Assembly (NCBI GenBank): GCA_018824085.1
Contig: JAHJHI010000034.1
Location: 62,001 to 126,000 of the forward strand
Origin: Gammaproteobacteria bacterium
GTDB lineage: Bacteria; Pseudomonadota; Gammaproteobacteria; Burkholderiales; Rhodocyclaceae
DNA: 64,000 nt
Direction: 5' to 3'
Shown here: piece by piece, positions 1 through 64,000 of the stretch
Numbering within the stretch: the first letter of the stretch is position 1
Layout of the letters: each line of letters opens with the position of its first letter
Notes under the pieces: model-generated
The model's database searches: none
Told to the model about the DNA's origin: nothing
Seen by the model: the letters and a program-made list of their open reading frames with translations, nothing else
Program-made: the position numbers and the translations under genes

Positions 1-378
1 GCGCGTGACGTCGATGTTGTATTCGAAGGAGGCCGGCGTCTTGCCGTCCTCGCGCAGCGAGCCGTCCATCATGACCGAACCGAATCCGAGGTCGATCGCG
101 CCCTGGCAGATGGCCGGCGTCTGTCCGTGATCCTGGTGCATGACCAGCGGGATGTGCGGATAGGCTTCCATCGCCGCCTGGATGAGGTGCTTGATGAAGC
201 TCTCGCCGGCGTACTTGCGGGCGCCGGCGCTGGCCTGCAGGATGACCGGGGCGCCTACCTCGTCGGCGGCGGACATGACCGCCTGCACCTGTTCGAGGTT
301 GTTCACGTTGAAGGCCGGCAGGCCGTAGCCGTTTTCGGCTGCGTGGTCGAGCAACTGGCGCATGGACACCATGGGCAT
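1..378 (-). CDS. fba: Fructose-bisphosphate aldolase class II, N-terminal part
   Basis: This is the first 126 codons of a class II (zinc-dependent) aldolase, which makes or cleaves fructose 1,6-bisphosphate (and sedoheptulose bisphosphate in the Calvin cycle). The start is fixed by AGGAGA eight bases upstream of ATG at 378. The conserved N-terminus (LPAFNVNN), the HQDHG zinc and catalytic motif and the MMDGS segment are visible. The family is about 350 residues long, so roughly two thirds lie beyond the left edge. It is the last visible gene of the cbb-type operon, 19 bp after pyk. Confidence 0.95.
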
Positions 379-397
379 GGAAATTCTCCTGGCTGGA

Positions 398-1846
398 TCA
401 GATAACGGTCGAGAGTTGACGATACTCCCCGACCTTGACGATTTTCAGTGTATTGGTACCGCCCGGAACGCCGATAGGCTCGCCGAAGGACAGCACGATG
501 AGGTCGCCGACCTTCACGGCACCGCTGCGCAGCAGTTCTGCCTCGGCATCGACCAGCATGCGGTCACGGTCGGCGCCGTCGGCCAGATTGATCATCAGCG
601 GCGTGACGCCGCGATACATCGAAAGCTTGTAGCGCGTGCGCACTTCCGGCGTCAGCGCATAGATCGGCACGCCGCTGTTCAGGCGTGACATCCACAGCGA
701 GGTCGAACCGGACTGGGTCAGCGTGGCGATGGCCTTCACCTTGAGGTGGAAGGCCGAGAACAGCGCGGCCATCGCGATCGACTGGTCGATGCGGGTGAAA
801 ACTCGCTGCAGGAACTCCTGGTCGAGCTTCACTTCGGCGGTCTTTTCCGCTTCGACGCAGATGCGGCTCATGGCTTCGACGGTTTCAACCGGATACTGGC
901 CGGACGCCGTTTCCGCCGACAGCATGACCGCGTCGGTGCCGTCCAGTACCGCATTGGCGACGTCGGACACCTCGGCGCGGGTGGGCACCGGGCTGTTGAT
1001 CATCGACTCCATCATCTGCGTGGCAGTGATGACCAGCTTGTTCATTTCGCGCGACACCCGAATGATGCGCTTCTGCATTGCCGGTACCGCGGCGTCGCCC
1101 ACTTCGACCGCGAGGTCGCCGCGCGCCACCATGGCGCCATCGGACGCTTCGAGTATCTCTTCCAGCGCCGGAATGGCTTCGACCCGCTCGATCTTGGCGA
1201 TCAGGCGCGCGTCCGACCCGGCGGCGCGCAGCAGCTCACGCGCCTGGCGCATGTCGTCGCCGCACTTCGGAAAGCTCACCGCGACGTAGTCGACATTGAG
1301 CGACGCGGCGATCTTGATGTCTTCCATGTCCTTCGCCGTGAGCGCCGGCGCCGACAGGCCGCCGCCCTGGCGGTTGATGCCCTTGTTGTTGGACAGCTCG
1401 CCACCGTGGCGCACCGTGCAGTGGATCAGCGTGTCGGACACCGACTTCACGTCCATGACGATGCGGCCGTCGTCGAGCAGCAGCACGGCGCCCGGTTCGA
1501 CATCATTCACCAGTTCCGGGTAGTCCAGGCCGACCCGGTCGGCGTCGCCCATCTGGCACTCGATGTCGAACGTGAACTTCTGGCCCGCCTTGAGCAGCAC
1601 CTTGCTGCCGGCGAACTTGCCGACGCGGATCTTGGGGCCCTGCAGGTCTGCCATGACGCCGACCGTACGGCCCACCTTTGCCGTCACCGCATGCAGCAGT
1701 TCGACGCGCGCACGATGGTCGTCCGCCTTCCCGTGCGAGAAGTTGAGCCGGACCACATCGACGCCGGCCTCGACGAGCCGGGTCAGGGTGGCCAGATCGC
1801 TGGAGGCGGGGCCCAGCGTTGCGACGATTTTCGTAAAGCGGTGCAT
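398..1846 (-). CDS. pyk: Pyruvate kinase
   Basis: A 482-residue pyruvate kinase, which converts phosphoenolpyruvate and ADP to pyruvate and ATP in the cytoplasm. The N-terminal TKIVATLGP segment, LNFSHG, the metal and substrate loop [10 protein letters not shown] and the signature TATQMMESM are all intact, and length is normal for the family. It sits between pgk (30 bp upstream) and fba (19 bp downstream) on one strand, so it is probably co-transcribed with Calvin-cycle genes. That placement gives the operon an outlet from 3-phosphoglycerate towards pyruvate. The ribosome site is weak. Confidence 0.97.
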
Positions 1847-1876
1847 GAGGCGACGGTGTCCGTGTTGTTGTTGAGA

Positions 1877-3043
1877 TCAGTCGTTGGAGCGCTTCTGCAG
1901 GATGTCGACAGCGGGCAGGGTCTTGCCTTCGAGGAACTCGAGGAAGGCGCCGCCGCCGGTCGAGATGTAGCTCACCTGATTGGCGATTCCGTATTTTGCG
2001 ATGGCGGCGAGCGTATCGCCACCGCCGGCGATCGAGTAGGCCTTTGATTCCGCAATGGCGCGCGCCAGCGTTTCGGTGCCGTGACCGAAGGCGTCGAATT
2101 CGAACACGCCGACCGGACCGTTCCAGACGATGGTGCCGGCGGCCTTGAGCGTTTCGGCGAGCTTTGCCGCGGCCTTCGGGCCGATGTCCAGGATCATGTC
2201 GTCGTCGGCCACCTCATCGACCGGCTTCACGGTCGCTTCGGCATCGGCGGAGAAGGTCTTCGCGCATACGACGTCTTCCGGCAGCGGCACGCTTGTCTTG
2301 GCCATTACGCGTCTGGCAGCGTCGACCAGATCGGGTTCGGCCAGCGACTTGCCGATGTTCTTGCCGGCGGCCAGCAGGAAGGTGTTGGCGATGCCGCCGC
2401 CGACGACGAGCTGGTCAACCTTGTCGGCCAGCGTCTCCAGCAGCGTGAGCTTGGTCGACACCTTGGAGCCCGCGACGATGGCCGCAAGCGGCCGCGCGGG
2501 CTGGCCCAGTGCCTTGCCCAGCGCGTCGAGTTCGCTCGCCATCAACGGTCCGGCACAGGCGACGGGTGCGTACTGGCCCATGCCGAAGGTGGTGGCTTCG
2601 GCGCGGTGCGCGGCGCCGAAGGCGTCATTGACCCACACGTCGCACAGTGCGGCGAGTTTCTTCGACAGCGCATCGTCGCATTTCTTCTCGCCGACGTTGG
2701 CGCGGCAGTTCTCCAGCAGCACGAGTTCGCCCGGCGCAACGGTGACGCCATCGACCCAGTCGGCGACGAGCTTCACGTCGAAACCGAGCAGTTCGGACAT
2801 GCGGCGCGCGATCGGTGCGAGCGAATCCGCGGGTTTGAGCTGGCCTTCGACCGGCCGGCCCAGATGCGACGTGACCATGACGGCGGCGCCAGCGTCGAGC
2901 GCGCTGCGGATGGCGGGCAGCGAGGCGCGGATGCGCGTGTCTTCCGTGATGTTGCCGGCGTCGTCCTGCGGCACGTTGAGATCGCAGCGGATGAACACCC
3001 GCTTGCCCTTGATATCGAGATCTGAAAGTCGCTTGAACTGCAT
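1877..3043 (-). CDS. pgk: Phosphoglycerate kinase
   Basis: A 388-residue phosphoglycerate kinase that interconverts 3-phosphoglycerate and 1,3-bisphosphoglycerate. The motifs RCDLNVP near the N-terminus, SHLGRP and the C-terminal STGGGA nucleotide loop are present. The frame is open a further 36 codons upstream, but the ATG at 3043 is chosen because it begins the conserved [14 protein letters not shown] and has AAGGA at a normal distance. It lies third from the promoter-distal end of the cbb-type operon, 112 bp after gap, and a GC-rich hairpin fills that gap. Confidence 0.97.
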
Positions 3044-3106
3044 CGAAGTGTCCTTGACCGCGTGGCCGCAAAGAGTGAATGGGGTTCGGGAAAGGGAAAA
3101 ACGAAG

Positions 3107-3138
3107 CGGGGCGAAGGGCGCGTACGCCCTCGGCCCCG
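3107..3138 (-). terminator. Intercistronic hairpin between gap and pgk
   Basis: Arms 3107-3120 and 3125-3138 pair at 12 of 14 positions around a CGTA loop. On the minus strand the stem is followed six bases later by five T residues, so it resembles a weak intrinsic terminator. As the flanking genes are co-directional, it more likely sets relative gap and pgk mRNA levels (partial termination or a 3' end stabiliser) than ends the operon. Confidence 0.5.
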
Positions 3139-3155
3139 CCGTCATCCGCAATGCC

Positions 3156-4169
3156 TTACTTGGCGCTCATCAGGGCGACGGTCGTGTCCAGCATGCGGTT
3201 GGAGAAACCCCACTCGTTGTCGTACCAGGACAGCACCTTCACCAGCGTGCCGTCCATGACGCGGGTCTGCGTCGAGTCGAAGATCGAGGAGCGGGCATCG
3301 TGGTTGAAGTCGACCGATACCAGCGGCTCGACGTTGTAGCCGAGAACGCCCTTGAGTTCATTCTCCGAGGCGGCCTTCAGGATGTCATTCACTTCGTCGG
3401 CCGTGGTGGCGCGGGCGGCGGTGAAGGTGAGGTCAACGATGGACACGTTGATCGTCGGCACGCGCATCGCGAAGCCGTCCAGCTTGCCGTTCAGTTCCGG
3501 CAGCACCAGCCCGACCGCGGCGGCTGCACCGGTCTTGGTCGGGATCATGGACTGCGTGGCGCTGCGCGCGCGGCGCAGGTCTTCGTGATAGACGTCGGTC
3601 AGCACCTGGTCGTTGGTGTAGGCGTGAATGGTGGTCATCAGGCCGTGCTTGACGCCGATCTTGTCGTTGAGCGGCTTGACCAGCGGCGCGAGGCAGTTGG
3701 TGGTGCAGCTCGCGTTCGAGATGACGGTGTCGCTTGCCTTGAGCACGCCGTGATTCACGCCATAGACGACGGTGGCATCGACGTCCTTGCCGCCCGGCGC
3801 GGAAATGATGACCTTCTTCGCGCCGCCCTTGATGTGGGCCGAGGCCTTTTCCTTGGAGGTGAAGAAGCCCGTGCATTCCAGCACCACGTCCACGCCGAGT
3901 TCGCCCCACGGCAGTTCGGCCGGATTGCGATTGGCCAGCACGCGGATCTTGTCGCCATTGACCACCATGTAATCACCGTCGACGCTCACTTCGCCCGGGA
4001 ACTTGCCGTGGGCGGTGTCGTAGCGGGTCAGGTGCGCATTGGTCTTCGGGTCGCCCAGATCGTTGATCGCGACGATCTGGATGTCGTGGCGCTTGCCGCC
4101 TTCGTAGTGTGCACGCAGCACATTGCGGCCGATGCGCCCGTAACCGTTGATGGCAACCTTGATCGTCAT
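3156..4169 (-). CDS. gap: Glyceraldehyde-3-phosphate dehydrogenase, type I
   Basis: A 337-residue phosphorylating GAPDH. The Rossmann start GYGRIGR and the catalytic SCTTNC motif (Cys155) are intact. An aspartate follows the second beta strand (INDLGD), as usual for NAD-preferring enzymes. In this operon it should run in the gluconeogenic direction during carbon fixation and in the glycolytic direction otherwise. AAGGGAG precedes the ATG. It is 90 bp downstream of tkt and 112 bp upstream of pgk. Confidence 0.97.
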
Positions 4170-4259
4170 TTAAGCAACTCCCTTTCCGGTGGGTGTGGAT
4201 TCAAGAAAAGTTTTTGATTGTGCGGCGGGGCTTTTGGCCGCGCTGCGCCATAGTTGGCA

Positions 4260-6281
4260 TCACCTGCCAAGCAGTTGTCGTGCCGCCTTCGCCACGGCTT
4301 CTGCCGTGATGCCGAACGCCTTGTAAAGCTCGCCTGCCGGGGCCGACTCGCCGAAGTGGTCGATGCCGATGACCGCGCCCTCCAGTCCGACGTACTTGCG
4401 CCACAGGTCGGTCACGCCCGCTTCGACGGCCACACGCGGAATTCCGCGCGGCAGGACCTGTTCGCGCCAGGCGATGTCCTGGCGGTCGAACACCGATGTC
4501 GACGGCATGGACACGACGCGCACGGTGATGCCATCCGCTTCGAGGGCCGCCTGCGCGGCGAGCGCCAGCGAGACTTCGGAGCCGGTGGCGATCAGCACGG
4601 CTTCCACCTTGCCGGCCGCATCGGACAGCACGTAACCACCGCGCGCGATGGCGGCGATCGTCGTCGCGTCGCGCGGCACGTGCGGCAGGTTCTGGCGCGA
4701 GAACATCATCGACGTCGGGCCGTCGGCGCGCTTGAGCGCACTGGACCACGCGACGGCTGACTCGACCGTGTCGCACGGACGCCAGACGTCCATATTGGGC
4801 ATCAGGCGCAACGTGGCGGTCTGTTCGACCGGCTGGTGGGTCGGGCCGTCCTCGCCCAGACCGATGGAGTCGTGCGTGAACACGAATATCTGGCGCACCT
4901 TCATCAGCGCCGCCATGCGCAGCGCGTTGCGCGCGTATTCCGAGAACATCAGGAAGGTGGCGGTGTAGGGAATGAAGCCGCCGTGCAGCGCGATGCCGTT
5001 CGCGATGGCCGCCATGCCGAATTCGCGCACGCCGTAATAGATGTAGTTGCCGCCCGGGTTTTCGGCCGACACGCCGCGGGAGCCCGACCACAACGTCAGG
5101 TTGGAGCCGGCGAGGTCGGCCGAACCGCCGAGCAGTTCGGGCAGTGCCGGCGAGAATGCTTCGATGCAGTTCTGGCTGGCCTTGCGGCTGGCGATGCTGT
5201 CGGCCTTCGCGTCGAATCCGGTCAGCGTCGCGGCGATGGTTTCGTCGAAATCGGCCGGCAGCGAGCCGCGCACACGGCGCGTGAATTCCGCGGCGAGACC
5301 GGGGTGCGCGGCGCTATAGGCGGCAAAGCGCGTGTTCCAGCCGGTTTCGGCTTCCTTGCCGGCCGGCCGGGCATCCCATGCTTCGTACACGTCGGCCGGA
5401 ATGTCGAACGGCGCGTGCGTCCAGCCGATGAATTTGCGCGTGGCTTCAATCTCGGCGGCGCCAAGCGCCGCGCCATGCACGTCGTGGGTGCCGGCCTTGT
5501 TCGGTGAGCCCAGACCGATGACGGTGCGGCAGCAGATCAGGCTCGGGCGTGAGGTATCGCTCTTCGCGGCGCGAATGGCTGCGTCGATGGCTTCGCTGTC
5601 ATGGCCGTCGACTGCGGCAACGACGTGCCAGCCGTATGCTTCGAAACGCTTGGGCGTGTCGTCCGCGAACCAGCCCTTGACGTGGCCGTCGATCGAGATG
5701 CCGTTGTCGTCGTAGAACACGATCAGCTTGCCCAGACCCTGCGTGCCGGCCAGCGAGCAGGCTTCGTGGGAAATGCCTTCCATCAGGCAACCGTCGCCGA
5801 CGAAGGCGTAGGTCCAGTGGTCGACGATGGCGTGGCCCGGCTGATTGAACTGGGCGGCGAGCGTGCGTTCGGCGAGCGCCATGCCGACCGCGTTCGCAAG
5901 GCCCTGGCCAAGCGGACCGGTGGTCGTTTCGATACCCGGTGCGTAGCCGTATTCAGGGTGGCCCGGGGTCTTGGAATGCAGCTGGCGGAAGGATTTGAGG
6001 TCGTCGATCGACAGGTCGTAGCCGCTCAGGTGGAGCAGCGCGTACAGCAGCATGGAGCCGTGTCCGTTGGACAGCACGAAGCGGTCACGGTCAGGCCACT
6101 GCGGATTGGCAGGGTTGTGGCGCAGGTGCCGACGCCACAACACTTCCGCAATCTCCGCCATGCCCATCGGGGCGCCGGGATGGCCGGAGTTGGCTTTCTG
6201 CACGGCATCCATTGCCAGGGCACGAATGGCGCCAGTGATCGGGTTGAAACCTGCTTTCGGGGTGACGGACTGGACGCTCAT
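4260..6281 (-). CDS. tkt: Transketolase
   Basis: A 673-residue thiamine-diphosphate transketolase for the Calvin and pentose-phosphate rearrangements. GHPGAPMG near the N-terminus, the TPP/metal motif beginning GDGCLMEG and the NGISIDG segment are clear. The frame is open further upstream, but homologous sequence begins at the ATG at 6281 ([12 protein letters not shown]). It lies 117 bp after prk in the operon, so cbbT would be an equally good name. Confidence 0.96.
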
Positions 6282-6398
6282 CGGACGGGGTACGGGCCGG
6301 AAAAACCCATAATTATCCGCGAAAACAAGGAGTCTGGATAGCCGGCGACCGTGGCGGGCGGCCCGCCGGGTTCGCATCTGAGCGCCGGCGGTCCGCCG

Positions 6399-7283
6399 TC
6401 AGTAGCGCGCGCGCGCCTTGCGGCCGTTTTCGACCAGACGGAGGATGAGCGGCGTGAAGATGAGCTGCATCGCCAGTTCGATCTTGCCGCCCGGGATCAC
6501 GATGGTGTTGGCTCGCGACATGAAGGCGCCCTGCATCATGTTCAGCAGGTACTGGAAGTCGATGCCGCGCGGATTGGCGAAACGGATCACGACCATGGAC
6601 TCTTCCGCCGTCGGAATCGAGCGCGCGATGAAGGGATTGGACGTGTCCACCATCGGAACGCGCTGGAAATTGATGTGGGTGTTTTCGAACTGGGAACAGA
6701 TGTAGTGCACGTATTCCGGCATGCGGCGCAGGATGGTGTCGGTCACCGCCTCGGTGGTGTAGCCGCGCATTTCCCGGTCGCGGTGAAGCTTCTGTATCCA
6801 CTCGAGATTGATTGTCGGCACCACGCCGATGCGCAGGTCGACGTGCTGGGCGATGTCGATCCGGTCCGTCTTCACCGCACCGTGAAGGCCTTCGTAGAAC
6901 AGGATGTCGGTGCCGGGAGGAATCTCCTCCCATTCGGTGAAGGTGCCCTGCGGCTGGTTGTACGGCGCGGCTTCCGTGTCGTTGTGCAGATATTTGCGCA
7001 GGCGTCCGCTGCCTTCCGCCCCGTATTGCTGGAACAGCGCCTCCAGTTCCTCGAACAGGTTGGCGCCGGGGCCGAAGTGGCTGAAGTGCTTGTTGCCGGC
7101 CGCCTCTTCGCGTGCCATCGCGGCCTTCATTTCCTCGCGGTTGTAGCGATGGAAGGCGTCACCCTCGACGATGACGGGGTTGACGCCTTCCCGGCGGAAA
7201 ATGTGCGCGAAGGTGCGGGTGACGGTGCTTGTGCCGGCGCCCGACGAACCGGTGATGGCGATGACTGGGTGACGGGCTGACAT
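6399..7283 (-). CDS. prk: Phosphoribulokinase (proteobacterial type)
   Basis: A 294-residue phosphoribulokinase that makes ribulose 1,5-bisphosphate from ribulose 5-phosphate and ATP. The P-loop GSSGAGTST lies at about residues 12-20, and the following EGDAFHRYNR segment is typical of the short proteobacterial (class I) form. I place the start at 7283, although the frame stays open far upstream. The enzyme has no accepted role outside the Calvin cycle, so the genome should encode RuBisCO elsewhere; none is in this window. It is 38 bp after fbp. Confidence 0.96.
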   Translation of the reverse strand: MSARHPVIAITGSSGAGTSTVTRTFAHIFRREGVNPVIVEGDAFHRYNREEMKAAMAREEAAGNKHFSHFGPGANLFEELEALFQQYGAEGSGRLRKYLHNDTEAAPYNQPQGTFTEWEEIPPGTDILFYEGLHGAVKTDRIDIAQHVDLRIGVVPTINLEWIQKLHRDREMRGYTTEAVTDTILRRMPEYVHYICSQFENTHINFQRVPMVDTSNPFIARSIPTAEESMVVIRFANPRGIDFQYLLNMMQGAFMSRANTIVIPGGKIELAMQLIFTPLILRLVENGRKARARY

Positions 7284-7321
7284 GCGGACCTCTTTCCTGA
7301 AACCGTTTCCGGGCGCTGGAA

Positions 7322-8416
7322 TCAGAGCGTGGAAAACAGCCCCCGTACATTGAACAGGGGCGAAGTGTATTCCCGATCGAGGCCCTGATCGCTTTCGTGG
7401 TGGTATTGCTCGATGCGGCGCACCTCGTCGCGCGAGCCGAAAATCAGCGGCGTGCGGCTTTGCAGGCTGCGCGGCGTCAGTTCGAGTATCCGGCTGCGGC
7501 CGGTCGTTGCGGCGCCACCCGCCTGTTCTATCAGGAAGGCGATCGGGTTCGCTTCGTACATCAGCGAAATGCGCCCCGGCGAGGGTGGCTCCATCGTGTC
7601 TTCCGGGTACAGGATGACGCCGCCGCGCGTGAGTACACGGAAGGTTTCGGCCACCAGGGATGCAATCCAGCGCATGTTGAAGTCGGTTTCGCGCGGGCCG
7701 GTCTGGCCGGCCAGGCACTCTTCGACATAGCGCTTGACCGGCGGCTCCCAGAAGCGCGACTTCGACGCATTTATCGCGAATTCGGAGGTGTGCTCCGGAA
7801 TGCGCATCTGCGGGTGCGTCAGGATGAAGGCGCCGATGTCGCGGTCGAGCGTGAAACCGTCGACGCCTTCGCCGGTCGTCAGTACCAGCATGGTCGACGG
7901 TCCGTACAGTGCAAAGCCTGCGCACACCTGCTCGGTGCCCGGTTGCAGGAAATCGGACAGCTGCGGCTCGGCGCCCGGATTGGGCGTGTGAAGTACCGAA
8001 AAAAGGCTGCCTATCGTCAGATTGACGTCGATGTTGTTGCTGCAGTCGAGCGCATCGAACAGCAGCAGGTATTTTCCGCGCGGTGGCTGGTCCGGCGTCG
8101 GGATGAATCCATCCAGGCCTTCCGGCGCCAGTGCCGCCAGATGGCCGCCCCACTCGCACTCGCGCAGCATCGCCTCGTTGGCGATGGTGTCGAGCTTCTG
8201 CGTGACCCGACCGGAAAGATTGATCGCAGCACCGCTGCCCACCGCCTCGAAGCTGCCCAGGGTGCCGACCAGAGCGCCCTTGTTCACGTTGTTGGAGATG
8301 ATCTTCACGGCCGTCGCCACGGCGTTCAGCATGCTCGAGAAAATTCCGCTGGCGTGCGGGTGGCGTTGCTGTGCTTCGATGGTGTATCGCGTCAGGGTCT
8401 TGCGCCCTTCACTCAT
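7322..8416 (-). CDS. fbp: Fructose-1,6-bisphosphatase class I, divergent active site
   Basis: A 364-residue class I FBPase, the first gene of the cbb-type operon. The N-terminal allosteric/dimer region, the D121..D124 metal pair and NIDVN are present. Two usual motifs are altered: the SEE metal/catalytic glutamate pair reads APEG (single Glu99), and DPLDGSSNID reads DALDCSNNID. It may therefore differ in kinetics or regulation, or be specialised for the Calvin cycle. The start at 8416 has a strong GGAGGAGG site at 8422-8429. That site is complementary to a CCUCCUCC run in the mRNA leader (8630-8639). Confidence 0.88.
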   Translation of the reverse strand: MSEGRKTLTRYTIEAQQRHPHASGIFSSMLNAVATAVKIISNNVNKGALVGTLGSFEAVGSGAAINLSGRVTQKLDTIANEAMLRECEWGGHLAALAPEGLDGFIPTPDQPPRGKYLLLFDALDCSNNIDVNLTIGSLFSVLHTPNPGAEPQLSDFLQPGTEQVCAGFALYGPSTMLVLTTGEGVDGFTLDRDIGAFILTHPQMRIPEHTSEFAINASKSRFWEPPVKRYVEECLAGQTGPRETDFNMRWIASLVAETFRVLTRGGVILYPEDTMEPPSPGRISLMYEANPIAFLIEQAGGAATTGRSRILELTPRSLQSRTPLIFGSRDEVRRIEQYHHESDQGLDREYTSPLFNVRGLFSTL

Positions 8417-8421
8417 GGCAG

Positions 8422-8429
8422 CCTCCTCC
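8422..8429 (-). promoter_or_regulatory. Ribosome-binding site of fbp
   Basis: GGAGGAGG on the minus strand, five bases before the fbp ATG (8416). It is unusually strong and is an exact 8-base complement of part of the pyrimidine run at 8630-8639 in the same predicted leader RNA, so it may be sequestered. Confidence 0.75.
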
Positions 8430-8574
8430 GATACATGTGTCGGTTTATCGTAGCCGGACGACGCTCACACTGTCACACGACAGCTTTGGATAGTGCGCCA
8501 CGACGGCGAAGGACGGAGGGGTGCTGCAAGGGTGGAGCGATGTGCTCCGCAGGGTGCAACAGAGTGTGCGGTGC

Positions 8575-8609
8575 AAAAAAATACCCCGGACTCTTGCGAG
8601 CCGGGGTAT
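8575..8609 (-). terminator. Strong intrinsic terminator inside the fbp-cbbR intergenic region
   Basis: A nine-pair stem ATACCCCGG (8581-8589) / CCGGGGTAT (8601-8609), extended inward by CTC/GAG, is followed on the minus strand by seven T residues (8575-8581). It points towards fbp. No minus-strand gene lies between it and cbbR, so it must end a leader or small RNA. Confidence 0.85.
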
Positions 8610-8744
8610 GAATCCACAAACAAGGTTGTGGAGGAGGAGCCTGTGTCACCTGTCTTTTTTGTTTGTTTGACAGGGTTTGACGATGATCTGTGCGCTATCG
8701 GTAGTATGCAGATTCAGTGCTTCGCGGCTTTTCCGTTGCTGTTG
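8575..8744 (-). ncRNA. Candidate leader RNA or sRNA upstream of fbp with anti-SD motif
   Basis: Between a promoter-like TATATT (8751-8756) and an intrinsic terminator (8575-8609), the minus strand could give an RNA of about 170 nt. It contains a hairpin CCUGUC/GACAGG (8649-8674) with a 14-nt A-rich loop, then CUCCUCCUCC (8630-8639). A CCACAA/UUGUGG hairpin (8614-8631) overlaps that run by two bases, and the terminator follows. It has no convincing reading frame. It could be a free sRNA, or the terminated form of a cbb-operon leader in which read-through yields the long mRNA. The structure elements are read directly; the transcript itself is inferred. Confidence 0.5.
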
Positions 8745-8750
8745 CAGTGC

Positions 8751-8779
8751 AATATATCTGGAATCGACCATGGTTGAAA
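8751..8779 (-). promoter_or_regulatory. Candidate promoter of the cbb-type operon
   Basis: TATATT on the minus strand (8751-8756) with a 17-bp spacer to a poor -35 TTTCAA (8774-8779). A weak -35 next to a LysR operator is usual for LysR-activated promoters. Transcription would begin near 8744. Confidence 0.4.
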
Positions 8780-8780
8780 A

Positions 8781-8815
8781 TAAGATGTTTTGATAACATG
8801 GATCAAACATTCTTA
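8781..8815. promoter_or_regulatory. CbbR-type operator
   Basis: Two nested dyads. ATGTT-N5-AACAT (8785-8799) contains a LysR T-N11-A core. A larger imperfect repeat pairs 8781-8794 with 8802-8815. The site ends 11 bp before cbbR and is centred about 50 bp upstream of the predicted fbp start point, fitting autoregulation plus activation of the divergent operon. Confidence 0.6.
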
Positions 8816-8826
8816 TCTCACCTGAT

Positions 8827-9777
8827 ATGGCCACACAGTGGACGCGCGGGGTTTCCCTGCGCCAGTTACGCATATTCGAGGCGGTTGCGCGCCTGGGTTC
8901 GATTTCACGCGCCGCGGAAGAACTGCACCTGACGCAGCCCGCCGTTTCCATGCAGGTCAAGGCGCTGGATGGTCTGGTCGGCCTTCCTCTGATCGAAACG
9001 CTGGGCAAGAAGTTGCGGGTCACCGATGTGGGCATGGAAATCGCGCGCCACGCGCGATCCATCGAACACCAGCTGGCCGAGGCCGAGGCCGCGCTGGCGC
9101 AGATGGCGACCGGGCACGCCGGGCTGGTTTCGGTCGGCGTCGTCAGTACCGCCAAATATGTTGCCCCCAAGTTGCTGATGGCGTTCCGGGAGCACTATCC
9201 GGATGTGCATGTGCGCATTTCTCTGCACAACCGCGACGACATCTTCCGCCAGCTCGAAGACAACCTGATAGACATGGCCATCATGGGACGCCCGCCCGCC
9301 GCGCTTGGCTGTGAAGCGCACGTGTTCGCGGAACATCCGCTGTCGGTGCTGGGTTGCGAAGGGCATCCTCTGGCGGGCGGCCGCGCCGTTACGGCCGAAG
9401 ATCTCGGCAAGGAAACCTTCCTGATCCGTGAGCGCGGATCAGGCACGCGGGTGACGCAGGAGAGCTTTCTGGTGGAGGAGGGCATCCGTCCGGCGGAGAT
9501 CATCGAACTGCCGAGCAATGAAATCATCAAGCAGGCGGCGATCGCCGGCATGGGGCTCGCATTTCTTTCGGAGCACACGTGCCAGCTGGAACTGCGCACC
9601 GGCGTGCTGTGCCGCATCGCCGCGCCGGGCACACCGATCGTGCGCAACTGGCATGTTGTTTATCGGGATCGCAAGAATCTGCTGCCGGCAGCACAGGCGC
9701 TGCGTGACTTCCTCATGCAGGAAGGCGGTCGCCTCGTGAACATGCAGGTCGTGCGCCCGCATCCGGCGGTCGGCTGA
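8827..9777 (+). CDS. cbbR: LysR-type regulator of the Calvin-cycle operon
   Basis: A 316-residue LysR regulator. The winged helix-turn-helix occupies residues 10-70 (LRQLRIFEAVARLGS, then AAEELHLTQPAVS), followed by the linker helix and a substrate-binding effector domain from about 95. It is transcribed away from fbp-prk-tkt, the classical cbbR arrangement, so activation of the cbb operon in response to metabolites such as NADPH, ATP or RuBP is likely from family knowledge. The ATG at 8827 gives a typical N-terminus but has only a weak ribosome site. Confidence 0.9.
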   Translation: MATQWTRGVSLRQLRIFEAVARLGSISRAAEELHLTQPAVSMQVKALDGLVGLPLIETLGKKLRVTDVGMEIARHARSIEHQLAEAEAALAQMATGHAGLVSVGVVSTAKYVAPKLLMAFREHYPDVHVRISLHNRDDIFRQLEDNLIDMAIMGRPPAALGCEAHVFAEHPLSVLGCEGHPLAGGRAVTAEDLGKETFLIRERGSGTRVTQESFLVEEGIRPAEIIELPSNEIIKQAAIAGMGLAFLSEHTCQLELRTGVLCRIAAPGTPIVRNWHVVYRDRKNLLPAAQALRDFLMQEGGRLVNMQVVRPHPAVG

Positions 9778-9793
9778 GGACGGCCTTCAGAGG

Positions 9794-9813
9794 CGGCGGT
9801 TCAGCGACCGCCG
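9794..9813. terminator. Hairpin between convergent cbbR and inositol-phosphatase genes
   Basis: CGGCGGT (9794-9800) and ACCGCCG (9807-9813) flank a six-base loop in the 23-bp gap and overlap the stop of the minus-strand gene. There is no T tract, so it is at most a weak shared 3' end structure. Confidence 0.3.
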
Positions 9814-10601
9814 TGAGAGGCGAGCCAGTCCATCCATTCCTGGTACAGCGCCGCGTTTGCACCGACCACGACCGGCGTTTTCTGCCCCGGCGCCATCGTC
9901 AGGGGCTCGCCGTCGAGCATGGAGCAACGGGCGCCCGCTTCGGCGGCGATGAGGCTGCCGGCGGCGAAATCCCACATCATCTGCCCGCCATGCAGGTAGA
10001 CGTCCAGCCGCGCGGCGGCGATGAAGCACCATTCGAGGGCGCTGGAACCGAAGTTGCGCTGGGAATAGAAGGGTGACTGCGTGGCCAGTGCGTCGCCCAG
10101 AGCCTTGGGAATGCGCTTGAAATCGACGCCGGCGACAGCGTCCATCAGATGGTGGGCGGGATCGCGCAACGGCAGTGCTGCGCCATTCAGAAAGGCCCCG
10201 CAGCCTTGTTCGGCGTAGAACGCCTCGTCGGTCATCGGGTTGTAGACCACGCCATAGCGCACCCGGCCTTCTTCGATGTAGGCGATCGCCACCCCGAAGA
10301 ACGGAATGCCATTGACGAAGTTGGTCGTGCCGTCGATGGGGTCGATGCACCAGATGCCGTCGGTGGCTTCGTGCCACATGCGCAGTTGCACCGACTCCGG
10401 CATTTCCTCGCCGAGCACCGGACGGTCGATGATGCGCGGCAGGCGCTCGATCAGCGCTTCCTGCGCCGCCAGATCGACCACGGTGAACAGGCTGCCGTCG
10501 TCCTTCTGATTGCGCTTCGCAGTCAGGAAGCGCGGCATGATCACTTCGCGGGCAACGCTGCGGGCGGTGTCAACGATGCGTATCAGTTCAGGGGTGCTCA
10601 T
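9801..10601 (-). CDS. Inositol monophosphatase family protein
   Basis: A 266-residue Mg-dependent phosphatase of the inositol monophosphatase/CysQ/FBPase fold. The metal-binding GEE near residue 70, the DPIDGTTNF signature and the C-terminal WDFAAG motif are intact. Possible substrates in this family are inositol monophosphate, 3'-phosphoadenosine 5'-phosphate or histidinol phosphate; the sequence does not decide. It stands alone, convergent with cbbR, and the next upstream gene is divergent. Confidence 0.9.
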   Translation of the reverse strand: MSTPELIRIVDTARSVAREVIMPRFLTAKRNQKDDGSLFTVVDLAAQEALIERLPRIIDRPVLGEEMPESVQLRMWHEATDGIWCIDPIDGTTNFVNGIPFFGVAIAYIEEGRVRYGVVYNPMTDEAFYAEQGCGAFLNGAALPLRDPAHHLMDAVAGVDFKRIPKALGDALATQSPFYSQRNFGSSALEWCFIAAARLDVYLHGGQMMWDFAAGSLIAAEAGARCSMLDGEPLTMAPGQKTPVVVGANAALYQEWMDWLASHGGR

Positions 10602-10951
10602 GTCGGATCAGTCCTGGCGCCATTGGATTGAACGGCCGGCATCGCTGCGCGGGCGGCGGGAAGATGATGCAGGAAAGTCGCCGAACGCGCACCGGATGAG
10701 CCGCGACGGCTCGCTGTCGGCTGGTCGCGTGGTTGCCGCTCGCGGCAACCACGGACAGCGCGCGCCATGGCAGTATCGCCCGCAGACGATTGCCGGATCG
10801 GATTCCGGCGATGCCGCACGGCGATGCGCGATGCGCAAGCGGTACCGGATTGCAGGCGGAGGCGGCGTGCTGACCATGGCGTCCTGATGGGTTGTCATGC
10901 CACGAAATTCGCATGACTTCGATGTTCTTGCAGTGCACAAATCATAACACG
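10602..10951. other. Intergenic region between inositol phosphatase and rsmE
   Basis: A 350-bp divergent region. Frames crossing it look like noise. It holds the 26-bp palindrome described separately and an AT-rich segment (about 10930-10950) just before rsmE that may be its promoter. I see no other structure. Confidence 0.5.
10728..10753. repeat. Near-perfect 26-bp palindrome
   Basis: Twelve-base arms pair perfectly around a TC centre, with the core GTGGTTGCCGC at 10729-10739 and GCGGCAACCAC at 10742-10752. There is no adjacent T tract. It may be an operator, an extragenic palindrome or an RNA hairpin; only one copy was seen here. Confidence 0.6.
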
Positions 10952-11680
10952 ATGATTCCACGCTTCTTTTGTTCTCTGCCGGCAGATACGTCCGGATCGA
11001 TGGAACTGCCCCCTGCGGTCGCTCACCACGTGGAGCGCGTGCTGCGGCTTGATGACGGCGATCGGCTGACGCTGTTCGACGGGCGTGGCGGCGAAATCAA
11101 TGCCCGCCTGCAGCGGGCCGGACGCTCGCTGCGGGCGGTGCTTGGTGAACGCAGCGAGCCGGTGCGGGAATCGCCGTTACAGATCACCTTGCTGCAGTGT
11201 CTTGCTGCGTCGGACAAGATGGACTGGATCGTACAGAAGGCCGTTGAACTCGGTGTCGCGCGCGTGCAACCGCTGGCCAGCCGTCGTGCGGTGCTGAAGC
11301 TGAGCGGGGATCGCGCGCAGCGGCGGATGGAGCACTGGCAGCAGATCGCCGTGTCGGCCTGTGAGCAATGTGGCCGCAACCGGGTGCCGGAGGTATTGCC
11401 CATCGTGTCGCTGCCACAGGCTCTGGCGGCGGTCGAGCCCGCTGCGCGGCGGCTGGTGCTGCATCCGGACGGCGGGGTGCCGCTGCGCGAAGCCGGCCTG
11501 CAGTCGGCGCAGCCGATCAGCCTGCTGATCGGTCCGGAAGGTGGCTTTGATCCGGAAGAACTCGCGGCTGCGCGGCACGGCGGATTCACTCCGGTGACGC
11601 TGGGCCCGCGCGTACTGCGTACCGAAACGGCCGGTGTGGCCGTCATGGCGGCGCTGAATGTGCTGCTGGGAGATTACTGA
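10952..11680 (+). CDS. rsmE: 16S rRNA (uracil-1498-N3)-methyltransferase
   Basis: A 242-residue SPOUT methyltransferase that methylates U1498 of 16S rRNA using S-adenosylmethionine. The N-terminal PUA-like domain (MIPRFFC..) precedes the knotted domain, whose LLIGPEGGF and LGPRVLRTETA motifs form the SAM-binding knot. The ATG at 10952 starts the conserved region; the frame is open 20 codons earlier but unconserved. Its stop overlaps the start of the next gene (TGATG). Confidence 0.95.
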   Translation: MIPRFFCSLPADTSGSMELPPAVAHHVERVLRLDDGDRLTLFDGRGGEINARLQRAGRSLRAVLGERSEPVRESPLQITLLQCLAASDKMDWIVQKAVELGVARVQPLASRRAVLKLSGDRAQRRMEHWQQIAVSACEQCGRNRVPEVLPIVSLPQALAAVEPAARRLVLHPDGGVPLREAGLQSAQPISLLIGPEGGFDPEELAAARHGGFTPVTLGPRVLRTETAGVAVMAALNVLLGDY

Positions 11681-13155
11681 TGTTCGATCGATTGCCTGAA
11701 CCGGTACCGCTGGACGGTGACCGCCTGGATCGCGCGATCGCGCGCTTGCGTGCCGATCTGCTCGACGCCCAGTATTCCGTGCTCGAACAGGGCAGGGCGC
11801 CGGTCGTCGTACTGATCGCCGGTGTCGCCGGCGCCGGCAAGGGCGTGCTGGTCAATACGCTGAACGAGTGGATGGACCCCCGGCACATCCGCACCTGTGC
11901 CTACGGGCCGCGTAACGAGGCGGAGCGGCAACGGCCTCATATGTGGCGCTACTGGCAGGCGCTGCCCCAGCGCGGCCGGACGTCCATCATTTTCGAAGGC
12001 TGGTACAGCGAAGCCATCCACGCACGGGTCGAACGCCGCATGAAGCGGCGCGCCTTCGAGCATTCGCTGCACGAGATCCGGCGCTTCGAGCACATGCTGG
12101 CGATGGAGGGGGCCGTGGTGCTGAAGTTCTGGCTGCACCTGGACGCGGGCGAGCAGCGCGCGCGTTTCCGGTCGCTGGAACGCAACAAGGCGACGCGCTG
12201 GCGCGTCACGTCGAACGACTGGCATGAGCACCGCCGGCACAAGCGCCTGTGCAAGGTCGCCGCGGAAGCCATCAGCGGGTCCGACGCGCCCCATGCGCGC
12301 TGGCATCTCGTTGATGCGCGTGATGCCGATCACTGTGAACTGACGGTCGGGCGGACGCTGCTGCGGGCACTGCGCGCCGCGACGTCCGTTCGCCCTGCTG
12401 CGCCAGCGCCGGCGCTGCCACCGGCCGGCGTGGCGGGCACGCCGGCGCCGCTCGAGGCGGTGCGCGCCGACAAGCCGATGACCAAGGCGCAGTACGAACC
12501 GGAACTGGAGGCGCTGCAGGGGCGGCTCAACATGCTGCTGCGCGACGAAAAATTCGCGCATCGTTCGCTTGCGGTCGTGTTCGAGGGCATGGACGCGGCC
12601 GGCAAGGGCGGCTCGATACGCCGGATCACGCGTGCGCTCGATGCGCGTCATTACAGCGTGCACCCGGTCTCCGCGCCGTCGGAGCATGAACGCAGCTATC
12701 CGTGGCTGTGGCGATTCTGGCGCGACGTGCCGCACGATGGCAGCGTCGCGCTGTTCGACCGTTCCTGGTACGGCCGCGTGCTGGTCGAGCGGGTCGAGGG
12801 CTTCGCTGCTGAAGCGGACTGGCAGCGCGCCTACGACGAAATCAACGCGTTCGAGCAGGAGTGGGCCGAACACGGCGTGATTGTCTGCAAGTTCTGGCTT
12901 GAGGTCAGTACGGACGAGCAGTTGCGGCGCTTCAACGAACGCAGTCGTACCCGCTTCAAGCGCTTCAAGATCACGCCGGACGACTGGCGCAATCGCGAGA
13001 AGTGGGCGCAGTACGTGCCGGCCGTGCAAGACATGCTCGCGCGCACGCACACTGAAATGTCGCCCTGGCAGGTGGTCTGGTCCGACGACAAGTACCGCGC
13101 CCGTCTCGCCATTCTCGGCGAACTGTGCGCAAGGCTGGAGTCCGCATTGGGATGA
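11680..13155 (+). CDS. pap: Polyphosphate:AMP phosphotransferase (two-domain PPK2)
   Basis: A 491-residue tandem PPK2 protein. Each half has a Walker A loop (GVAGAGKG near residue 50 and GMDAAGKGG near 305) and the lid and Walker B features. The C-terminal half carries the complete DRSWYGR motif, whereas the N-terminal half reads FEGWYSEA. This two-domain class II architecture is that of enzymes making ADP from AMP and polyphosphate, and usually only the C-terminal domain is catalytic. Translation is coupled to rsmE by a one-base overlap. Confidence 0.9.
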   Translation: MFDRLPEPVPLDGDRLDRAIARLRADLLDAQYSVLEQGRAPVVVLIAGVAGAGKGVLVNTLNEWMDPRHIRTCAYGPRNEAERQRPHMWRYWQALPQRGRTSIIFEGWYSEAIHARVERRMKRRAFEHSLHEIRRFEHMLAMEGAVVLKFWLHLDAGEQRARFRSLERNKATRWRVTSNDWHEHRRHKRLCKVAAEAISGSDAPHARWHLVDARDADHCELTVGRTLLRALRAATSVRPAAPAPALPPAGVAGTPAPLEAVRADKPMTKAQYEPELEALQGRLNMLLRDEKFAHRSLAVVFEGMDAAGKGGSIRRITRALDARHYSVHPVSAPSEHERSYPWLWRFWRDVPHDGSVALFDRSWYGRVLVERVEGFAAEADWQRAYDEINAFEQEWAEHGVIVCKFWLEVSTDEQLRRFNERSRTRFKRFKITPDDWRNREKWAQYVPAVQDMLARTHTEMSPWQVVWSDDKYRARLAILGELCARLESALG

Positions 13156-13213
13156 GCCGCTTGCCGAACGTCCCGCTCGGATAGAATCGCCGCATTACGC
13201 GACCGGAAAAAGC

Positions 13214-14536
13214 ATGTACGCAGATCCAGACTCGCCGCGCTTCGTGGCGTGGGTGCGCAGCGCAGCGCCCTATATTCACGCTTTTGGCGGACGCACGTTC
13301 GTCATCGCCGTCGGCGGAGAGGTATTGCAGGGGCCCGTCGCCAACTCGCTGGTCCAGGACTGCAATCTGCTTGCCGCGCTCGGAATCAAGCTGGTGCTGG
13401 TGGTGGGAGCGCGTCCGCAGATCGAGGAAGAGCTGGCTGCCCGCGGTCTGGCGCCGCGCTATCACAAGGGTTTGCGCGTGACGGATGGGCCGGCGATGGA
13501 CTGCGTGAAGCGCGCGAACGGCGCGATCCGCATCGACGTCGAGGCGCTGTTCTCGCAGGGGCTGCCCAATACGCCGATGGCGGGCAGCACGATCGAGGTT
13601 GCTTCGGGCAACTTCCTGACGGCGCGCCCGATCGGCGTGCTCGACGGCATCGATCACGGCTACTCCGGCACGGTGCGCAAGGTCGACGTCGATGCGCTCA
13701 ACGATGCGCTGGCCGACAGCGACATCGTGCTGATGCAGCCCTATGGCTACTCGCTGACCGGCGAGGTGTTCAACCTGAGCATGGAAGAAGTGGCCGAATC
13801 GGTGGCCATCGCGCTGCAGGCGACCAAACTCATCTACCTGTGCGATGCGCCCGGCATCGTCGACGAGGCGGGGGATCTGGTGCCCGAACTGACGGCGGAT
13901 GAAGCGATGCAGTGGCTCAAGGCGGGGCGCGGCATCACGGAGGATCTCGGCCTCTACCTGCCGCGTGCGATTCGCGCGGTGAAACTGGGTGTGGCCCGTG
14001 CGCACATGATCGACCGCGATCTCGATGGCGCGTTGCTGCTCGAGTTCTTCACGACCCAGGGGGTCGGCAGCGTCATTTCGCGCGAGCGCCTGGCGTTGAT
14101 GCGCCACGCGCGCATGGATGACGTGCCGGCCATCGCCGGCCTCATCGCACCGCTGGAGGCGGACGGCACGCTGGTGAGCCGCGGCCGCGAACGGCTGGAG
14201 CGCGAGATCGAGCGGTTCAGCGTGCTGGAACACGACGAGGTCATCATGGGATGCGCGGCCTTCTATCCCTACGCCGAGGACGAAATGGCGGAACTGGCCT
14301 GTCTTGCCGTGATGCACGAATATCGCCGTCACGGCTATGGCGAACAGATACTGAGTTACGTCGAGGAGCGTGCCAGGACGGAGAAGATGAAGCGCCTGTT
14401 CGTGCTCACGACTGTCACGGCACACTGGTTCGTCGAACGTGGCTTCGTCGAAGCGGGTATTGATGCGCTGCCCCGCGTCAAGCGTGAAACCTACAATCCG
14501 CAACGGCGCAGCAAGGTTCTGGTGAAAGTACTTTGA
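13214..14536 (+). CDS. argA: Amino-acid N-acetyltransferase (N-acetylglutamate synthase)
   Basis: A 440-residue ArgA, the first step of arginine synthesis, making N-acetylglutamate from glutamate and acetyl-CoA. An amino-acid-kinase-like domain (about 1-290; VVGARPQIEEEL segment), which binds the arginine inhibitor, is followed by a GNAT acetyltransferase domain (about 295-440; HEYRRHGYGEQIL for acetyl-CoA). The long open frame extends upstream into pap, but homology begins at 13214. A TAGAAT (13182-13187) in the 58-bp gap may be its -10. Confidence 0.95.
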   Translation: MYADPDSPRFVAWVRSAAPYIHAFGGRTFVIAVGGEVLQGPVANSLVQDCNLLAALGIKLVLVVGARPQIEEELAARGLAPRYHKGLRVTDGPAMDCVKRANGAIRIDVEALFSQGLPNTPMAGSTIEVASGNFLTARPIGVLDGIDHGYSGTVRKVDVDALNDALADSDIVLMQPYGYSLTGEVFNLSMEEVAESVAIALQATKLIYLCDAPGIVDEAGDLVPELTADEAMQWLKAGRGITEDLGLYLPRAIRAVKLGVARAHMIDRDLDGALLLEFFTTQGVGSVISRERLALMRHARMDDVPAIAGLIAPLEADGTLVSRGRERLEREIERFSVLEHDEVIMGCAAFYPYAEDEMAELACLAVMHEYRRHGYGEQILSYVEERARTEKMKRLFVLTTVTAHWFVERGFVEAGIDALPRVKRETYNPQRRSKVLVKVL

Positions 14537-14557
14537 TCACTTCGGCAAGGGATTGAC

Positions 14558-16621
14558 ATGTTGCGCACCCTGTCCAGCCGTATCGGCGAACTGCAGGGAC
14601 GACGCCTCGTCGCGGCCGTGTTGCTCGCTGCCGTGCTGGTCGGTGCGCTGTTGCTCGCCCATCAGCTGGTGGCGGATCGCCTCGTTTCGCGTGAATCGAT
14701 GCGCATGGAGTATCTGGCGTCCGCCATGCAGACGCGATTGTCGGAGGTCGTCGTGCGCGAGCCGGGACGCCTCGTGCCGGAAGTGGCGGCACTCCGGCGA
14801 CTGGGCGACCTGTCCTATATCGAAGTGCGCGACGAGGCGGGACGCGTGCTGGTTGCCGACGGCGGTCCGGCCATGCTCGGCCTGCCGCACGAGTCCATCC
14901 GGCAGGGCCTCCAATCGGCTCGCCATCATTACGATTTCCGCGTCGAGCTCGGGTTGCCCGGGCGCGGCACGGCAGTCGGGTCGGTCCGTGCCAGTGCCGA
15001 CCTCGGCGACCTTGCGGCGACGCTGACGCTGTTGCGCGAGGCGTTCTTCGGCCTGGCGCTGCTGGCGCTGGTGCTGCATGTGCTGCTCACGCGCTGGGTG
15101 CTCGGTGGTGTGCTGCGCGGCGTGACCGCCATCGAAACCCGTGCCGTTGCGCTGCGGCGTGCCGAGGCGGTTGACCCGTTGCCGGTGCAGGGCGACGACG
15201 CGCTGGCCCGGCTCACGCGGGCCTTCAACCAGATGGTGCAGGCGCTGGAAGAGCGGGTGACCGCACTGCGCAAGAGCGAGGCCCGGTTCCACGCGATCGC
15301 CGACTTCACCTTCGGAGTCGAAGCGTGGTTCAGTCCGCAGGGGCGGCTCATCTGGGTGAACCGTTCGATCGAGCGCGTGACTGGCCACAGTCCGCTCGAT
15401 TGCCTGCTCAGCGAGGATCTGGCGGGCATGCTGATCCACGAGAAGGATCGCAAGATATTCGCTGCCCGCGCGAGCGATGCGCTGGCCGGCGCAAGTGGCG
15501 AAAATTTCGAGGTACGCCTGCTGCGGCGGGACGGCGGCATCGTCTGGGTCGCGCTGAACTGGCAACCGATCTATGACGAAGTCGGCGTGTGTCTCGGTGT
15601 GCGCGTCTCGGCTGACGACATCCAGAGCCGGAAGGAAGCCGAGCTCAAGCTGCTCGACACCGTGACCGCGTTGCGCCGCGAGCAGGGCTTGCGCGACTAC
15701 TACCTCACGCGCAGCGAGGAGGAGCGCTCGAGGCTCGAGGCGCTGCTCGATCTGATCAAGCTGGGTGTGCTGTTCGTCGACCGGGATGGCCGGGCGCAAC
15801 ACGCGAACCGGATGCTGAAGACGATATGGGGACTCGGTGCGGACGAAAATCTGTCCGGCATGCGCGACACGGTGCTGATCGACCGGACGGCCGCGTTGCG
15901 CGCCGACGAGGGCACCTATCGAGAACAGGTCAAGCAGGTGCTTTCCACGCGTGCGCCGACCGACCCGCAGGACATTCCCTTGCGGGACGGGCGCATCATC
16001 CGTGAACAGTCGGCGCTCGTGCCGTCCGCCACCGCCGGGCGCTTTCTCGGACGGGTCTGGATCTACGAAGACATTACCGCTGAGCGTCGTGCGGCCGAGG
16101 CGCTGGTGCAGATCGCGGAACGCGATCCACTGACGAATCTGTACAACCGCCGGCGTTTCCACGAAGAACTTGAACGCATGATTGCCGAAGCGGCGCGCCG
16201 CAATACGAAGCTCGGCCTGTTGCTGTTCGATCTCGACGGTTTCAAGCCGGTCAACGACAAGCACGGGCATCAGGCCGGCGACGAGGTGCTCGTGACGCTG
16301 GCGCGTGAAGTCGGCGCGGTGGTCCGGCGCAACGAAATGTTCTTCCGGCTCGGCGGTGACGAGTTCGGCGTGCTCGCCCCCGACACCGACGAACCCGCCC
16401 TGACCGGACTCGCTCGCCGCATCGGCGAACGGGTCGAAGGCATGGAATTCTGTTTCGACGGGGTGGCAGCACGGGTCACGACGAGCACCGGCATCGGCAT
16501 CTATCCGGTCCATGCCGCAAGTGGCGAGGAGTTGCTCGGCGCCGCCGATGCCGCGATGTACGACGCCAAGAATGGCGGCAAGAACGCCTTCCGCATGTAT
16601 GCGCGGCAGCGCGGCGCATAG
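14558..16621 (+). CDS. Membrane diguanylate cyclase with PAS sensors
   Basis: A 687-residue signalling protein. TM1 (about 17-37), a periplasmic segment and TM2 (about 165-185) lead into a HAMP-like linker. Two PAS-like domains (about 245-370 and 395-490) and a GGDEF domain (about 520-685) follow. GGDEF at about 599-603 is intact, so it should make cyclic di-GMP. The inhibitory I-site nine residues upstream is RRNE instead of RxxD, so feedback inhibition may be weakened. AAGGGA lies before the ATG, 21 bp after argA. The input signal is unknown. Confidence 0.9.
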   Translation: MLRTLSSRIGELQGRRLVAAVLLAAVLVGALLLAHQLVADRLVSRESMRMEYLASAMQTRLSEVVVREPGRLVPEVAALRRLGDLSYIEVRDEAGRVLVADGGPAMLGLPHESIRQGLQSARHHYDFRVELGLPGRGTAVGSVRASADLGDLAATLTLLREAFFGLALLALVLHVLLTRWVLGGVLRGVTAIETRAVALRRAEAVDPLPVQGDDALARLTRAFNQMVQALEERVTALRKSEARFHAIADFTFGVEAWFSPQGRLIWVNRSIERVTGHSPLDCLLSEDLAGMLIHEKDRKIFAARASDALAGASGENFEVRLLRRDGGIVWVALNWQPIYDEVGVCLGVRVSADDIQSRKEAELKLLDTVTALRREQGLRDYYLTRSEEERSRLEALLDLIKLGVLFVDRDGRAQHANRMLKTIWGLGADENLSGMRDTVLIDRTAALRADEGTYREQVKQVLSTRAPTDPQDIPLRDGRIIREQSALVPSATAGRFLGRVWIYEDITAERRAAEALVQIAERDPLTNLYNRRRFHEELERMIAEAARRNTKLGLLLFDLDGFKPVNDKHGHQAGDEVLVTLAREVGAVVRRNEMFFRLGGDEFGVLAPDTDEPALTGLARRIGERVEGMEFCFDGVAARVTTSTGIGIYPVHAASGEELLGAADAAMYDAKNGGKNAFRMYARQRGA

Positions 16622-16664
16622 CATCTAAAATACAGGGTCTTTGACCGCTTACAGGAGTTGCAGC

Positions 16665-16937
16665 ATGGCACGCATGGTTCAATGCATCAAATTGGGACGG
16701 GAAGCCGAAGGGCTCGATTTTCCGCCGGTTCCCGGCCCGCTTGGCGCGCGGATTTTCGAATCCGTGTCCAAGGACGCCTGGCAGCAGTGGATGAAACTCC
16801 AGACCATGCTGATCAACGAAAATCGACTGAGCCTGATGGACCCGCGTGCGCGCAAGTATCTGGCAGAACAGATGGAAAAACACTTTTTCGGCGAAGGGGC
16901 CGATCAGGTGTCGGGCTTTGTTCCGCCCGCAGCGTGA
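16665..16937 (+). CDS. yggX: Fe(II)-trafficking protein YggX
   Basis: A 90-residue YggX-family protein, linked in other bacteria to iron trafficking and protection of Fe-S clusters from oxidants. The conserved N-terminus [10 protein letters not shown] with its single cysteine, the LPGP-like turn and the [11 protein letters not shown] helix are present. AGGAG at 16653-16657 decides the start. TAAAAT at 16625-16630 could be a -10 for its own promoter. Confidence 0.95.
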
Positions 16938-16991
16938 CCGCCCGACAGTAATTCACGGTAAGTCCTTGCTGGTACGTGATAATTTCCCATC

Positions 16992-17840
16992 ATGACAGTT
17001 TCGACCCGCCTATCCAGCGTGCTTCACGGTTCGCGCTGCTGCCCGTATTGCCTGAGCCGGAACACGAAAGACTCGAACTGGAAGAGCTCGGGCGAACGCA
17101 GTGGCCGCTTCTGGCTCAAGCCGGTGCGCTGCCGCAACTGCCACAAGCGTTTCGTCAGATTCCGCCGCGTTCCACTGGCGGCGCTTGGCGGTGCGCTGGC
17201 GCTCGGCCTGCTGTCGCTGATGGTCGTCGTGGGTTCGGGCGTGGAAACGCGCAACCGCAGTGAGCACGAGCGTTTGCTGGCGGAACTCGAACCGATGGAA
17301 GCCGAGCGCCTGCGGGCCGAGACGGGTGATGCCGAGGCGCAGTACGCCTATGCCATGATGCTGTCGGCAGCGGGTACCAGCGAGCGTGAAGACCTGGCGG
17401 AATCAATCCGGTGGCTCGAGAAGGCTGCGGCGCAGGGGCACTCCCGGGCGCAATACGAACTTGCGCTGGCTTTCAAGCTGGGGCGGGGCACGTTGCAGGA
17501 CTACGCCGCTGCGGGACGATGGTTCACCAGCGCCGCCCGACAGGGCCACGTCAGCGCGCAGTACCACATGGGCCGCCTGCATCGCATCGGTGAGGGTGTG
17601 GACCTTGATCTGGTGCGCGCGTATGCATGGTTCAACCGCGCAGCGGCACAGGGACATGGCGCGGCGCGCGGCGCGCGCGACGAGATCGCTGCGTCGCTGA
17701 AGCCTGAACAGCTGGCGGAGGCCCAGGCGCTTTCGAAGGACATGGACGCGCCCGTAGCCGCCCTGGGTGCGAATCTCAAAGCAGCGACGGCCAGTGGCGA
17801 TGACACCGGGGTGCCAGCCCCGGTCGCTTCGGGAGATTGA
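16992..17840 (+). CDS. Zinc-ribbon membrane protein with Sel1-like repeats
   Basis: A 282-residue protein of unknown function. An N-terminal zinc ribbon (CPYC ending at Cys20, CRNC at 47-50) is followed by one membrane helix (about 60-80). From about 105 to 240 come Sel1/TPR-like repeats with the pattern A-x-x-G-x-x-x-A-Q-Y repeated three to four times. The ribbon would face the cytoplasm and the repeats the periplasm. Sel1 repeats usually mediate protein contacts. The ribosome site is weak. Its 3' end is 22 bp from convergent phoU. Confidence 0.75.
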   Translation: MTVSTRLSSVLHGSRCCPYCLSRNTKDSNWKSSGERSGRFWLKPVRCRNCHKRFVRFRRVPLAALGGALALGLLSLMVVVGSGVETRNRSEHERLLAELEPMEAERLRAETGDAEAQYAYAMMLSAAGTSEREDLAESIRWLEKAAAQGHSRAQYELALAFKLGRGTLQDYAAAGRWFTSAARQGHVSAQYHMGRLHRIGEGVDLDLVRAYAWFNRAAAQGHGAARGARDEIAASLKPEQLAEAQALSKDMDAPVAALGANLKAATASGDDTGVPAPVASGD

Positions 17841-17862
17841 CGGGCGGTAAGGCGGCGCGGAA

Positions 17863-18564
17863 TCAGTCGTCCGCTGCGGCGGCTTCCATTGCGGCCAGCC
17901 CGGCGTGGCGGATGTCGGTGCCCTTGACCATGAACACCACGTATTGCGCCATGTTCTTCGAGTGGTCGCCGATGCGTTCGATGGCCTTTGCGATGAACAC
18001 CATGTCCAGCCCGCACGAGATGGTGCGCGGATCTTCCATCATGAAGGTGATGAGCTGGCGCATGATGGACTTGAATTCCGCATCGACTTCGCGGTCCTGG
18101 CGCACCACTTCGGTGGCGCTGACCAGATCCATGCGGGCCAGCGCGTCCAGCGTGCGGCGCAGCATGTCGACCGCCATCGACGCGGCGTGGCGCAGTTCCA
18201 CGCGCGGCGCGAATATCGCATCCGATTCGAGGATGTGACGGCCCATCTTTGCGATCTTCTTGGCTTCGTCGCCGATGCGCTCCAGATCGGTGATCGTTTT
18301 CACCATCGACATGATGACGCGCAGGTCGCTCGCCGCCGGCTGCCGTTTCGCGATGAGATGGTTGCACGCGTCATCCATCTCGATCTCCATCGCATTGACC
18401 TTCTTGTCATTGGCGATGACTTCTTCGAGCAGTGGCAGGTTGCGTTCGATCACGCCACGCATGGCGTGCTCGATCTGTTGTTCGATCAGGCCGCCCATCT
18501 GCAGCAGGCCGGTGCGCACGCCTTCCAGTTCGTGGTCGTAGCGCTTGGAAATGTGATCGCTCAT
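17863..18564 (-). CDS. phoU: Phosphate transport regulator PhoU
   Basis: A 233-residue PhoU with two three-helix-bundle repeats, each carrying the metal-contacting E/DxxxD-type motif (DLERIGDEAKKIA and AIERIGDHSKNMA). PhoU links the Pst transporter to the PhoR/PhoB two-component system. No pst or pho gene is adjacent; instead it follows rpiA, 55 bp upstream on the same strand. Function is clear from the family, the genomic position is unusual. Confidence 0.95.
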   Translation of the reverse strand: MSDHISKRYDHELEGVRTGLLQMGGLIEQQIEHAMRGVIERNLPLLEEVIANDKKVNAMEIEMDDACNHLIAKRQPAASDLRVIMSMVKTITDLERIGDEAKKIAKMGRHILESDAIFAPRVELRHAASMAVDMLRRTLDALARMDLVSATEVVRQDREVDAEFKSIMRQLITFMMEDPRTISCGLDMVFIAKAIERIGDHSKNMAQYVVFMVKGTDIRHAGLAAMEAAAADD

Positions 18565-18619
18565 GTCAGTCGCGTCCGGAGATGTACAACATGTTCAGAG
18601 TGCCGCCGCCCATGGTCGT

Positions 18620-19291
18620 TCAACCGCGCAGCGTGCGAACGCCTTCAGCCGACGATACCAGTGCGATGTCGGCGCGCCGGCGTGCGAACAGTCCGTTGGT
18701 CACGGAGCCGGTCAGGTGGTCGAGTTCGCTTTCGAATGCCACCGGGTCGCTGATTTTCAGACCGCTCACGTCCAGAATGACGTTTCCATTGTCGGTGACG
18801 AAACCGTCACGGATTTTCGGCACGCCGCCAAGTGCTGACAGCGCGCGCGCGACGAGTGCCGCAGCCATCGGGATGACCTCGATCGGCAGCGGGAAGCGCC
18901 CGAGCACGTCGACGCACTTCGAATCGTCGGCGATGCATACGAAGCAGTCAGACGCCGCCGCGACGATTTTCTCGCGGGTCAGTGCGCCGCCGCCGCCCTT
19001 GATCAGGTGCAGGCCCGGATCGATCTCGTCGGCGCCGTCGATATAGACCGGGATGCGCCGTCCGGAGGCGATCACGTCGTCCAGGGCCAGCACCGGAATG
19101 CCGTGGCCCCGCAGCCGCGCGGCCGACGCCTCGGAACTCGCGATCGCGCCTGCCACCTGAATCTTCTCCGCAGCCAGCAAATCGATGAAGTGGTTCGCGG
19201 TGGAGCCGGTCCCGACGCCGAGAAGGGCTCCTTCAACCACGTGCGGCAGGGCGGCGCGGGCAACCGCAATCTTCAATTCATCGGGTGTCAT
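18620..19291 (-). CDS. rpiA: Ribose-5-phosphate isomerase A
   Basis: A 223-residue RpiA, which interconverts ribose 5-phosphate and ribulose 5-phosphate for the pentose-phosphate and Calvin pathways. The phosphate loop GTGSTA, the catalytic DGADEID segment and [11 protein letters not shown] are intact, and the length is typical. It lies 20 bp after the nucleotidyltransferase gene, so it may be carried on the same transcript as the HPr-rel-A type cluster, probably by position rather than function. Confidence 0.96.
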
Positions 19292-19311
19292 TTCGGATCA
19301 TCTTCCATGTG

Positions 19312-20406
19312 TCATCCGGCCGGATCGTCGCGGTGGACGAGGGCCTTGTAGGCGAGGTGAGGCAACAGCTGATGCAGCGGCATTCTAAGCCAGTGGCTGC
19401 GCGCATAGAGCATCTGCCGGCGCACGCGGCGCCAGACCGAGTCGCTGCTCGGATGTTGCGGGTACATCGCGGCGTCGATCAGGTGATCGCTCAGCGCTCC
19501 GTTCCATCGGGATGACAGGCGGCGCTCGCACTCGTTGCGCAGGCTTTCGGGAATCCGGGTGCCGAAGACGCGGTGTGCGAAGTGCACCGCCAGCAGCACC
19601 GGGTACTCGAGTTGCTGGGTGCGTGCGCGTGGCAGCAACGCTTCCTGGAATGCCGGATCCGCGGACAGCTCGCTCAGCAGGGCATGCAGGTCGTACAGAT
19701 CGCGCAGTCCCTTCTGCAGCTCACCGAAAAAAAGGTGGCAGGCCGAGTGCATCACCATGTCGACCGGGGACAGCACGTGGAATACATCCGGGCAGCCGTC
19801 AATGCGCACCGGGCGCGCGTCGGCGATGAGCTGCGCCGCATCCGGATGGTGGCCGGATGTCGGCGGCACGATCGTATGGTGCAGATCGATTACCGTGCCG
19901 CGCGAGCGATGTTCGATCGGCGGCAGTTCGTGCATCCACTCCCGGTAGTAGCGCTGGTCATACGCATTCAGGTGGGTCGGCAGCCAGCCGCGGCGATAGA
20001 GCGCGCTTTCGGCCGCGTTCAGCACGTCCTTCGCGACCATCAGGTCGATGTCATTGAATACACGGGACCGCCCGGCGGGCAAGTCGGCGGCCGCATACGC
20101 GGCCCCCTTGAGCAGCAGCACCGGCTGGCCGATGTCCTGCAGCGCCTCGCCGATGACCGCGAGTTCATTCAACAGCGATGACTTGTGCAGCGCCGCCATG
20201 CGCAATGCGGCGTCCAGATGAAAGCGCACGGCGGCAGGCACGCGCTCGAGGCGGTCGCTGGCGCCCAGCACCTCGGCCACCTGGCCGAGCATGTCGCTGG
20301 TGCGGGCCTGTCCGATCAGGGCTTCCCAGTCGTGCGCGGTGAAGCTGTCACTGAATGACGGGTTGGCGAGCGTTCTCGCCAGGTGCGTGTCCGTGTGTCG
20401 ACTCAT
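19312..20406 (-). CDS. Nucleotidyltransferase-fold protein of HPr-rel-A type cluster
   Basis: A 364-residue protein of the uncharacterised nucleotidyltransferase family (NTP_transf_5 type). The characteristic pattern is a KG at 100-101, then an Arg-rich loop and DIDLMV (Asp119 and Asp121, putative metal ligands). Related proteins occur beside HprK-like kinases in lasso-peptide and HPr-rel-A loci. The ATG at 20406 begins the conserved region although the frame continues upstream. It is 46 bp after the kinase gene. Likely activity is transfer of a nucleotidyl group onto a phosphate or peptide; the substrate is unknown. Confidence 0.8.
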   Translation of the reverse strand: MSRHTDTHLARTLANPSFSDSFTAHDWEALIGQARTSDMLGQVAEVLGASDRLERVPAAVRFHLDAALRMAALHKSSLLNELAVIGEALQDIGQPVLLLKGAAYAAADLPAGRSRVFNDIDLMVAKDVLNAAESALYRRGWLPTHLNAYDQRYYREWMHELPPIEHRSRGTVIDLHHTIVPPTSGHHPDAAQLIADARPVRIDGCPDVFHVLSPVDMVMHSACHLFFGELQKGLRDLYDLHALLSELSADPAFQEALLPRARTQQLEYPVLLAVHFAHRVFGTRIPESLRNECERRLSSRWNGALSDHLIDAAMYPQHPSSDSVWRRVRRQMLYARSHWLRMPLHQLLPHLAYKALVHRDDPAG

Positions 20407-20452
20407 GGTGTGATCGGTTGGCGTGCCGCCGGCCCGACGCGCCGGGCGCGGT

Positions 20453-21403
20453 TCAGGCGGGACGCGCGCAGAGTGCTTCGAGTGTCGGCACGATCTGGTC
20501 CAGGGACCCGTAGCGCGCAGTGTAACCGTCGCAGGCATCCACCAGCCGGGCCATCGCTTCAAACCCGGTCGCACCGAGGCGCGGATAGTTGAACGCATTG
20601 CCGACCAGTTGCATGAAGGTCTGTGCCCGGCCCATGGCTTCCACTTCGCATGCGCTGCCGGCACCGAACTTGGGAAACAGTATCCAGCGTGGTTGCACGG
20701 TGGCCAGCGCGGCGTCGACGCTGGCCCGGGGCGGTCGCATGTGCGCGACGGTTCCCTTGGCGGTGTCGTGCGCGACCGGGCCCATGACGATTTCGCCGGG
20801 CAGGCGGCGCACCACATCGATGGACTGGTTCTTCAGGCTGATCGGTCTTGGCAGCGGCGTGAGCAAGCCATCTTCGAGACCGACCAGCGCCAGTTCGTCC
20901 GACAGCAGCCGCCAGCCTTTCAGCGCAAGCCCGGCGCACAGGGTGCTCTTTCCGGAACCGGGAGGTGCAGCCATGATGAGACCGGCACCGTTTCGCTCAA
21001 GAACGGCCGCATGGATGATGAGGTAGTGCTGAGCGTGGTTCGTGAACACCCAGTTCAGGCCCCATTCCAGCATTGCGACGGCCTGCTGGCCGGGAAGCGG
21101 CTTGAACGGCTGCATGCCTTCGAAGCGGAACACGACCTGCGGGCGGACAAACCGGCGCAGGCCGCCGGTCCCGGTCAGCTCGACCGGAAAGTCACAGAAG
21201 TCGTCGTCGCCGGCGACCGGATAGTCGCCGTAAAGAGTTTCGATGCCGCGCGCCAGCGGGCGCAGGTCGGAGCGTATGCCTGCGACGAAACGGCCGAAGC
21301 GCAGGCGCAGGCCGGCGTCGCTGTGCAAGCGTGCTTCCACTTCGCCGGTCGAAAGATCGGCCAGTGTCTGGACGGCATCAGCGGGCATCTGAAGAGGGGG
21401 CAC
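20453..21403 (-). CDS. HprK-related kinase A
   Basis: A 316-residue kinase of the HprK-related family found with small PqqD-like proteins. The P-loop APPGSGKST is at 146-154 and is preceded by HAAVLE. A downstream LLSDE motif (about 166-170) corresponds to the acidic catalytic loop of HPr kinase. The first 120 residues are a family-specific domain. True HPr kinase phosphorylates a serine of HPr; no HPr gene is nearby, so another serine- or peptide-linked substrate is likely. It follows the PqqD-like gene by 14 bp. Confidence 0.85.
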   Translation of the reverse strand: MPPLQMPADAVQTLADLSTGEVEARLHSDAGLRLRFGRFVAGIRSDLRPLARGIETLYGDYPVAGDDDFCDFPVELTGTGGLRRFVRPQVVFRFEGMQPFKPLPGQQAVAMLEWGLNWVFTNHAQHYLIIHAAVLERNGAGLIMAAPPGSGKSTLCAGLALKGWRLLSDELALVGLEDGLLTPLPRPISLKNQSIDVVRRLPGEIVMGPVAHDTAKGTVAHMRPPRASVDAALATVQPRWILFPKFGAGSACEVEAMGRAQTFMQLVGNAFNYPRLGATGFEAMARLVDACDGYTARYGSLDQIVPTLEALCARPA

Positions 21404-21417
21404 GCGGAGCGGTTGTG

Positions 21418-21675
21418 TCAGCCTGCGCGGCGAACGATGCCATGGTCGGCAAGCGCCGACAGCAGCGCCCCCATTTCCTGCGCGTCGGTTCCGGCGCCTG
21501 CGCTGAGCTCACGGGTGCCGGTCGGTGCTTTCATGAGGACAGTCACGACGCCGCCGGCGATTGCCGACAGCATCGTTGTGGTCGATTCGCGCGCATTGAA
21601 GACGACGCTGCCGTCAGGCCAGTTGCGTATCGAAATGGCGTCGGGCGTCACGAGCGCCCACTGGCTGTCCGGCAC
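21418..21675 (-). CDS. PqqD-like peptide chaperone of HPr-rel-A type system
   Basis: An 85-residue PqqD-family protein, the fold that acts as a recognition element for precursor peptides in RiPP pathways. It has the pattern of an N-terminal beta hairpin (WALVTPDAISIRNWPDGSVVFN), a short helix, then the C-terminal helices (MGALLSALADHGIV). It sits three bases downstream of the secreted-protein gene and 14 bp before the kinase, so the three are almost certainly translated from one mRNA. It likely delivers a peptide or the secreted protein to the kinase. Confidence 0.8.
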   Translation of the reverse strand: MPDSQWALVTPDAISIRNWPDGSVVFNARESTTTMLSAIAGGVVTVLMKAPTGTRELSAGAGTDAQEMGALLSALADHGIVRRAG

Positions 21676-21678
21676 GAA

Positions 21679-22338
21679 TCAGCCGGCGGCGCCGTTGCAC
21701 CACGTGCCGGATGCGTAGACATCAACGCGATCCTTGAACGCATTGAGCGAATTCACGCCGCCGCCGAACGCGGTCTGGAACTCGGAAATGACGCTTGCGG
21801 GCGATTGCATGCCGATGACCGGGTAGCGGCTGCCGTAGAACTGCGCATTGAGCAGCGCGGCGACAGCGTGGAAGGCGACCGTCTTCATCGCGTTGACCTT
21901 GCTGGTCGGGCACCAACCGCCAGACATGCTCTTGTCGTAGACGGTGACGGCCTTGTCGATCGCGTTCTTCAGCGTGTTGTTCGCAGCCGGCTTGAAGAAA
22001 TTGACGCCGAATACCTGGTTGAAGTATTGGCCCTGGGCATAGGTCAGCGGAATGAAATCCGGGTTGGTCCAGACGGACGTGCCGTTCGAATTGCCCCAGA
22101 ATCCGGGGCTGCAGCCGCAGGGGCGCGGCGCGCCTTCGCGGGACAGGTTGCCGGAAGCGAGTTCCGAACCCGTGCAGGTGCCCCAGGTACTGGTACCGAA
22201 AGCGGAACGACTGGCAATGGACAGCAGTACGCCCGCACCCGCAGCACCTCCACGGGTGATGCGGCGACGCGCGGCGTCGACCTGATCCTGCTGCGGCGTT
22301 GCAGCGTCCGGGTTTGAGAGGTTGTCGTGCTCGTTCAT
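21679..22338 (-). CDS. Secreted Cys-rich protein, putative substrate of the HPr-rel-A cluster
   Basis: A 219-residue protein. Residues 24-26 (RRR) and the following hydrophobic stretch 30-48 ending SAFG look like a twin-arginine signal. The mature part has Cys at 55, 74, 76, 143 and 214. It carries a CSPGFWGN motif (76-83), reminiscent of the CTPGYWKxH segment of secreted proteins, and FHAVAALLNA (156-165) near a YPV turn. No enzymatic motif is visible. As first gene of the PqqD/kinase/nucleotidyltransferase cluster it is the natural candidate for the modified product. Function unknown. Confidence 0.75.
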   Translation of the reverse strand: MNEHDNLSNPDAATPQQDQVDAARRRITRGGAAGAGVLLSIASRSAFGTSTWGTCTGSELASGNLSREGAPRPCGCSPGFWGNSNGTSVWTNPDFIPLTYAQGQYFNQVFGVNFFKPAANNTLKNAIDKAVTVYDKSMSGGWCPTSKVNAMKTVAFHAVAALLNAQFYGSRYPVIGMQSPASVISEFQTAFGGGVNSLNAFKDRVDVYASGTWCNGAAG

Positions 22339-22439
22339 GTGCTGTTCACCGAAATGGCAGATTCGACCCGGATGTTAGCGCGCCTGCGGCACGGGGTGCG
22401 CCGACTGCTTCACGCGTGCGCTCAACTGCACCGTTCGAT

Positions 22440-22560
22440 TCAGGGGTTGTCACAATATACGGAGTTCAAGCAATAAACGCGCCGACTGGTGTTTTTGAAC
22501 CTAACTACATGATGTAATTGTTTTTATATTATTTTATCAATTCGTCGGAATGCGGATTCG
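22440..22560 (-). promoter_or_regulatory. AT-rich promoter region of the HPr-rel-A type cluster
   Basis: About 120 bp with far lower GC than the rest of the window, including a run of about 30 almost pure A/T bases. On the minus strand TTGATA is followed after 17 bp by TTACAT. A dyad TACAT-G-ATGTA (22505-22515) overlaps that -10 region and could be an operator. The nearest minus-strand gene start is 22338. Confidence 0.4.
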
Positions 22561-22587
22561 AGGCCAACTGTAAATTTTGCCGACGAC

Positions 22588-22627
22588 GCACCGGTTGCCT
22601 GGCCGCCATCGGCCGGGCAACCGGTGC
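22588..22627 (-). terminator. Long hairpin after lpdA
   Basis: Twelve perfect pairs (22588-22599 with 22616-22627), a T-G wobble and five more pairs around a CCAT loop, beginning nine bases after the lpdA stop. There is no adjacent T tract on either strand, so it may protect the 3' end after Rho-dependent termination rather than terminate itself. Confidence 0.6.
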
Positions 22628-22635
22628 AGGCGTGT

Positions 22636-24411
22636 TCAGCGCCGCGTCGGCGGCAGATCCGTGCAGCTGCCTTCGGCGATTTCGGCGGCAAGGCCGATGG
22701 ATTCACCCAGTGTCGGATGCGGATGGATGGTGCGGCCGATATCGACGGCGTCGGCGCCCATTTCGATGGCGAGCGCGATCTCTCCGATCATGTCCCCGGC
22801 CGCCGTGCCGACGATGCCGCCGCCGACGATGCGATGGCTTTCCTCGTCGAACAGCAGCTTGGTGAAGCCCTCGTCACGCCCGTTGGCAATCGCGCGGCCG
22901 CTGGCCGCCCAAGGGAATTTGCCCACCTTCACGGCGTGCCCGGCGGCCTTCGCTTCGTCCTCGGTCAATCCGACCCATGCGACTTCCGGGTCGGTGTAGG
23001 CGACCGACGGAATGACCGTGGCGTCGAAGTGACGCTTGTGGCCGGCGATGACTTCGGCCGCGACGTGGCCTTCATGCACCGCCTTGTGCGCCAGCATCGG
23101 CTGGCCGACGATGTCGCCGATGGCATGGATGTGCGCGACGTTCGTGCGCATCTGGCTGTCGACCGCAATGAAGCCACGCTCATTGACCACGATGCCGGCG
23201 GCCTGTGCGTCGAGCAACCGGCCGTTCGGCGTGCGGCCCACGGCAACCAGCACACGGTCATAGACCTGCGGCTGGGCGGGTGCCTTGGCGCCTTCGAAAC
23301 TGACCCGGATGCCGTCCGACACCGCTTCCGCGCCGGTCACCCGGGTGTTCAGCATGACCGTGTCGAAGCGGCGCGCGTTGAATTTTTCCCACACCTTCGC
23401 CAGATCGCGGTCGGCACCCTGCATCAGTCCGCCGGTCATTTCGACGATGTCGATGCGGCTGCCCAGTGTCGAGTAGACGGTGGCCATTTCCAGACCGATG
23501 ATGCCGCCGCCGATGACCAGCATGCGCGTCGGGATGCCGGACAGTTCAAGTGCGCCGGTGGAGTCGACCACGCGCGGATCGTCCGGCATGAAGGGCAGCT
23601 TGACCGCCTGGCTGCCGGCCGCGACGATGCAGTGGCCGAACTTCACCGTCTTCGTGTCACCGGTTGTCGCGCAGCCGTCCCCTGCCGTCAGCGCCACCTC
23701 GGCGTGGTGCGGGTCGAGGAAGCGGGCGACGCCGCGCACCACCTTCACCTTGCGCGCCTTCGCCATGCCGGCGAGGCCTCCGGTGAGCTTGCCGACCACC
23801 TTCTCCTTCCAGCCGCGCAGCGCATCCACGTCGATCTCGCGCGCGCCGAACTTCACGCCATGCGCTGCCAGCGCTTCGGCCTCGTCGGCGACGGCGGCGA
23901 CGTGCAGCAGCGCCTTGGACGGAATGCAGCCGACGTTCAGACAGACGCCGCCAAGCGTCGCGTAGCGTTCGACGAGAATGACGTCCAGTCCCAGGTCGGC
24001 CGCGCGGAACGCGGCTGAATAGCCGCCGGGACCGCCGCCGATCACCAGCACTGCGCAGCTCTCATCCACGGCCGATGGTGCGCTGCCGGTTGCAGGCGCG
24101 GGTGCCGTCACCGGTGCGGTCAGCGCGGGCGCGCTGGCTGTTGTCGGCGCCCCGGCTGCAGCGACCGTGTCGTCCGCAGCTTCCATCGTCAACACGACGT
24201 CGCCTTCCGACACGCGGTCGCCGACTTTCACCTTCAGTTCGACGATGCGTCCGCCAGCCGGCGCCGGGATGTCCATCGTGGCCTTGTCGGATTCGAGCGA
24301 CATCAGCGGCGCGTCGGCCGCGACGACGTCGCCCGGCTTGACCATGATTTCGATGACCGGCACCTGGCTGAAGTCGCCGATGTCGGGGATTTTTACAGTA
24401 TTCAGTGTCAT
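22636..24411 (-). CDS. lpdA: Dihydrolipoyl dehydrogenase (PDH E3) with N-terminal lipoyl domain
   Basis: A 591-residue E3. Residues 1-78 are a lipoyl domain (ESDKATM, lipoyl Lys43), then an Ala/Pro linker to about 115, then the FAD-NAD oxidoreductase. The FAD loop GGGPGG is near 125, and the redox disulfide Cys157-Cys162 lies in GGVCLNVGCIPSK. The C-terminal dimer domain is complete. A lipoyl domain on E3 is a known betaproteobacterial/neisserial PDH arrangement. It is 10 bp after aceF. Confidence 0.96.
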   Translation of the reverse strand: MTLNTVKIPDIGDFSQVPVIEIMVKPGDVVAADAPLMSLESDKATMDIPAPAGGRIVELKVKVGDRVSEGDVVLTMEAADDTVAAAGAPTTASAPALTAPVTAPAPATGSAPSAVDESCAVLVIGGGPGGYSAAFRAADLGLDVILVERYATLGGVCLNVGCIPSKALLHVAAVADEAEALAAHGVKFGAREIDVDALRGWKEKVVGKLTGGLAGMAKARKVKVVRGVARFLDPHHAEVALTAGDGCATTGDTKTVKFGHCIVAAGSQAVKLPFMPDDPRVVDSTGALELSGIPTRMLVIGGGIIGLEMATVYSTLGSRIDIVEMTGGLMQGADRDLAKVWEKFNARRFDTVMLNTRVTGAEAVSDGIRVSFEGAKAPAQPQVYDRVLVAVGRTPNGRLLDAQAAGIVVNERGFIAVDSQMRTNVAHIHAIGDIVGQPMLAHKAVHEGHVAAEVIAGHKRHFDATVIPSVAYTDPEVAWVGLTEDEAKAAGHAVKVGKFPWAASGRAIANGRDEGFTKLLFDEESHRIVGGGIVGTAAGDMIGEIALAIEMGADAVDIGRTIHPHPTLGESIGLAAEIAEGSCTDLPPTRR

Positions 24412-24421
24412 GAAGTGGCCC

Positions 24422-25744
24422 TTACATCAGTACGCGGCGCATGTCGGCCAGCAAGGTGGCGACATGGGCGTTGAAGCGCGTGGCGGAAGCGCCGTCGACG
24501 ACGCGGTGATCCGCCGTCAGCGACAGCGGCAGGATGAGGCGCGGCTGGAAACCTGAACCATCCCATACCGGCTTCATCGTCGTGCGGCTCACGCCGAGGA
24601 TGGCGACCTCGGGCGCATTGATGATGGGGGCGAAGCCGGTACCGCCAAGCCCGCCGACGCTGGAAATCGTGAAGCATGCCCCCTGCATTTCCGCAGCGGA
24701 CAGCTTGCCGTCACGTGCCTTGGCCGCCAGTTCGCCGCATTCCGCCGCGAGCTGTGCGACACCCTTGCCGTCGGCGTCGCGGATGACCGGCACCACCAGA
24801 CCGCCCGGCGTGTCGGCCGCGAAGCCGATGTGGCAGTACTGCTTCAGGATGAGCGCCGGTTCATCCGCCTGCAGGTCGATCGACGAATTGAATTCCGGAA
24901 ACTTCTTCAGCGCCGAACACACGGCCTTGATGATGAAAGCCAGCATCGTCAGTTTCACGCCCGATTTGGCCTGCTCCGCATTGATCTGCTGGCGGAAGGC
25001 CTCGAGATCGGTGACGTCGGCGTCCTCGTGATACGTGACGGCGGGAATCATCACCCAGTTGCGCGACAGGTTGGCGGCGCTCAGTTTGCGGATGCGCGAC
25101 AGCGGCTTGCGCTCGACGGCGCCGAACTTCGTGAAATCGACCTTGGGCCAGGGCAGCAGATCAAGGCCGGTGCCGCCGCCGGATGCGCCGCCCGATGAAG
25201 CGGGTGCCTGCAGCGCGCCCTTGACGAAGGCATTGATGTCCTCGCGCGTGATCCGGTTCTTGGGGCCGCTCGCCGGCACGCGCGCGAGATCGACGCCGAG
25301 CTCGCGAGCGTAGGCGCGCATCGACGGGCTCGCATGAGGGCGGCGCCCGTCCTGCACGGGCGCGGCGGCGGCGCGCACGGGTGGCTCGACCGCTGTCGCC
25401 GCGACCGCTGCAACGGCGGCCGGTGTGGCCGCAGGCGCCGCGGGGGCCGGTGCGGCGGCGTTTGTTGCCGCAGGGACAGCCGCCGGAGCGGCCTCGGAAG
25501 ATGCGGCAGCCGGTTCCATGGTGCCTATCGTCGCGCCTTGCGACACGCGGTCGCCGACCTTCACGGTGATCTGGCCGATCACGCCGGCGACCGGCGCCGG
25601 AATGTCCATCGTGGCCTTGTCGGATTCCAGCGTCACCAGAGGGGCGTCGGCTTCGACGCGGTCACCGCTCTTCACCAGAACTTCGATGACGGGGACGTCG
25701 GCGAAGTCGCCGATGTCGGGTACTTCGATATTGATTGTGCTCAT
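24422..25744 (-). CDS. aceF: Dihydrolipoamide acetyltransferase (PDH E2)
   Basis: A 440-residue E2 that transfers the acetyl group from lipoate to CoA. One lipoyl domain (1-75, Lys43 in ESDKATM), an Ala/Pro linker, a peripheral-subunit-binding domain (about 137-172) and the catalytic domain with DHRVVDGA near the C-terminus are present. Having one lipoyl domain here is balanced by the extra one on E3. It lies 119 bp downstream of aceE, and that gap contains a seven-pair GC hairpin (25769-25786). Confidence 0.97.
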   Translation of the reverse strand: MSTINIEVPDIGDFADVPVIEVLVKSGDRVEADAPLVTLESDKATMDIPAPVAGVIGQITVKVGDRVSQGATIGTMEPAAASSEAAPAAVPAATNAAAPAPAAPAATPAAVAAVAATAVEPPVRAAAAPVQDGRRPHASPSMRAYARELGVDLARVPASGPKNRITREDINAFVKGALQAPASSGGASGGGTGLDLLPWPKVDFTKFGAVERKPLSRIRKLSAANLSRNWVMIPAVTYHEDADVTDLEAFRQQINAEQAKSGVKLTMLAFIIKAVCSALKKFPEFNSSIDLQADEPALILKQYCHIGFAADTPGGLVVPVIRDADGKGVAQLAAECGELAAKARDGKLSAAEMQGACFTISSVGGLGGTGFAPIINAPEVAILGVSRTTMKPVWDGSGFQPRLILPLSLTADHRVVDGASATRFNAHVATLLADMRRVLM

Positions 25745-25863
25745 TTCAGCCTCGCAGTTTCATGTGCGACCGCGCGTGCGCGCGGTTCGGGCGGACGGGG
25801 CGAGGCGGGCGACGCGGCGCGCCGGCAGTGGCAGCGTCGCGCGCCTCGCGGGCATCGGCGGTG

Positions 25864-28539
25864 TCAGACGCTCAACGGGTTCGGCTTCGACACGTCCAGA
25901 CCGTAGCGCGTGATGGCCTCCGCCACGCGCGCACGGTCCAGCGTGCCTTCGTCCGCCAGCGACTTCAGTGCTGCCACCGTCACCCAGTTCCGGTCCACCT
26001 CGAAGTGCGCGCGCAGTGCCGCGCGCGTGTCCGAGCGGCCGAAGCCGTCCGTCCCGAGTACGACATAGCGGCGCGGCACATAGCCGCGGATCTGTTCGGC
26101 GAACAGGCGCACGTAGTCGGTAGCCGCGATGACCGGGCCGCGTGTGTCGCGCAGGCAGGTCTCGACGTGCGACACGCGCGGCGTCTCCTGCGGATTGAGC
26201 AGGTTCCAGCGCGCGCAGTCGGCACCGTTGCGTGCCAGCTCGGTGAAGCTCGGGCAGGACCACAGGTCCGCCTCGACGCCCCAGTCCGCCTTCAGCATTT
26301 CGGCCGCTGCGATGACTTCGCGGAAGATGGTGCCGCTGCCGGCGAGCTGCACGCGCGGGCCGTTGGACGACGCCCCGCGGCGGAACAGGTACATGCCTTT
26401 GAGGATGTCGGCCTCGGCGCCTTCGGGCATCGCCGGGTGTTCGTAGTTCTCGTTCATCACCGTCAGGTAATAGAACACGTCCTCCTGTTCGGCCATCATG
26501 CGGCGCAGGCCGTCCTGCACGATGACGGCGACTTCGTAGGAGAAGGTCGGGTCGTAGCTGATGCAGTTCGGCACCGCGCCCGACCACAGGTGGGAATGGC
26601 CGTCCTCGTGCTGCAGGCCTTCGCCGTTGAGCGTGGTGCGCCCGGCCGTGCCGCCGACCAGGAAGCCGCGCGAGCGCTGGTCGCCGGCGGCCCAGATCAG
26701 GTCGCCGATGCGCTGGAAGCCGAACATCGAATAGAAGATGTAGATCGGGATCGTCGCCACGCCGTGCACCGAGTAGGCGGTGGCGGCGGCGATCCAGTCG
26801 CTCATCGCACCGGCTTCATTGATGCCTTCCTGCAGGATCTGGCCGGTCTTCGATTCCTTGTAGAACATCAGCTGGTCGGCGTCCTGCGGCACGTATTTCT
26901 GGCCGTCCTGGTTCCAGATGCCGATCTGGCGGAACATGCCTTCCATGCCGAAGGTGCGCGATTCGTCCGGCACGATGGGCACCACGCGGCGGCCGATGTG
27001 CGGGTCGCGCAGCAGGATGTTCATCATGCGCACGAAGGCCATCGTCGTCGACAGTTCGCGCCCGTCGCCCGACGCCTTCAGCAGCGCATCGAAGGCCGAC
27101 AGCGGCGGAATCTCCAGCGGCTCGGCCTTCTGGCGCCGGCTCGGCAGATAGCCGCCGAGTGCCATGCGGCGTTCGCGCATGTACTGCATTTCCTTCGAGC
27201 CTTCGTCGAACTTCAGGTAGGGCAGGCTTTCGAGTTCGTCATCCTTGATCGGCAGGTCGAAGCGGTCACGGAATTTTCGCAGCGATTCGATATCGACCTT
27301 CTTCTGCTGGTGCGAAATGTTCTGTGCCTCGCCGGAGCCGCCCATGCCGTAGCCCTTGATCGTCTTCGCGAGAATGACGGTGGGCTGGCCGGTGTGATTG
27401 ACCGCCGAGTGGTAGGCGGCATACACCTTGTGCGGGTCATGACCGCCGCGGTTCAGGCGGAAGATGTCCTCGTTGCTCCAGTTGGCGACCAGCGCCGCCA
27501 GCTCCGGGTACTTGCCGAAGAAATGCTCGCGCACGTAGGCGCCGTCGCGCGACTTCATCGTCTGGTATTCGCCGTCGATGACTTCCATCATGCGCTGCGC
27601 GAGCAGGCCGCTCTTGTCCTGCGCGAGCAGCGGATCCCAGTAGCTGCCCCACAGCAGCTTGATGACGTTCCAGCCCGCGCCGCGGAAGTCGCCTTCCAGC
27701 TCCTGGATGATCTTGCCGTTGCCGCGCACCGGGCCGTCCAGGCGCTGCAGGTTGCAGTTGACGACGAACACCAGGTTGTCCAGCTTCTCGCGCGCCGCCA
27801 TCGCCAGTTCGCCCAGCGTTTCCGGTTCGTCGGTTTCGCCGTCGCCGATGAAGCACCACACCTTGCGACCTTCGGTGTTCGCGATGCCCCGGTCCTGCAG
27901 ATACTTCATGAAGCGCGCCTGATAGATCGCCTGCAGCGGCCCCAGTCCCATGGAGACGGTCGGGAACTGCCAGAAGTCGGGCATCAGCCACGGGTGCGGA
28001 TAGCTCGACAGGCCTTCGCCACCGACTTCCTGCCGGTACTTGTCCAGTTGCGATTCGCTGATGCGGTCCAGCATGAAGGCGCGGGCATAGATGCCGGGCG
28101 CCGAGTGGCCCTGGAAGTAGATCAGGTCGCCGCCGTGGGTGGGGCTCGGCGCGTGCCAGAACCAGTTGAAGCCCACGTCGTACAGCGTCGCGCTGGAGCC
28201 GAAACTCGCGATGTGGCCGCCGACGTTCGTGTCACGGTTCGCCCGCAGCACCATCGCCATGGCGTTCCAGCGGATGTAGCTGCGGATGCGGTGTTCGATT
28301 TCGTAATCACCGGGCGCCGGCGTCTGCTTGCCGGCCGGGATGGTGTTTACATAGGCGGTGGTCGCCGAGTACGGAAGGTTGATGCCCGCGCGGCGGGCCA
28401 GTTCGGTCAGGCGTTCGATCAGGTAGTGGGCGCGTTCTTCGCCGGCGTGTTCGATCACGCCGCGCAGCGCATCGAGCCACTCCTGGGTTTCGACGGCATC
28501 GGAATCTGCTGCCAGAAGCGGATTGGGTAAGGCGGACAT
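25864..28539 (-). CDS. aceE: Pyruvate dehydrogenase E1, homodimeric
   Basis: An 891-residue E1 that decarboxylates pyruvate with thiamine diphosphate and reductively acetylates E2. The TPP/Mg motif starting GDGETDEPE and the N-terminal E2-binding region are clear; length is normal for the single-chain type. AGAGGAG precedes ATG at 28539. It is the first gene of aceE-aceF-lpdA. No pdhR-type gene is adjacent. Confidence 0.97.
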   Translation of the reverse strand: MSALPNPLLAADSDAVETQEWLDALRGVIEHAGEERAHYLIERLTELARRAGINLPYSATTAYVNTIPAGKQTPAPGDYEIEHRIRSYIRWNAMAMVLRANRDTNVGGHIASFGSSATLYDVGFNWFWHAPSPTHGGDLIYFQGHSAPGIYARAFMLDRISESQLDKYRQEVGGEGLSSYPHPWLMPDFWQFPTVSMGLGPLQAIYQARFMKYLQDRGIANTEGRKVWCFIGDGETDEPETLGELAMAAREKLDNLVFVVNCNLQRLDGPVRGNGKIIQELEGDFRGAGWNVIKLLWGSYWDPLLAQDKSGLLAQRMMEVIDGEYQTMKSRDGAYVREHFFGKYPELAALVANWSNEDIFRLNRGGHDPHKVYAAYHSAVNHTGQPTVILAKTIKGYGMGGSGEAQNISHQQKKVDIESLRKFRDRFDLPIKDDELESLPYLKFDEGSKEMQYMRERRMALGGYLPSRRQKAEPLEIPPLSAFDALLKASGDGRELSTTMAFVRMMNILLRDPHIGRRVVPIVPDESRTFGMEGMFRQIGIWNQDGQKYVPQDADQLMFYKESKTGQILQEGINEAGAMSDWIAAATAYSVHGVATIPIYIFYSMFGFQRIGDLIWAAGDQRSRGFLVGGTAGRTTLNGEGLQHEDGHSHLWSGAVPNCISYDPTFSYEVAVIVQDGLRRMMAEQEDVFYYLTVMNENYEHPAMPEGAEADILKGMYLFRRGASSNGPRVQLAGSGTIFREVIAAAEMLKADWGVEADLWSCPSFTELARNGADCARWNLLNPQETPRVSHVETCLRDTRGPVIAATDYVRLFAEQIRGYVPRRYVVLGTDGFGRSDTRAALRAHFEVDRNWVTVAALKSLADEGTLDRARVAEAITRYGLDVSKPNPLSV

Positions 28540-28831
28540 CCAGGTTTTCTCCTCTTGTAGTATGAGCCGCTCAAATCACGCGTCGCGATGCGCGACCGCC
28601 CGGGGCATGGCCCCCGATCGGTCGGCAAGCGTTCAGCGCGAGCGTACGGCTCGTCCGAGGCGCCTGTCCGTCTGCGCATGGTTGATGCATGGTGTCAGCG
28701 GTTCTCAGTAAGCAGCGGGTAGCTGCCATGGCAGCGTTGCACGCAGGGATCGCCCGCGTGAACGTGGCGTCATTATGGACAGAGCGCAGCCGGGCTGCCA
28801 GTGGTGGATAACCGAAACGGCTGCCCGCACG
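28540..28831. promoter_or_regulatory. Upstream region of aceE
   Basis: About 290 bp without a credible gene. It contains a perfect 14-bp palindrome GCTGCCATGGCAGC (28722-28735) and a short CGAGC/GCTCG hairpin further downstream. It should hold the aceE promoter, but I could not assign a -10/-35 pair with confidence. Confidence 0.35.
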
Positions 28832-28866
28832 AAAAAAGCGGGTCACCCCGAGGCCGAGGTGCCCGC
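28832..28866 (-). terminator. Intrinsic terminator of the alcohol-oxidation operon
   Basis: Stem GCGGG/CCCGC extended by CACC/GGTG (28838-28866), followed on the minus strand by six T residues (28832-28837). It lies about 100 bases after the aldA stop and separates this operon from aceE. Confidence 0.8.
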
Positions 28867-28967
28867 AACCGAGGAGAGTGCCCTGTCCTGGAGCGCGTGC
28901 GCACGCGTTTTCCCGGACGGGTTTGCGCGTGGCGACGATCAGGGCGCAGGATCGCTGCGCCCGCTCC

Positions 28968-30407
28968 TTATCCGTGCTGTATGTAGGCCACGTGGGTTTC
29001 CGTGTACTCGTACAGTCCGTGCTTTCCGTCGGCGCCGCCGATACCCGACTTGCGCCGACCGGCATGAAAGCCCTGCATCGCTTCGAAGTTCTCTCGATTG
29101 ACATACGTTTCCCCGAACTGCAGGTCGCGAATGCCGTGCATCGCCGCGTTCAGGTCGCGTGTGTAGAGCGAGGACGTGAGGCCGTATTCGGAATCGTTGG
29201 CGAAGGCCACCGCTTCGTCCAGGCTGTCGACCAGCTGCACCGGCAGCACCGGGCCGAAGATTTCGCGGCGCATGATTTCCATGTCGGGACGGCAGTTGAT
29301 GATCACCGTCGGTTCGTAGTGGTGACCCGACGGCTGATCGGCGATCTGGCCGCCCAGCACGACCTGCGCGCCGTCGCTGCGTGCCCGCTCGACCATGGCC
29401 GCGACCTTGTCGAGGCCTTCCTTGTTCACCAGCGGGCCCATGTCGACGCGCGGGTCGGCGATCGGGTCGCCGTAGCGCGTGGCCGCCATCTTCGCGATGA
29501 GCTTGTTGATGAACTCGTCGGCAACCGCCCGGTGTACATAGATGCGCTCGGCGCAGTTGCACACCTGTCCGGTATTGATGACGCGCGACGCCGTGATGGC
29601 GGTGGATGCCAGGTCGAGATCGGCGTCGGCGAGCACGATGGCCGGAGCCTTGCCGCCCAGTTCCAGATTCACGCGGGTGATGTTGCGCGCCGCCGCCTGC
29701 ATGATGCGCGAGCCCGTTTCCACGCTGCCGGTGAAGCTCACCATGTCGATCGCGCGGCTGCCGGTCAGCGCCGCACCGGTGGTTTCACCGCGCCCGCCGA
29801 CCAGGTTGAACACGCCGCGCGGAAGTTCGGCGGCATGCACCAGCTTCGCGAACATGAACGCGTTCAGCGGTGTTTCCTCGCTCGGCTTGATCACCACGGT
29901 GTTGCCGGTCACCAGCGCCGGCGCCATCTTGCGGGCGATCAGGAAAAGCGGGAAGTTCCACGGCAGGATGCCTGCGACGACGCCGACCGGCTTGCGCATC
30001 AGGAAGATGCTCTCGCCCGGCCGGTCGCTGGTCAGCACTTCACCTTCGATGCGGCGCGCCCATTCGGCCATGTAGTCGAGATAGTCGGCGGTGAAATCGA
30101 CCTCGACCCGCGCCAGACCCAGCGTCTTGCCCTGTTCCAGCGTCAGCGTGCGCGCCATGTCCTCGCGGATGTCGCGCAGCCGCGTCGCCACCGCGCGCAG
30201 ATGGCCGGCGCGCTGGATGGCCGGCAGCTTCGCCCAGCCGGGTTGCGCCGCGCGCGCAGCGGCAATCGCGCGCTCGACTGCCTCGACGCCCGCTTCGGGC
30301 ACGCTGTCGAGCACTTCGTGGGTGGCGGGATTGAAGACTTCGAAACGCGTACCGCTGCCGGCGTCGTCGAAGCGGCCATCGATATAGTTCATGTGGTTCG
30401 CGGTCAT
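28968..30407 (-). CDS. aldA: Aldehyde dehydrogenase, AldA (lactaldehyde/glycolaldehyde) type
   Basis: A 479-residue NAD aldehyde dehydrogenase resembling E. coli AldA along its whole length, including FTADYIDYMAEWAR-like, LPWNFPLFLIARKMAPAL, GQVCNCAERIYV (catalytic Cys near 285) and the NRENFEAMQGFHAG C-terminal segment. ELGGKAP holds the general base. AldA enzymes oxidise lactaldehyde and glycolaldehyde to the acids. Here it is last in an operon with a PQQ alcohol dehydrogenase, so it probably oxidises the aldehyde formed there. 44 bp separate it from the DUF1097 gene. Confidence 0.92.
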   Translation of the reverse strand: MTANHMNYIDGRFDDAGSGTRFEVFNPATHEVLDSVPEAGVEAVERAIAAARAAQPGWAKLPAIQRAGHLRAVATRLRDIREDMARTLTLEQGKTLGLARVEVDFTADYLDYMAEWARRIEGEVLTSDRPGESIFLMRKPVGVVAGILPWNFPLFLIARKMAPALVTGNTVVIKPSEETPLNAFMFAKLVHAAELPRGVFNLVGGRGETTGAALTGSRAIDMVSFTGSVETGSRIMQAAARNITRVNLELGGKAPAIVLADADLDLASTAITASRVINTGQVCNCAERIYVHRAVADEFINKLIAKMAATRYGDPIADPRVDMGPLVNKEGLDKVAAMVERARSDGAQVVLGGQIADQPSGHHYEPTVIINCRPDMEIMRREIFGPVLPVQLVDSLDEAVAFANDSEYGLTSSLYTRDLNAAMHGIRDLQFGETYVNRENFEAMQGFHAGRRKSGIGGADGKHGLYEYTETHVAYIQHG

Positions 30408-30451
30408 GCTCTGCTTCTCCTTGGGGGGTGAATTCTCGGGGCCGGGCCGGG

Positions 30452-30919
30452 TCAGGCTGCCCGCGTCATGCTTTTTCCGAAGCGCTCGGAGGCGTAGCCG
30501 AAGGTCAGGCCGACCAGCCAGGTGAGGCTGACGAACATCACCTTCTCCATCGTGTCGCCGGTGGCGCCGAAGTAGGTCGCTGCGCCGAGGAAGGCGGCCG
30601 GCGTGTAGGACAGCGCCGCCACGTCCGCCATCGCCACCAGCACGAAGGCGAGGATGGCTACCAGCACGGCCAGTGCGGGCAGGCTGCCGCCGGCCAGTCC
30701 GACCAGATACATCGTGCCGGCCGTCAGGAAGACGCCGGCGAGTGCGGCGCCGACCGACTTGCCGAGCGCGGCGCTTCCGCCACCTGCCGCGAAGAAGGTG
30801 GCCCAGGCGACGAAACCTATCCAGGGATTGAGGTTGAGCGTGGGCATGCCGATGCTCAGGCAGACCCAGACGGAGACCAGAAGGGCGATGCTCAGGGCGA
30901 GTGCGTGCAGCAGTTTCAT
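30452..30919 (-). CDS. DUF1097 family membrane protein
   Basis: A 155-residue integral membrane protein with about five hydrophobic helices, matching the general form of DUF1097 proteins, for which I know no proven function. The ATG at 30919 follows AAGGAGG; an upstream in-frame ATG has no such site. It lies between the outer-membrane protein and aldA in the alcohol operon. A role in uptake or retention of the alcohol or acid is possible but not shown. Confidence 0.75.
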   Translation of the reverse strand: MKLLHALALSIALLVSVWVCLSIGMPTLNLNPWIGFVAWATFFAAGGGSAALGKSVGAALAGVFLTAGTMYLVGLAGGSLPALAVLVAILAFVLVAMADVAALSYTPAAFLGAATYFGATGDTMEKVMFVSLTWLVGLTFGYASERFGKSMTRAA

Positions 30920-30939
30920 GGTGTTGCCTCCTTGTAGGA

Positions 30940-30970
30940 GGCCGGAGGCGCGCAAAAAGCGCCTCCGGCC
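30940..30970 (-). promoter_or_regulatory. Intercistronic hairpin before the DUF1097 gene
   Basis: A perfect 12-pair GC stem (30940-30951 with 30959-30970) with a T-rich loop on the minus strand, filling most of the 55-bp gap after the outer-membrane protein gene. The T run is in the loop, not after the stem, so processing or stabilisation of mRNA is more likely than termination. Confidence 0.55.
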
Positions 30971-30974
30971 GGAC

Positions 30975-31847
30975 TTACCAGACGTAGGCGTACTTGATGT
31001 TGATGCTGTTGTTGACCGGGCGGTTTTCGCCGGACATGCCGTGCGAGTAGCGCAGCGCGATCGACTGGTTGCCGTAGTAATGGAACATCACGCCGAGCGA
31101 ACCATCGAGGCCCCAGGAGTCCCCGGCGCCGTTGCGTCCGCTGATGTGCTCGTAGTCGACACCGGCAAACGGTTCCAGCCAGTCATTGACGCGGTAGCCG
31201 AAGCGGTTGTTGGTGTGCCACAGCATGCCCGGGCGCTGGCCGTCGTCACGCCGGCTCTGCGCGACGAAGCCGAGGTCGCCGGTCCACGCGATGCGGTCGC
31301 TCAGCGGTGCGTACCACAGCAGGCTGGACAGGTTCTTCCAGTTGGTGTCGCTGACGTCCTTGTCGCCGACCGGAATCTGCAGGAAGGTCTGGAAGCCCAG
31401 CGTCGAGCCTTCGGTCGGCTTGTACCAGATGGCTGCGCCGGTGATCGTGTCGCCGAAGCCGCTGATGTGGCGGGTATCGGGATCGGCCGCAGAGCGGTTG
31501 CGGATGCCGACTTCCGGCTGGATCACCTCGAACGCGAGGCCGATCTTGCGGTTGAAGTCGGGCGTCCAGAAGCGCACGTATTTCGACAGGCCGACGATGC
31601 GCTGCGCACCGTTGCCGTCGCGCCGGTCGCCGTCGTTGTCGAACATGCGGCTGTCGCGCTGCACGGTGGCGTATTGCACGAACACGTTGAAAGGCTGGTC
31701 GAAGCTGACCGGCAGGTCGTATTCGTGCGGGCCGATCACGTCGAAGGTGGTCTGCGCCGAAGCCAGTCCGGACAGCAGCGCCAGTGCCGCTCCGGTTACG
31801 ACATGTTTTGCGGCGCGGGTAGCGGTGTTCTTGTCAGTGTTCTTCAT
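30975..31847 (-). CDS. Outer-membrane beta-barrel protein, phenol-degradation MetA-pathway type
   Basis: A 290-residue protein with a cleavable signal (hydrophobic stretch about 15-31 ending in ASAQ). The long series of alternating strands ends in an aromatic residue (YAYVW), as outer-membrane barrels do. It resembles the putative transporter family found with aromatic and alcohol degradation operons. Its place between the PQQ dehydrogenase and the membrane protein suggests uptake of the alcohol across the outer membrane. Substrate unknown. Confidence 0.75.
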   Translation of the reverse strand: MKNTDKNTATRAAKHVVTGAALALLSGLASAQTTFDVIGPHEYDLPVSFDQPFNVFVQYATVQRDSRMFDNDGDRRDGNGAQRIVGLSKYVRFWTPDFNRKIGLAFEVIQPEVGIRNRSAADPDTRHISGFGDTITGAAIWYKPTEGSTLGFQTFLQIPVGDKDVSDTNWKNLSSLLWYAPLSDRIAWTGDLGFVAQSRRDDGQRPGMLWHTNNRFGYRVNDWLEPFAGVDYEHISGRNGAGDSWGLDGSLGVMFHYYGNQSIALRYSHGMSGENRPVNNSINIKYAYVW

Positions 31848-31913
31848 GATGAGTCGTTGTCCTCTTGTGTTTGAGAGCCGGCGCGCGGATCACGTCCGCC
31901 GCGCCGCGCGGGA

Positions 31914-33632
31914 TCACTTCGGCAGCTTGAACACCCAGATCACACCGCCCTGGGGAACCGTGGTCTTCTGGTCGAGCACCGCGTTGAACGCACCCTGCAT
32001 GCGCTCGGCATCGACACCCCAGCCGGCCTGCACCGCGACGTACTGTTCGCCGTCGACCTCGAACGTGGAAGGCACGCCGGTCACGCCCGAGTTGGTCGGG
32101 AATTCCCACAGCACCTTGCCGTTGGAGGCGTTGAAGGCGCGGAACTTGCGGTCGTTCGTACCGCCGCCGAACACCAGGTTGCCGCCGGTCGTGAGCAGCG
32201 GTCCCCAGTTCATTTCCGGATAGGTGTGGGTCCACACCTTCTTGCCGGTCTTGAGATCCCAGGCCTGCACTTCGCCGATATGCGTCTTCGATTCGGGCGT
32301 CATGCGCACGTTGGTGAGCACGTTCTCGATCGACACGCCGAGGTAGAGGTCGCCCTTGTTGTACTTCACCGGCTCGCCGGTCAGCTCCGAGCACAGGTTG
32401 TTGTGCGCGGGGATGTAGAGCAGGCCGGTCTGCGGGTTGTAGGCCTCGGGCGGCCAGTCCTTGCCGCCCCACAGCGACGGGCAGAAGTTCACCGTCTTGC
32501 CGGTGCCGGGCGTGTGCGCCGGGTCGTATTCCGGGCGGCCGGTCTTCGGATCCAGGCTCTTGAACACGTTCTGCGTCACGAAAGGCCAGGCGTCGACGTA
32601 GTTCACCGGACCGTTCGTGCGTTCGAGCATCCACAGGTAACCGTTGCGTCCCGCGTGCACCAGCGACTTGAACTTCTTGCCCTTGTGTTCGAGATCGATC
32701 AGCAGCGGTGCGGACACTTCGTCCCAGTCCCACGCGTCGTTGTGGTGATACTGGTGGTAACCCTTGAGCTTGCCGGTGTCGACGTCGAGCGCGAGCACGG
32801 AGTTCGCGTACAGGTTGTCGCCCGCGCGCGTGTCCGGCATCCACGGGCCGGCGTTGCCGACGCCCCAGTACGCGAGGTTGGTGTCCGGGTCGTAGTTGCC
32901 GGTGATCCAGACCGAGCCGCCGCCGCGCTTGTAGGTGTCGCCCGGCCAGGTGTCGCCGCCGGGCTCGCCCGGTCCTGCGATGGTGTAGGTCTTCCAGGCT
33001 TCCTTGCCGGTTTCCGCATCGAACGCGGCGATGAAGCCGCGGATGCCGTACTCGCCACCGGAGCTGCCGACCATGATCTTGCCGCGCGCGGCAAGCGGCG
33101 CCAGCGTCATGTAGTAGCCGGACTTCCAGTCGGCCACTGCGGTCTTCCAGACTTCCTTGCCGGTCTTCGCATCCAGCGCCACGAGGAAGGCGTCGGTGGT
33201 GGCGATGTAGACGCGGTCGCCGTAGAGGGCGACGCCACGGTTGGTCGGGTGCAGTTGCTGCAGTTCGTCCGGAATGGTTTTCTTGTAGCGCCAGATCTCG
33301 CGGCCGCTCTTCGCCTCAAGACAGATGACCTGGTTGTTCGGCGTGCTCACGAACATGTAGCCGTTGTTGACGATGGGCGGCGCCTGATGCCCCTCGTTCA
33401 TGCCGGTCGAAAATGCCCAGGCAAGCTCCAGCTTGGCGACGTTCTTGTCTGTCACCTGCTTGAGCGGGCTGTAGCCCCAGCCGGCGTAGTTGGCGCGATA
33501 CATCAGCCAGTTCTGCGCTTCGGGCTTGACCAGCCGGGCGTCGGTGACCGGGGTGTAGGCCGGCAATGCGCCGGCCACGAGCGGGGCGAGCAGTGCCGCT
33601 GCGAGAACGGTCCGCTTGATCATGGTTGTCAT
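31914..33632 (-). CDS. PQQ-dependent alcohol dehydrogenase, lanthanide-type signature
   Basis: A 572-residue periplasmic quinoprotein with signal peptide (about 1-25) and eight-bladed propeller. Metal ligands align with methanol dehydrogenase: Glu194 (GGEYG), Asn260 (GVGNAGPW) and catalytic Asp302 in AWDWD. Asp304, two residues on, is the extra acid typical of lanthanide-dependent XoxF/PedH enzymes. The vicinal Cys-Cys normally near residue 127 is absent (LQQLHPTNRGV). AGGAGG at the ATG (33632) decides the start; a long upstream extension of the frame is not coding. Likely substrate is a short alcohol or diol. It has no cytochrome neighbour; a Rieske gene lies upstream. Confidence 0.92.
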   Translation of the reverse strand: MTTMIKRTVLAAALLAPLVAGALPAYTPVTDARLVKPEAQNWLMYRANYAGWGYSPLKQVTDKNVAKLELAWAFSTGMNEGHQAPPIVNNGYMFVSTPNNQVICLEAKSGREIWRYKKTIPDELQQLHPTNRGVALYGDRVYIATTDAFLVALDAKTGKEVWKTAVADWKSGYYMTLAPLAARGKIMVGSSGGEYGIRGFIAAFDAETGKEAWKTYTIAGPGEPGGDTWPGDTYKRGGGSVWITGNYDPDTNLAYWGVGNAGPWMPDTRAGDNLYANSVLALDVDTGKLKGYHQYHHNDAWDWDEVSAPLLIDLEHKGKKFKSLVHAGRNGYLWMLERTNGPVNYVDAWPFVTQNVFKSLDPKTGRPEYDPAHTPGTGKTVNFCPSLWGGKDWPPEAYNPQTGLLYIPAHNNLCSELTGEPVKYNKGDLYLGVSIENVLTNVRMTPESKTHIGEVQAWDLKTGKKVWTHTYPEMNWGPLLTTGGNLVFGGGTNDRKFRAFNASNGKVLWEFPTNSGVTGVPSTFEVDGEQYVAVQAGWGVDAERMQGAFNAVLDQKTTVPQGGVIWVFKLPK

Positions 33633-33691
33633 GCTTCCTCCTTTATTGTGTGGCGATGTCGGCCTTGCCTTGTGGGCGGGCCTGTACTGCG

Positions 33692-33719
33692 CCCGGACGG
33701 TTCGCCGGAGCCGTCCGGG
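33692..33719 (-). promoter_or_regulatory. Hairpin between the Rieske and PQQ dehydrogenase genes
   Basis: Nine perfect GC pairs (33692-33700 with 33711-33719) around a ten-base loop in the 110-bp gap, without a T tract. It could uncouple expression of the abundant dehydrogenase from that of the Rieske protein. Confidence 0.5.
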
Positions 33720-33742
33720 TGGGTGATGCGGTTGATCGGGTG

Positions 33743-34357
33743 TCAGGACTTGCGCACGCCCGGTGTCGAGCTGAATTCGCCCGCGACCACCAGTTCGCCG
33801 TTGTCGCTCTTCAGCGGCAGCCAGGGCAGACGTCGTCCGGCCGGACCGGCGGTGACTTCGCCGGACTTGAGCGGGTCGAACTTGGAGAAGTGGCAGAAGC
33901 AGAACATCGCGCCGCCGCTGGCATCCCACTCGCTCACTTCGCAGCCCTGATGGGTGCACACGGCGGAATAGGCGAGCACGCCGTCGGCGCTGCGGGCGCG
34001 TGTTTCGGCGTCAAGGCTCGCCGGGTCGAAGCGCATCAGGATGACCCGGCTGAGCCGGCTGCCGTCGCGCACCATCTTTTCGGCTGGCACGAAGGGCTGT
34101 GCCCGCACCGGTTTGCTGGTCAGCGGAATGTCGCTGACGCGCAGCGCCACCGGCGCGCCTTCACTGTCCATGCTGACCAGTCGGTCGCCCGGCTGCGGCG
34201 GGGCGTCGGCGGCGTCCGGCTGTGCGGACACCGTGCGCATGCCGCTGCCCATCATGACCGTCGCGACCATGACGGCCTTCACTGCATCGCGTCGTTGCCG
34301 GCAGCACGGTGCTGCGACGTCGCCTGTTTCGGCGTTCTTCGTCGTGTCGTGTTTCAT
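33743..34357 (-). CDS. Exported Rieske [2Fe-2S] protein
   Basis: A 204-residue protein. An N-terminal RR (22-23) followed by a hydrophobic stretch (25-39) suggests Tat export or anchoring, as expected for a protein folded with its cluster. Cluster ligands are Cys134/His136 in CTHQGC and Cys153/His156 in CFCH, with Cys139 and Cys155 positioned for the usual disulfide. It is the first gene behind a sigma-54 promoter and directly precedes the PQQ dehydrogenase. An electron-transfer role for that enzyme is my inference. Arsenite-oxidase-type small subunits look similar, but no large subunit is present. Confidence 0.88.
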   Translation of the reverse strand: MKHDTTKNAETGDVAAPCCRQRRDAVKAVMVATVMMGSGMRTVSAQPDAADAPPQPGDRLVSMDSEGAPVALRVSDIPLTSKPVRAQPFVPAEKMVRDGSRLSRVILMRFDPASLDAETRARSADGVLAYSAVCTHQGCEVSEWDASGGAMFCFCHFSKFDPLKSGEVTAGPAGRRLPWLPLKSDNGELVVAGEFSSTPGVRKS

Positions 34358-34396
34358 GTCTCTCCTCGCTTGTCGGTGTGGTGCGGGGAGGACAGG

Positions 34397-34412
34397 AGCG
34401 AGCGGCGTGCCA
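34397..34412 (-). promoter_or_regulatory. Sigma-54 (-24/-12) promoter of the alcohol operon
   Basis: On the minus strand, TGGCACG-N4-TCGCT with exact GG-N10-GC spacing; the only departure from the consensus core is C for T in the -12 box. Transcription would begin about 30 bp before the Rieske ATG. A sigma-54 activator gene is divergent. Confidence 0.7.
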
Positions 34413-34494
34413 TGTCCCGGCGCCCATTTTCCAATGCGAACGGGATGTCATTCCGGTTCGCCTGAAAGCGCCGCGTGGGGCCGGAAGGGGGTGT

Positions 34495-34581
34495 TCGGGA
34501 GGGTTTCCCGATGCACGGAAACGGTGCGCGGGCGTTGCTGAGAATTCCCGCCCGGGTGAGACGGCGTATCACTCGGAGTGA
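34495..34581. promoter_or_regulatory. Candidate upstream activator sites
   Basis: Two perfect dyads, TCGGGA-N5-TCCCGA (34495-34511) and TCACT-CGG-AGTGA (34569-34581), lie 85-170 bp upstream of the sigma-54 promoter, the usual distance for an enhancer-binding protein. GTGAGACG is also repeated either side of the second dyad. The rest of the 377-bp region shows nothing else. Confidence 0.4.
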
Positions 34582-34734
34582 GACGAAACCCTTGTCATTC
34601 AGTTACTTGCGGTCGATGTTCTGTTGTGCGGTGCAGCGGAGATTCCACTTGAAGCGAGTCGATGGCGTCTCCTACACTGTCGCGAAAACAGGTCGCCCGA
34701 TCACGGTGCGATGAAAACGGCAGGAGGCCATGCA

Positions 34735-36660
34735 ATGAGGTTCCGGGACGAGTTTTCGCAGCACATGAAACGCGTCGCGATACTGTCGGGCGCGCCGTCC
34801 GGCGAGTGTGCGGTGCTGGGGGACCATCGCCTGGCGGATTCCTGGCGGCGTTCGGTGGAAGTGCATCGCGTCGATCCGGAAGTGCCGGCCGCGCCGCGCA
34901 TTCTCAGTGCGCCGGAAGTGCGCGGGCGCCGTGAACGGCTCGACGCCTTCATGCAGTTCGCCCGCATGGGCGTCGGCAAGCTGCACAGCCAGATCAAGGA
35001 CGCGGGCTACTGCGTGCTGATGACCGACGCCGAGGGCGCTACCGTCGATTTCCGCGGCGAGCCGTCGGCAGATCACGAATTCAAGTCGCGCGGCTTCCGC
35101 GTGGGGGCCTGCTGGTCCGAGAGTGAGGAGGGCACCTGCGGCGTTGGCACCACGCTGGTCGATCGCCTGCCGATACTGGTGCACAAGAGCGAACATTTCC
35201 GCGCCTACAACATCGGCATCACCTGCAGCGCGGCGCCGGTGTTCGGCCCGGAGAACGACGTGGTGGCCGTGCTCAACGCGTCCGCGCTGGCCGCACCCGA
35301 CGACCGCCGCAGCCAGTCGCTGGTGTTCCAGCTGGTCGCGCAGAACGCGCGCTTCATCGAGAACGCCTTCTTCATCGAGAGCAACCGGCACCGCTGGACC
35401 GTGCAGCTGGGCGGGCAGGGGCGCGGACTCGAGCCGGAGCGCTGCTATCTGCTGGCGCTGGATGAACGTGGCTGCATCATGCAGGCCAATTTCCTCGCGC
35501 ACGTCGAACTGCTGGAGCGCGCGGGCCCGCTGCCGGTACCGTTCGAAATGGTGTTCGACCTCACGGCCGATGAACTGCTGTGCGCCACGCACGATCATCC
35601 GGGCATGCCGGTCGGCGTGCGCTGCTCCGCCAACGGCCACTTCCTGTCGGCCGTCGTGCGCGTGCCCGAACAGCGGCGCGTCGCGCGTCGCGTCACGCAA
35701 GGGCACCACGACTTCGGCGCACTCACCGCGCGCGACCCGCGCCTGGCGATCGATATCCAGCGCATCAAGCGCATCGTCAATAGCCGTCTGCCGATACTGC
35801 TGCTGGGCGAGACCGGTTCCGGCAAGGAGGCGTTCGCGCACGCCATCCACGCGCAGAGCGAGCGTTCGGACAAACCCTTTGTGGCGCTGAACTGCGCGGC
35901 CATTCCGGAGAACCTCATCGAGAGCGAGCTGTTCGGCTATCGCGAAGGTGCGTTCACCGGCGCGAAGGCGAAGGGCGAAGTCGGCAAGGTGCAGATGTCC
36001 AGCGGCGGCACGCTGTTCCTGGACGAAATCGGCGACATGCCGCTGCCGCTGCAGACCCGCCTGCTGCGTGTGCTCGCCGAAGGCGAGGTGCTGCGCCTGG
36101 GCGGCACGGAAACGGAGAAGGTCGACCTGAGCGTCATCTGTGCGACGCACCGCGACCTCGAATCCCTGGTGGCAGCCGGCCGCTTCCGGGAGGACCTGTT
36201 CTACCGGCTGAACGCGGCCACCTTCACGCTGCCGCCGCTGCGCGAGCGCAGCGACCGGCGGGAAGTGCTGGGTCAGGTGTTCGACGAGGAGTGCGCGGCG
36301 GCCGGGCGCCGCATCGACATGCCGGACGATCTGGCGGACGAGCTGATGCGCTACGCCTGGCCCGGCAACATCCGCCAGTTGCGCAACGCGTTGCGCTACG
36401 CCGTGGCGGTATGCGAATCCGACTGCATGACGCGCGACCACCTGCCGGACAACATCCTGCGCGCGCTGTCCGGACCGCCGCTGCCCGACGGACCGAAATC
36501 GGAAGAACAAGCGGAGGAGAAGCGCCGCATCATCGACGCGCTGGAGGCGAGCGGCTGGAAGGCCACCGAAGCAGCCACGCGGATCGGCATGCCGCGCGCC
36601 ACCTTCTATCGCCGGCTGGCGCGCTACGGGCTCGGGCGCACGCGTTTCCCCGCGCGCTGA
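34735..36660 (+). CDS. Sigma-54-dependent transcriptional activator (AcoR-like)
   Basis: A 641-residue enhancer-binding protein with an N-terminal GAF-type sensor (about 70-230), AAA+ domain (Walker A GETGSGKE near 357, GAFTGA near 404, Walker B LFLDEIGD) and C-terminal Fis-type helix-turn-helix. It lacks a receiver domain, so it senses a ligand rather than a kinase signal. AGGAGG seven bases before ATG 34735 decides the start. It is divergent from the Rieske/PQQ operon and is the probable activator of its sigma-54 promoter. Its 3' end overlaps the convergent regulator gene by 37 bp. Confidence 0.92.
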   Translation: MRFRDEFSQHMKRVAILSGAPSGECAVLGDHRLADSWRRSVEVHRVDPEVPAAPRILSAPEVRGRRERLDAFMQFARMGVGKLHSQIKDAGYCVLMTDAEGATVDFRGEPSADHEFKSRGFRVGACWSESEEGTCGVGTTLVDRLPILVHKSEHFRAYNIGITCSAAPVFGPENDVVAVLNASALAAPDDRRSQSLVFQLVAQNARFIENAFFIESNRHRWTVQLGGQGRGLEPERCYLLALDERGCIMQANFLAHVELLERAGPLPVPFEMVFDLTADELLCATHDHPGMPVGVRCSANGHFLSAVVRVPEQRRVARRVTQGHHDFGALTARDPRLAIDIQRIKRIVNSRLPILLLGETGSGKEAFAHAIHAQSERSDKPFVALNCAAIPENLIESELFGYREGAFTGAKAKGEVGKVQMSSGGTLFLDEIGDMPLPLQTRLLRVLAEGEVLRLGGTETEKVDLSVICATHRDLESLVAAGRFREDLFYRLNAATFTLPPLRERSDRREVLGQVFDEECAAAGRRIDMPDDLADELMRYAWPGNIRQLRNALRYAVAVCESDCMTRDHLPDNILRALSGPPLPDGPKSEEQAEEKRRIIDALEASGWKATEAATRIGMPRATFYRRLARYGLGRTRFPAR

Positions 36661-37367
36661 GGCACACCGGCCGGGGCGCGCCCGGCCAGCTGTCCGGTCA
36701 CGAAATCGATGTGCGCATACATGCGTTCGCGCGCCAGTTCCGGCGCGCGCGTGCGGATCGCGTCCCACAGGTCGTGATGCTGCTGCCACAGCGCCTGCGC
36801 GACGCTGCGCTCGCCCGTGCGCAGGCCGGCGTGATTCTGCGCAATGTGCTCGCGGTGCATGAGCAGCAGGTTCGATTGCAGATAGCCGAACATGCTGTTG
36901 TGGGCCGCATCCGCGATCGCTGCGTGCAACGCCGAATCCAGCGCCGTTTCGGCGGCTTCGTCCTCGGCCCGCCTGGCGCGCGCGAGCTGGTCGATGAGGG
37001 CGCGCAGCCGCGCGAGGTCCTGCCGCGTTGCGCGCTGCGCGGCCAGCTCGGCCGCCGCCCCTTCCAGCACGCGACGGAATTCCAGCATGTCCGTTCCCAG
37101 ATGCGGGTGCTCGCTGAGCAACTGGCGCCAGGGCGACGCCAGGCCGCCGTGCAGGCGGTCGGTCACGTAGACGCCGCTGCCGGGGCGCGCACTCAGCAGG
37201 CCGCGCGCCACCAGCCGCTGCGTCGCCTCGCGCAGCGTGCCGCGCGAGATGCCGAGCGACGCGGCCAGCAACCTTTCGGCCGGCAGGCGGGAACCGGCCG
37301 GCCAGCTGCCGTCGAGCAGGCGGGATTCGAGCAGGCGGGTGGCGCGATCGGTGGCGCTGGCAGGCAT
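36624..37367 (-). CDS. lldR: GntR/FadR-family regulator, lactate-type (LldR-like)
   Basis: A 247-residue regulator. The winged helix (about 5-70; RLPAERLLAASLGISRGTLR) is followed by an FCD effector domain (about 85-225). It is divergent from lutA-lutC-lutB, and a perfect FadR-type palindrome lies between them, so it most likely represses lactate oxidation until lactate binds. Homology begins at ATG 37367; the frame is open far upstream through lutA. Its last 12 codons are antisense to the end of the sigma-54 activator. Confidence 0.85.
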   Translation of the reverse strand: MPASATDRATRLLESRLLDGSWPAGSRLPAERLLAASLGISRGTLREATQRLVARGLLSARPGSGVYVTDRLHGGLASPWRQLLSEHPHLGTDMLEFRRVLEGAAAELAAQRATRQDLARLRALIDQLARARRAEDEAAETALDSALHAAIADAAHNSMFGYLQSNLLLMHREHIAQNHAGLRTGERSVAQALWQQHHDLWDAIRTRAPELARERMYAHIDFVTGQLAGRAPAGVPQRAGKRVRPSP

Positions 37368-37386
37368 GGCGGGGCAGTCTCCGGTT

Positions 37387-37405
37387 AAATTGGTCGGACC
37401 AATTT
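37387..37405. promoter_or_regulatory. GntR/LldR operator
   Basis: A perfect 19-bp palindrome, AAATTGGTC-G-GACCAATTT, containing the FadR-subfamily TGGT-N3-ACCA core. It lies 20 bp before the regulator start and 67 bp before lutA. Confidence 0.8.
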
Positions 37406-37472
37406 GCGGTGAAGTGTAGCGGCGGCCATCATCGCCGTCCATTGCACCCGCCGGTGCGCCACGGAGAGATTC

Positions 37473-38237
37473 ATGCAGCCGCGACGCCTTACGCCCCGCC
37501 CCGCGCACGTCTACCTGTTCGGTACCTGTCTGGTCGACCTGTTCGTCCCGCAAGCCGGTGTCGACGCGGTGCGACTGCTGGAACGCGAGGGGCTGGTCGT
37601 GCATTTCCCGCCGGCCCAGAGCTGTTGCGGGCAGCCGGCCTACACCAGCGGCAACCCGGACGAAGCGCGCGCCGTGGCGCGCGCCCAGCTCGCGTTGTTC
37701 GAACACGACTGGCCCATCGTCGTGCCGTCCGGTTCGTGCGCCGGCATGATGCGGGAGCACTGGCCCAAGCTGTTCGACGACGAACCCGCCACGCAGGCGC
37801 GCGCACGCGCCGTCGGGGAGCGGGTGCATGAACTGGCGCAGTTCCTGGTCGAGGTCCTGCATGTCGATTACTCGCAGGCCGACGCCAGTCCGGTGACGGT
37901 GGGACTGCACACGTCGTGCAGCGCACGCCGCGAGATGGGCACGCGCGCCCACGGCGTGGCGCTGCTCGCGGCGTTGCCCGGCGTGTCGCTGGAGACGCAC
38001 GCGAACGAATCGGAGTGCTGCGGCTTCGGCGGCGTGTTCTCGCTCAAGCACGCCGACATTTCCGGCGCGATGGTGCGCGACAAGGTGGCGGCGCTGGAAG
38101 GCGTGGCGCCGTGCTTCGTCACCGCCGATTGCGGCTGCCTGCTCAACATCACGCATGCGGCGCAGCATCGGCAGCGCGCGCTCGCTGGCGAGCACATCGC
38201 CACGTTCATCATGCGCCGTCTGGAGGCGGGGGCATGA
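37473..38237 (+). CDS. lutA: Lactate utilisation protein A (Fe-S oxidoreductase subunit)
   Basis: A 254-residue LutA/LldE protein with two cysteine-rich CCG-type repeats (SCCGQPAY near 50 and ECCGFGG near 185). Such domains bind Fe-S centres in the LutABC L-lactate dehydrogenase, which oxidises lactate to pyruvate. GGAGAG precedes the ATG. Its stop overlaps the lutC start (ATGA). Confidence 0.93.
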   Translation: MQPRRLTPRPAHVYLFGTCLVDLFVPQAGVDAVRLLEREGLVVHFPPAQSCCGQPAYTSGNPDEARAVARAQLALFEHDWPIVVPSGSCAGMMREHWPKLFDDEPATQARARAVGERVHELAQFLVEVLHVDYSQADASPVTVGLHTSCSARREMGTRAHGVALLAALPGVSLETHANESECCGFGGVFSLKHADISGAMVRDKVAALEGVAPCFVTADCGCLLNITHAAQHRQRALAGEHIATFIMRRLEAGA

Positions 38238-38917
38238 GCGGCGCACGCGAACGCATCCTCGCGCGGCTGCGCGCCGCCAACGCGCAAGCCGCCGGCACGC
38301 CGCCGGATGTCGCGGCCTACTACGGCGCGCGCGCTGCCGCACTCGGTGCGTCGCCGCGCGAGGTGCGCGTGGCCCGCTTGTGCGAATGCCTGCGCGCGTC
38401 ACGCGCCGACGTGATCGTGTCGCCGCGCGGGGAGTGGACGGCTGCGGCTGTCGCCGCGCTGCGCCGGCGTGGCGTGGGCCGGCTCGCGCATGCGCTGGAC
38501 CCGGCGGCGCGCGCGCTGGTGGCCGCGTTGCCGCCTGACATCGACGCGATTGCATTCCGGGATCCGATCGAGCGCTGGAAGCGGGAAATATTCGAACATT
38601 GCGATGCCGGATTCACGCCTGCGGCCGCAGGTGTCGCGGCAACCGGCGCACTGCTGCTGAACCACGGCCGTGATCTGCCGCGCACGCTGTCGCTGGTGCC
38701 GCCGGTCAGCCTGATTCTGGTCGACGAGAACGACATCTTTGACGATCTGCATTCCGCCGCGAGCGCGCAACGCTGGGCGCACGACATGCCGACCAACCGC
38801 GTGCTGGTGTCCGGGCCGTCGAAGACGGCGGACATCCAGCAGACGCTGGCCTATGGCGCGCACGGGCCGCGCGAACTCGTGGTCATCGTCGTGACCGGCG
38901 GGGAGGGCGCGGCATGA
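38234..38917 (+). CDS. lutC: Lactate utilisation protein C
   Basis: A 227-residue LutC/LldG protein (LUD domain), the third component of the Fe-S lactate oxidase. The C-terminal part has the family pattern (TGALLLNHG.., LILVDENDIF, GPSKTADIQQTL). Both ends overlap neighbours by four bases, showing tight translational coupling within lutA-lutC-lutB. Confidence 0.92.
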   Translation: MSGARERILARLRAANAQAAGTPPDVAAYYGARAAALGASPREVRVARLCECLRASRADVIVSPRGEWTAAAVAALRRRGVGRLAHALDPAARALVAALPPDIDAIAFRDPIERWKREIFEHCDAGFTPAAAGVAATGALLLNHGRDLPRTLSLVPPVSLILVDENDIFDDLHSAASAQRWAHDMPTNRVLVSGPSKTADIQQTLAYGAHGPRELVVIVVTGGEGAA

Positions 38918-40359
38918 GCACGCATCCGGTCGAATTCGTGTCGCCGACGCAGTTTCGCGCGCGTGTCGATGAGGCGCTGCACGACGGCGGCTTGCGCGAG
39001 AACTTCCGCAGCGCGATGCAGTTCCTGCGCGACAAACGGGCAAGCCAGTTTCCCGACGCCGATGAAATGGAAGGGCTGCGCGATGTCGGCGAGGCGGTGC
39101 GCAAGCACGCGCTGGCGCACCTGCCGGCGCTGCTCGAAAAGCTGGAGGCGCAGCTGCGCGCGCGCGGCGTGCATGTGCATTGGGCGGAAACGCCGGATGA
39201 GGCGTGTGCCATCGTGCACGGCATCGCGACGGCCGCCGGTGCGCGGCGCGTGATCAAGGGCAAGTCCATGGTCAGCGAGGAGGTGGAGCTGAATCACTTC
39301 CTGGAGGCGCGCGGCATCGAGTGCCTTGAATCGGACATGGGTGAATACATCGTGCAGCTCGCCGGCGAGCGTCCGTCGCACATCGTCATGCCGGCAATCC
39401 ACAAGACGCGCCGTGACATTGCCGAACTGTTCGCCGAGAAAATCCCGGATTCAACGTATACGGAAGACGTCGACGCGCTCATCCGCACCGGGCGCAACGT
39501 GCTGCGCGACCGCTTCATGCAGGCCGACATCGGCGTGTCGGGTGTCAACTTCGCTGTCGCCGAAACCGGCACGCTGTGGCTCGTGGAGAACGAGGGCAAC
39601 GGGCGGCTGACGACGACGGTGCCCGACATCCACATCGCGATGATGGGCATCGAGAAGGTGGTCGACACGCTTGAGCACGCGATCCCGCTCGCGAGCCTGT
39701 TGCCGCGTTCGGCGACCGGACAGGCAACGACCACCTATTTCAACCTGATCACCGGGCCGCGCCGGGACGGGGAGCAGGACGGTCCGCGCGAGATGCACGT
39801 GGTGCTGCTCGACAACGGCCGCACCCAGGCCTACGCCGACGAGCAGCTGCGCGCCACGCTGCAGTGCATACGCTGCGGCGCGTGCATGAACCATTGCCCG
39901 GTCTATGCGCGGGTTGGCGGTCACGCCTACGGTACGACGTATCCGGGGCCCATCGGTCAGATACTGTCGCCGCACCTGCTCGGGCTGGAGGCGAGCCGCG
40001 ATCTGCCGACGGCCTCCAGCCTGTGCGGTGCCTGCGCCGAAGTGTGTCCGGTACGCATCCCGATTCCCGACCTGCTGATCCGGCTGCGCAATGAAGCGAA
40101 CCGGCAGCCGGATGATGGCGCGGCGCAGCGGCTGATTGGCCAGGGCGCGTCGTTCAGCGTCGGGCAGCGTCTGGTGTGGCGCTTCTGGAGCGGTATCTAT
40201 GCCAGTCCGGCACGCTACCGCCTGTTGCGCTGGGCGGCCACCCGCCTGCGTGTGTTCACGCCGCGCGCGCAACTCGGGTGGACGCAGCACCGGACGCCGC
40301 TCAGGCCGGCGCGACGCAGCCTGCATGACCTGATGCGCGAGCGACGACAGGCCAAGTAG
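38914..40359 (+). CDS. lutB: Lactate utilisation protein B (iron-sulfur subunit)
   Basis: A 481-residue LutB/LldF protein. The LUD domain occupies about 60-300 (GKSMVSEE, ETGTLWLVENEGNGR). Two 4Fe-4S motifs follow, CIRCGACMNHCP near 318 and CGACAEVCP near 371. The C-terminal tail has the usual helical domain. It is the last gene of the lut operon; the order A-C-B differs from the more familiar A-B-C. Confidence 0.94.
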   Translation: MSTHPVEFVSPTQFRARVDEALHDGGLRENFRSAMQFLRDKRASQFPDADEMEGLRDVGEAVRKHALAHLPALLEKLEAQLRARGVHVHWAETPDEACAIVHGIATAAGARRVIKGKSMVSEEVELNHFLEARGIECLESDMGEYIVQLAGERPSHIVMPAIHKTRRDIAELFAEKIPDSTYTEDVDALIRTGRNVLRDRFMQADIGVSGVNFAVAETGTLWLVENEGNGRLTTTVPDIHIAMMGIEKVVDTLEHAIPLASLLPRSATGQATTTYFNLITGPRRDGEQDGPREMHVVLLDNGRTQAYADEQLRATLQCIRCGACMNHCPVYARVGGHAYGTTYPGPIGQILSPHLLGLEASRDLPTASSLCGACAEVCPVRIPIPDLLIRLRNEANRQPDDGAAQRLIGQGASFSVGQRLVWRFWSGIYASPARYRLLRWAATRLRVFTPRAQLGWTQHRTPLRPARRSLHDLMRERRQAK

Positions 40360-40449
40360 GCACCCTGCCCGCTTCGCGGCGCGGACGTCCATCAAGTTTT
40401 GCCGCACGCCGTCGATACCCGGTCAGACCGAAATCTCTCCGTGCTTCCG

Positions 40450-41322
40450 ATGATTCCAGTGCGCAAGACCGATGTGGTGCTGGGCAAGCCCTTGCCCTAT
40501 TCGCTGTTCGACGGCCGCAGCACGCTGCTGCTGCGCGAAGGCGGCGTGGTGCAGTCACAGGATCAGCTCGACGCGCTGGGCGAGCGCGGCCTGTATCGGC
40601 GCCGTCCGCGCGCGTCAGCGCCGGCGCCGGATGAAGCGCCGGTCGCCGACCCGCGCAGCAAGCTGCTGGCACTCGATGACATCAGGCTGCAGGTGGGCGA
40701 CATACTTCAACTCCAGGGTGACGGCGAGGGCCGGACCCGGCATGCGGTGCGCCTGCTCGGCTACGCGCGCGGGCGCAGCGTCATGGTGGCGGCGCCCATG
40801 GTCGATGGCGCCTATGCGCTGGTCAGGCAGGACGCCTCCTTCGTCGTGCGCTGCTTCTCCGGCCGGAGCGTGTATGCCTTCCAGGCCCATGTGCTGAAGA
40901 GCGCCAGCACGCCGTTTCCGTATCTGCACCTGAGCTATCCGAAGCAGGTGCGCGGCATGCAGGTGCGGGACGCACAGCGCGCCGACATCCGGATCGTTGC
41001 GTCGGTGACCGATCCGCACGGGGCCGCCCGCGCGGCGACCCTGCTCGACATCAGCAAGGGCGGCGCCCGCCTGGGCACGCGCAGCGACCTGGGGCAAACC
41101 GGCGACGAGATACGCTGCAAGTTCCGGCTGCGGTTCGACGACATCGACCAGCTGGTGGACCTGAAGGCGGTGCTGCGCTCGGTGAGCGACGCCGGTGGGC
41201 TGGCCGACGATGCCGCAACGACGCACTACGGCATCGAATTCACCGACGTGCAGGAGACGGACCGGCTGGCGCTGACCGCATTTGTCTACCAGCGGCTCAT
41301 CGGGCCGGCGGGCGGCGACTGA
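40450..41322 (+). CDS. PilZ-domain protein, flagellar-brake (YcgR) like
   Basis: A 290-residue protein with an N-terminal YcgR-like domain and a C-terminal PilZ domain. The cyclic di-GMP motifs RDAQR (about 177) and DISKGG (about 203) are intact. It would bind cyclic di-GMP, made for instance by cyclases such as the one at 14.6 kb, and act on motility or pili. The ATG at 40450 is chosen although no clear ribosome site is visible; an in-frame TTG at 40399 is an alternative. It follows lutB by 90 bp but is probably independent. Confidence 0.82.
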   Translation: MIPVRKTDVVLGKPLPYSLFDGRSTLLLREGGVVQSQDQLDALGERGLYRRRPRASAPAPDEAPVADPRSKLLALDDIRLQVGDILQLQGDGEGRTRHAVRLLGYARGRSVMVAAPMVDGAYALVRQDASFVVRCFSGRSVYAFQAHVLKSASTPFPYLHLSYPKQVRGMQVRDAQRADIRIVASVTDPHGAARAATLLDISKGGARLGTRSDLGQTGDEIRCKFRLRFDDIDQLVDLKAVLRSVSDAGGLADDAATTHYGIEFTDVQETDRLALTAFVYQRLIGPAGGD

Positions 41323-41443
41323 GGCGGCCGATGCGCCGTTCGGCTGACGGCGCCTGCCGATTCGCGCCGAAAGCGTGCGGCGATGCGGTATTCGGCGCCT
41401 TCCGGGCGTAACATTCGCGCCGTCCATGCATGGAGCACCCGCC

Positions 41444-41926
41444 GTGAAATGCCCGTTCTGCAGTTCGCCCGACACCCAGGTGGTTGAAACACGCGAAAGC
41501 GACGACGGCGACATCATCCGCCGCCGCCGCCGCTGCGCCGCCTGTGACAAGCGCTTCACGACGTATGAGCGGGTCGACCTGAAGATGCCGCAACTGGTGA
41601 AGAAGGACGGCCGGCGCGCCGATTACGACCGCGACAAGCTGCGCGCAAGCATGCTGCTCGCGCTGCGCAAGCGGCCCGTGACGACGGAGGCGGTCGATCT
41701 CGCGATGGACCGCATCGAGGAGCGCCTGCTGACGATGGGCGTGCGCGAACTGGCGACCGACCGGCTGGGCGAATTCGTGATGCGCGAACTGAAGAAGCTC
41801 GACAAGATCGGCTACATCCGCTTCGCCAGCGTTTACCGGAATTTCGAGGATGTCGACGAATTCTCGGAAGTGGTGCGCGAAGTGACCAAACCACCGCGCA
41901 CGCCGCGCAAGACACCGGGGGGCTGA
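41444..41926 (+). CDS. nrdR: Transcriptional repressor NrdR
   Basis: A 160-residue NrdR, the ATP/dATP-responsive repressor of ribonucleotide reductase genes. The zinc ribbon (CPFC at the N-terminus, CAAC near residue 33) is followed by an ATP-cone (about 49-140). I choose GTG at 41444 because the protein then begins at the universally conserved KCPFC, and GGAG lies upstream. Its TGA is immediately followed by the ribD ATG. Confidence 0.95.
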
Positions 41927-43021
41927 ATGGCGGGCGATCACCAGCACATGGCGCGTGCGCTGCGACTGGCGGCACGCGGACTCTGGACGACATCCCCGAA
42001 CCCGCGCGTCGGCTGCGTCGTCGTGCGCGACGGCAAGGTGGTGGGCGAAGGCTGGCATGTGAAGGCCGGCGAGCCGCACGCGGAGGTGCATGCACTGCGT
42101 GCCGCGGGTGAATCGGCGCGCGGTGCGACGGCCTACGTCACGCTCGAGCCGTGCAGCCACCACGGCCGCACGCCGCCGTGTGCCGACGCGCTGATCGCGG
42201 CCGGCGTCGCGCGCGTGGTGACCGCCATGAAGGATCCGAATCCGCTGGTGTCGGGCAACGGGCTGGCGCGGCTTGCCGCAGCCGGCATCGCGACCGAATG
42301 CGGCGTGCTGGAAGCGGATGCGCGCGAACTGAACATCGGATTCGTGTCGCGCATGACGCGCGGCCGTCCGTGGGTGCGGCTGAAAACCGCGTCGACGCTG
42401 GACGGCGTCAGCGCACTGGACAACGGTGTCAGCCAGTGGATCACCGGCCCGGCGGCACGGCGCGACGGCCATCGATGGCGCGCACGCGCCTGTGCGGTGC
42501 TGTCGGGAATCGGTACGGTGCAGCAGGACGATCCGTCGCTGACGGTGCGCGACCTGGCAGCGACGCGCCAGCCGCTGCGCGTCATCGTCGATGCGCGGCT
42601 GGCGCTGTCACCGAAGGCGCGGCTGTTTGCCGATATCGAACGCTCGCCGCTGCTCGTGGTGTGCGCCGACGCCGAAGCGCCCGCCGCGCGGGCCCTGCGC
42701 GACGCCGGCGCCGAACTGCTGGCGTTGCCCAACGACGGCGGCAAGGTTGATCTGCCGGCGCTGATGCAGGCCCTCGGCGCGCGCGGCATCAATGAACTGC
42801 ACGCCGAGTCCGGCCACAAGCTCAACGGCTCGCTGCTGCGTGAAGAATGCGTGGACGAACTGCTGATGTACGTGGCGCCGACCGTGCTCGGGCGCGGCAT
42901 GGGCCTGTTCAACCTTGGTCCGTTCGACACGCTGGCGCAGCGCATGGATGTGGACGTGCGCGACATCCGCGCGGTCGGTCGCGACTGGCGCATCCTCGCG
43001 CGACTGCGACAGCGCCCGTAA
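41927..43021 (+). CDS. ribD: Riboflavin biosynthesis deaminase/reductase
   Basis: A 364-residue bifunctional RibD. The N-terminal zinc deaminase has HAEVHAL and PCSHHGRTPPC; the C-terminal NADPH reductase has the VRLKTASTLDG segment and terminal GRDWR. It performs two successive steps from the GTP-derived pyrimidine to the ribityl uracil intermediate. It directly abuts nrdR, a common proteobacterial pairing. No other rib gene follows. Confidence 0.96.
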   Translation: MAGDHQHMARALRLAARGLWTTSPNPRVGCVVVRDGKVVGEGWHVKAGEPHAEVHALRAAGESARGATAYVTLEPCSHHGRTPPCADALIAAGVARVVTAMKDPNPLVSGNGLARLAAAGIATECGVLEADARELNIGFVSRMTRGRPWVRLKTASTLDGVSALDNGVSQWITGPAARRDGHRWRARACAVLSGIGTVQQDDPSLTVRDLAATRQPLRVIVDARLALSPKARLFADIERSPLLVVCADAEAPAARALRDAGAELLALPNDGGKVDLPALMQALGARGINELHAESGHKLNGSLLREECVDELLMYVAPTVLGRGMGLFNLGPFDTLAQRMDVDVRDIRAVGRDWRILARLRQRP

Positions 43022-43035
43022 TCCGCGTTCCGGAT

Positions 43036-43060
43036 GCCGGGCGGCAGGACGCCGCCCGGC
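43036..43060. terminator. Shared hairpin between convergent ribD and degP
   Basis: Ten perfect pairs, GCCGGGCGGC (43036-43045) and GCCGCCCGGC (43051-43060), fill the 45-bp gap. There is no T tract; a bidirectional 3' end structure is likely. Confidence 0.55.
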
Positions 43061-43066
43061 GGATGT

Positions 43067-44569
43067 TCAGCCGATGCGTATCGGCACGAACAGGCGGTTG
43101 TCGCCGCGCTGGATCAGCAGCGCAACGCGGCCTTTGGCCCGGTCGACCAGACGGGCAAGTTCTTCCGCGCTGCCCACCGGCTGGCCATTGACGGCAAGAA
43201 TGGCGTCTCCGGGCTGGATGCCGGCCTGTGCGGCGGGACCGGCGACGTCAGCGACGACGACACCGCGATTGACGCCGAGTTGCTGCGATTCGGCGCCCGT
43301 GAGAGGGCGCACAGCCAGACCGAGCTTGTCGCGTATCGGTCCTTTTTCCTGGCTTGGCTCGTCCTGGGCAAGAACTTCACCGTCGTTCTGTTCGCCCAGC
43401 GTCGCGTTCAGCATGCGCTCCGCGCCCTGACGCCACACCTTGAGGGCAACCTGCCGGCCGGGTTCGAGGTTGCCGATCACCTTGGGCAGGTCGAACGAGT
43501 CGGAAACGTCGCGGCCGTCGACCGACAGCACGACGTCACCAGCCAGCAAGCCGGCACGGTCGGCCGGGCTGCCCTGTTCGACGTTGGCGACCAGCGCGCC
43601 GCGGGCGCGGTCAAGCCCGAAACTGTCGGCCAGTTCCCGGGTGATCGGCTGGATGCTCACGCCCAGGCGGGCGTGACGGGCGCGCCCGAACTGCTTGATC
43701 TGGTCGGCCACGCGCATGGCGACGTCGATCGGGATCGCGAACGACAGACCCATGAAGCCGCCGGTACGCGAGTAGATCTGCGAATTGATGCCGATCACTT
43801 CGCCGTCCAGGTTGAACAGCGGCCCCCCCGAGTTGCCGGGATTGATCGCGACGTCGGTCTGGATGAAGGGCACCAGCGATTCGTCGGGCAGGGCGCGTGA
43901 CTTGGCGCTGACGATGCCGGCCGTCACGGTGTTCTCGAAACCGAAAGGCGCGCCGATTGCGGCCACCCATTCGCCGACCTTCACCTTGTCGGTGTTGCCC
44001 ATCCGGACGGCGGGCAGGTTGGTCGCGTCGATCTTGATCAATGCGACGTCGGTGCGCTTGTCGCTGCCGATCACCTTTGCCTTGAATTCCCGCTTGTCGT
44101 TGAACCGCACGGTGACATCGACCGCTTCCGACACGACGTGGGCGTTGGTCAGGATGAAGCCGTCCGGACTGATGACGAAGCCCGAACCGATGCCGCGCGG
44201 CGCCGGTCCCTCGCCACCCTGCTGGGGATTCTGCGGCACCGGAATGCCGAAGCGCCGGAAGAACTCGAACATCGGATCATTCGGGTTGATCGCCACGCGG
44301 GCGGGTTTGCCGACGACGCTGATGTTGACGACCGACGGAGAGGTCTGTTCGACCAGTGCGCTGAAGTCCGGAAGTCCCGATGCCACCTTTGCGGCCGCCG
44401 GCGTGACCATGGGCGTCGTGACCGCAGTGCTGTCGGCGACGCGCAACGCCTGTCCTTGCGCGGCGGCCTGCGCATGGTCCATCCAGTCGATCGTTGTTGC
44501 CGTCGCGCCAAGGCCGAATGCGGTCGCGGCCAGAGCGGCGAGTGCGGTTCGTGACAAGGTGATCTTCAT
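43067..44569 (-). CDS. mucD: Periplasmic serine protease, DegP/MucD type
   Basis: A 500-residue HtrA protease. A signal peptide (1 to about 36) precedes the trypsin-like domain with His144 (TNAHVV), Asp174 (RTDVALI) and Ser247 (GNSGGPL), followed by two PDZ domains (about 295-385 and 410-490). It degrades or refolds damaged envelope proteins. The ATG at 44569 starts the signal peptide and has AGGAG 12 bases upstream. The 300-bp upstream region is shared with divergent folE and shows no clear sigma-E promoter to me. Confidence 0.94.
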   Translation of the reverse strand: MKITLSRTALAALAATAFGLGATATTIDWMDHAQAAAQGQALRVADSTAVTTPMVTPAAAKVASGLPDFSALVEQTSPSVVNISVVGKPARVAINPNDPMFEFFRRFGIPVPQNPQQGGEGPAPRGIGSGFVISPDGFILTNAHVVSEAVDVTVRFNDKREFKAKVIGSDKRTDVALIKIDATNLPAVRMGNTDKVKVGEWVAAIGAPFGFENTVTAGIVSAKSRALPDESLVPFIQTDVAINPGNSGGPLFNLDGEVIGINSQIYSRTGGFMGLSFAIPIDVAMRVADQIKQFGRARHARLGVSIQPITRELADSFGLDRARGALVANVEQGSPADRAGLLAGDVVLSVDGRDVSDSFDLPKVIGNLEPGRQVALKVWRQGAERMLNATLGEQNDGEVLAQDEPSQEKGPIRDKLGLAVRPLTGAESQQLGVNRGVVVADVAGPAAQAGIQPGDAILAVNGQPVGSAEELARLVDRAKGRVALLIQRGDNRLFVPIRIG

Positions 44570-44869
44570 CGAATCAATTCTCCTGACGTGTAGTGCGTAC
44601 ACCGGGAATGCGTCCCGGTGGCCCGCGAGCGAACAATGGAGCCTGGGTGCTGACGCCCCGTTCCGGAGGTTTACATCCGGAAACAATGGTTGTATGGCGC
44701 GCTGTTTTGTTCCTCAAACTGGGGGGCGAATTGGCGGAATCAAGAGTCGGAGCATTGCGGCGGCACTTGAAAAGCGCGCGCGGCGGCGCCACCATAACCC
44801 GTTCGCCCGGCCATCGTGCGTGGATCCGCATCGCGCATCGCCCACCATACATATAAATACAGGAAGAAC
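44570..44869. promoter_or_regulatory. Divergent degP/folE intergenic region
   Basis: 300 bp with no gene. TATAAA at 44852-44857 lies too close to the folE start to give a normal leader. A CCGGA/TCCGG dyad near 44663-44681 is the only symmetric element seen. Promoters for both genes must lie here but are not assignable by eye. Confidence 0.3.
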
Positions 44870-45475
44870 ATGAAGAGCTCAGACACCGCGCGCCCAAGCC
44901 GCGACGAGGCCGAAGCGGCCGTCCGTACCCTGATACGCTGGGCCGGTGACGACCCGGCACGCGAGGGGCTGATCGACACGCCTTCGCGGGTCGTCAAATC
45001 CTATGAAGAGTTTTTTGCCGGCTATGGCGAAGACCCGAAGGACGTCCTGTCGCGCACTTTCGAGGAAGTCGAAGGTTACGACGAGGTGATCGCGTTGACC
45101 GGCATCCGCTTCGAAAGCCATTGCGAACACCACATGGTGCCCATCATCGGGCAGGCGCATGTGGCTTATCTGCCGGATCGCCGCGTGGTCGGCATTTCAA
45201 AGCTCGCTCGATTGGTTGAAGTGTTCGGCAAGCGGCTGCAGATCCAGGAAAAGATGACGGTCCAGGTCGCCGACGCGCTGTATGAAGTGCTGCAGCCGCG
45301 TGGGGTCGCCGTGGTCATCGAGGCCGCACATGAATGCATGACGACGCGCGGCGTACACAAACCGGGCGTTGCGATGGTGACCAGCCGCATGCTTGGCGCC
45401 TTCCGCGACGACGCGATGACCCGGCGCGAGTTCTTCGATCTGATCGGCCGCACAGGCGCAGCGACCGGCGTCTGA
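44870..45475 (+). CDS. folE: GTP cyclohydrolase I
   Basis: A 201-residue FolE that opens GTP to dihydroneopterin triphosphate for folate and tetrahydromethanopterin-type cofactors. Zinc ligands lie in SHCEHHMVP and the later ECMTTRG; the pterin/GTP segment [10 protein letters not shown] is intact. AGGAAG before ATG 44870 decides the start over an upstream ATG. It ends at a strong terminator. Confidence 0.96.
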
Positions 45476-45497
45476 TCGACGCCTGTCCCTGAAACGG

Positions 45498-45525
45498 AAA
45501 AAGCCCTGGTTCGCCAGGGCTTTTT
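45498..45525. terminator. Bidirectional intrinsic terminator after folE
   Basis: AAAAAGCCCTGG (45498-45509), TTCG loop, CCAGGGCTTTTT (45514-45525): a perfect stem with A and T tracts, functional in the folE direction. Confidence 0.9.
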
Positions 45526-45531
45526 GTTTCC

Positions 45532-45543
45532 ATTCGATCGAAT
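45532..45543. promoter_or_regulatory. Palindrome upstream of katA
   Basis: ATTCGATCGAAT, a perfect 12-bp palindrome, followed closely by CGAA-TAT-TTCG sharing its right half and by repeated GATTTGA-like words (to about 45575), 100 bp before katA. An operator is possible; no OxyR site could be confirmed. Confidence 0.35.
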
Positions 45544-45645
45544 ATTTCGATTGATTTGACGGATTTGATTTGTTGGATCGGTTCAGGGGCTTTTGCTTTA
45601 ATCAAGACATCCCGGCGCCGTCGGGCCATTCCCCTGGAGAGCGCA

Positions 45646-47088
45646 ATGAAGACATGCCCGGTCATGACCACCACTGCTGGCGCACCGATCGCCGACAACC
45701 AGAACTCGATCACGGCCGGCCCGCGCGGGCCGGTATTGATGCAGGACTATCAACTCCTCGAAAAACTCGCCCACCAGAATCGCGAGCGCATTCCGGAACG
45801 TGTGGTGCACGCCAACGGCTCGGCTGCATACGGAACCTTCACCGTCACGCAGGACATCAGCCGCTATTCGGTCGCAAGCGTGTTTGCGCAGGTCGGCAAA
45901 CAGACCGACGTGCTGCTCCGTTTTTCGACGGTGGCCGGCGAGCGCGGAGCGGCCGATGCCGAACGAGACGTGCGCGGCTTTGCGCTCAAGTTCTATACCG
46001 ACCAGGGAAACTGGGACCTCGTCGGCAACAACACACCGGTGTTCTTCGTGCGGGATCCGCTCAAGTTCCCCGATTTCATCCGCACCCAGAAGCGTCATCC
46101 GTCGACAAACTTGCGCAGCCCGACCGCGATGTGGGACTTCTGGTCGCTGTCTCCCGAGTCGCTCCACCAGGTCACCATCCTTTTCTCCGACCGGGGCCTG
46201 CCACAGGGCTATCGGTTCATGAACGGCTACGGTTCGCACACCTATTCACTCATCAATGCCGCGGGTGAGCGGCACTGGGTGAAATTCCACTTCAAGTCCA
46301 TGCAGGGAATCAGGACCTGGACCAACAGCGAAGGCAATGCCGTGATCGCCCGGGACCGCGAAAGCGCGCAACGCGATCTGTATGACGCCATCGAGAAGCG
46401 CGATTTCCCGCGCTGGCGCGTCTGCGTGCAGGTGATGACCGAAGAGCAGGCGAAGCACACGTCCTACAACCCGTTCGATCTCACGAAGGTATGGCCGCAC
46501 GCGGAGTTTCCGCTCGTCGACGTGGGCGTGCTCGAACTGAACCGCAACCCGCGCCACTACTTCGCCGAAGTGGAGCAGGCATCGTTCTCGCCGTCGAACG
46601 TGGTGCCCGGCATCGGCTTCTCGCCTGACAAGATGCTGCAGGCACGGATATTTGCCTACGCGGACGCGCATCGCCACCGGATCGGTACGCACTACGAGTC
46701 CCTTCCGGTCAATGCACCCCGGTGCCCGGTCAACCACTACCACGCGGACGGCGCGATGCTCGCCTCCATCCCGGAGCGCGGAGACGCGTACTACGAACCC
46801 AACTCGTTCGGTGGTCCGGTGCAGGCCAGCCAGTATCGCGAGCCACCGCTGCTGATCGAAGGCGACGCGGATCGCTACGACCATCGTCAGGGCAACGACG
46901 ACCATTCGCAAGCGGGCGCGCTCTACCGGCTCATGAATGCCGCTGAACGCGAGCGCCTTGCGTCGAACATCAGCGAAGCCATGCAGGGGGTGCCGGTCGA
47001 GATCCAGCAGCGCCAGATCGCCCTCTTCGCCAGAGCCGACCCGGAGTACGGCCATGCCGTTGCGCGCAAGCTCGGCCTTGCGGATTAG
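45646..47088 (+). CDS. katA: Catalase, monofunctional haem (clade 3) type
   Basis: A 480-residue catalase that converts hydrogen peroxide to water and oxygen. The distal His54 lies in [12 protein letters not shown], and the proximal haem tyrosine in [12 protein letters not shown] near residue 338. Length and C-terminus fit small-subunit NADPH-binding clade 3 enzymes. GGAGA precedes ATG 45646. It is transcribed alone between the folE terminator and the hairpin at 47100. Confidence 0.96.
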
Positions 47089-47099
47089 GTGCAGAACCG

Positions 47100-47128
47100 C
47101 CTGCCGGCGGGTGCCGGCAGGTCTTTCT
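47100..47128 (+). terminator. Probable katA terminator
   Basis: CCTGCCGGC (47100-47108), GGGT loop, GCCGGCAGG (47113-47121), followed by TCTTTCT. A strong stem with a poor T tract, 12 bases after the katA stop. Confidence 0.6.
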
Positions 47129-47141
47129 GAAGGTGACGGAC

Positions 47142-47216
47142 ATGGACGCAGCGATACAGCAGATATTGGCGGTGATGTCGGCGTGGGCCGAAGCGCTTTC
47201 TGGCAGCGCGGGCTGA
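47142..47216 (+). CDS. Possible 24-residue small protein
   Basis: ATG with AAGG ten bases upstream opens a 24-codon frame rich in Ala, Leu, Ile and Val with two Gln, one Glu and one Trp. It can be drawn as a single amphipathic or membrane helix (AAIQQILAVMSAWAEAL). It begins just after the katA hairpin. It may be chance; there is no comparative evidence here. Confidence 0.3.
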   Translation: MDAAIQQILAVMSAWAEALSGSAG

Positions 47217-47443
47217 CGCAAGGCCATGCCACGCCATGTGCTCGGCGTGCTGTTGCGCAAAAACCACAACAACAGGCGTCGTCGCATACGTAATTCGACG
47301 CATGGCTTGCGGCCGGCTTTGGTGCTTGGGTAAAGTCCGCCACACCTTCTGGAACTCCGAAGGTGTGTAGCCCGGCAGTGCAGCCGCCCAGCGGCCAATT
47401 ACGATCCGGGCACCCACTATCATCGCAAGAGGAGATTTGCGTA
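47217..47443 (+). promoter_or_regulatory. Porin upstream region with leader hairpin
   Basis: The region must hold the porin promoter; no clear -10/-35 was assigned. CACACCTTC (47341-47349) and GAAGGTGTG (47359-47367) form a perfect nine-pair hairpin about 75 bases before the porin ATG, probably in its 5' leader. Confidence 0.45.
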
Positions 47444-48610
47444 ATGTCCAAGAAACTGCTTGCTGCTGCCATCGCTGCAGCACTCGCGCCGGCCGCCGTC
47501 ATGGCCGAAGCATCCAACGTGACCATCTACGGTCGTATCGATTATGGCTTCATGTCGCGTGGTGGTGACAACGGCGGCAACGCCCAAGCCGGTCAAAAGG
47601 GTCGTCAGAACGGCCTTGAAGACGGCATCGCCGGCTCCAACCGCCTCGGCTTCAAGGGTTCGGAAGATCTGGGCAACGGCCTGAAGGCGATCTTCGAATT
47701 CGAATTCGGCTTTGCGGGCGACACCGGCTCGTCGTTCGGCGGCACCTCCAACCGTCATTCGTGGGTTGGCCTGACCGGCAACTTCGGTACCGTGCTCGGC
47801 GGCCGTGTTGATGGTGGTCGTTACTCCTTCGTCGGTCAATACGATCCGTTCAAGAACCAGACCGTTGCCAACGCCGGTTCGCTGTTCGGCGTGACGTCGC
47901 ATCTCGGTCAGGCTGACCGTGCAGACAATGCCATCGTCTACATCACGCCGGAAGTTGCTCCTGGCCTGAAGTTCTTGGCTGCCTACACGACGAGCTTGAT
48001 CGGTGAAGACGGAAGCAACCCGCTGACCAATCTGAACGGAATTAACGCCGCGGGCGATGGCTCTGACGTTGAATCGGGTGACACGCCGCTGTGGTTGATT
48101 GCTGCGATGTACAACAATGGTCCGATCAGCTTCACGCTCGACTACGAAAACCTGCAAGTCAAGCGTAGCCTTGCAAACGGTGGTAGTGACCTCGAATTCG
48201 ATCTGTGGGTTGTTGGTGCCAGCTACGACTTCGGCGTGGCCAAGCTGTCGGCTTACTACGAAAACGTTGAAGGCGACGACACGGCTTCGAAGGCCATTTC
48301 CGAAAGCGATGGCTGGCTGATCGGCTTGAGCGCTCCGGTTACGTCGAATATCACGCTGAAGGCCAGCTACGTCAAGGCCAACGACGACACCGGCGCGAAT
48401 CGGGATTGCTCGAAGTGGGGCTTCGGTGGCGAGTACGCGTTCTCGAAGCGCACGACGGCATACGCCACGTACGCCAAACTTGACAACGACAGTGCCGCGA
48501 ACTGCGGTATTTCGAAGTCGGCTGCTGGCAACAACGGAACCGCGAGCGCAACCGGCAACGCTGGCTACGGTGATTCCGGCTTCAACATCGGTATCGCTCA
48601 CACGTTCTAA
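47444..48610 (+). CDS. Gram-negative porin (betaproteobacterial type)
   Basis: A 388-residue general porin. Signal peptide 1-21 (ends VMAEA), first strand NVTIYGRIDYGF, RLGFKGSEDLGNGLKAIFE early in the barrel and terminal phenylalanine (NIGIAHTF) as required for outer-membrane insertion. Codon choice looks cleaner and more restricted than in neighbours, as expected for an abundant protein. AGAGGAGA precedes the ATG, and the gene ends in a strong terminator. Confidence 0.95.
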   Translation: MSKKLLAAAIAAALAPAAVMAEASNVTIYGRIDYGFMSRGGDNGGNAQAGQKGRQNGLEDGIAGSNRLGFKGSEDLGNGLKAIFEFEFGFAGDTGSSFGGTSNRHSWVGLTGNFGTVLGGRVDGGRYSFVGQYDPFKNQTVANAGSLFGVTSHLGQADRADNAIVYITPEVAPGLKFLAAYTTSLIGEDGSNPLTNLNGINAAGDGSDVESGDTPLWLIAAMYNNGPISFTLDYENLQVKRSLANGGSDLEFDLWVVGASYDFGVAKLSAYYENVEGDDTASKAISESDGWLIGLSAPVTSNITLKASYVKANDDTGANRDCSKWGFGGEYAFSKRTTAYATYAKLDNDSAANCGISKSAAGNNGTASATGNAGYGDSGFNIGIAHTF

Positions 48611-48640
48611 TCGGTTTTCCGATAAGACTGTTGTGTTGAA

Positions 48641-48666
48641 ACGGGCGCCTTCGGGCGCCCGTTTTT
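48641..48666 (+). terminator. Intrinsic terminator of the porin gene
   Basis: ACGGGCGCC (48641-48649), TTCG loop, GGCGCCCGT (48654-48662), followed by TTTT, 31 bases after the stop. Confidence 0.9.
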
Positions 48667-48741
48667 CGTTTACCGACTGCGCTGCATACGCGCCGTATCA
48701 CCAGTCCGGAACTGCTTGTCCGACGAGCGCCGGTCATGACG

Positions 48742-48756
48742 TTGCCGAGTCGGCAA
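48742..48756. repeat. Short palindrome downstream of the porin
   Basis: TTGCCGA-G-TCGGCAA, a perfect seven-base dyad in the otherwise featureless 219 bp between the porin terminator and the end of the cyclase gene. Confidence 0.4.
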
Positions 48757-48885
48757 GGTGCGCGACGTAGCCATCAGGGAAGTCGTTCGCGCGGTGATCA
48801 GGGGGCAGGACGGAGACCGTCTGCCGGATCGCCAATCCGATCAACCAGAACCTGGCGGACTCCCGGGGCGATGTTCCTTGCGGTT

Positions 48886-50190
48886 TTACAGCAAGATGTC
48901 CACGTCGTCGGTCGACACGCCTGCCTCTTCCTTCGGCCCGATCAAGCGGTACACCACGGTGTCGCCTTTGCCTTTCAGATACAGCGTCTGCGGTTCCCGG
49001 AACGCGTAGCGGTCGTGCAGCCTCTGCCAGGTGGTGGTGTCGACCTGGATCATGCCGGGCGTGCCTTCCGTCGTGATGCGGCTGGCCAGATTGACGGTGT
49101 CGCCCCACAGGTCGTAGATGAATTTCTTCTTGCCGACGACGCCGGCGACGACGGGACCGGTGCCTATGCCGATCCGCAGGTCGAGCAACACGCCGGTGCC
49201 CGTCGTCTGGTTGCGCAGCCAGTCGCGCATTTCGAGCGCCAGATCCGCGATCGCCGCAGTGAAGTCGGCTGTGTTTTCGTTCAGACCGCCGGCGACCATA
49301 TACGCGTCGCCTATGGTCTTGATCTTCTCAAGGCCGCGTGCTTCGGCCTGTTCGTCGAATCGCGAAAACACGCGATTCAGCATCGAGAACACCTGAGATG
49401 GCGTCATGCCGGCGGCAACCTGCGTGAAGTTCACAATGTCGGCAAACATCACGCTGACGTCGGCGAAGCCGTCCGCGATGTTTTTCTCGTTCTGCTTCAG
49501 GCGCTGAGCGACCGGGCCGGGCAACACGTTCAGCAACAGCCGCTCGGAGCGCTCCTGTTCCTGTTCGAGCAGCGTGTGGGCGTGGGCGAGCCGGCGCGCG
49601 ATGAGTTGCTTCTGTTCGATGGCGAAACGCAACAGCAGGAACACGATGGCCGAAATGGCGAGGAAGTTCAGCGCGAAGAACACGACGCTGGTTGCAACCG
49701 GCACTGGAACGTCGCGATAGGTGTTCGCGTCCGCGAGATAGAAGTCGAAGCCGCCGGTCAGCACGATGAGGAAGGCGTAGGCGAAGAACCAGGCCAGTGC
49801 CTCGCGCGCGCCGATGCAGAGGATGGCGCCGATGGGCGCGAGCAGGCCCCACAGCAGGATGCCGCTGGCGGTGATGAAATTGCCGATGGCCCACTGTGCG
49901 ACGAAGGGCGCGAACAGGAAAAGTCCGAGCTGGGTGTTCCTGAACAGAGGGAAATTGCCGCTGTGAATGTAGAACAGCAGGTTGCCGGCGAGCAGCAGCT
50001 GGTAGGCGAACGGCAGCGTTGCGGACAGCCGCGGGCCGAGGCTCCAGTACACGGCGAGCCACAGGATGGAGGCGACGCACACCAGACCGGTCGCCAGCAT
50101 CAGCAGCGACTTGTTGAGCCTTTCATCCGCGCTGTCGTCGGGACGGATGCCACCGCTGCGCAGGCGCTCGATGAAGCCGGGGTCGGTCAT
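48886..50190 (-). CDS. Membrane-bound class III adenylate/guanylate cyclase
   Basis: A 434-residue protein with about six membrane helices (30-200), a coiled linker and a class III nucleotide cyclase domain (about 235-420). Metal-binding MFADIVNFT, substrate-specifying KIKTIGDAYM and the WGDTVNLASR transition-state motif are all present. The Lys and Asp/Thr residues favour ATP as substrate, hence cyclic AMP. It starts 46 bp after the last pilus gene on the same strand and may be co-transcribed with it. Confidence 0.9.
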   Translation of the reverse strand: MTDPGFIERLRSGGIRPDDSADERLNKSLLMLATGLVCVASILWLAVYWSLGPRLSATLPFAYQLLLAGNLLFYIHSGNFPLFRNTQLGLFLFAPFVAQWAIGNFITASGILLWGLLAPIGAILCIGAREALAWFFAYAFLIVLTGGFDFYLADANTYRDVPVPVATSVVFFALNFLAISAIVFLLLRFAIEQKQLIARRLAHAHTLLEQEQERSERLLLNVLPGPVAQRLKQNEKNIADGFADVSVMFADIVNFTQVAAGMTPSQVFSMLNRVFSRFDEQAEARGLEKIKTIGDAYMVAGGLNENTADFTAAIADLALEMRDWLRNQTTGTGVLLDLRIGIGTGPVVAGVVGKKKFIYDLWGDTVNLASRITTEGTPGMIQVDTTTWQRLHDRYAFREPQTLYLKGKGDTVVYRLIGPKEEAGVSTDDVDILL

Positions 50191-50236
50191 GTCTGTGCGC
50201 GCTCCATTTCATGGCGCCCGGACTGCCGGCGCAATG

Positions 50237-50944
50237 TCACGGCAGCTGGCCTGCCGACATCATGCGACCGAACAGCACGTAGCGGGATTCCCAATCCACC
50301 AGATCGTCGTACTCGCCGCCGTGGCTGCCGGCGCTGATGCTGCCGTCGCGCGCGAACACGTCGTTCGACGTGCCCGGCTGGGAGGTGTTGGCGTCCTCGT
50401 CGACATTGCTGGCCGAGTCGTCCGCGATCACGCTGCCGGCGACGGTCGTCGCGCCGCGTCCGTTGGCGCCGTGCGACCACACGGCGAACGCGACGGCGCC
50501 CGAACTGTTTACCGGCACCGCTGCGCCGGCGGCGTCACGCGTCATGATGGTGACGGCGCCGGCGTCATTCAGCTGGATGGGCGCGCCGCCGCCGTTGACA
50601 AGCTGCGGTGACGCGACGTAGCCGAGCCGGTTGCCCCAGCCATCCAGCCCGCGGATGCCCAGCGTCTGCCAGGGCAGCAGCCCGCGGACGTGTGCGCAGC
50701 TGCCGCCGGCGCGGCTCTGTTCGTTGCCGTCGGCGGCGGACAGCGCCGGGCAGGGCAGCGAGCGATTGACCACGGCGAACGTGACGACGGCTTCACGTGC
50801 TTCGCGCAGTGCGTCCTGCGTTTCCGCGACGCGGGTGCGCAGCATGGCGAGCTGCAGCGCCGTCATCGCGCCGACGCTGAGCAGCGCGATGATGGTCAGC
50901 GCGACCGCGATTTCGATCAGCGTGAAGCCGAGGTTGCGCTTCAT
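50237..50944 (-). CDS. Type IV pseudopilin of the MSHA-like locus
   Basis: A 235-residue prepilin-like protein. MKRNLG|FTLIE is a canonical prepilin peptidase site, followed by the hydrophobic N-terminal helix. The globular part contains LPCP, DGN and LLPWQTLGI..GWGNRLGY motifs that also occur in the adjacent upstream protein. It is probably a minor pilin. Its start overlaps the stop of that gene (ATGA), which fixes the start at 50944. Confidence 0.85.
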   Translation of the reverse strand: MKRNLGFTLIEIAVALTIIALLSVGAMTALQLAMLRTRVAETQDALREAREAVVTFAVVNRSLPCPALSAADGNEQSRAGGSCAHVRGLLPWQTLGIRGLDGWGNRLGYVASPQLVNGGGAPIQLNDAGAVTIMTRDAAGAAVPVNSSGAVAFAVWSHGANGRGATTVAGSVIADDSASNVDEDANTSQPGTSNDVFARDGSISAGSHGGEYDDLVDWESRYVLFGRMMSAGQLP

Positions 50945-51846
50945 GGCGTTGCGCAGGCCGTGACGCATTCGGGCAGCGCCGGCATGACGCGTTGCACGAC
51001 GTTGCCGGCGGCCAGTGCGATGCGCGCCGTGCCGTCCGCACTGCAGACGTGGCCGCACCAAGCGTTGCGCGTCCACCAGTCCGGAGATCCGGCCGGCTCT
51101 GCGCCGTCGCGGGACGCAAGTTCGCTCAGCACGCGCGCGCCGACGGTACGAAAGACCTCCACGTTGCCGAGTCCGAGGACGCGGTCGTTGAAGGTGTCGC
51201 TGGCCGGCGCGCTGATGGCGAGCGTGGCGCTGTCGTGCCGGAACGTGACGCCGTCAGCGACGTAGGTGTCCAGAAACTGCGCGGCCTCGCCGTGGCGGCA
51301 GGCGGTGTCGCCCATTGCGCCGCGCACCTGTGCGTCGAGCGCCCGCCCGGGCGCGATCACGACTGCGATCAGCGTGCCGGTCGCGGCGCCCGATGCGTCG
51401 ATCCGGGAGATGCCGCCGGGCGCGTCCGGATTGATCAATGGCCGTGTTGCGCTGCCGGCCGTTCGTTGCGAGGTGGGGATCTTGTTGCTGAAGCCGGGCG
51501 TCAGCGCGTACCAGATGCACTCGCCCGCGCCGTCGGTGACAGGACCGATGCCGAGCGTTTTCCAGGGCAGGCGCCCGAGTGTGTGGGAACAGACAAAGCC
51601 GGGCTCGTTGCCATCGGATTCACCGTCGTTGTCGTAATCGGGGCAGGGCAGCGCGCCGGGTGAATTGTCTTCCGTCGCCGCGTATGCGATCAGCGCGTCG
51701 CGCGCTCGCGCCAGCGCGCGTTCGGTGGCGAGCTGGTTCGCGACGCCCGGTGGTGACGCCAGCGCGCGCGCCAGTGCGGCGATCGCCAGCAGACCGAGCA
51801 GGCCGATCGCGATGACGAGCGCGGCGCCGCGCTGTCGGCGCATCAT
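50941..51846 (-). CDS. PilX-like membrane-anchored pilus protein
   Basis: A 301-residue protein beginning MMRRQRGAALVIAIGLLGLL, the PilX/GspK-style anchor with no FTLIE motif. Its ectodomain carries the same LPCPDYDNDG ... GRLPWKTLGI layout as the downstream pseudopilin and six or more cysteines. It is likely a minor component at the pilus tip or in initiation. Four-base overlaps on both sides place it in the pilus operon. Confidence 0.75.
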   Translation of the reverse strand: MMRRQRGAALVIAIGLLGLLAIAALARALASPPGVANQLATERALARARDALIAYAATEDNSPGALPCPDYDNDGESDGNEPGFVCSHTLGRLPWKTLGIGPVTDGAGECIWYALTPGFSNKIPTSQRTAGSATRPLINPDAPGGISRIDASGAATGTLIAVVIAPGRALDAQVRGAMGDTACRHGEAAQFLDTYVADGVTFRHDSATLAISAPASDTFNDRVLGLGNVEVFRTVGARVLSELASRDGAEPAGSPDWWTRNAWCGHVCSADGTARIALAAGNVVQRVMPALPECVTACATP

Positions 51847-52262
51847 TTCGCAGCGCCCTTGCGGATGTTGATGACGCCGCTTGCGGGTGCCGCCTGTCCC
51901 GAGTCGTCGACGGCCGTGTGCTCGCCCGGACGCAGTCGGACAACCTGCCCGTCCTCACCCTGCAGCTTCAGCGCCGTGCCTGCCGGCTGCGCCGCGACGG
52001 ACGTCAGCGAACGCTCGTCGAGGGCGGCGCCGTTGACGAACCAGGTCGTCGGTCCGCCGGAGCGTCTGACGACACCGTCATTGCGCAGCGAGCCGGTGGT
52101 GGCCGGTGGCGAGCCGGGGCGCTCGCCGCTGTCGCGCTGCTGTTCGAGCCGCGCGCGTTCCGCATCGCTGTAGAACAGGCGTCCGAGGGACTGTGCCGTC
52201 GCCGCGCCCGACGCGAGCGACAGCGCGAGGAAGCCGGCGGCCAGTGCGCGGGCCGTCGTCAT
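51843..52262 (-). CDS. mshK: MshK/PilP-like periplasmic biogenesis protein
   Basis: A 139-residue exported protein with a signal peptide (1 to about 23, ends ATAQS), a charged YSDAERARLEQQR segment, a Gly/Pro linker and a small beta domain (TTWFVNGAAL ... LRPGEHTAV). The beta domain resembles the short region of MshK/PilP/GspC proteins that contacts the secretin. Assignment rests mainly on position after the PilO-like gene. Four-base overlaps occur on both sides. Confidence 0.6.
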   Translation of the reverse strand: MTTARALAAGFLALSLASGAATAQSLGRLFYSDAERARLEQQRDSGERPGSPPATTGSLRNDGVVRRSGGPTTWFVNGAALDERSLTSVAAQPAGTALKLQGEDGQVVRLRPGEHTAVDDSGQAAPASGVINIRKGAAK

Positions 52263-52867
52263 GACGATGCTCCAGCGCGCGGGCGGAAGGTGATCCAGTC
52301 GATCAGGCAGTCGGCCTGCAGCGTGAGCGCCGGCGCATCGGCACGGGTGCTCGCGCGGCGCACGATCGAACATTCGCGCACGCGCGTCAGCGCCGGTGCG
52401 TTGTGGTCAAGGTCATGCAGCAGCGCCAGCGGATCGCCTTCGTGCAACAGCGGCAGCCGCACGTGCAGGGCGCTGCTCATCACGTCGAAGGCGCCCGCTT
52501 CGGCTGGTGCGAGCGAGGCGTCGAGCGGGCGCTGCGGCGAAAACTCGTAATCGAGTGCGGCGAGCCGGCGCTCTGCACGCACCTTGCCGATGAGTTCGAC
52601 CCAGGCGAGCCGTTGCTCGGCACCGATTGCGCCGCGCCGGGCCAGCTGACGGAAGCGGTCGATCTTCTGCGCGATCTCGGTCTCTTCGGCACGCGCGGAA
52701 GCGAGCAGGCGCTGCGCGTCATCGCGTGCGGCACGCGCCGTGCGGTGGTCGCGCCCGGCCTCGTCCGCGAAGCGCGCACTCGCCAGCAAGGCCAGCGCAC
52801 CGGCTGACGCCATGAACAGCGCGAGCACCATACTGGTCCGGACCTTCCGGAGGTCTTCGGCGCTCAT
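52259..52867 (-). CDS. mshJ: MshJ/PilO-like inner-membrane protein
   Basis: A 202-residue protein with one N-terminal membrane helix (about 13-31), a coiled-coil segment (about 35-75) and a ferredoxin-like periplasmic domain. This is the layout of PilO/MshJ alignment-complex proteins. Sequence conservation is low, so the call rests on topology and position between the MshI-like and MshK-like genes, with ATGA-type overlaps to both. Confidence 0.65.
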   Translation of the reverse strand: MSAEDLRKVRTSMVLALFMASAGALALLASARFADEAGRDHRTARAARDDAQRLLASARAEETEIAQKIDRFRQLARRGAIGAEQRLAWVELIGKVRAERRLAALDYEFSPQRPLDASLAPAEAGAFDVMSSALHVRLPLLHEGDPLALLHDLDHNAPALTRVRECSIVRRASTRADAPALTLQADCLIDWITFRPRAGASS

Positions 52868-54381
52868 TGCGGAAGCGCCCTGCTCAGGGCCAGCGAAAAC
52901 CGGGGGAGCGTGTCGGAGCCGAGCCGCTCGTCGCGCCCGCCACCACGCAGTACCTGCCCGGACGCGAGATCGAACGGCTGCTGTGTCACGCGCACCCGCA
53001 GGTTTGGCCGCGCCCGCAATTCGCTGGCCAGCGTGTCCATCAGTTCGATCGCACGTCGGGGCTCGTCGCGATACGCCATCGGCAGTTCGGCCAGCATCTC
53101 CAGTTCGGCGCTTGCGCTGTCGGCTACGGCCCCCGAGGCTGGCGGGACGATGCGCCACTCAAGCCGCTGCACCTGCACCTGCGGGAAGGACTCGAGCACG
53201 GCACCGAGGTCGCGCATCAGTTCGTCCGGCATTGCGCTGCGTCCTTCGATCTGCAGGCTGCGCTCATGCACGGCGCGCAGCGTGTCCAGCGGCACCGGCG
53301 TTGGCGGCAGGCGACGAATGATGTCGGCGCGCGTCCGTTCGGCGATGCTGGCGGCGCTGCGCATCTGCGCACTGTCCGTGCGCAGCGCCAGACTGTCGAG
53401 TGCACTCACGCCCGCCAGCATGACGCAGGTCGCCAGCACGGCGGCGCCGGCAAGACCCAGTGTCAGGCGTGCCTGCCAGATGCGGTAGAAACGGCGCTCG
53501 GCGGGCGGTGCGAACTGTTCGCGCGGCGGGCGCAGCATGAGCGACTGCACGAACAGCGTTTCGCAGCCCGGATCGGCCGGCGGCGGGCGCAGCCCGAGTT
53601 GTCCGGCAGCCTGATGCGTGTCGATCAGCTCGAACTGCAGCATGTCGGTGGCGCGGCAGGCCTGCGCGAAGGCGTCCATGCGCCCGGGCGACACCAGTAC
53701 CCGAACCTTCAGCGGCTCGTTGCGGGCGACGAGGCGCTGACCCAGCAGATAGGGGTGCAGACGCCGCGCTTCCTCGACGCAGGCGCGCGGGAGGTCGTTG
53801 CTGGACAGTGCGGTGAGTGGCGTCAGGCGGGAAAAACGCAGTTGCCCGCCGTCGAAGAAGCTTTGCCGCACGCCGGCCGAACTGATGCCGAGCAGCAGCG
53901 CCGAACCCTGTGCGAGGCGCAGGCGCTGCAGCAGTGGCGTGCTGGCAAGCGCGACGCTGTGGATGCCGCCGAGCGCCGCCTCGGCGGCGCGCAGCGCTGC
54001 CAGCCAGGGTTCCAGAAGTGCCGGCCGGGTGAGCGCGCAGAACAGCAGCTGTTCGTCGCGCCGGCCGCTGCTGGCGCGGCCGAGCGAGCGTGCGCAGTTC
54101 AGCGGCGTGCCGAAGAAGTGCTGCGCCAGCTTGCGTTTGATGAGTGCGGCGCGATCCCGTCCGCGTACGGCCGGCACCATTTCCGCGATGAAGGCTTCGT
54201 CTGCGAGGTCGCACAGCATGAGGAAGCGGCTGGTGCGATGCCGGTGCAGGAAGCCCGCGAACGCGGCGTGACCGTCGGCGTCGCAGCTGAAGCGCCCGCA
54301 TTCCGTGACTTCGCCGGCGCGCCAGCGGAAGGCGACCAGATGTGTCGCGTCGAGATAGAGCACGAGGCGCTGCGCCATCAT
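52864..54381 (-). CDS. mshI: MshI-like PilM/PilN fusion protein
   Basis: A 505-residue protein. The first 280 residues resemble the actin-like cytoplasmic PilM-type domain. A membrane helix (about 307-328) and a PilN-like periplasmic domain follow. It would link the cytoplasmic ATPase to the periplasmic alignment complex. Both ends overlap neighbouring pilus genes by four bases. Confidence 0.7.
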   Translation of the reverse strand: MMAQRLVLYLDATHLVAFRWRAGEVTECGRFSCDADGHAAFAGFLHRHRTSRFLMLCDLADEAFIAEMVPAVRGRDRAALIKRKLAQHFFGTPLNCARSLGRASSGRRDEQLLFCALTRPALLEPWLAALRAAEAALGGIHSVALASTPLLQRLRLAQGSALLLGISSAGVRQSFFDGGQLRFSRLTPLTALSSNDLPRACVEEARRLHPYLLGQRLVARNEPLKVRVLVSPGRMDAFAQACRATDMLQFELIDTHQAAGQLGLRPPPADPGCETLFVQSLMLRPPREQFAPPAERRFYRIWQARLTLGLAGAAVLATCVMLAGVSALDSLALRTDSAQMRSAASIAERTRADIIRRLPPTPVPLDTLRAVHERSLQIEGRSAMPDELMRDLGAVLESFPQVQVQRLEWRIVPPASGAVADSASAELEMLAELPMAYRDEPRRAIELMDTLASELRARPNLRVRVTQQPFDLASGQVLRGGGRDERLGSDTLPRFSLALSRALPQ

Positions 54382-55580
54382 GTCTTCAGCTTCGTGAGCA
54401 TGTCGTATACCGGCCCGAGCACGGCGAACGCGACGGCCATCAGCAGCAGGCCGAGCACCAGCGTCAGCGCCGGTTCCATTGCCGCCTGCGCGCGAGCGAT
54501 CGATTCGCGCACGTCGCGCGTGTAGAAGTAGGACACCTCGCGCAAGGCGCGATCCAGCGCGCCGGTGCTTTCGCCGACGCGCAGCATCCGCACGACCAGC
54601 GGCGGGAAGAGGCCGACCCCCTGAAAGGCTGCGGTGACGTTCTGACCCTGGCTGATGAGCTGGCCGGCGCGCGCGAGCGAATCGCGTACCGCCTCGTTGC
54701 CGACCACGTCTTCCGACGTGCGCACCGCGTCGATGATGGGGATGCCGGCGCCGTACATCATCGCGAACATGCTGGCGAAGCGCGACAGCACGACCTTGTG
54801 CAGGATGGGGCCGATCACCGGAATGGTCAGCTTGAACCGGTCAAAGCGCAGGCGGGCAGCCGGATGGTGGCGCAGCAGCGCCACCGCGCCGACGCCCGCC
54901 AGCAGCACCAGCACGACGAGCGCCGGCCACCAGTCCTGCAGGAATTCCGACGTCGCCATCAGCATGCGTGTCTGCAGCGGAAGTTCGAGCCCTGTATTGC
55001 GGAAGAAGCGCGCGAGATCGGGGACGACGACCAGCATCAGCACACCGATGACGAACAGCAGGAAGGTGCCGACGATGGCCGGGTAGGTGAGCAGGCGGCG
55101 CGTCTGCGACACCAGTTCATCTTCCCACTTGTAGGCGTCTATCTGCTCGCGCAGCACTTCGGCGAGATTGCCGGTCAGTTCGCCGGCGCGCACCAGCGCG
55201 CAGAACACCCGGCTGAATGCGGCCGGGTGCTCGCTCATGGCCTGCGACAGCGAACGCCCGCCTTCGATGCTCTCGACGAGAGAGGCGACGATCTCGCGCA
55301 TGCGCGGATGCGTCGTCGAGTCGCGCAGGTCTGTCAGCGCCTCGATCAGCGGCACGCCGGAGCGCACCAGCTGCTCCAGATGGAAGCTGAAATTGATCAG
55401 CTCCATGCGCGGCAGGCTGCGGCCGAACAGCGCGCGGGAGTGCTTCAGTTGCGAGCCGTTGATGAAGTCGAGCTGCATGCGCTTGAGGCGCAGTTCCAGG
55501 TCGACCATGTTGGCGGCATCCATGTGGCCGAACACCATGTGGCCCTGCGCGTTCATCGCCTTGTACGAAAACATCGCCAT
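54378..55580 (-). CDS. mshG: Type IV pilus/type II secretion inner-membrane platform protein
   Basis: A 400-residue PilC/GspF-family protein with two copies of the T2SSF domain and three main membrane helices (about 165-185, 215-235, 370-392). FHLEQLVRSGVPLIEAL and FASMFAMMYGAGIPIIDAV are the characteristic repeat starts. It forms the rotating platform driven by the ATPase. It lies two bases after mshE. Confidence 0.92.
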   Translation of the reverse strand: MAMFSYKAMNAQGHMVFGHMDAANMVDLELRLKRMQLDFINGSQLKHSRALFGRSLPRMELINFSFHLEQLVRSGVPLIEALTDLRDSTTHPRMREIVASLVESIEGGRSLSQAMSEHPAAFSRVFCALVRAGELTGNLAEVLREQIDAYKWEDELVSQTRRLLTYPAIVGTFLLFVIGVLMLVVVPDLARFFRNTGLELPLQTRMLMATSEFLQDWWPALVVLVLLAGVGAVALLRHHPAARLRFDRFKLTIPVIGPILHKVVLSRFASMFAMMYGAGIPIIDAVRTSEDVVGNEAVRDSLARAGQLISQGQNVTAAFQGVGLFPPLVVRMLRVGESTGALDRALREVSYFYTRDVRESIARAQAAMEPALTLVLGLLLMAVAFAVLGPVYDMLTKLKT

Positions 55581-55582
55581 GG

Positions 55583-57337
55583 CTAGCGTCCGAACCAGTC
55601 AGGTCCGTTCTGGCTCATGCGTTCGGTCAGGTCTACCACGCGCGCCAGTTCTTCCAGCGACGTCGAGCCGTCGATCACGCGCCGCAGACCGTCCTCGGCC
55701 AGGCTGCGGAAGCCCTTCGCGCGCGCCGCGTTGCGCAGTTCGCGGGCGGTGGCGCGGCGGGCGACGAGGTCGTCGAGGTCGGAATCCATGCGCAGCAGTT
55801 CCATCACCGCGAGCCGGCCGCGGAAGCCGGTGAAGTCGCAGGCCGGGCAGCCGACGGCGTCGTGGATGTCCGGCGCGACGCGATCGTCGCGCATGCCCAG
55901 CAGGTGCACCTCGTGCGGCTCGGCCGGACGGGCCCGCCGGCAATAGACGCACAGCCTGCGCAGCAGGCGCTGGGCGATGATGCCGATGATGTTGCCGGCC
56001 ATGATGTCCGGCAGGATGCCGATGTCGAGCAGCCGCGGAATGACGCCCAGCGCGGAATTGGTATGCAGTGTCGAATACACCTGATGGCCGGTCATCGCCG
56101 CACGGAAGGCCATCTCGGCGGTTTCGGCGTCGCGGATTTCGCCCACCAGAATGATGTCCGGATCCTGCCGCATCATCGAGCGCACGCCATTGGCGAAGTC
56201 CAGCTTCACCGCTTCGGCGACCGAAGTCTGGCGGATCATCGCCATCGGGTATTCGACCGGGTCCTCCAGCGTCATGATGTTCACGCCTTCGGCATTGATG
56301 TGGTTCAGCACCGAGTACAGCGTCGTCGTCTTGCCGCTGCCGGTGGGGCCGGTGGCGAGGATGATGCCTTCCGGGCGCGCGATCATCAGCTTGAGCTGGT
56401 CGAGCTGGGATTCGGCCAGGCCGAGGCCGTCGAGCGGCACGATGCCGCGTGCGCGGTCCAGGATGCGCAGCACGATGTTCTCGCCGTGCAGCGTCGGCTG
56501 TGACGACACCCGGAAGTCGACCGCGCGGCCGCTGATGGTGAGCGAGATGCGGCCGTCCTGCGGTGCGCGCATCTCCGCGATATTCATGCCGGCGATCACC
56601 TTGATGCGCACCGCCATCGCCGGCCAGTACGAGCGGTGCAGCGCCCGGATCTGGCGCAGCAGGCCGTCGACGCGGTAGCGGATGCGCAGGAAGCCGGCTT
56701 CCGGCTCGAAGTGGATGTCTGACGCTTCGCGCTTGACGGCGTCGGTGAGCAGCGCGTCGATGAGGCGCACGACCGGCTGGCTGTACTCGTCGGCCGACGC
56801 GGACAGCGCGTGGAAATCCACTTCGCCGGTTTCCAGTTCGGTGAGGATGCCCTCGATGGACAGTTCGTGGCCGTAGGACTGGTCGATCGCATGCGCGATC
56901 TCCGTTTCGCCGGCCAGCACCGTATCCAGTTCCATGCCGTCGGGCAGCACGGCGCGCACCTGGTCGAGCGCGACGATGTCATTCACGTCGGACACCGCCA
57001 GCGTGAGGCGCCGCGTCGCCGGCACGTAGAGCAGCGGCAGCAGGCGATGGCGCTTGGCCAGTGCCTGCGGCACCAGACGCAGCGCGTCGATGTCGATCAG
57101 CGCATGCGACAGGTCGACGGTGCGCTTGCCGAGTGTCTCGCCGAGCGCGTCGCGCAGGGCCGCTTCACTGACGAAGCCCAGCTGCACGAGCAGCCGCCCC
57201 ATCGGGATGTTCTGACGCTGCTGTTCCTGCAGCGCGATGCGCAGCTGGTCTTCGGACACCAAGCCCTGGGCCAGCAGCAGCTGGCCAAGCGGCCGGCGCA
57301 CCTGGCGCGCGGGGGCGTCCGGGTGATCAGCGGCCAT
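55583..57337 (-). CDS. mshE: Type IV pilus extension ATPase (MshE/PilB/GspE family)
   Basis: A 584-residue hexameric ATPase. Residues 12-60 contain two tandem LGxLL..G-type motifs of an MshEN domain, the known cyclic di-GMP module of MshE. An N1-like domain and the ATPase with GPTGSGKTT (about 331), Asp and His boxes follow. A tetracysteine zinc motif (CVYC ... CPAC) lies near 465-500. In both MshEN motifs a proline precedes the LG or MG, so ligand binding needs testing. It overlaps the TPR gene by 11 bp. Confidence 0.93.
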   Translation of the reverse strand: MAADHPDAPARQVRRPLGQLLLAQGLVSEDQLRIALQEQQRQNIPMGRLLVQLGFVSEAALRDALGETLGKRTVDLSHALIDIDALRLVPQALAKRHRLLPLLYVPATRRLTLAVSDVNDIVALDQVRAVLPDGMELDTVLAGETEIAHAIDQSYGHELSIEGILTELETGEVDFHALSASADEYSQPVVRLIDALLTDAVKREASDIHFEPEAGFLRIRYRVDGLLRQIRALHRSYWPAMAVRIKVIAGMNIAEMRAPQDGRISLTISGRAVDFRVSSQPTLHGENIVLRILDRARGIVPLDGLGLAESQLDQLKLMIARPEGIILATGPTGSGKTTTLYSVLNHINAEGVNIMTLEDPVEYPMAMIRQTSVAEAVKLDFANGVRSMMRQDPDIILVGEIRDAETAEMAFRAAMTGHQVYSTLHTNSALGVIPRLLDIGILPDIMAGNIIGIIAQRLLRRLCVYCRRARPAEPHEVHLLGMRDDRVAPDIHDAVGCPACDFTGFRGRLAVMELLRMDSDLDDLVARRATARELRNAARAKGFRSLAEDGLRRVIDGSTSLEELARVVDLTERMSQNGPDWFGR

Positions 57338-58604
57338 CGGCAGTCTCGAGTGCGGCGATGCGGGCGCTCACCTGCTGCGCATCGAAGGCCGCGACGTGCT
57401 GGTCGCCAAGTGCGAGCGCCTCGCGGTAGTAGCGCAGCGCGAGGCGCGGCTGGCGCAACTGGTCGAGGCTCACGGCGAGGTTGTACGCGTGGTCCGGCTG
57501 TTCGGGCGCGCGCGAGTAGGCGTTGAAGTAGGCCTGCTGCGCTTCGCGCCAGCGCGCCTGCGATGCGTACAGGTTGCCGAGCGCCAGCGCGACGGTGGCC
57601 GACTGCGGGCGGGCCGCTTCCAGGTCCAGCAGGCGGGCTTCCTGCGTCACCGGGTCGCTGCCCTCGTTGAGCGCGATGCGCGCGCCGGTGTCCGACGGGT
57701 CAACCTCGGCGATGCGCCGCATCAGTTCGCGCGCCATTGTGTCGTCACCGCGCAGCTGGGCCAGTGCGGCGAGGCCGTGCAGCGCGTCCGGATTGCGCGG
57801 GTCGGCGCGCAGGGCGCTTTCGTAGGCCAGGCGCGCGCGCCCGAATTCGCCGGCGTTGAAGGCGGCGTAGCCTTCCGCCACGCCCTGTGGAATGCGCGGC
57901 GGGTTGCGCGTGATGCGTATGGGTGACGCGGGCTGTGCGGATGGCGGAGGCACGGTCTGCGCCGGCGCGTCGGCCGAGCCCCGGAGCTGGCCCGACAGGT
58001 ATCGGCTGGATACGGCAACCGGCCCGTGCCCGGCATCCGGAGGCGCGCTTTCCGCGCGTCCGTCAGCGGTCGCCGGAACGGGCGAGGAGGGCTGTGTCGT
58101 CGCACCCGCATCTTCCGGCGCCGCCGTGGCGAGGACCGGTGCTGCAGTTGGCGCGGCGGCGGGCCTGGCGATGGATGCCGGGCCGGACGATGAGGCGCGC
58201 GGCGGTGGCGCAGCGCCCTGGTCCAGCGTCTGAATCTGCCAGAACACCCAGGCGCCGATGCCGAGCAGCAATAGCGTGGCGGCACCGATCAGCCAGCCGA
58301 GCGGCGATACGGACCGGGTTGCGGGGCGCTTTGCGTCGAACAGCAGGCGGGCGGCTTCGGCGCCGGATGCCGCTGTTGCGGGCTGCCGCGGTCGCGTGGG
58401 CTCCGGCACGTCGAGTCCGGCGAAGCGCGCAGCCTGTGCGATTTCATCGTCGATCAGTTCCAGTTCGTGTGCCGGCGTGATGCGAGGCGCCGGTGGCGGG
58501 GTAACCGGCGCGGCCTCCGCATCGGCGCCGGCCGCGTCTCCGTTGCCGTCGTCGCGCCGCTTGGCGGCTTCAGCCTTCTTCAGCGCCTCCAGCAGCAGGC
58601 TCAC
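57327..58604 (-). CDS. mshN: MshN-like TPR membrane protein
   Basis: A 425-residue protein beginning MSLLLEALKKAEAAK, the shared start of MshN/GspB-type proteins. One membrane helix (about 105-125), a Pro/Ala-rich periplasmic linker and four to six TPR repeats (about 230-415) follow. It probably supports secretin assembly or stability. It overlaps mshL by four bases and mshE by 11. Confidence 0.8.
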   Translation of the reverse strand: MSLLLEALKKAEAAKRRDDGNGDAAGADAEAAPVTPPPAPRITPAHELELIDDEIAQAARFAGLDVPEPTRPRQPATAASGAEAARLLFDAKRPATRSVSPLGWLIGAATLLLLGIGAWVFWQIQTLDQGAAPPPRASSSGPASIARPAAAPTAAPVLATAAPEDAGATTQPSSPVPATADGRAESAPPDAGHGPVAVSSRYLSGQLRGSADAPAQTVPPPSAQPASPIRITRNPPRIPQGVAEGYAAFNAGEFGRARLAYESALRADPRNPDALHGLAALAQLRGDDTMARELMRRIAEVDPSDTGARIALNEGSDPVTQEARLLDLEAARPQSATVALALGNLYASQARWREAQQAYFNAYSRAPEQPDHAYNLAVSLDQLRQPRLALRYYREALALGDQHVAAFDAQQVSARIAALETADGR

Positions 58605-60325
58605 CGGACCGGCTCCGCGGCGGCGCCGCCCGGCATCGCTGTCGGCAGCGGAAAGCTGGGTGTCAGGAAGTCGCGGCCGGGCAGCGCGTCGGCGAGCGGG
58701 CGGTAGTCGCCGTCAAGGCTGGCGTCGTCCACCACCACCGGGCGGATCAGCACCACCAGTTCTGTCTTGCGGGACGTTTCATTGCGCGCCGAGAACAGTG
58801 CGCCGATGAACGGAATGCTCGACACCCCCGGAATGCTGTCGCGCGTGTAATTCAGTTCGTCCTGCATCAGGCCGCCGAGCACGGCCGTTTCGCCGCTGGC
58901 CACACGCATGACGGATTCAAGCTCGCGCGTCTGGATGACGGGCACCAGATTCGGTGCGCTCAGGTCGGGCGTGGGGTCCTGCGCGTCCCCGACCTTGCGC
59001 GAGATGGTCGGGCGCACATTGAGCAGCACGTAGCCGTCGCCGCTGATCTGCGGCGTGACCGCCATGACCAGCCCGACCGACACCGAGCGGGGCGTCGCGG
59101 TGAAGCTGCGCACCGCCTGGGTATTGGTGTTGGCGACGACGTCCGCCTTGATTTCGAAATAGACGATGTTGTTGACCACCTTGAGCAGCGCGGTCTGGTT
59201 GTTCAGCACCGACAGCTTGGGGCTGGACAGTACCTTCACGTCACCGTAGGCCTCCAGCAGCTTGATGCTGTCGACAAGCTCCCGGCCGCGACCCAGGCCG
59301 ATGGCGAACGGAGGGTTGGTGGTCACGTCGGGCGAACTGGTGTTCAGCGACAGCGTTGCGCCGCCACGCTTTCCGCCGCGGGCGAAGGCGGTCCAGTCTA
59401 TGCCCTGCTGGTAGTTGTCGGTCAGCTGCACTTCGGCGATGGTCGCTTCGATCAGCACCTGGCGGCGCGCGATGCGGGTGACCTGGCTGATGAACTCCTG
59501 CACCTTTTCATGCTGGCGCGACGTGGCGCGCACGTTGATGACGCCGGTTTCCGGGTTGAGGATGACCGCAGCCGCCTCGCGGAAGGTGACGCGATGTTCC
59601 GGACGCGCCGGTGCGCCATCCGCCGGCTCTCCCGCCGCGGGCGCATCGCTGGCGGTGTCCGGCAACAGCTTGTCGGTCTCGTGGAGCAGGTCGCGGATGT
59701 TGCGCTCCAGCGATTCCCAGAAGCGGTTCTTTGCGACGTTCTCGATACGCGTGCTGGAGCTGTTGCCGCTTCCGCTGGTGGATGACGTGCTGCTGCTGCC
59801 GGTCACGGCCGCCGAACTGGTCGAGGCGATCTGCGTGTTGATGGACACTGCGCCGGTCACGTCGCGCGACATGTTCACGTAATCGACGCGGTAGCTGCGC
59901 AGGAAGGGCGCGTCGGGCATCACGACGAGCTTGTTGCCGTCCAGTTCGAAGCGCATGTCGACCAGGCTGGATATGCGCGTGAGCAACTGCGGCAGCGTCT
60001 GGTCGATCGCGTTGAGCGTGACCGAGCCTTCGATGCCGGGATGGATGTCGACGTTGACCTGCGCGTCGCGTGCGAGTGCGAACAGCAGCTCGCGGACCGG
60101 CACCTGATTGACGACGACGCTGTAGGTTTCCGCCTTGTGCCGTGCCTGCGGTGGCGGCGGTGCGATGGTGCGGGTGACCGGCGGCGGAATGTCGCCACGC
60201 GGCCTGCTGGCTTCGGGAGTGGCCAGTACGTGGGCCTTTGACAGCGCCTGCGGCGGGTGCGAGGCACAGCCGGCGAGCGCAGCGGTCAAGGCGCAGAACA
60301 GTGCGGGGCGCATCAATGCTGTCAT
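58601..60325 (-). CDS. mshL: MSHA-type outer-membrane secretin
   Basis: A 574-residue secretin lipoprotein. The lipobox LAGC makes Cys at residue 19 the lipid anchor. A short secretin/TonB N-terminal domain (about 75-145), a Ser/Thr-rich insertion (about 175-195) and the secretin barrel with the VLGGLMQDE and VPxL-type C-terminal motifs follow. It forms the pilus exit pore. ATG 60325 is chosen as it begins the signal peptide. Confidence 0.9.
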   Translation of the reverse strand: MTALMRPALFCALTAALAGCASHPPQALSKAHVLATPEASRPRGDIPPPVTRTIAPPPPQARHKAETYSVVVNQVPVRELLFALARDAQVNVDIHPGIEGSVTLNAIDQTLPQLLTRISSLVDMRFELDGNKLVVMPDAPFLRSYRVDYVNMSRDVTGAVSINTQIASTSSAAVTGSSSTSSTSGSGNSSSTRIENVAKNRFWESLERNIRDLLHETDKLLPDTASDAPAAGEPADGAPARPEHRVTFREAAAVILNPETGVINVRATSRQHEKVQEFISQVTRIARRQVLIEATIAEVQLTDNYQQGIDWTAFARGGKRGGATLSLNTSSPDVTTNPPFAIGLGRGRELVDSIKLLEAYGDVKVLSSPKLSVLNNQTALLKVVNNIVYFEIKADVVANTNTQAVRSFTATPRSVSVGLVMAVTPQISGDGYVLLNVRPTISRKVGDAQDPTPDLSAPNLVPVIQTRELESVMRVASGETAVLGGLMQDELNYTRDSIPGVSSIPFIGALFSARNETSRKTELVVLIRPVVVDDASLDGDYRPLADALPGRDFLTPSFPLPTAMPGGAAAEPVR

Positions 60326-60427
60326 GGGCACCTGGGCGGACGGAGTGTCGGAATGGATGGTACGCGCAATCCCTGCTGGCACAAGATGATGCGCAGTCCG
60401 GCATGCATCGTCAATGCCAATGTACTT

Positions 60428-61813
60428 TCATGGCTGGCGCAGGCTGCGCACCTGCCGCGCGATCGGTCGTGACCGGGTGATCCAGTCCGGCAGCGCGGCG
60501 AGCGCCTGCAGGGCGCTGCGCTGATCGGCGAAGTCGCCGTAGATGACGGCGAGCTGCGCGTCCGCCGGGTCGTCCGTGCGGTAGGTGCGCAGCCATTGCG
60601 GATCGAGCGAGCGCCGGGCGCGGCGCAGATAGGTGAGCACGTTGTCGCTCTGCGCGGCCGGCACCGACATGAGCTGGATGAACCAGCGTTCGCCGGGTGC
60701 GCTGCGGGTCCATTCCCGACTTGTCGCGAGCAGCCGCTGCAGCGGGTCGGCGTCGTCGTCCGCCGCAGACGCGGGCATCGCAAGTGACGGTGGTGCGTTG
60801 GCAGCGGCGGGCGCTGGATCGGCAGGCGCCTGCATGGCGGGTGTGCCGGCCAGCGCCTCAGCGGTGGCCGGTGCCGCGTCGACGGCTGCGGCCGGGGCGG
60901 AACTGAAGCGGCCGAGCAGGAAGCCCGCACCCAGCAGCAGCGCGACCAGCAGTGCGCCGACTGCGATGCGCGCGGGCCGTCCGGCGGCGGGGCGCCGGGC
61001 ACGCATCTGCGTGTCGGCCGCGGCTCGCGCGGCGTCGGCGGCCGTGACAGCGTGCGCGCCGCGCGCGAAGGCTGACAGCAGCGCCTTGTCCGCGAGCACA
61101 TTGACGCGCCGGGTCAGCCCGCCGGCGTCGCGTGCGATGCGTGCGCTGGCAGCGGCTTCGAATACCGGCGGGCCGCGGTAGCCGGCGGCACGCATGCGGA
61201 AATCCATATAGGTCACGACTTCGGCGGGCTGCATCGGGTCCAGCCGGAAGTGCTGCGTGATGCGGTCCTTGAGCTGGCGCATGTCCGGGCGGGCAAGCAG
61301 GTCGTCCAGCTCGGGCTGGCCGAACAGGACGATCTTGATCAGCTTGTGGCGCTCGGATTCGAGGTTGGACAGCAGGCGGATCTGTTCCAGCGTTTCGGCC
61401 GGCATCGCGTGCGCCTCGTCGATCAGCAGCGCGACCTGGCGGCCGGCCGCGAATTCGGCGACCAGGGCTTCCTGGACGGTGCGCAGCAGGCGATGGGCGC
61501 CCGCGTCGGTGCCATCTGTCCGCGGGCATTGAAGTTCGTCCGCCAGCACGGCCAGCAACTCGCCGCGATTCATCAGCGGGTCGGCCAGATAGATCGCCCG
61601 CAGGTGACCGGGCAGGCGCTCCGTCAGCACGCGCGCCAGCATGGTCTTGCCGGTGCCGACCTCGCCGCTGATCTTGATCAGGCCTTCTTCGTGGCTCAGC
61701 GCATGGACGAGCGCCTCGAGCAGTGCGCTGCGGTTGGCGCCGCCGAAGAAGAAATCGGCGTGCGGCGTGATACGGAACGGTGTTTCGCGCAGCCCGAAAT
61801 GTTCGAGATACAT
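60428..61813 (-). CDS. mshM: MshM/ExeA-like AAA ATPase with SPOR-like C-terminus
   Basis: A 461-residue protein. An AAA ATPase (MYLEHFGLRETPF start; GEVGTGKT Walker A near 50; LLIDEAHAM Walker B near 130) is followed by a membrane helix (about 282-300), an Ala/Pro linker and a C-terminal SPOR-like domain (about 375-455). ExeA/GspA proteins bind peptidoglycan to insert the secretin, and the SPOR-like part could do so here. The ATG at 61813 starts one base after the regulator stop. Confidence 0.85.
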   Translation of the reverse strand: MYLEHFGLRETPFRITPHADFFFGGANRSALLEALVHALSHEEGLIKISGEVGTGKTMLARVLTERLPGHLRAIYLADPLMNRGELLAVLADELQCPRTDGTDAGAHRLLRTVQEALVAEFAAGRQVALLIDEAHAMPAETLEQIRLLSNLESERHKLIKIVLFGQPELDDLLARPDMRQLKDRITQHFRLDPMQPAEVVTYMDFRMRAAGYRGPPVFEAAASARIARDAGGLTRRVNVLADKALLSAFARGAHAVTAADAARAAADTQMRARRPAAGRPARIAVGALLVALLLGAGFLLGRFSSAPAAAVDAAPATAEALAGTPAMQAPADPAPAAANAPPSLAMPASAADDDADPLQRLLATSREWTRSAPGERWFIQLMSVPAAQSDNVLTYLRRARRSLDPQWLRTYRTDDPADAQLAVIYGDFADQRSALQALAALPDWITRSRPIARQVRSLRQP

Positions 61814-61814
61814 G

Positions 61815-63260
61815 TCAGTCCGGCGCGCCGGCATCGCTCGGCTGCGTTTCCATGCGGTGATACAGCGTGGTCCGGGCGATGCCGAGCAGACGCGCGGCGG
61901 CGCTCACGTTGCCGCGCGACAAGCGCATCGCAGCGTCGATATAGGCGATCTCCCAGGCGCGCAGGCAGGTGTCGAGCCTGAAGTTGCCTGCGCGCAGATG
62001 GGCCGAAGCCAGCGCCGCGATGTCCTCGCCGGTTCCCGTTGCGGCCGTGCCGCCACCGGTGGCGACCGGATCGAATTCCTGCAGCAGGTCGGCCACGCCG
62101 ATTTCCTGTCCCGGGTGTTTGGTGGCCAGACGGATGACAATGTTGCGCAGCTCGCGGACGTTGCCCGGAAAACCGTAATCCAGCCACGCCTGCTGCGCCG
62201 CGCCGTCAAAGGAAAAGGGTGCGCGTTCCAGCTGGAGGCACAGTTGCCGGCGGAAATGTTCGAGCAGCACCAGGCGGTCGGCGCCGGTGTTGCGCAATGC
62301 CGGCAGGGTGATGGTGAATACGCTGAGGCGGTGATAGAGGTCGGAGCGGAAGCGGCCGGCGCGCACCTCTTCGCTCAGGTCGCGATTGGTGGCGGCGATG
62401 ATGCGTGCGCTGGAATGGCGCAACTGCGTCTCGCCGACGCGCTGGTACTCCCCGTTCTCGAGTACGCGCAGCAGCTTGGCCTGCAGGTCCAGCGGCAGTT
62501 CGCCGATCTCGTCGAGGAACAGGCTGCCGGCGGCGGCGTCCTCGAAGTAGCCGGCGCGCGCGCTCTGCGCACCGGTGAAGGCACCCCGGGCATGGCCGAA
62601 CAGCGTCGGTTCGACCAGACTGGGCGAGATGGCCGCGCAGTTCAGTGCCAGAAAGGGCCTGCTTTTGCGCGCGGTGGAGTCGTGCAGGCGGTTGGCGACA
62701 ATGTCCTTGCCGGTGCCGGACTCGCCTTCGATGAGCACCGGGTAGGGCAGGTCGGCGTACTGGGCAATCTGCGCGCGCAGACGTTCCATCGGTTCGCTGG
62801 TGCCGATCAGCGTCGGCAGGGACTGCTCCGGCGTGGCGCGCGAGTCGGCGAGCTGGCGCAGCAGCGTGTGCAGCGCCTGCGGCTGTGCCGGTTTCGAAAT
62901 GAACTCCGTGGCGCCGAGCGCGCGGGCGTGCCGTGCCGGGCCGTCTTCGCCCTGGCCCGACAGCACGACGATGCGGGTGTCCGGCGCGTGCGCGAGCAGG
63001 TCGGCAATGAGGGCGTAACCTTCATCCGGAAGGTGCGGGCAGGGCGGCAGTCCCAGATCGACCAGTGCGAGCACCGGCGGTGACGGCTGGGCACGCAGCC
63101 ACGCGATCGCGGCACCGCGCGTGGCGTGGCTCACCACGTCGAAGTCCTGATCCAGCAGGAAGGCGAGCGAGTCGGCGATCAGCGGGTCATCGTCGACGAT
63201 GAGCAGCCCCGGGCGCGCTGCCTGGGGAGCCTGTGGTCGCGGGTCATTCATCATGGGCAT
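61815..63260 (-). CDS. NtrC-family sigma-54 response regulator
   Basis: A 481-residue regulator with receiver domain (about 18-140; phospho-acceptor Asp in [10 protein letters not shown]), sigma-54 AAA+ domain ([22 protein letters not shown]) and Fis-type helix-turn-helix. It is the first gene of the pilus locus, so it probably controls that operon or others through sigma-54. No sensor kinase is adjacent in the window. Several in-frame ATGs lie at 63251-63260 and none has a good ribosome site, so the start is uncertain by a few codons. Confidence 0.88.
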
Positions 63261-63363
63261 GAAGGATGATAGCGCAGCGCCGGACGGGCGCTTCCGGGCT
63301 GCGGAAGGACGCGTTGCCGTCTGATACAATCCGCCGTCCTCATCACAAGACCGTTCAGCGCTC

Positions 63364-64000
63364 GTGTCCGTTTCCCTTCCGGCCGATGACATTCTGGTCG
63401 ATATGGCCAATGTCGATTTCGCCTACGACAAACGGCCCATCCTTTCCGGCATCAATCTGCGCATCCCCCGTGGCAAGCTGGTCGCCATCATGGGGGGCAG
63501 CGGCTGCGGCAAGACGACGCTGCTGCGCCTGATCGGTGGTCAGCTCAAGCCTACGGCCGGCACGCTGTCCGTTGCCGGCCACGACATGGCGGCATTGTCG
63601 CGTCGAGACATGTACGCGCTGCGCCGGCGTGTCGGCATGCTTTTCCAGTTCGGTGCGCTGTTTACCGACCTGAACGTGTTTGACAACGTGGCCTTTCCGT
63701 TGCGCGAGCACACGGACCTGCCGCCGGACATGATCCGCGACCTGGTGCTGATGAAGCTGCACGCCGTCGGCCTGCGCGGCGCGCACGGCTTGATGCCGGC
63801 CGAACTGTCGGGCGGCATGGCGCGGCGCGTGGCTCTGGCGCGTGCGGTCGCGCTCGACCCCATGCTCGTCATGTACGACGAGCCGTTTGCCGGTCTCGAC
63901 CCGATATCGCTGGCCGTGGTCGGGCAACTGATCCGCCGCCTCAACGACGCGCTTGGTGCAAGCTCGATCATGGTGACGCACGACGTGCAGGAGTCGCTCG
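63364..64000 (+). CDS. mlaF: MlaF-like ABC transporter ATPase, partial
   Basis: The first 212 codons of an ABC ATPase of the MlaF/Mkl phospholipid-transport family. Walker A GGSGCGKTT, the Q-loop in LFQFGALFTDLNVFDNV (the GALF segment is typical of MlaF), an ABC signature ELSGGMARRVALARA and Walker B LVMYDEPFAGLD are present; the H-loop MVTHD is just inside the edge. The start is GTG 63364 or ATG 63403. TACAAT at 63325-63330 may be its -10. It should head an mlaFEDCB set beyond the window, maintaining outer-membrane lipid asymmetry. Confidence 0.9.
   Translation, partial: MSVSLPADDILVDMANVDFAYDKRPILSGINLRIPRGKLVAIMGGSGCGKTTLLRLIGGQLKPTAGTLSVAGHDMAALSRRDMYALRRRVGMLFQFGALFTDLNVFDNVAFPLREHTDLPPDMIRDLVLMKLHAVGLRGAHGLMPAELSGGMARRVALARAVALDPMLVMYDEPFAGLDPISLAVVGQLIRRLNDALGASSIMVTHDVQESL

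What the first reader, a model, noticed from the sequence alone, without database searches (positions are those of the whole stretch)
19312..22338. HPr-rel-A type modification cluster with an adjacent secreted candidate substrate
Four minus-strand genes run almost without gaps: a Tat-type secreted Cys-rich protein, a PqqD-like protein, an HprK-related kinase and a nucleotidyltransferase-fold protein. PqqD folds recognise precursor peptides. HprK-like kinases and nucleotidyltransferases are known from lasso-peptide tailoring, where a C-terminal serine is phosphorylated. No HPr, PQQ or radical-SAM gene is present. The simplest reading is a post-translational phosphorylation/nucleotidylation system whose target is the secreted protein or a part of it. 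The order and 3-14 bp spacing are seen; the biochemistry is inferred.
Basis: partly seen in the sequence, partly recalled or inferred. Interest (0 to 1): 0.8.

Follow-up and report, generated by a model that had tools for sequence, protein, structure and literature searches.

The report
Kinase cassette with its exported target
Beside an uncharacterised bacterial kinase, peptide-chaperone and nucleotidyltransferase there is almost always a protein that carries an export signal followed by a conserved serine motif, which makes it the likely, so far unnamed, target of this modification system.

Summary
The four-gene order is real. In 102 of 103 loci of this kinase family (99 of 100 distinct) a homologue of the secreted protein lies in the cassette; the one miss is a contig end. 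A broader draw gave 25 of 26, the miss again near a contig end. Among 61 relatives, all 23 secreted-protein matches sit at the kinase locus; none is in the 37 genomes without a kinase over the cut-off. No Pfam or NCBIfam family covers the protein. It keeps a twin-arginine leader and then C-x(1-6)-[ST]-x3-S, usually ...SGNxS, in 115 of 127 sequences, against 48 of 727 later windows of the same proteins. Seven precursors, all in one deep kinase clade, show a C-terminal serine motif instead. In Methyloversatilis the cassette is swapped as a block at one site. Exosortase genes accompany it: 24 of 24 versus 11 of 37 genomes, and 25 of 27 versus 67 of 247. Best reading: a dedicated system that modifies serine of a Tat-exported protein before export. 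The chemistry is inferred, not shown. PqqD is absent from one clade.

The parts
21679..22338 (-). Exported candidate substrate (219 aa): Tat-type leader, RR at residues 24-25; motif C55-x2-S58-x3-S62-G-N-x-S66; alpha-helical domain modelled with confidence from about residue 71
22129..22176 (-). Codons of residues 55-70 of the candidate substrate, holding the serine motif CTGSELASGNLSREGA (S58 and S62 nearly invariant)
   Evidence: coordinates counted from the ATG at 22338
21418..21675 (-). PqqD-like peptide-binding protein (85 aa), HPr-rel-A type, below the curated cut-off
20453..21403 (-). HprK-related kinase A (316 aa) with H131, K152 (Walker A), D169, E170 invariant in the 22 aligned sequences
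19312..20406 (-). NTP_transf_5 nucleotidyltransferase (364 aa); LKGxAY, D119, D121 and D174 invariant in 61 aligned sequences; model resembles nucleotidyltransferases

Best explanation
The four genes form one functional cassette: a dedicated modifier set and its single substrate. Proposed order of events: (1) the secreted protein is made in the cytoplasm with a long-headed twin-arginine leader; (2) the PqqD-like protein holds that leader and presents the segment behind it; (3) the HprK-like kinase phosphorylates a serine of the conserved motif (S58 and/or S62 in the window protein); (4) the nucleotidyltransferase-fold enzyme adds a second group, a nucleotide or a sugar, on the phosphate; (5) the modified protein is exported by Tat, which allows steps that need cytoplasmic NTP to happen first, and acts at the cell surface, probably with the exosortase/exopolysaccharide system. 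Shown here: the linkage, the co-occurrence, the RR leader, the serine motif, conserved catalytic residues and exchange of the cassette as a block. Inferred: that the secreted protein is the substrate, the acceptor residue, the chemistry, the order of steps, the Tat route and the surface role.
For: Secreted homologue in 102 of 103 kinase loci, the miss being a contig end; 25 of 26 class-wide loci, the miss with only 597 bases upstream. Whole genomes: 23 of 61 match, all at the kinase locus, one per genome, 0 of 37 genomes without a kinase over the cut-off. It stays in the cassette when the order changes (five loci downstream of the kinase, one between two kinase copies). RR columns Arg in 102 of 102 and the two serine columns Ser in 97 of 102 each. 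C-x(1-6)-[ST]-x3-S in 115 of 127, against 48 of 727 control windows; 114 of 118 outside the class B kinase clade. Domain-only relatives outside the cassette have no RR or KR in their first 70 residues (4 of 4 with a visible start). The seven class B precursors fall in one kinase clade. In Methyloversatilis the cassette proteins are 22-51% identical between types while flanking proteins are 77-100% identical (seven representatives). The kinase keeps H, K and D of HPr kinase; the nucleotidyltransferase keeps its acidic residues and fold. Lasso peptides give a precedent: PadeK phosphorylates serine, PsmN acts on the phosphoserine (passages of PMC9266682).
Against: No biochemical data. PqqD is missing from five Methyloversatilis genomes that keep the other three genes. 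Generic Tat models match few members: PF10518 1 of 70 at E 0.01, TIGR01409 0 of 70, so a Sec-type or membrane-anchored signal is not excluded. The fourth catalytic residue is Glu where HPr kinase has Asp. The conserved serines could serve folding or binding. L110 and L128 have neither serine motif, and lie outside the class B clade; L185, inside it, is a short frame that matches the class A pattern. Exosortase genes also occur in many genomes without the cassette, and two cassette genomes, G112 and G117, lack them.
Confidence: 0.6

Rival explanations
1. The kinase and nucleotidyltransferase modify something else, such as an exopolysaccharide or lipid precursor, and the secreted protein is a partner that acts outside the cell on the same product.
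For: 24 of 24 and 25 of 27 cassette genomes carry exosortase; 22 of 77 named loci hold a homologue of a polysaccharide chain-length protein, identified in L105 as part of an XrtA cluster.
Against: PqqD-like proteins are known as peptide binders (recalled), the serine motif and leader are the most conserved parts of the partner, and the class B precursors fall in one kinase clade.
Confidence: 0.15
2. A polymorphic toxin, bacteriocin or self-recognition cassette: the exported protein is the active agent and its modification controls activity or immunity.
For: Whole-cassette exchange at one site with strong divergence among species of one genus; the nucleotidyltransferase model resembles MenT4 and TglT (weak, E 0.012 and 0.025).
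Against: No further gene is common to most loci, though immunity genes were not searched for as such; one copy per genome in all 13 Methyloversatilis genomes.
Confidence: 0.12
3. A kinase-nucleotidyltransferase toxin-antitoxin pair in which the kinase silences the nucleotidyltransferase.
For: Foldseek places the nucleotidyltransferase near TglT (6j7r, E 0.025), a toxin co-expressed with TakA according to the entry title.
Against: The kinase is HPr-kinase-like; a pair would not need PqqD and an exported protein in nearly every locus.
Confidence: 0.05
4. The kinase is a regulator acting on HPr.
For: Distant homology to HPr kinase (E 0.001).
Against: The genome has its own HPr(Ser) kinase elsewhere (G000:C40, 326.6 bits against a cut-off of 240); no HPr-like gene is among the cassette or the eight flanking genes scanned.
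Confidence: 0.03

Closest known systems
HPr-rel-A system (NCBIfam TIGR04352 kinase and TIGR04353 PqqD)
   Same: Kinase over cut-off; PqqD-like gene adjacent.
   Different: NCBIfam names a kinase and a chaperone; no model in Pfam or NCBIfam covers the exported partner (70 members scanned). The window PqqD is under its cut-off.
Lasso-peptide tailoring kinase and nucleotidyltransferase (PadeK, ThcoK, PsmK/PsmN)
   Same: HPr-kinase-like enzyme with a conserved H-K-D core, a nucleotidyltransferase, and a conserved serine in the precursor (for the lasso side; here).
   Different: The candidate target is an exported protein of about 220 residues, not a lasso peptide; the serines follow the export signal rather than ending the chain. 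No asparagine-synthetase-like or transglutaminase-like match among the flanking window genes scanned.
HPr kinase/phosphorylase HprK
   Same: P-loop kinase core: H, Walker A K, D.
   Different: Asp to Glu at the fourth position; only the core (profile 116-209) aligns in the best match; another gene partner.

Membership tests
HPr-rel-A system | HprK-related kinase A over the curated cut-off | tested here: met
   408.8 bits, cut-off 200
HPr-rel-A system | PqqD-family chaperone TIGR04353 over the cut-off | tested here: inconclusive
   26.2 bits, cut-off 35; same-slot homologues of G001, G004, G005 and G010 pass; the profile of A5, which contains the window copy, finds it at E 6.4e-17
Lasso-peptide phosphorylation cluster | Acceptor is the C-terminal Ser of the precursor | tested here: not met
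   Window protein ends ...CNGAAG
Lasso-peptide phosphorylation cluster | Asparagine-synthetase-like cyclase and transglutaminase-like protease nearby | tested here: not met
   Pfam scan of the four cassette genes and eight flanking genes between 16.6 and 30.4 kb shows neither
Lasso-type kinase | His-Lys-Asp-Asp catalytic set | tested here: inconclusive
   H131, K152, D169 invariant in 22; the fourth is Glu170
Tat substrate | Twin arginine before a mildly hydrophobic stretch | tested here: met
   Arg in both columns in 102 of 102; RR found in 127 of 127, though that script looked for RR or KR; best 15-residue hydropathy mean 1.56. Generic Tat models rarely match
Tat substrate | Export through TatABC | not testable with these tools
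   needs an export assay
NTP_transf_5 | Pfam gathering score | tested here: met
   180.1 bits, cut-off 31.2

The most novel reading that the evidence does not exclude
A widespread class of post-translational modification in which an HprK-like kinase and a nucleotidyltransferase build a phospho-linked group (nucleotide or sugar) on serine of a Tat-exported surface protein, guided by a PqqD-type chaperone that reads the export leader, as part of the exosortase/exopolysaccharide surface programme; different kinase clades read different serine sites.
Probability: 0.35. Interest if true: 0.88.

Novelty: new variant of a known kind. Interest (0 to 1): 0.74.

Why it matters
The HPr-rel-A genes carry names in databases, but a search of the held papers for those names found none. 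Naming the exported partner and a serine motif turns an orphan kinase into a system with a testable substrate. If right, it joins RiPP-style leader reading to Tat export, a route not apparent in the paper listings seen here, and adds a candidate part to the exosortase surface programme of many environmental Proteobacteria.

Tried and rejected
Lasso-peptide membership: rejected, because the acceptor position and neighbouring genes do not fit. HPr as target: made unlikely by a separate HPr kinase in the genome. Known fold for the secreted protein: the model has mean pLDDT 71.8 and no PDB match better than E 2.3; a sequence search of PDB gave only two hits, at E 0.33 and 0.79. A PDB sequence search with the nucleotidyltransferase profile found nothing; Foldseek on its model gave nucleotidyltransferases from E 0.005 upwards, none at 0.001, with low TM-scores. 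A PqqD elsewhere in the five genomes that lack it: no convincing match (one E 1.8e-4 hit in G008 inside a 296-aa frame). A constant neighbour beyond the cassette: none in most loci; the polysaccharide chain-length homologue in 22 of 77. The first neighbourhood script stopped with an error after 12 loci; the later counts come from the profile searches.

Of the 103 loci, three are the same genomes twice (L060, L062, L126) and were dropped from the residue counts. Alignments A3 (53 rows) and A4 (70 rows) leave out class B and other divergent rows that I dropped by hand or script, so their invariant columns flatter the motif; the fuller counts are those. Of the 12 sequences without the pattern, L101 was missed because the script chose the wrong RR (the motif is visible), L179 has one extra residue between the serines, L110 and L128 have no serine motif, L044 is unassigned, and seven are class B. 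For the tree I labelled L185 class B by its leader, but its short frame matches the class A pattern, so I count seven class B precursors. The group line (support 100) compares labelled groups only; the fork I cite is the nine-row one in the drawing, support 97. The loose serine pattern is not specific by itself: among five domain-only relatives it also occurs in three, in L206 within 60 residues before the domain, in a Ser/Asp run. The Fisher values take genomes as independent, which they are not.
Full report
What is there. On the minus strand, 22338 down to 19312, lie four ORFs with gaps of 3, 14 and 46 bp. In order: a 219-aa protein with an RR leader; an 85-aa PqqD-like protein; a 316-aa kinase of family HprK_rel_A (408.8 bits, cut-off 200); and a 364-aa NTP_transf_5 protein (180.1 bits). 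The genus is very likely Methyloversatilis: G008, listed as same genus, has contig C21 of 89,780 bases, the length of the contig of L126, titled Methyloversatilis. Flanking genes are PhoU and ribose-5-phosphate isomerase (rpiA) on one side and a lipoyl dihydrolipoamide dehydrogenase (lpd) and other pyruvate dehydrogenase parts on the other, by Pfam; the short gene names are mine.

Does the secreted protein belong with the kinase? I gathered kinase loci in two ways: 23 loci over the family cut-off from relatives, the window itself left out, and the best 80 from named genome contigs. A profile grown from the window protein found a homologue in 102 of 103 (99 of 100 distinct); the miss, L102, has about 350 bases before the kinase match. 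In 97 loci it lies upstream of a kinase, in five downstream, one of these on the other strand. An even draw of 274 genomes of the class gave 26 further loci over the cut-off; 25 have a match, and L190, the miss, has only 597 bases upstream. In some of these 25 the match is weak (E 1e-3 to 1e-8) and covers little more than the leader (see class B). In 61 whole genomes the profile matched 23, each once and each at the kinase locus; all 23 are among the 24 kinase genomes; the 24th, G029, has a weaker local match (E 4e-12). In the 274-genome draw 30 genomes match: 23 of the 27 kinase genomes and 7 of the other 247. The four kinase genomes without a match are G151, G194 and G273 (class B precursors) and G319 (contig end). 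The seven others are of two kinds: longer secreted proteins that share only the later domain (G140, G144, G159, G275 = L206, L207, L209, L210; a like one, L208, is in kinase genome G075), and very short Tat-leader proteins (G161, G244, G096), the first two beside HprK-like kinases below the cut-off. Of the five domain-only proteins, the four with a visible start have no RR or KR in their first 70 residues.

What is conserved in it. The proteins are otherwise very divergent: mean column identity is 15% in A3 (53 chosen sequences) and 13% in A4 (70 chosen sequences). In the fuller alignment of 102 non-duplicate sequences both RR columns are Arg in 102 and the two serine columns (S58, S62 of the window protein) are Ser in 97 each. 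The typical form is C-x-(S/P)-S-G-x-x-S-G-N-x-S, then C-x-G-x-(S/T)-P-G-(Y/F)-W. C-x(1-6)-[ST]-x3-S is found behind the leader in 115 of 127 sequences, against 48 of 727 windows further along the same proteins. The model of the window protein is alpha-helical; residues 1-70 have low confidence (block means 48-58), so the motif lies in a segment that is not modelled reliably and may be a loose linker between leader and domain. No solved fold matches. No Pfam or NCBIfam family covers it: of 70 members only single weak matches.

A second precursor class. Seven loci (L050, L053, L137, L176, L187, L192, L194) have an RR leader protein in the cassette without the class A motif, but with a C-terminal Ser followed by a hydrophobic residue in all seven. 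In the kinase tree of 127 rows (quick method, midpoint root) these seven fall in one fork of nine rows, support 97, together with L044 (precursor unassigned) and L185 (a 77-residue frame that matches the class A pattern). Outside this fork 114 of 118 precursors have the class A pattern; the others are L101 (present, missed by the script), L179 (one residue longer), L110 and L128 (absent). So the serine site changes with the kinase clade, as expected of enzyme and substrate. Seven short C-termini are thin evidence for the motif itself.

Cassette exchange. In all 12 other same-genus genomes the cassette sits between lpd and rpiA as in the window. Between cassette types (seven representatives compared) kinase, nucleotidyltransferase and precursor differ together, 22-51% identity, precursors partly over short stretches, while Lpd, RpiA and PhoU are 77-100% identical. 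G012 and G003 share PhoU at 100%, RpiA at 91% and Lpd at 90%, but kinase at 45%, nucleotidyltransferase at 41% and precursor at 22% (L040 and L042). Five of these genomes (G002, G003, G006, G008, G011) lack PqqD; their kinases form one clade (support 100 in the drawing). L052 (G019) also misses, but has a weak trace of PqqD in the slot (E 0.36). PqqD is therefore helpful or replaceable, not essential.

Enzymes. The kinase keeps H131, K152, D169 and E170 in 22 of 22 aligned sequences; a profile match to HPr kinase (E 0.00096) aligns H, K and D with HPr kinase, with Glu for the second Asp. Lasso kinases use His-Lys-Asp-Asp (PMC9266682, passages). The nucleotidyltransferase keeps LKGxAY, D119, D121 and D174 in 61 sequences; its model (pLDDT 93.7) resembles nucleotidyltransferases such as ANT(2'') and LnuA (Foldseek E 0.016 to 0.1 for these; best of all 0.0046, a viral polyadenylate synthase; probability up to 1.0, low TM-scores). 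I recall, not from a call, that G..DxD is the family's active-site pattern. The same review reports that PsmK phosphorylates the C-terminal Ser of pseudomycoidin and PsmN adds one or two hexoses on the phosphoserine, or possibly a nucleotide first. This is the closest precedent for steps 3 and 4.

Exosortase link. Exosortase (PF09721, E up to 0.001) is in 24 of 24 cassette genomes and 11 of 37 others among relatives, and in 25 of 27 against 67 of 247 in the class draw; G112 and G117 lack it. In 22 of 77 named loci a frame similar to a polysaccharide chain-length protein lies some 5 kb upstream; in L105, the one checked, it is TIGR03007, with TIGR03018 and TIGR03027 nearby, all XrtA system families, and a PEP-CTERM protein follows the cassette. 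Many of these loci are Oxalobacteraceae, so the 22 are not independent. The link suggests a role at the cell surface; it does not show one.

Literature. Searches for the family names, for PqqD with HprK and nucleotidyltransferase and for exosortase with HPr kinase found no paper; broader ones gave listings in which I saw no title or abstract describing this system. Only passages of PMC9266682 were read. The library holds open-licence papers only, so this is weak evidence of novelty.

Verdict. The substrate claim is now well supported by comparative evidence; the chemistry stays a hypothesis with a concrete target site (Ser58/Ser62).

Noticed in passing
L203 4579-4746 and 6212-6388; L205 1946-2206: Very short (56-87 aa) Tat-leader proteins beside HprK-like kinases below the TIGR04352 cut-off; the one in L205 contains SNLSGN, like the class A motif.
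   Followed up: partly
L196 2539-2886 and 3128-3451; L195 7566-9143: Proteins with a leader ending in PVVDxVxLPAHA near HprK-like kinases; the two in L196 carry long Thr runs, possible phosphate or sugar acceptors.
   Followed up: no
L206-L210: The CxPxYWK ... AVAALLNA domain also occurs near the end of longer proteins without an RR leader where the start is visible.
   Followed up: partly
L136 and L103, L106: L136 has two kinase/nucleotidyltransferase sets around one precursor; L103 and L106 have two precursors in tandem behind one set.
   Followed up: no
window 31914-33632 (-): A PQQ-type dehydrogenase (PF01011, E 1.8e-82) about 10 kb from the cassette.
   Followed up: no
window 14558-16621 (+): PAS-GGDEF protein, a likely diguanylate cyclase (PF00990), about 3 kb beyond the cassette.
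   Followed up: no
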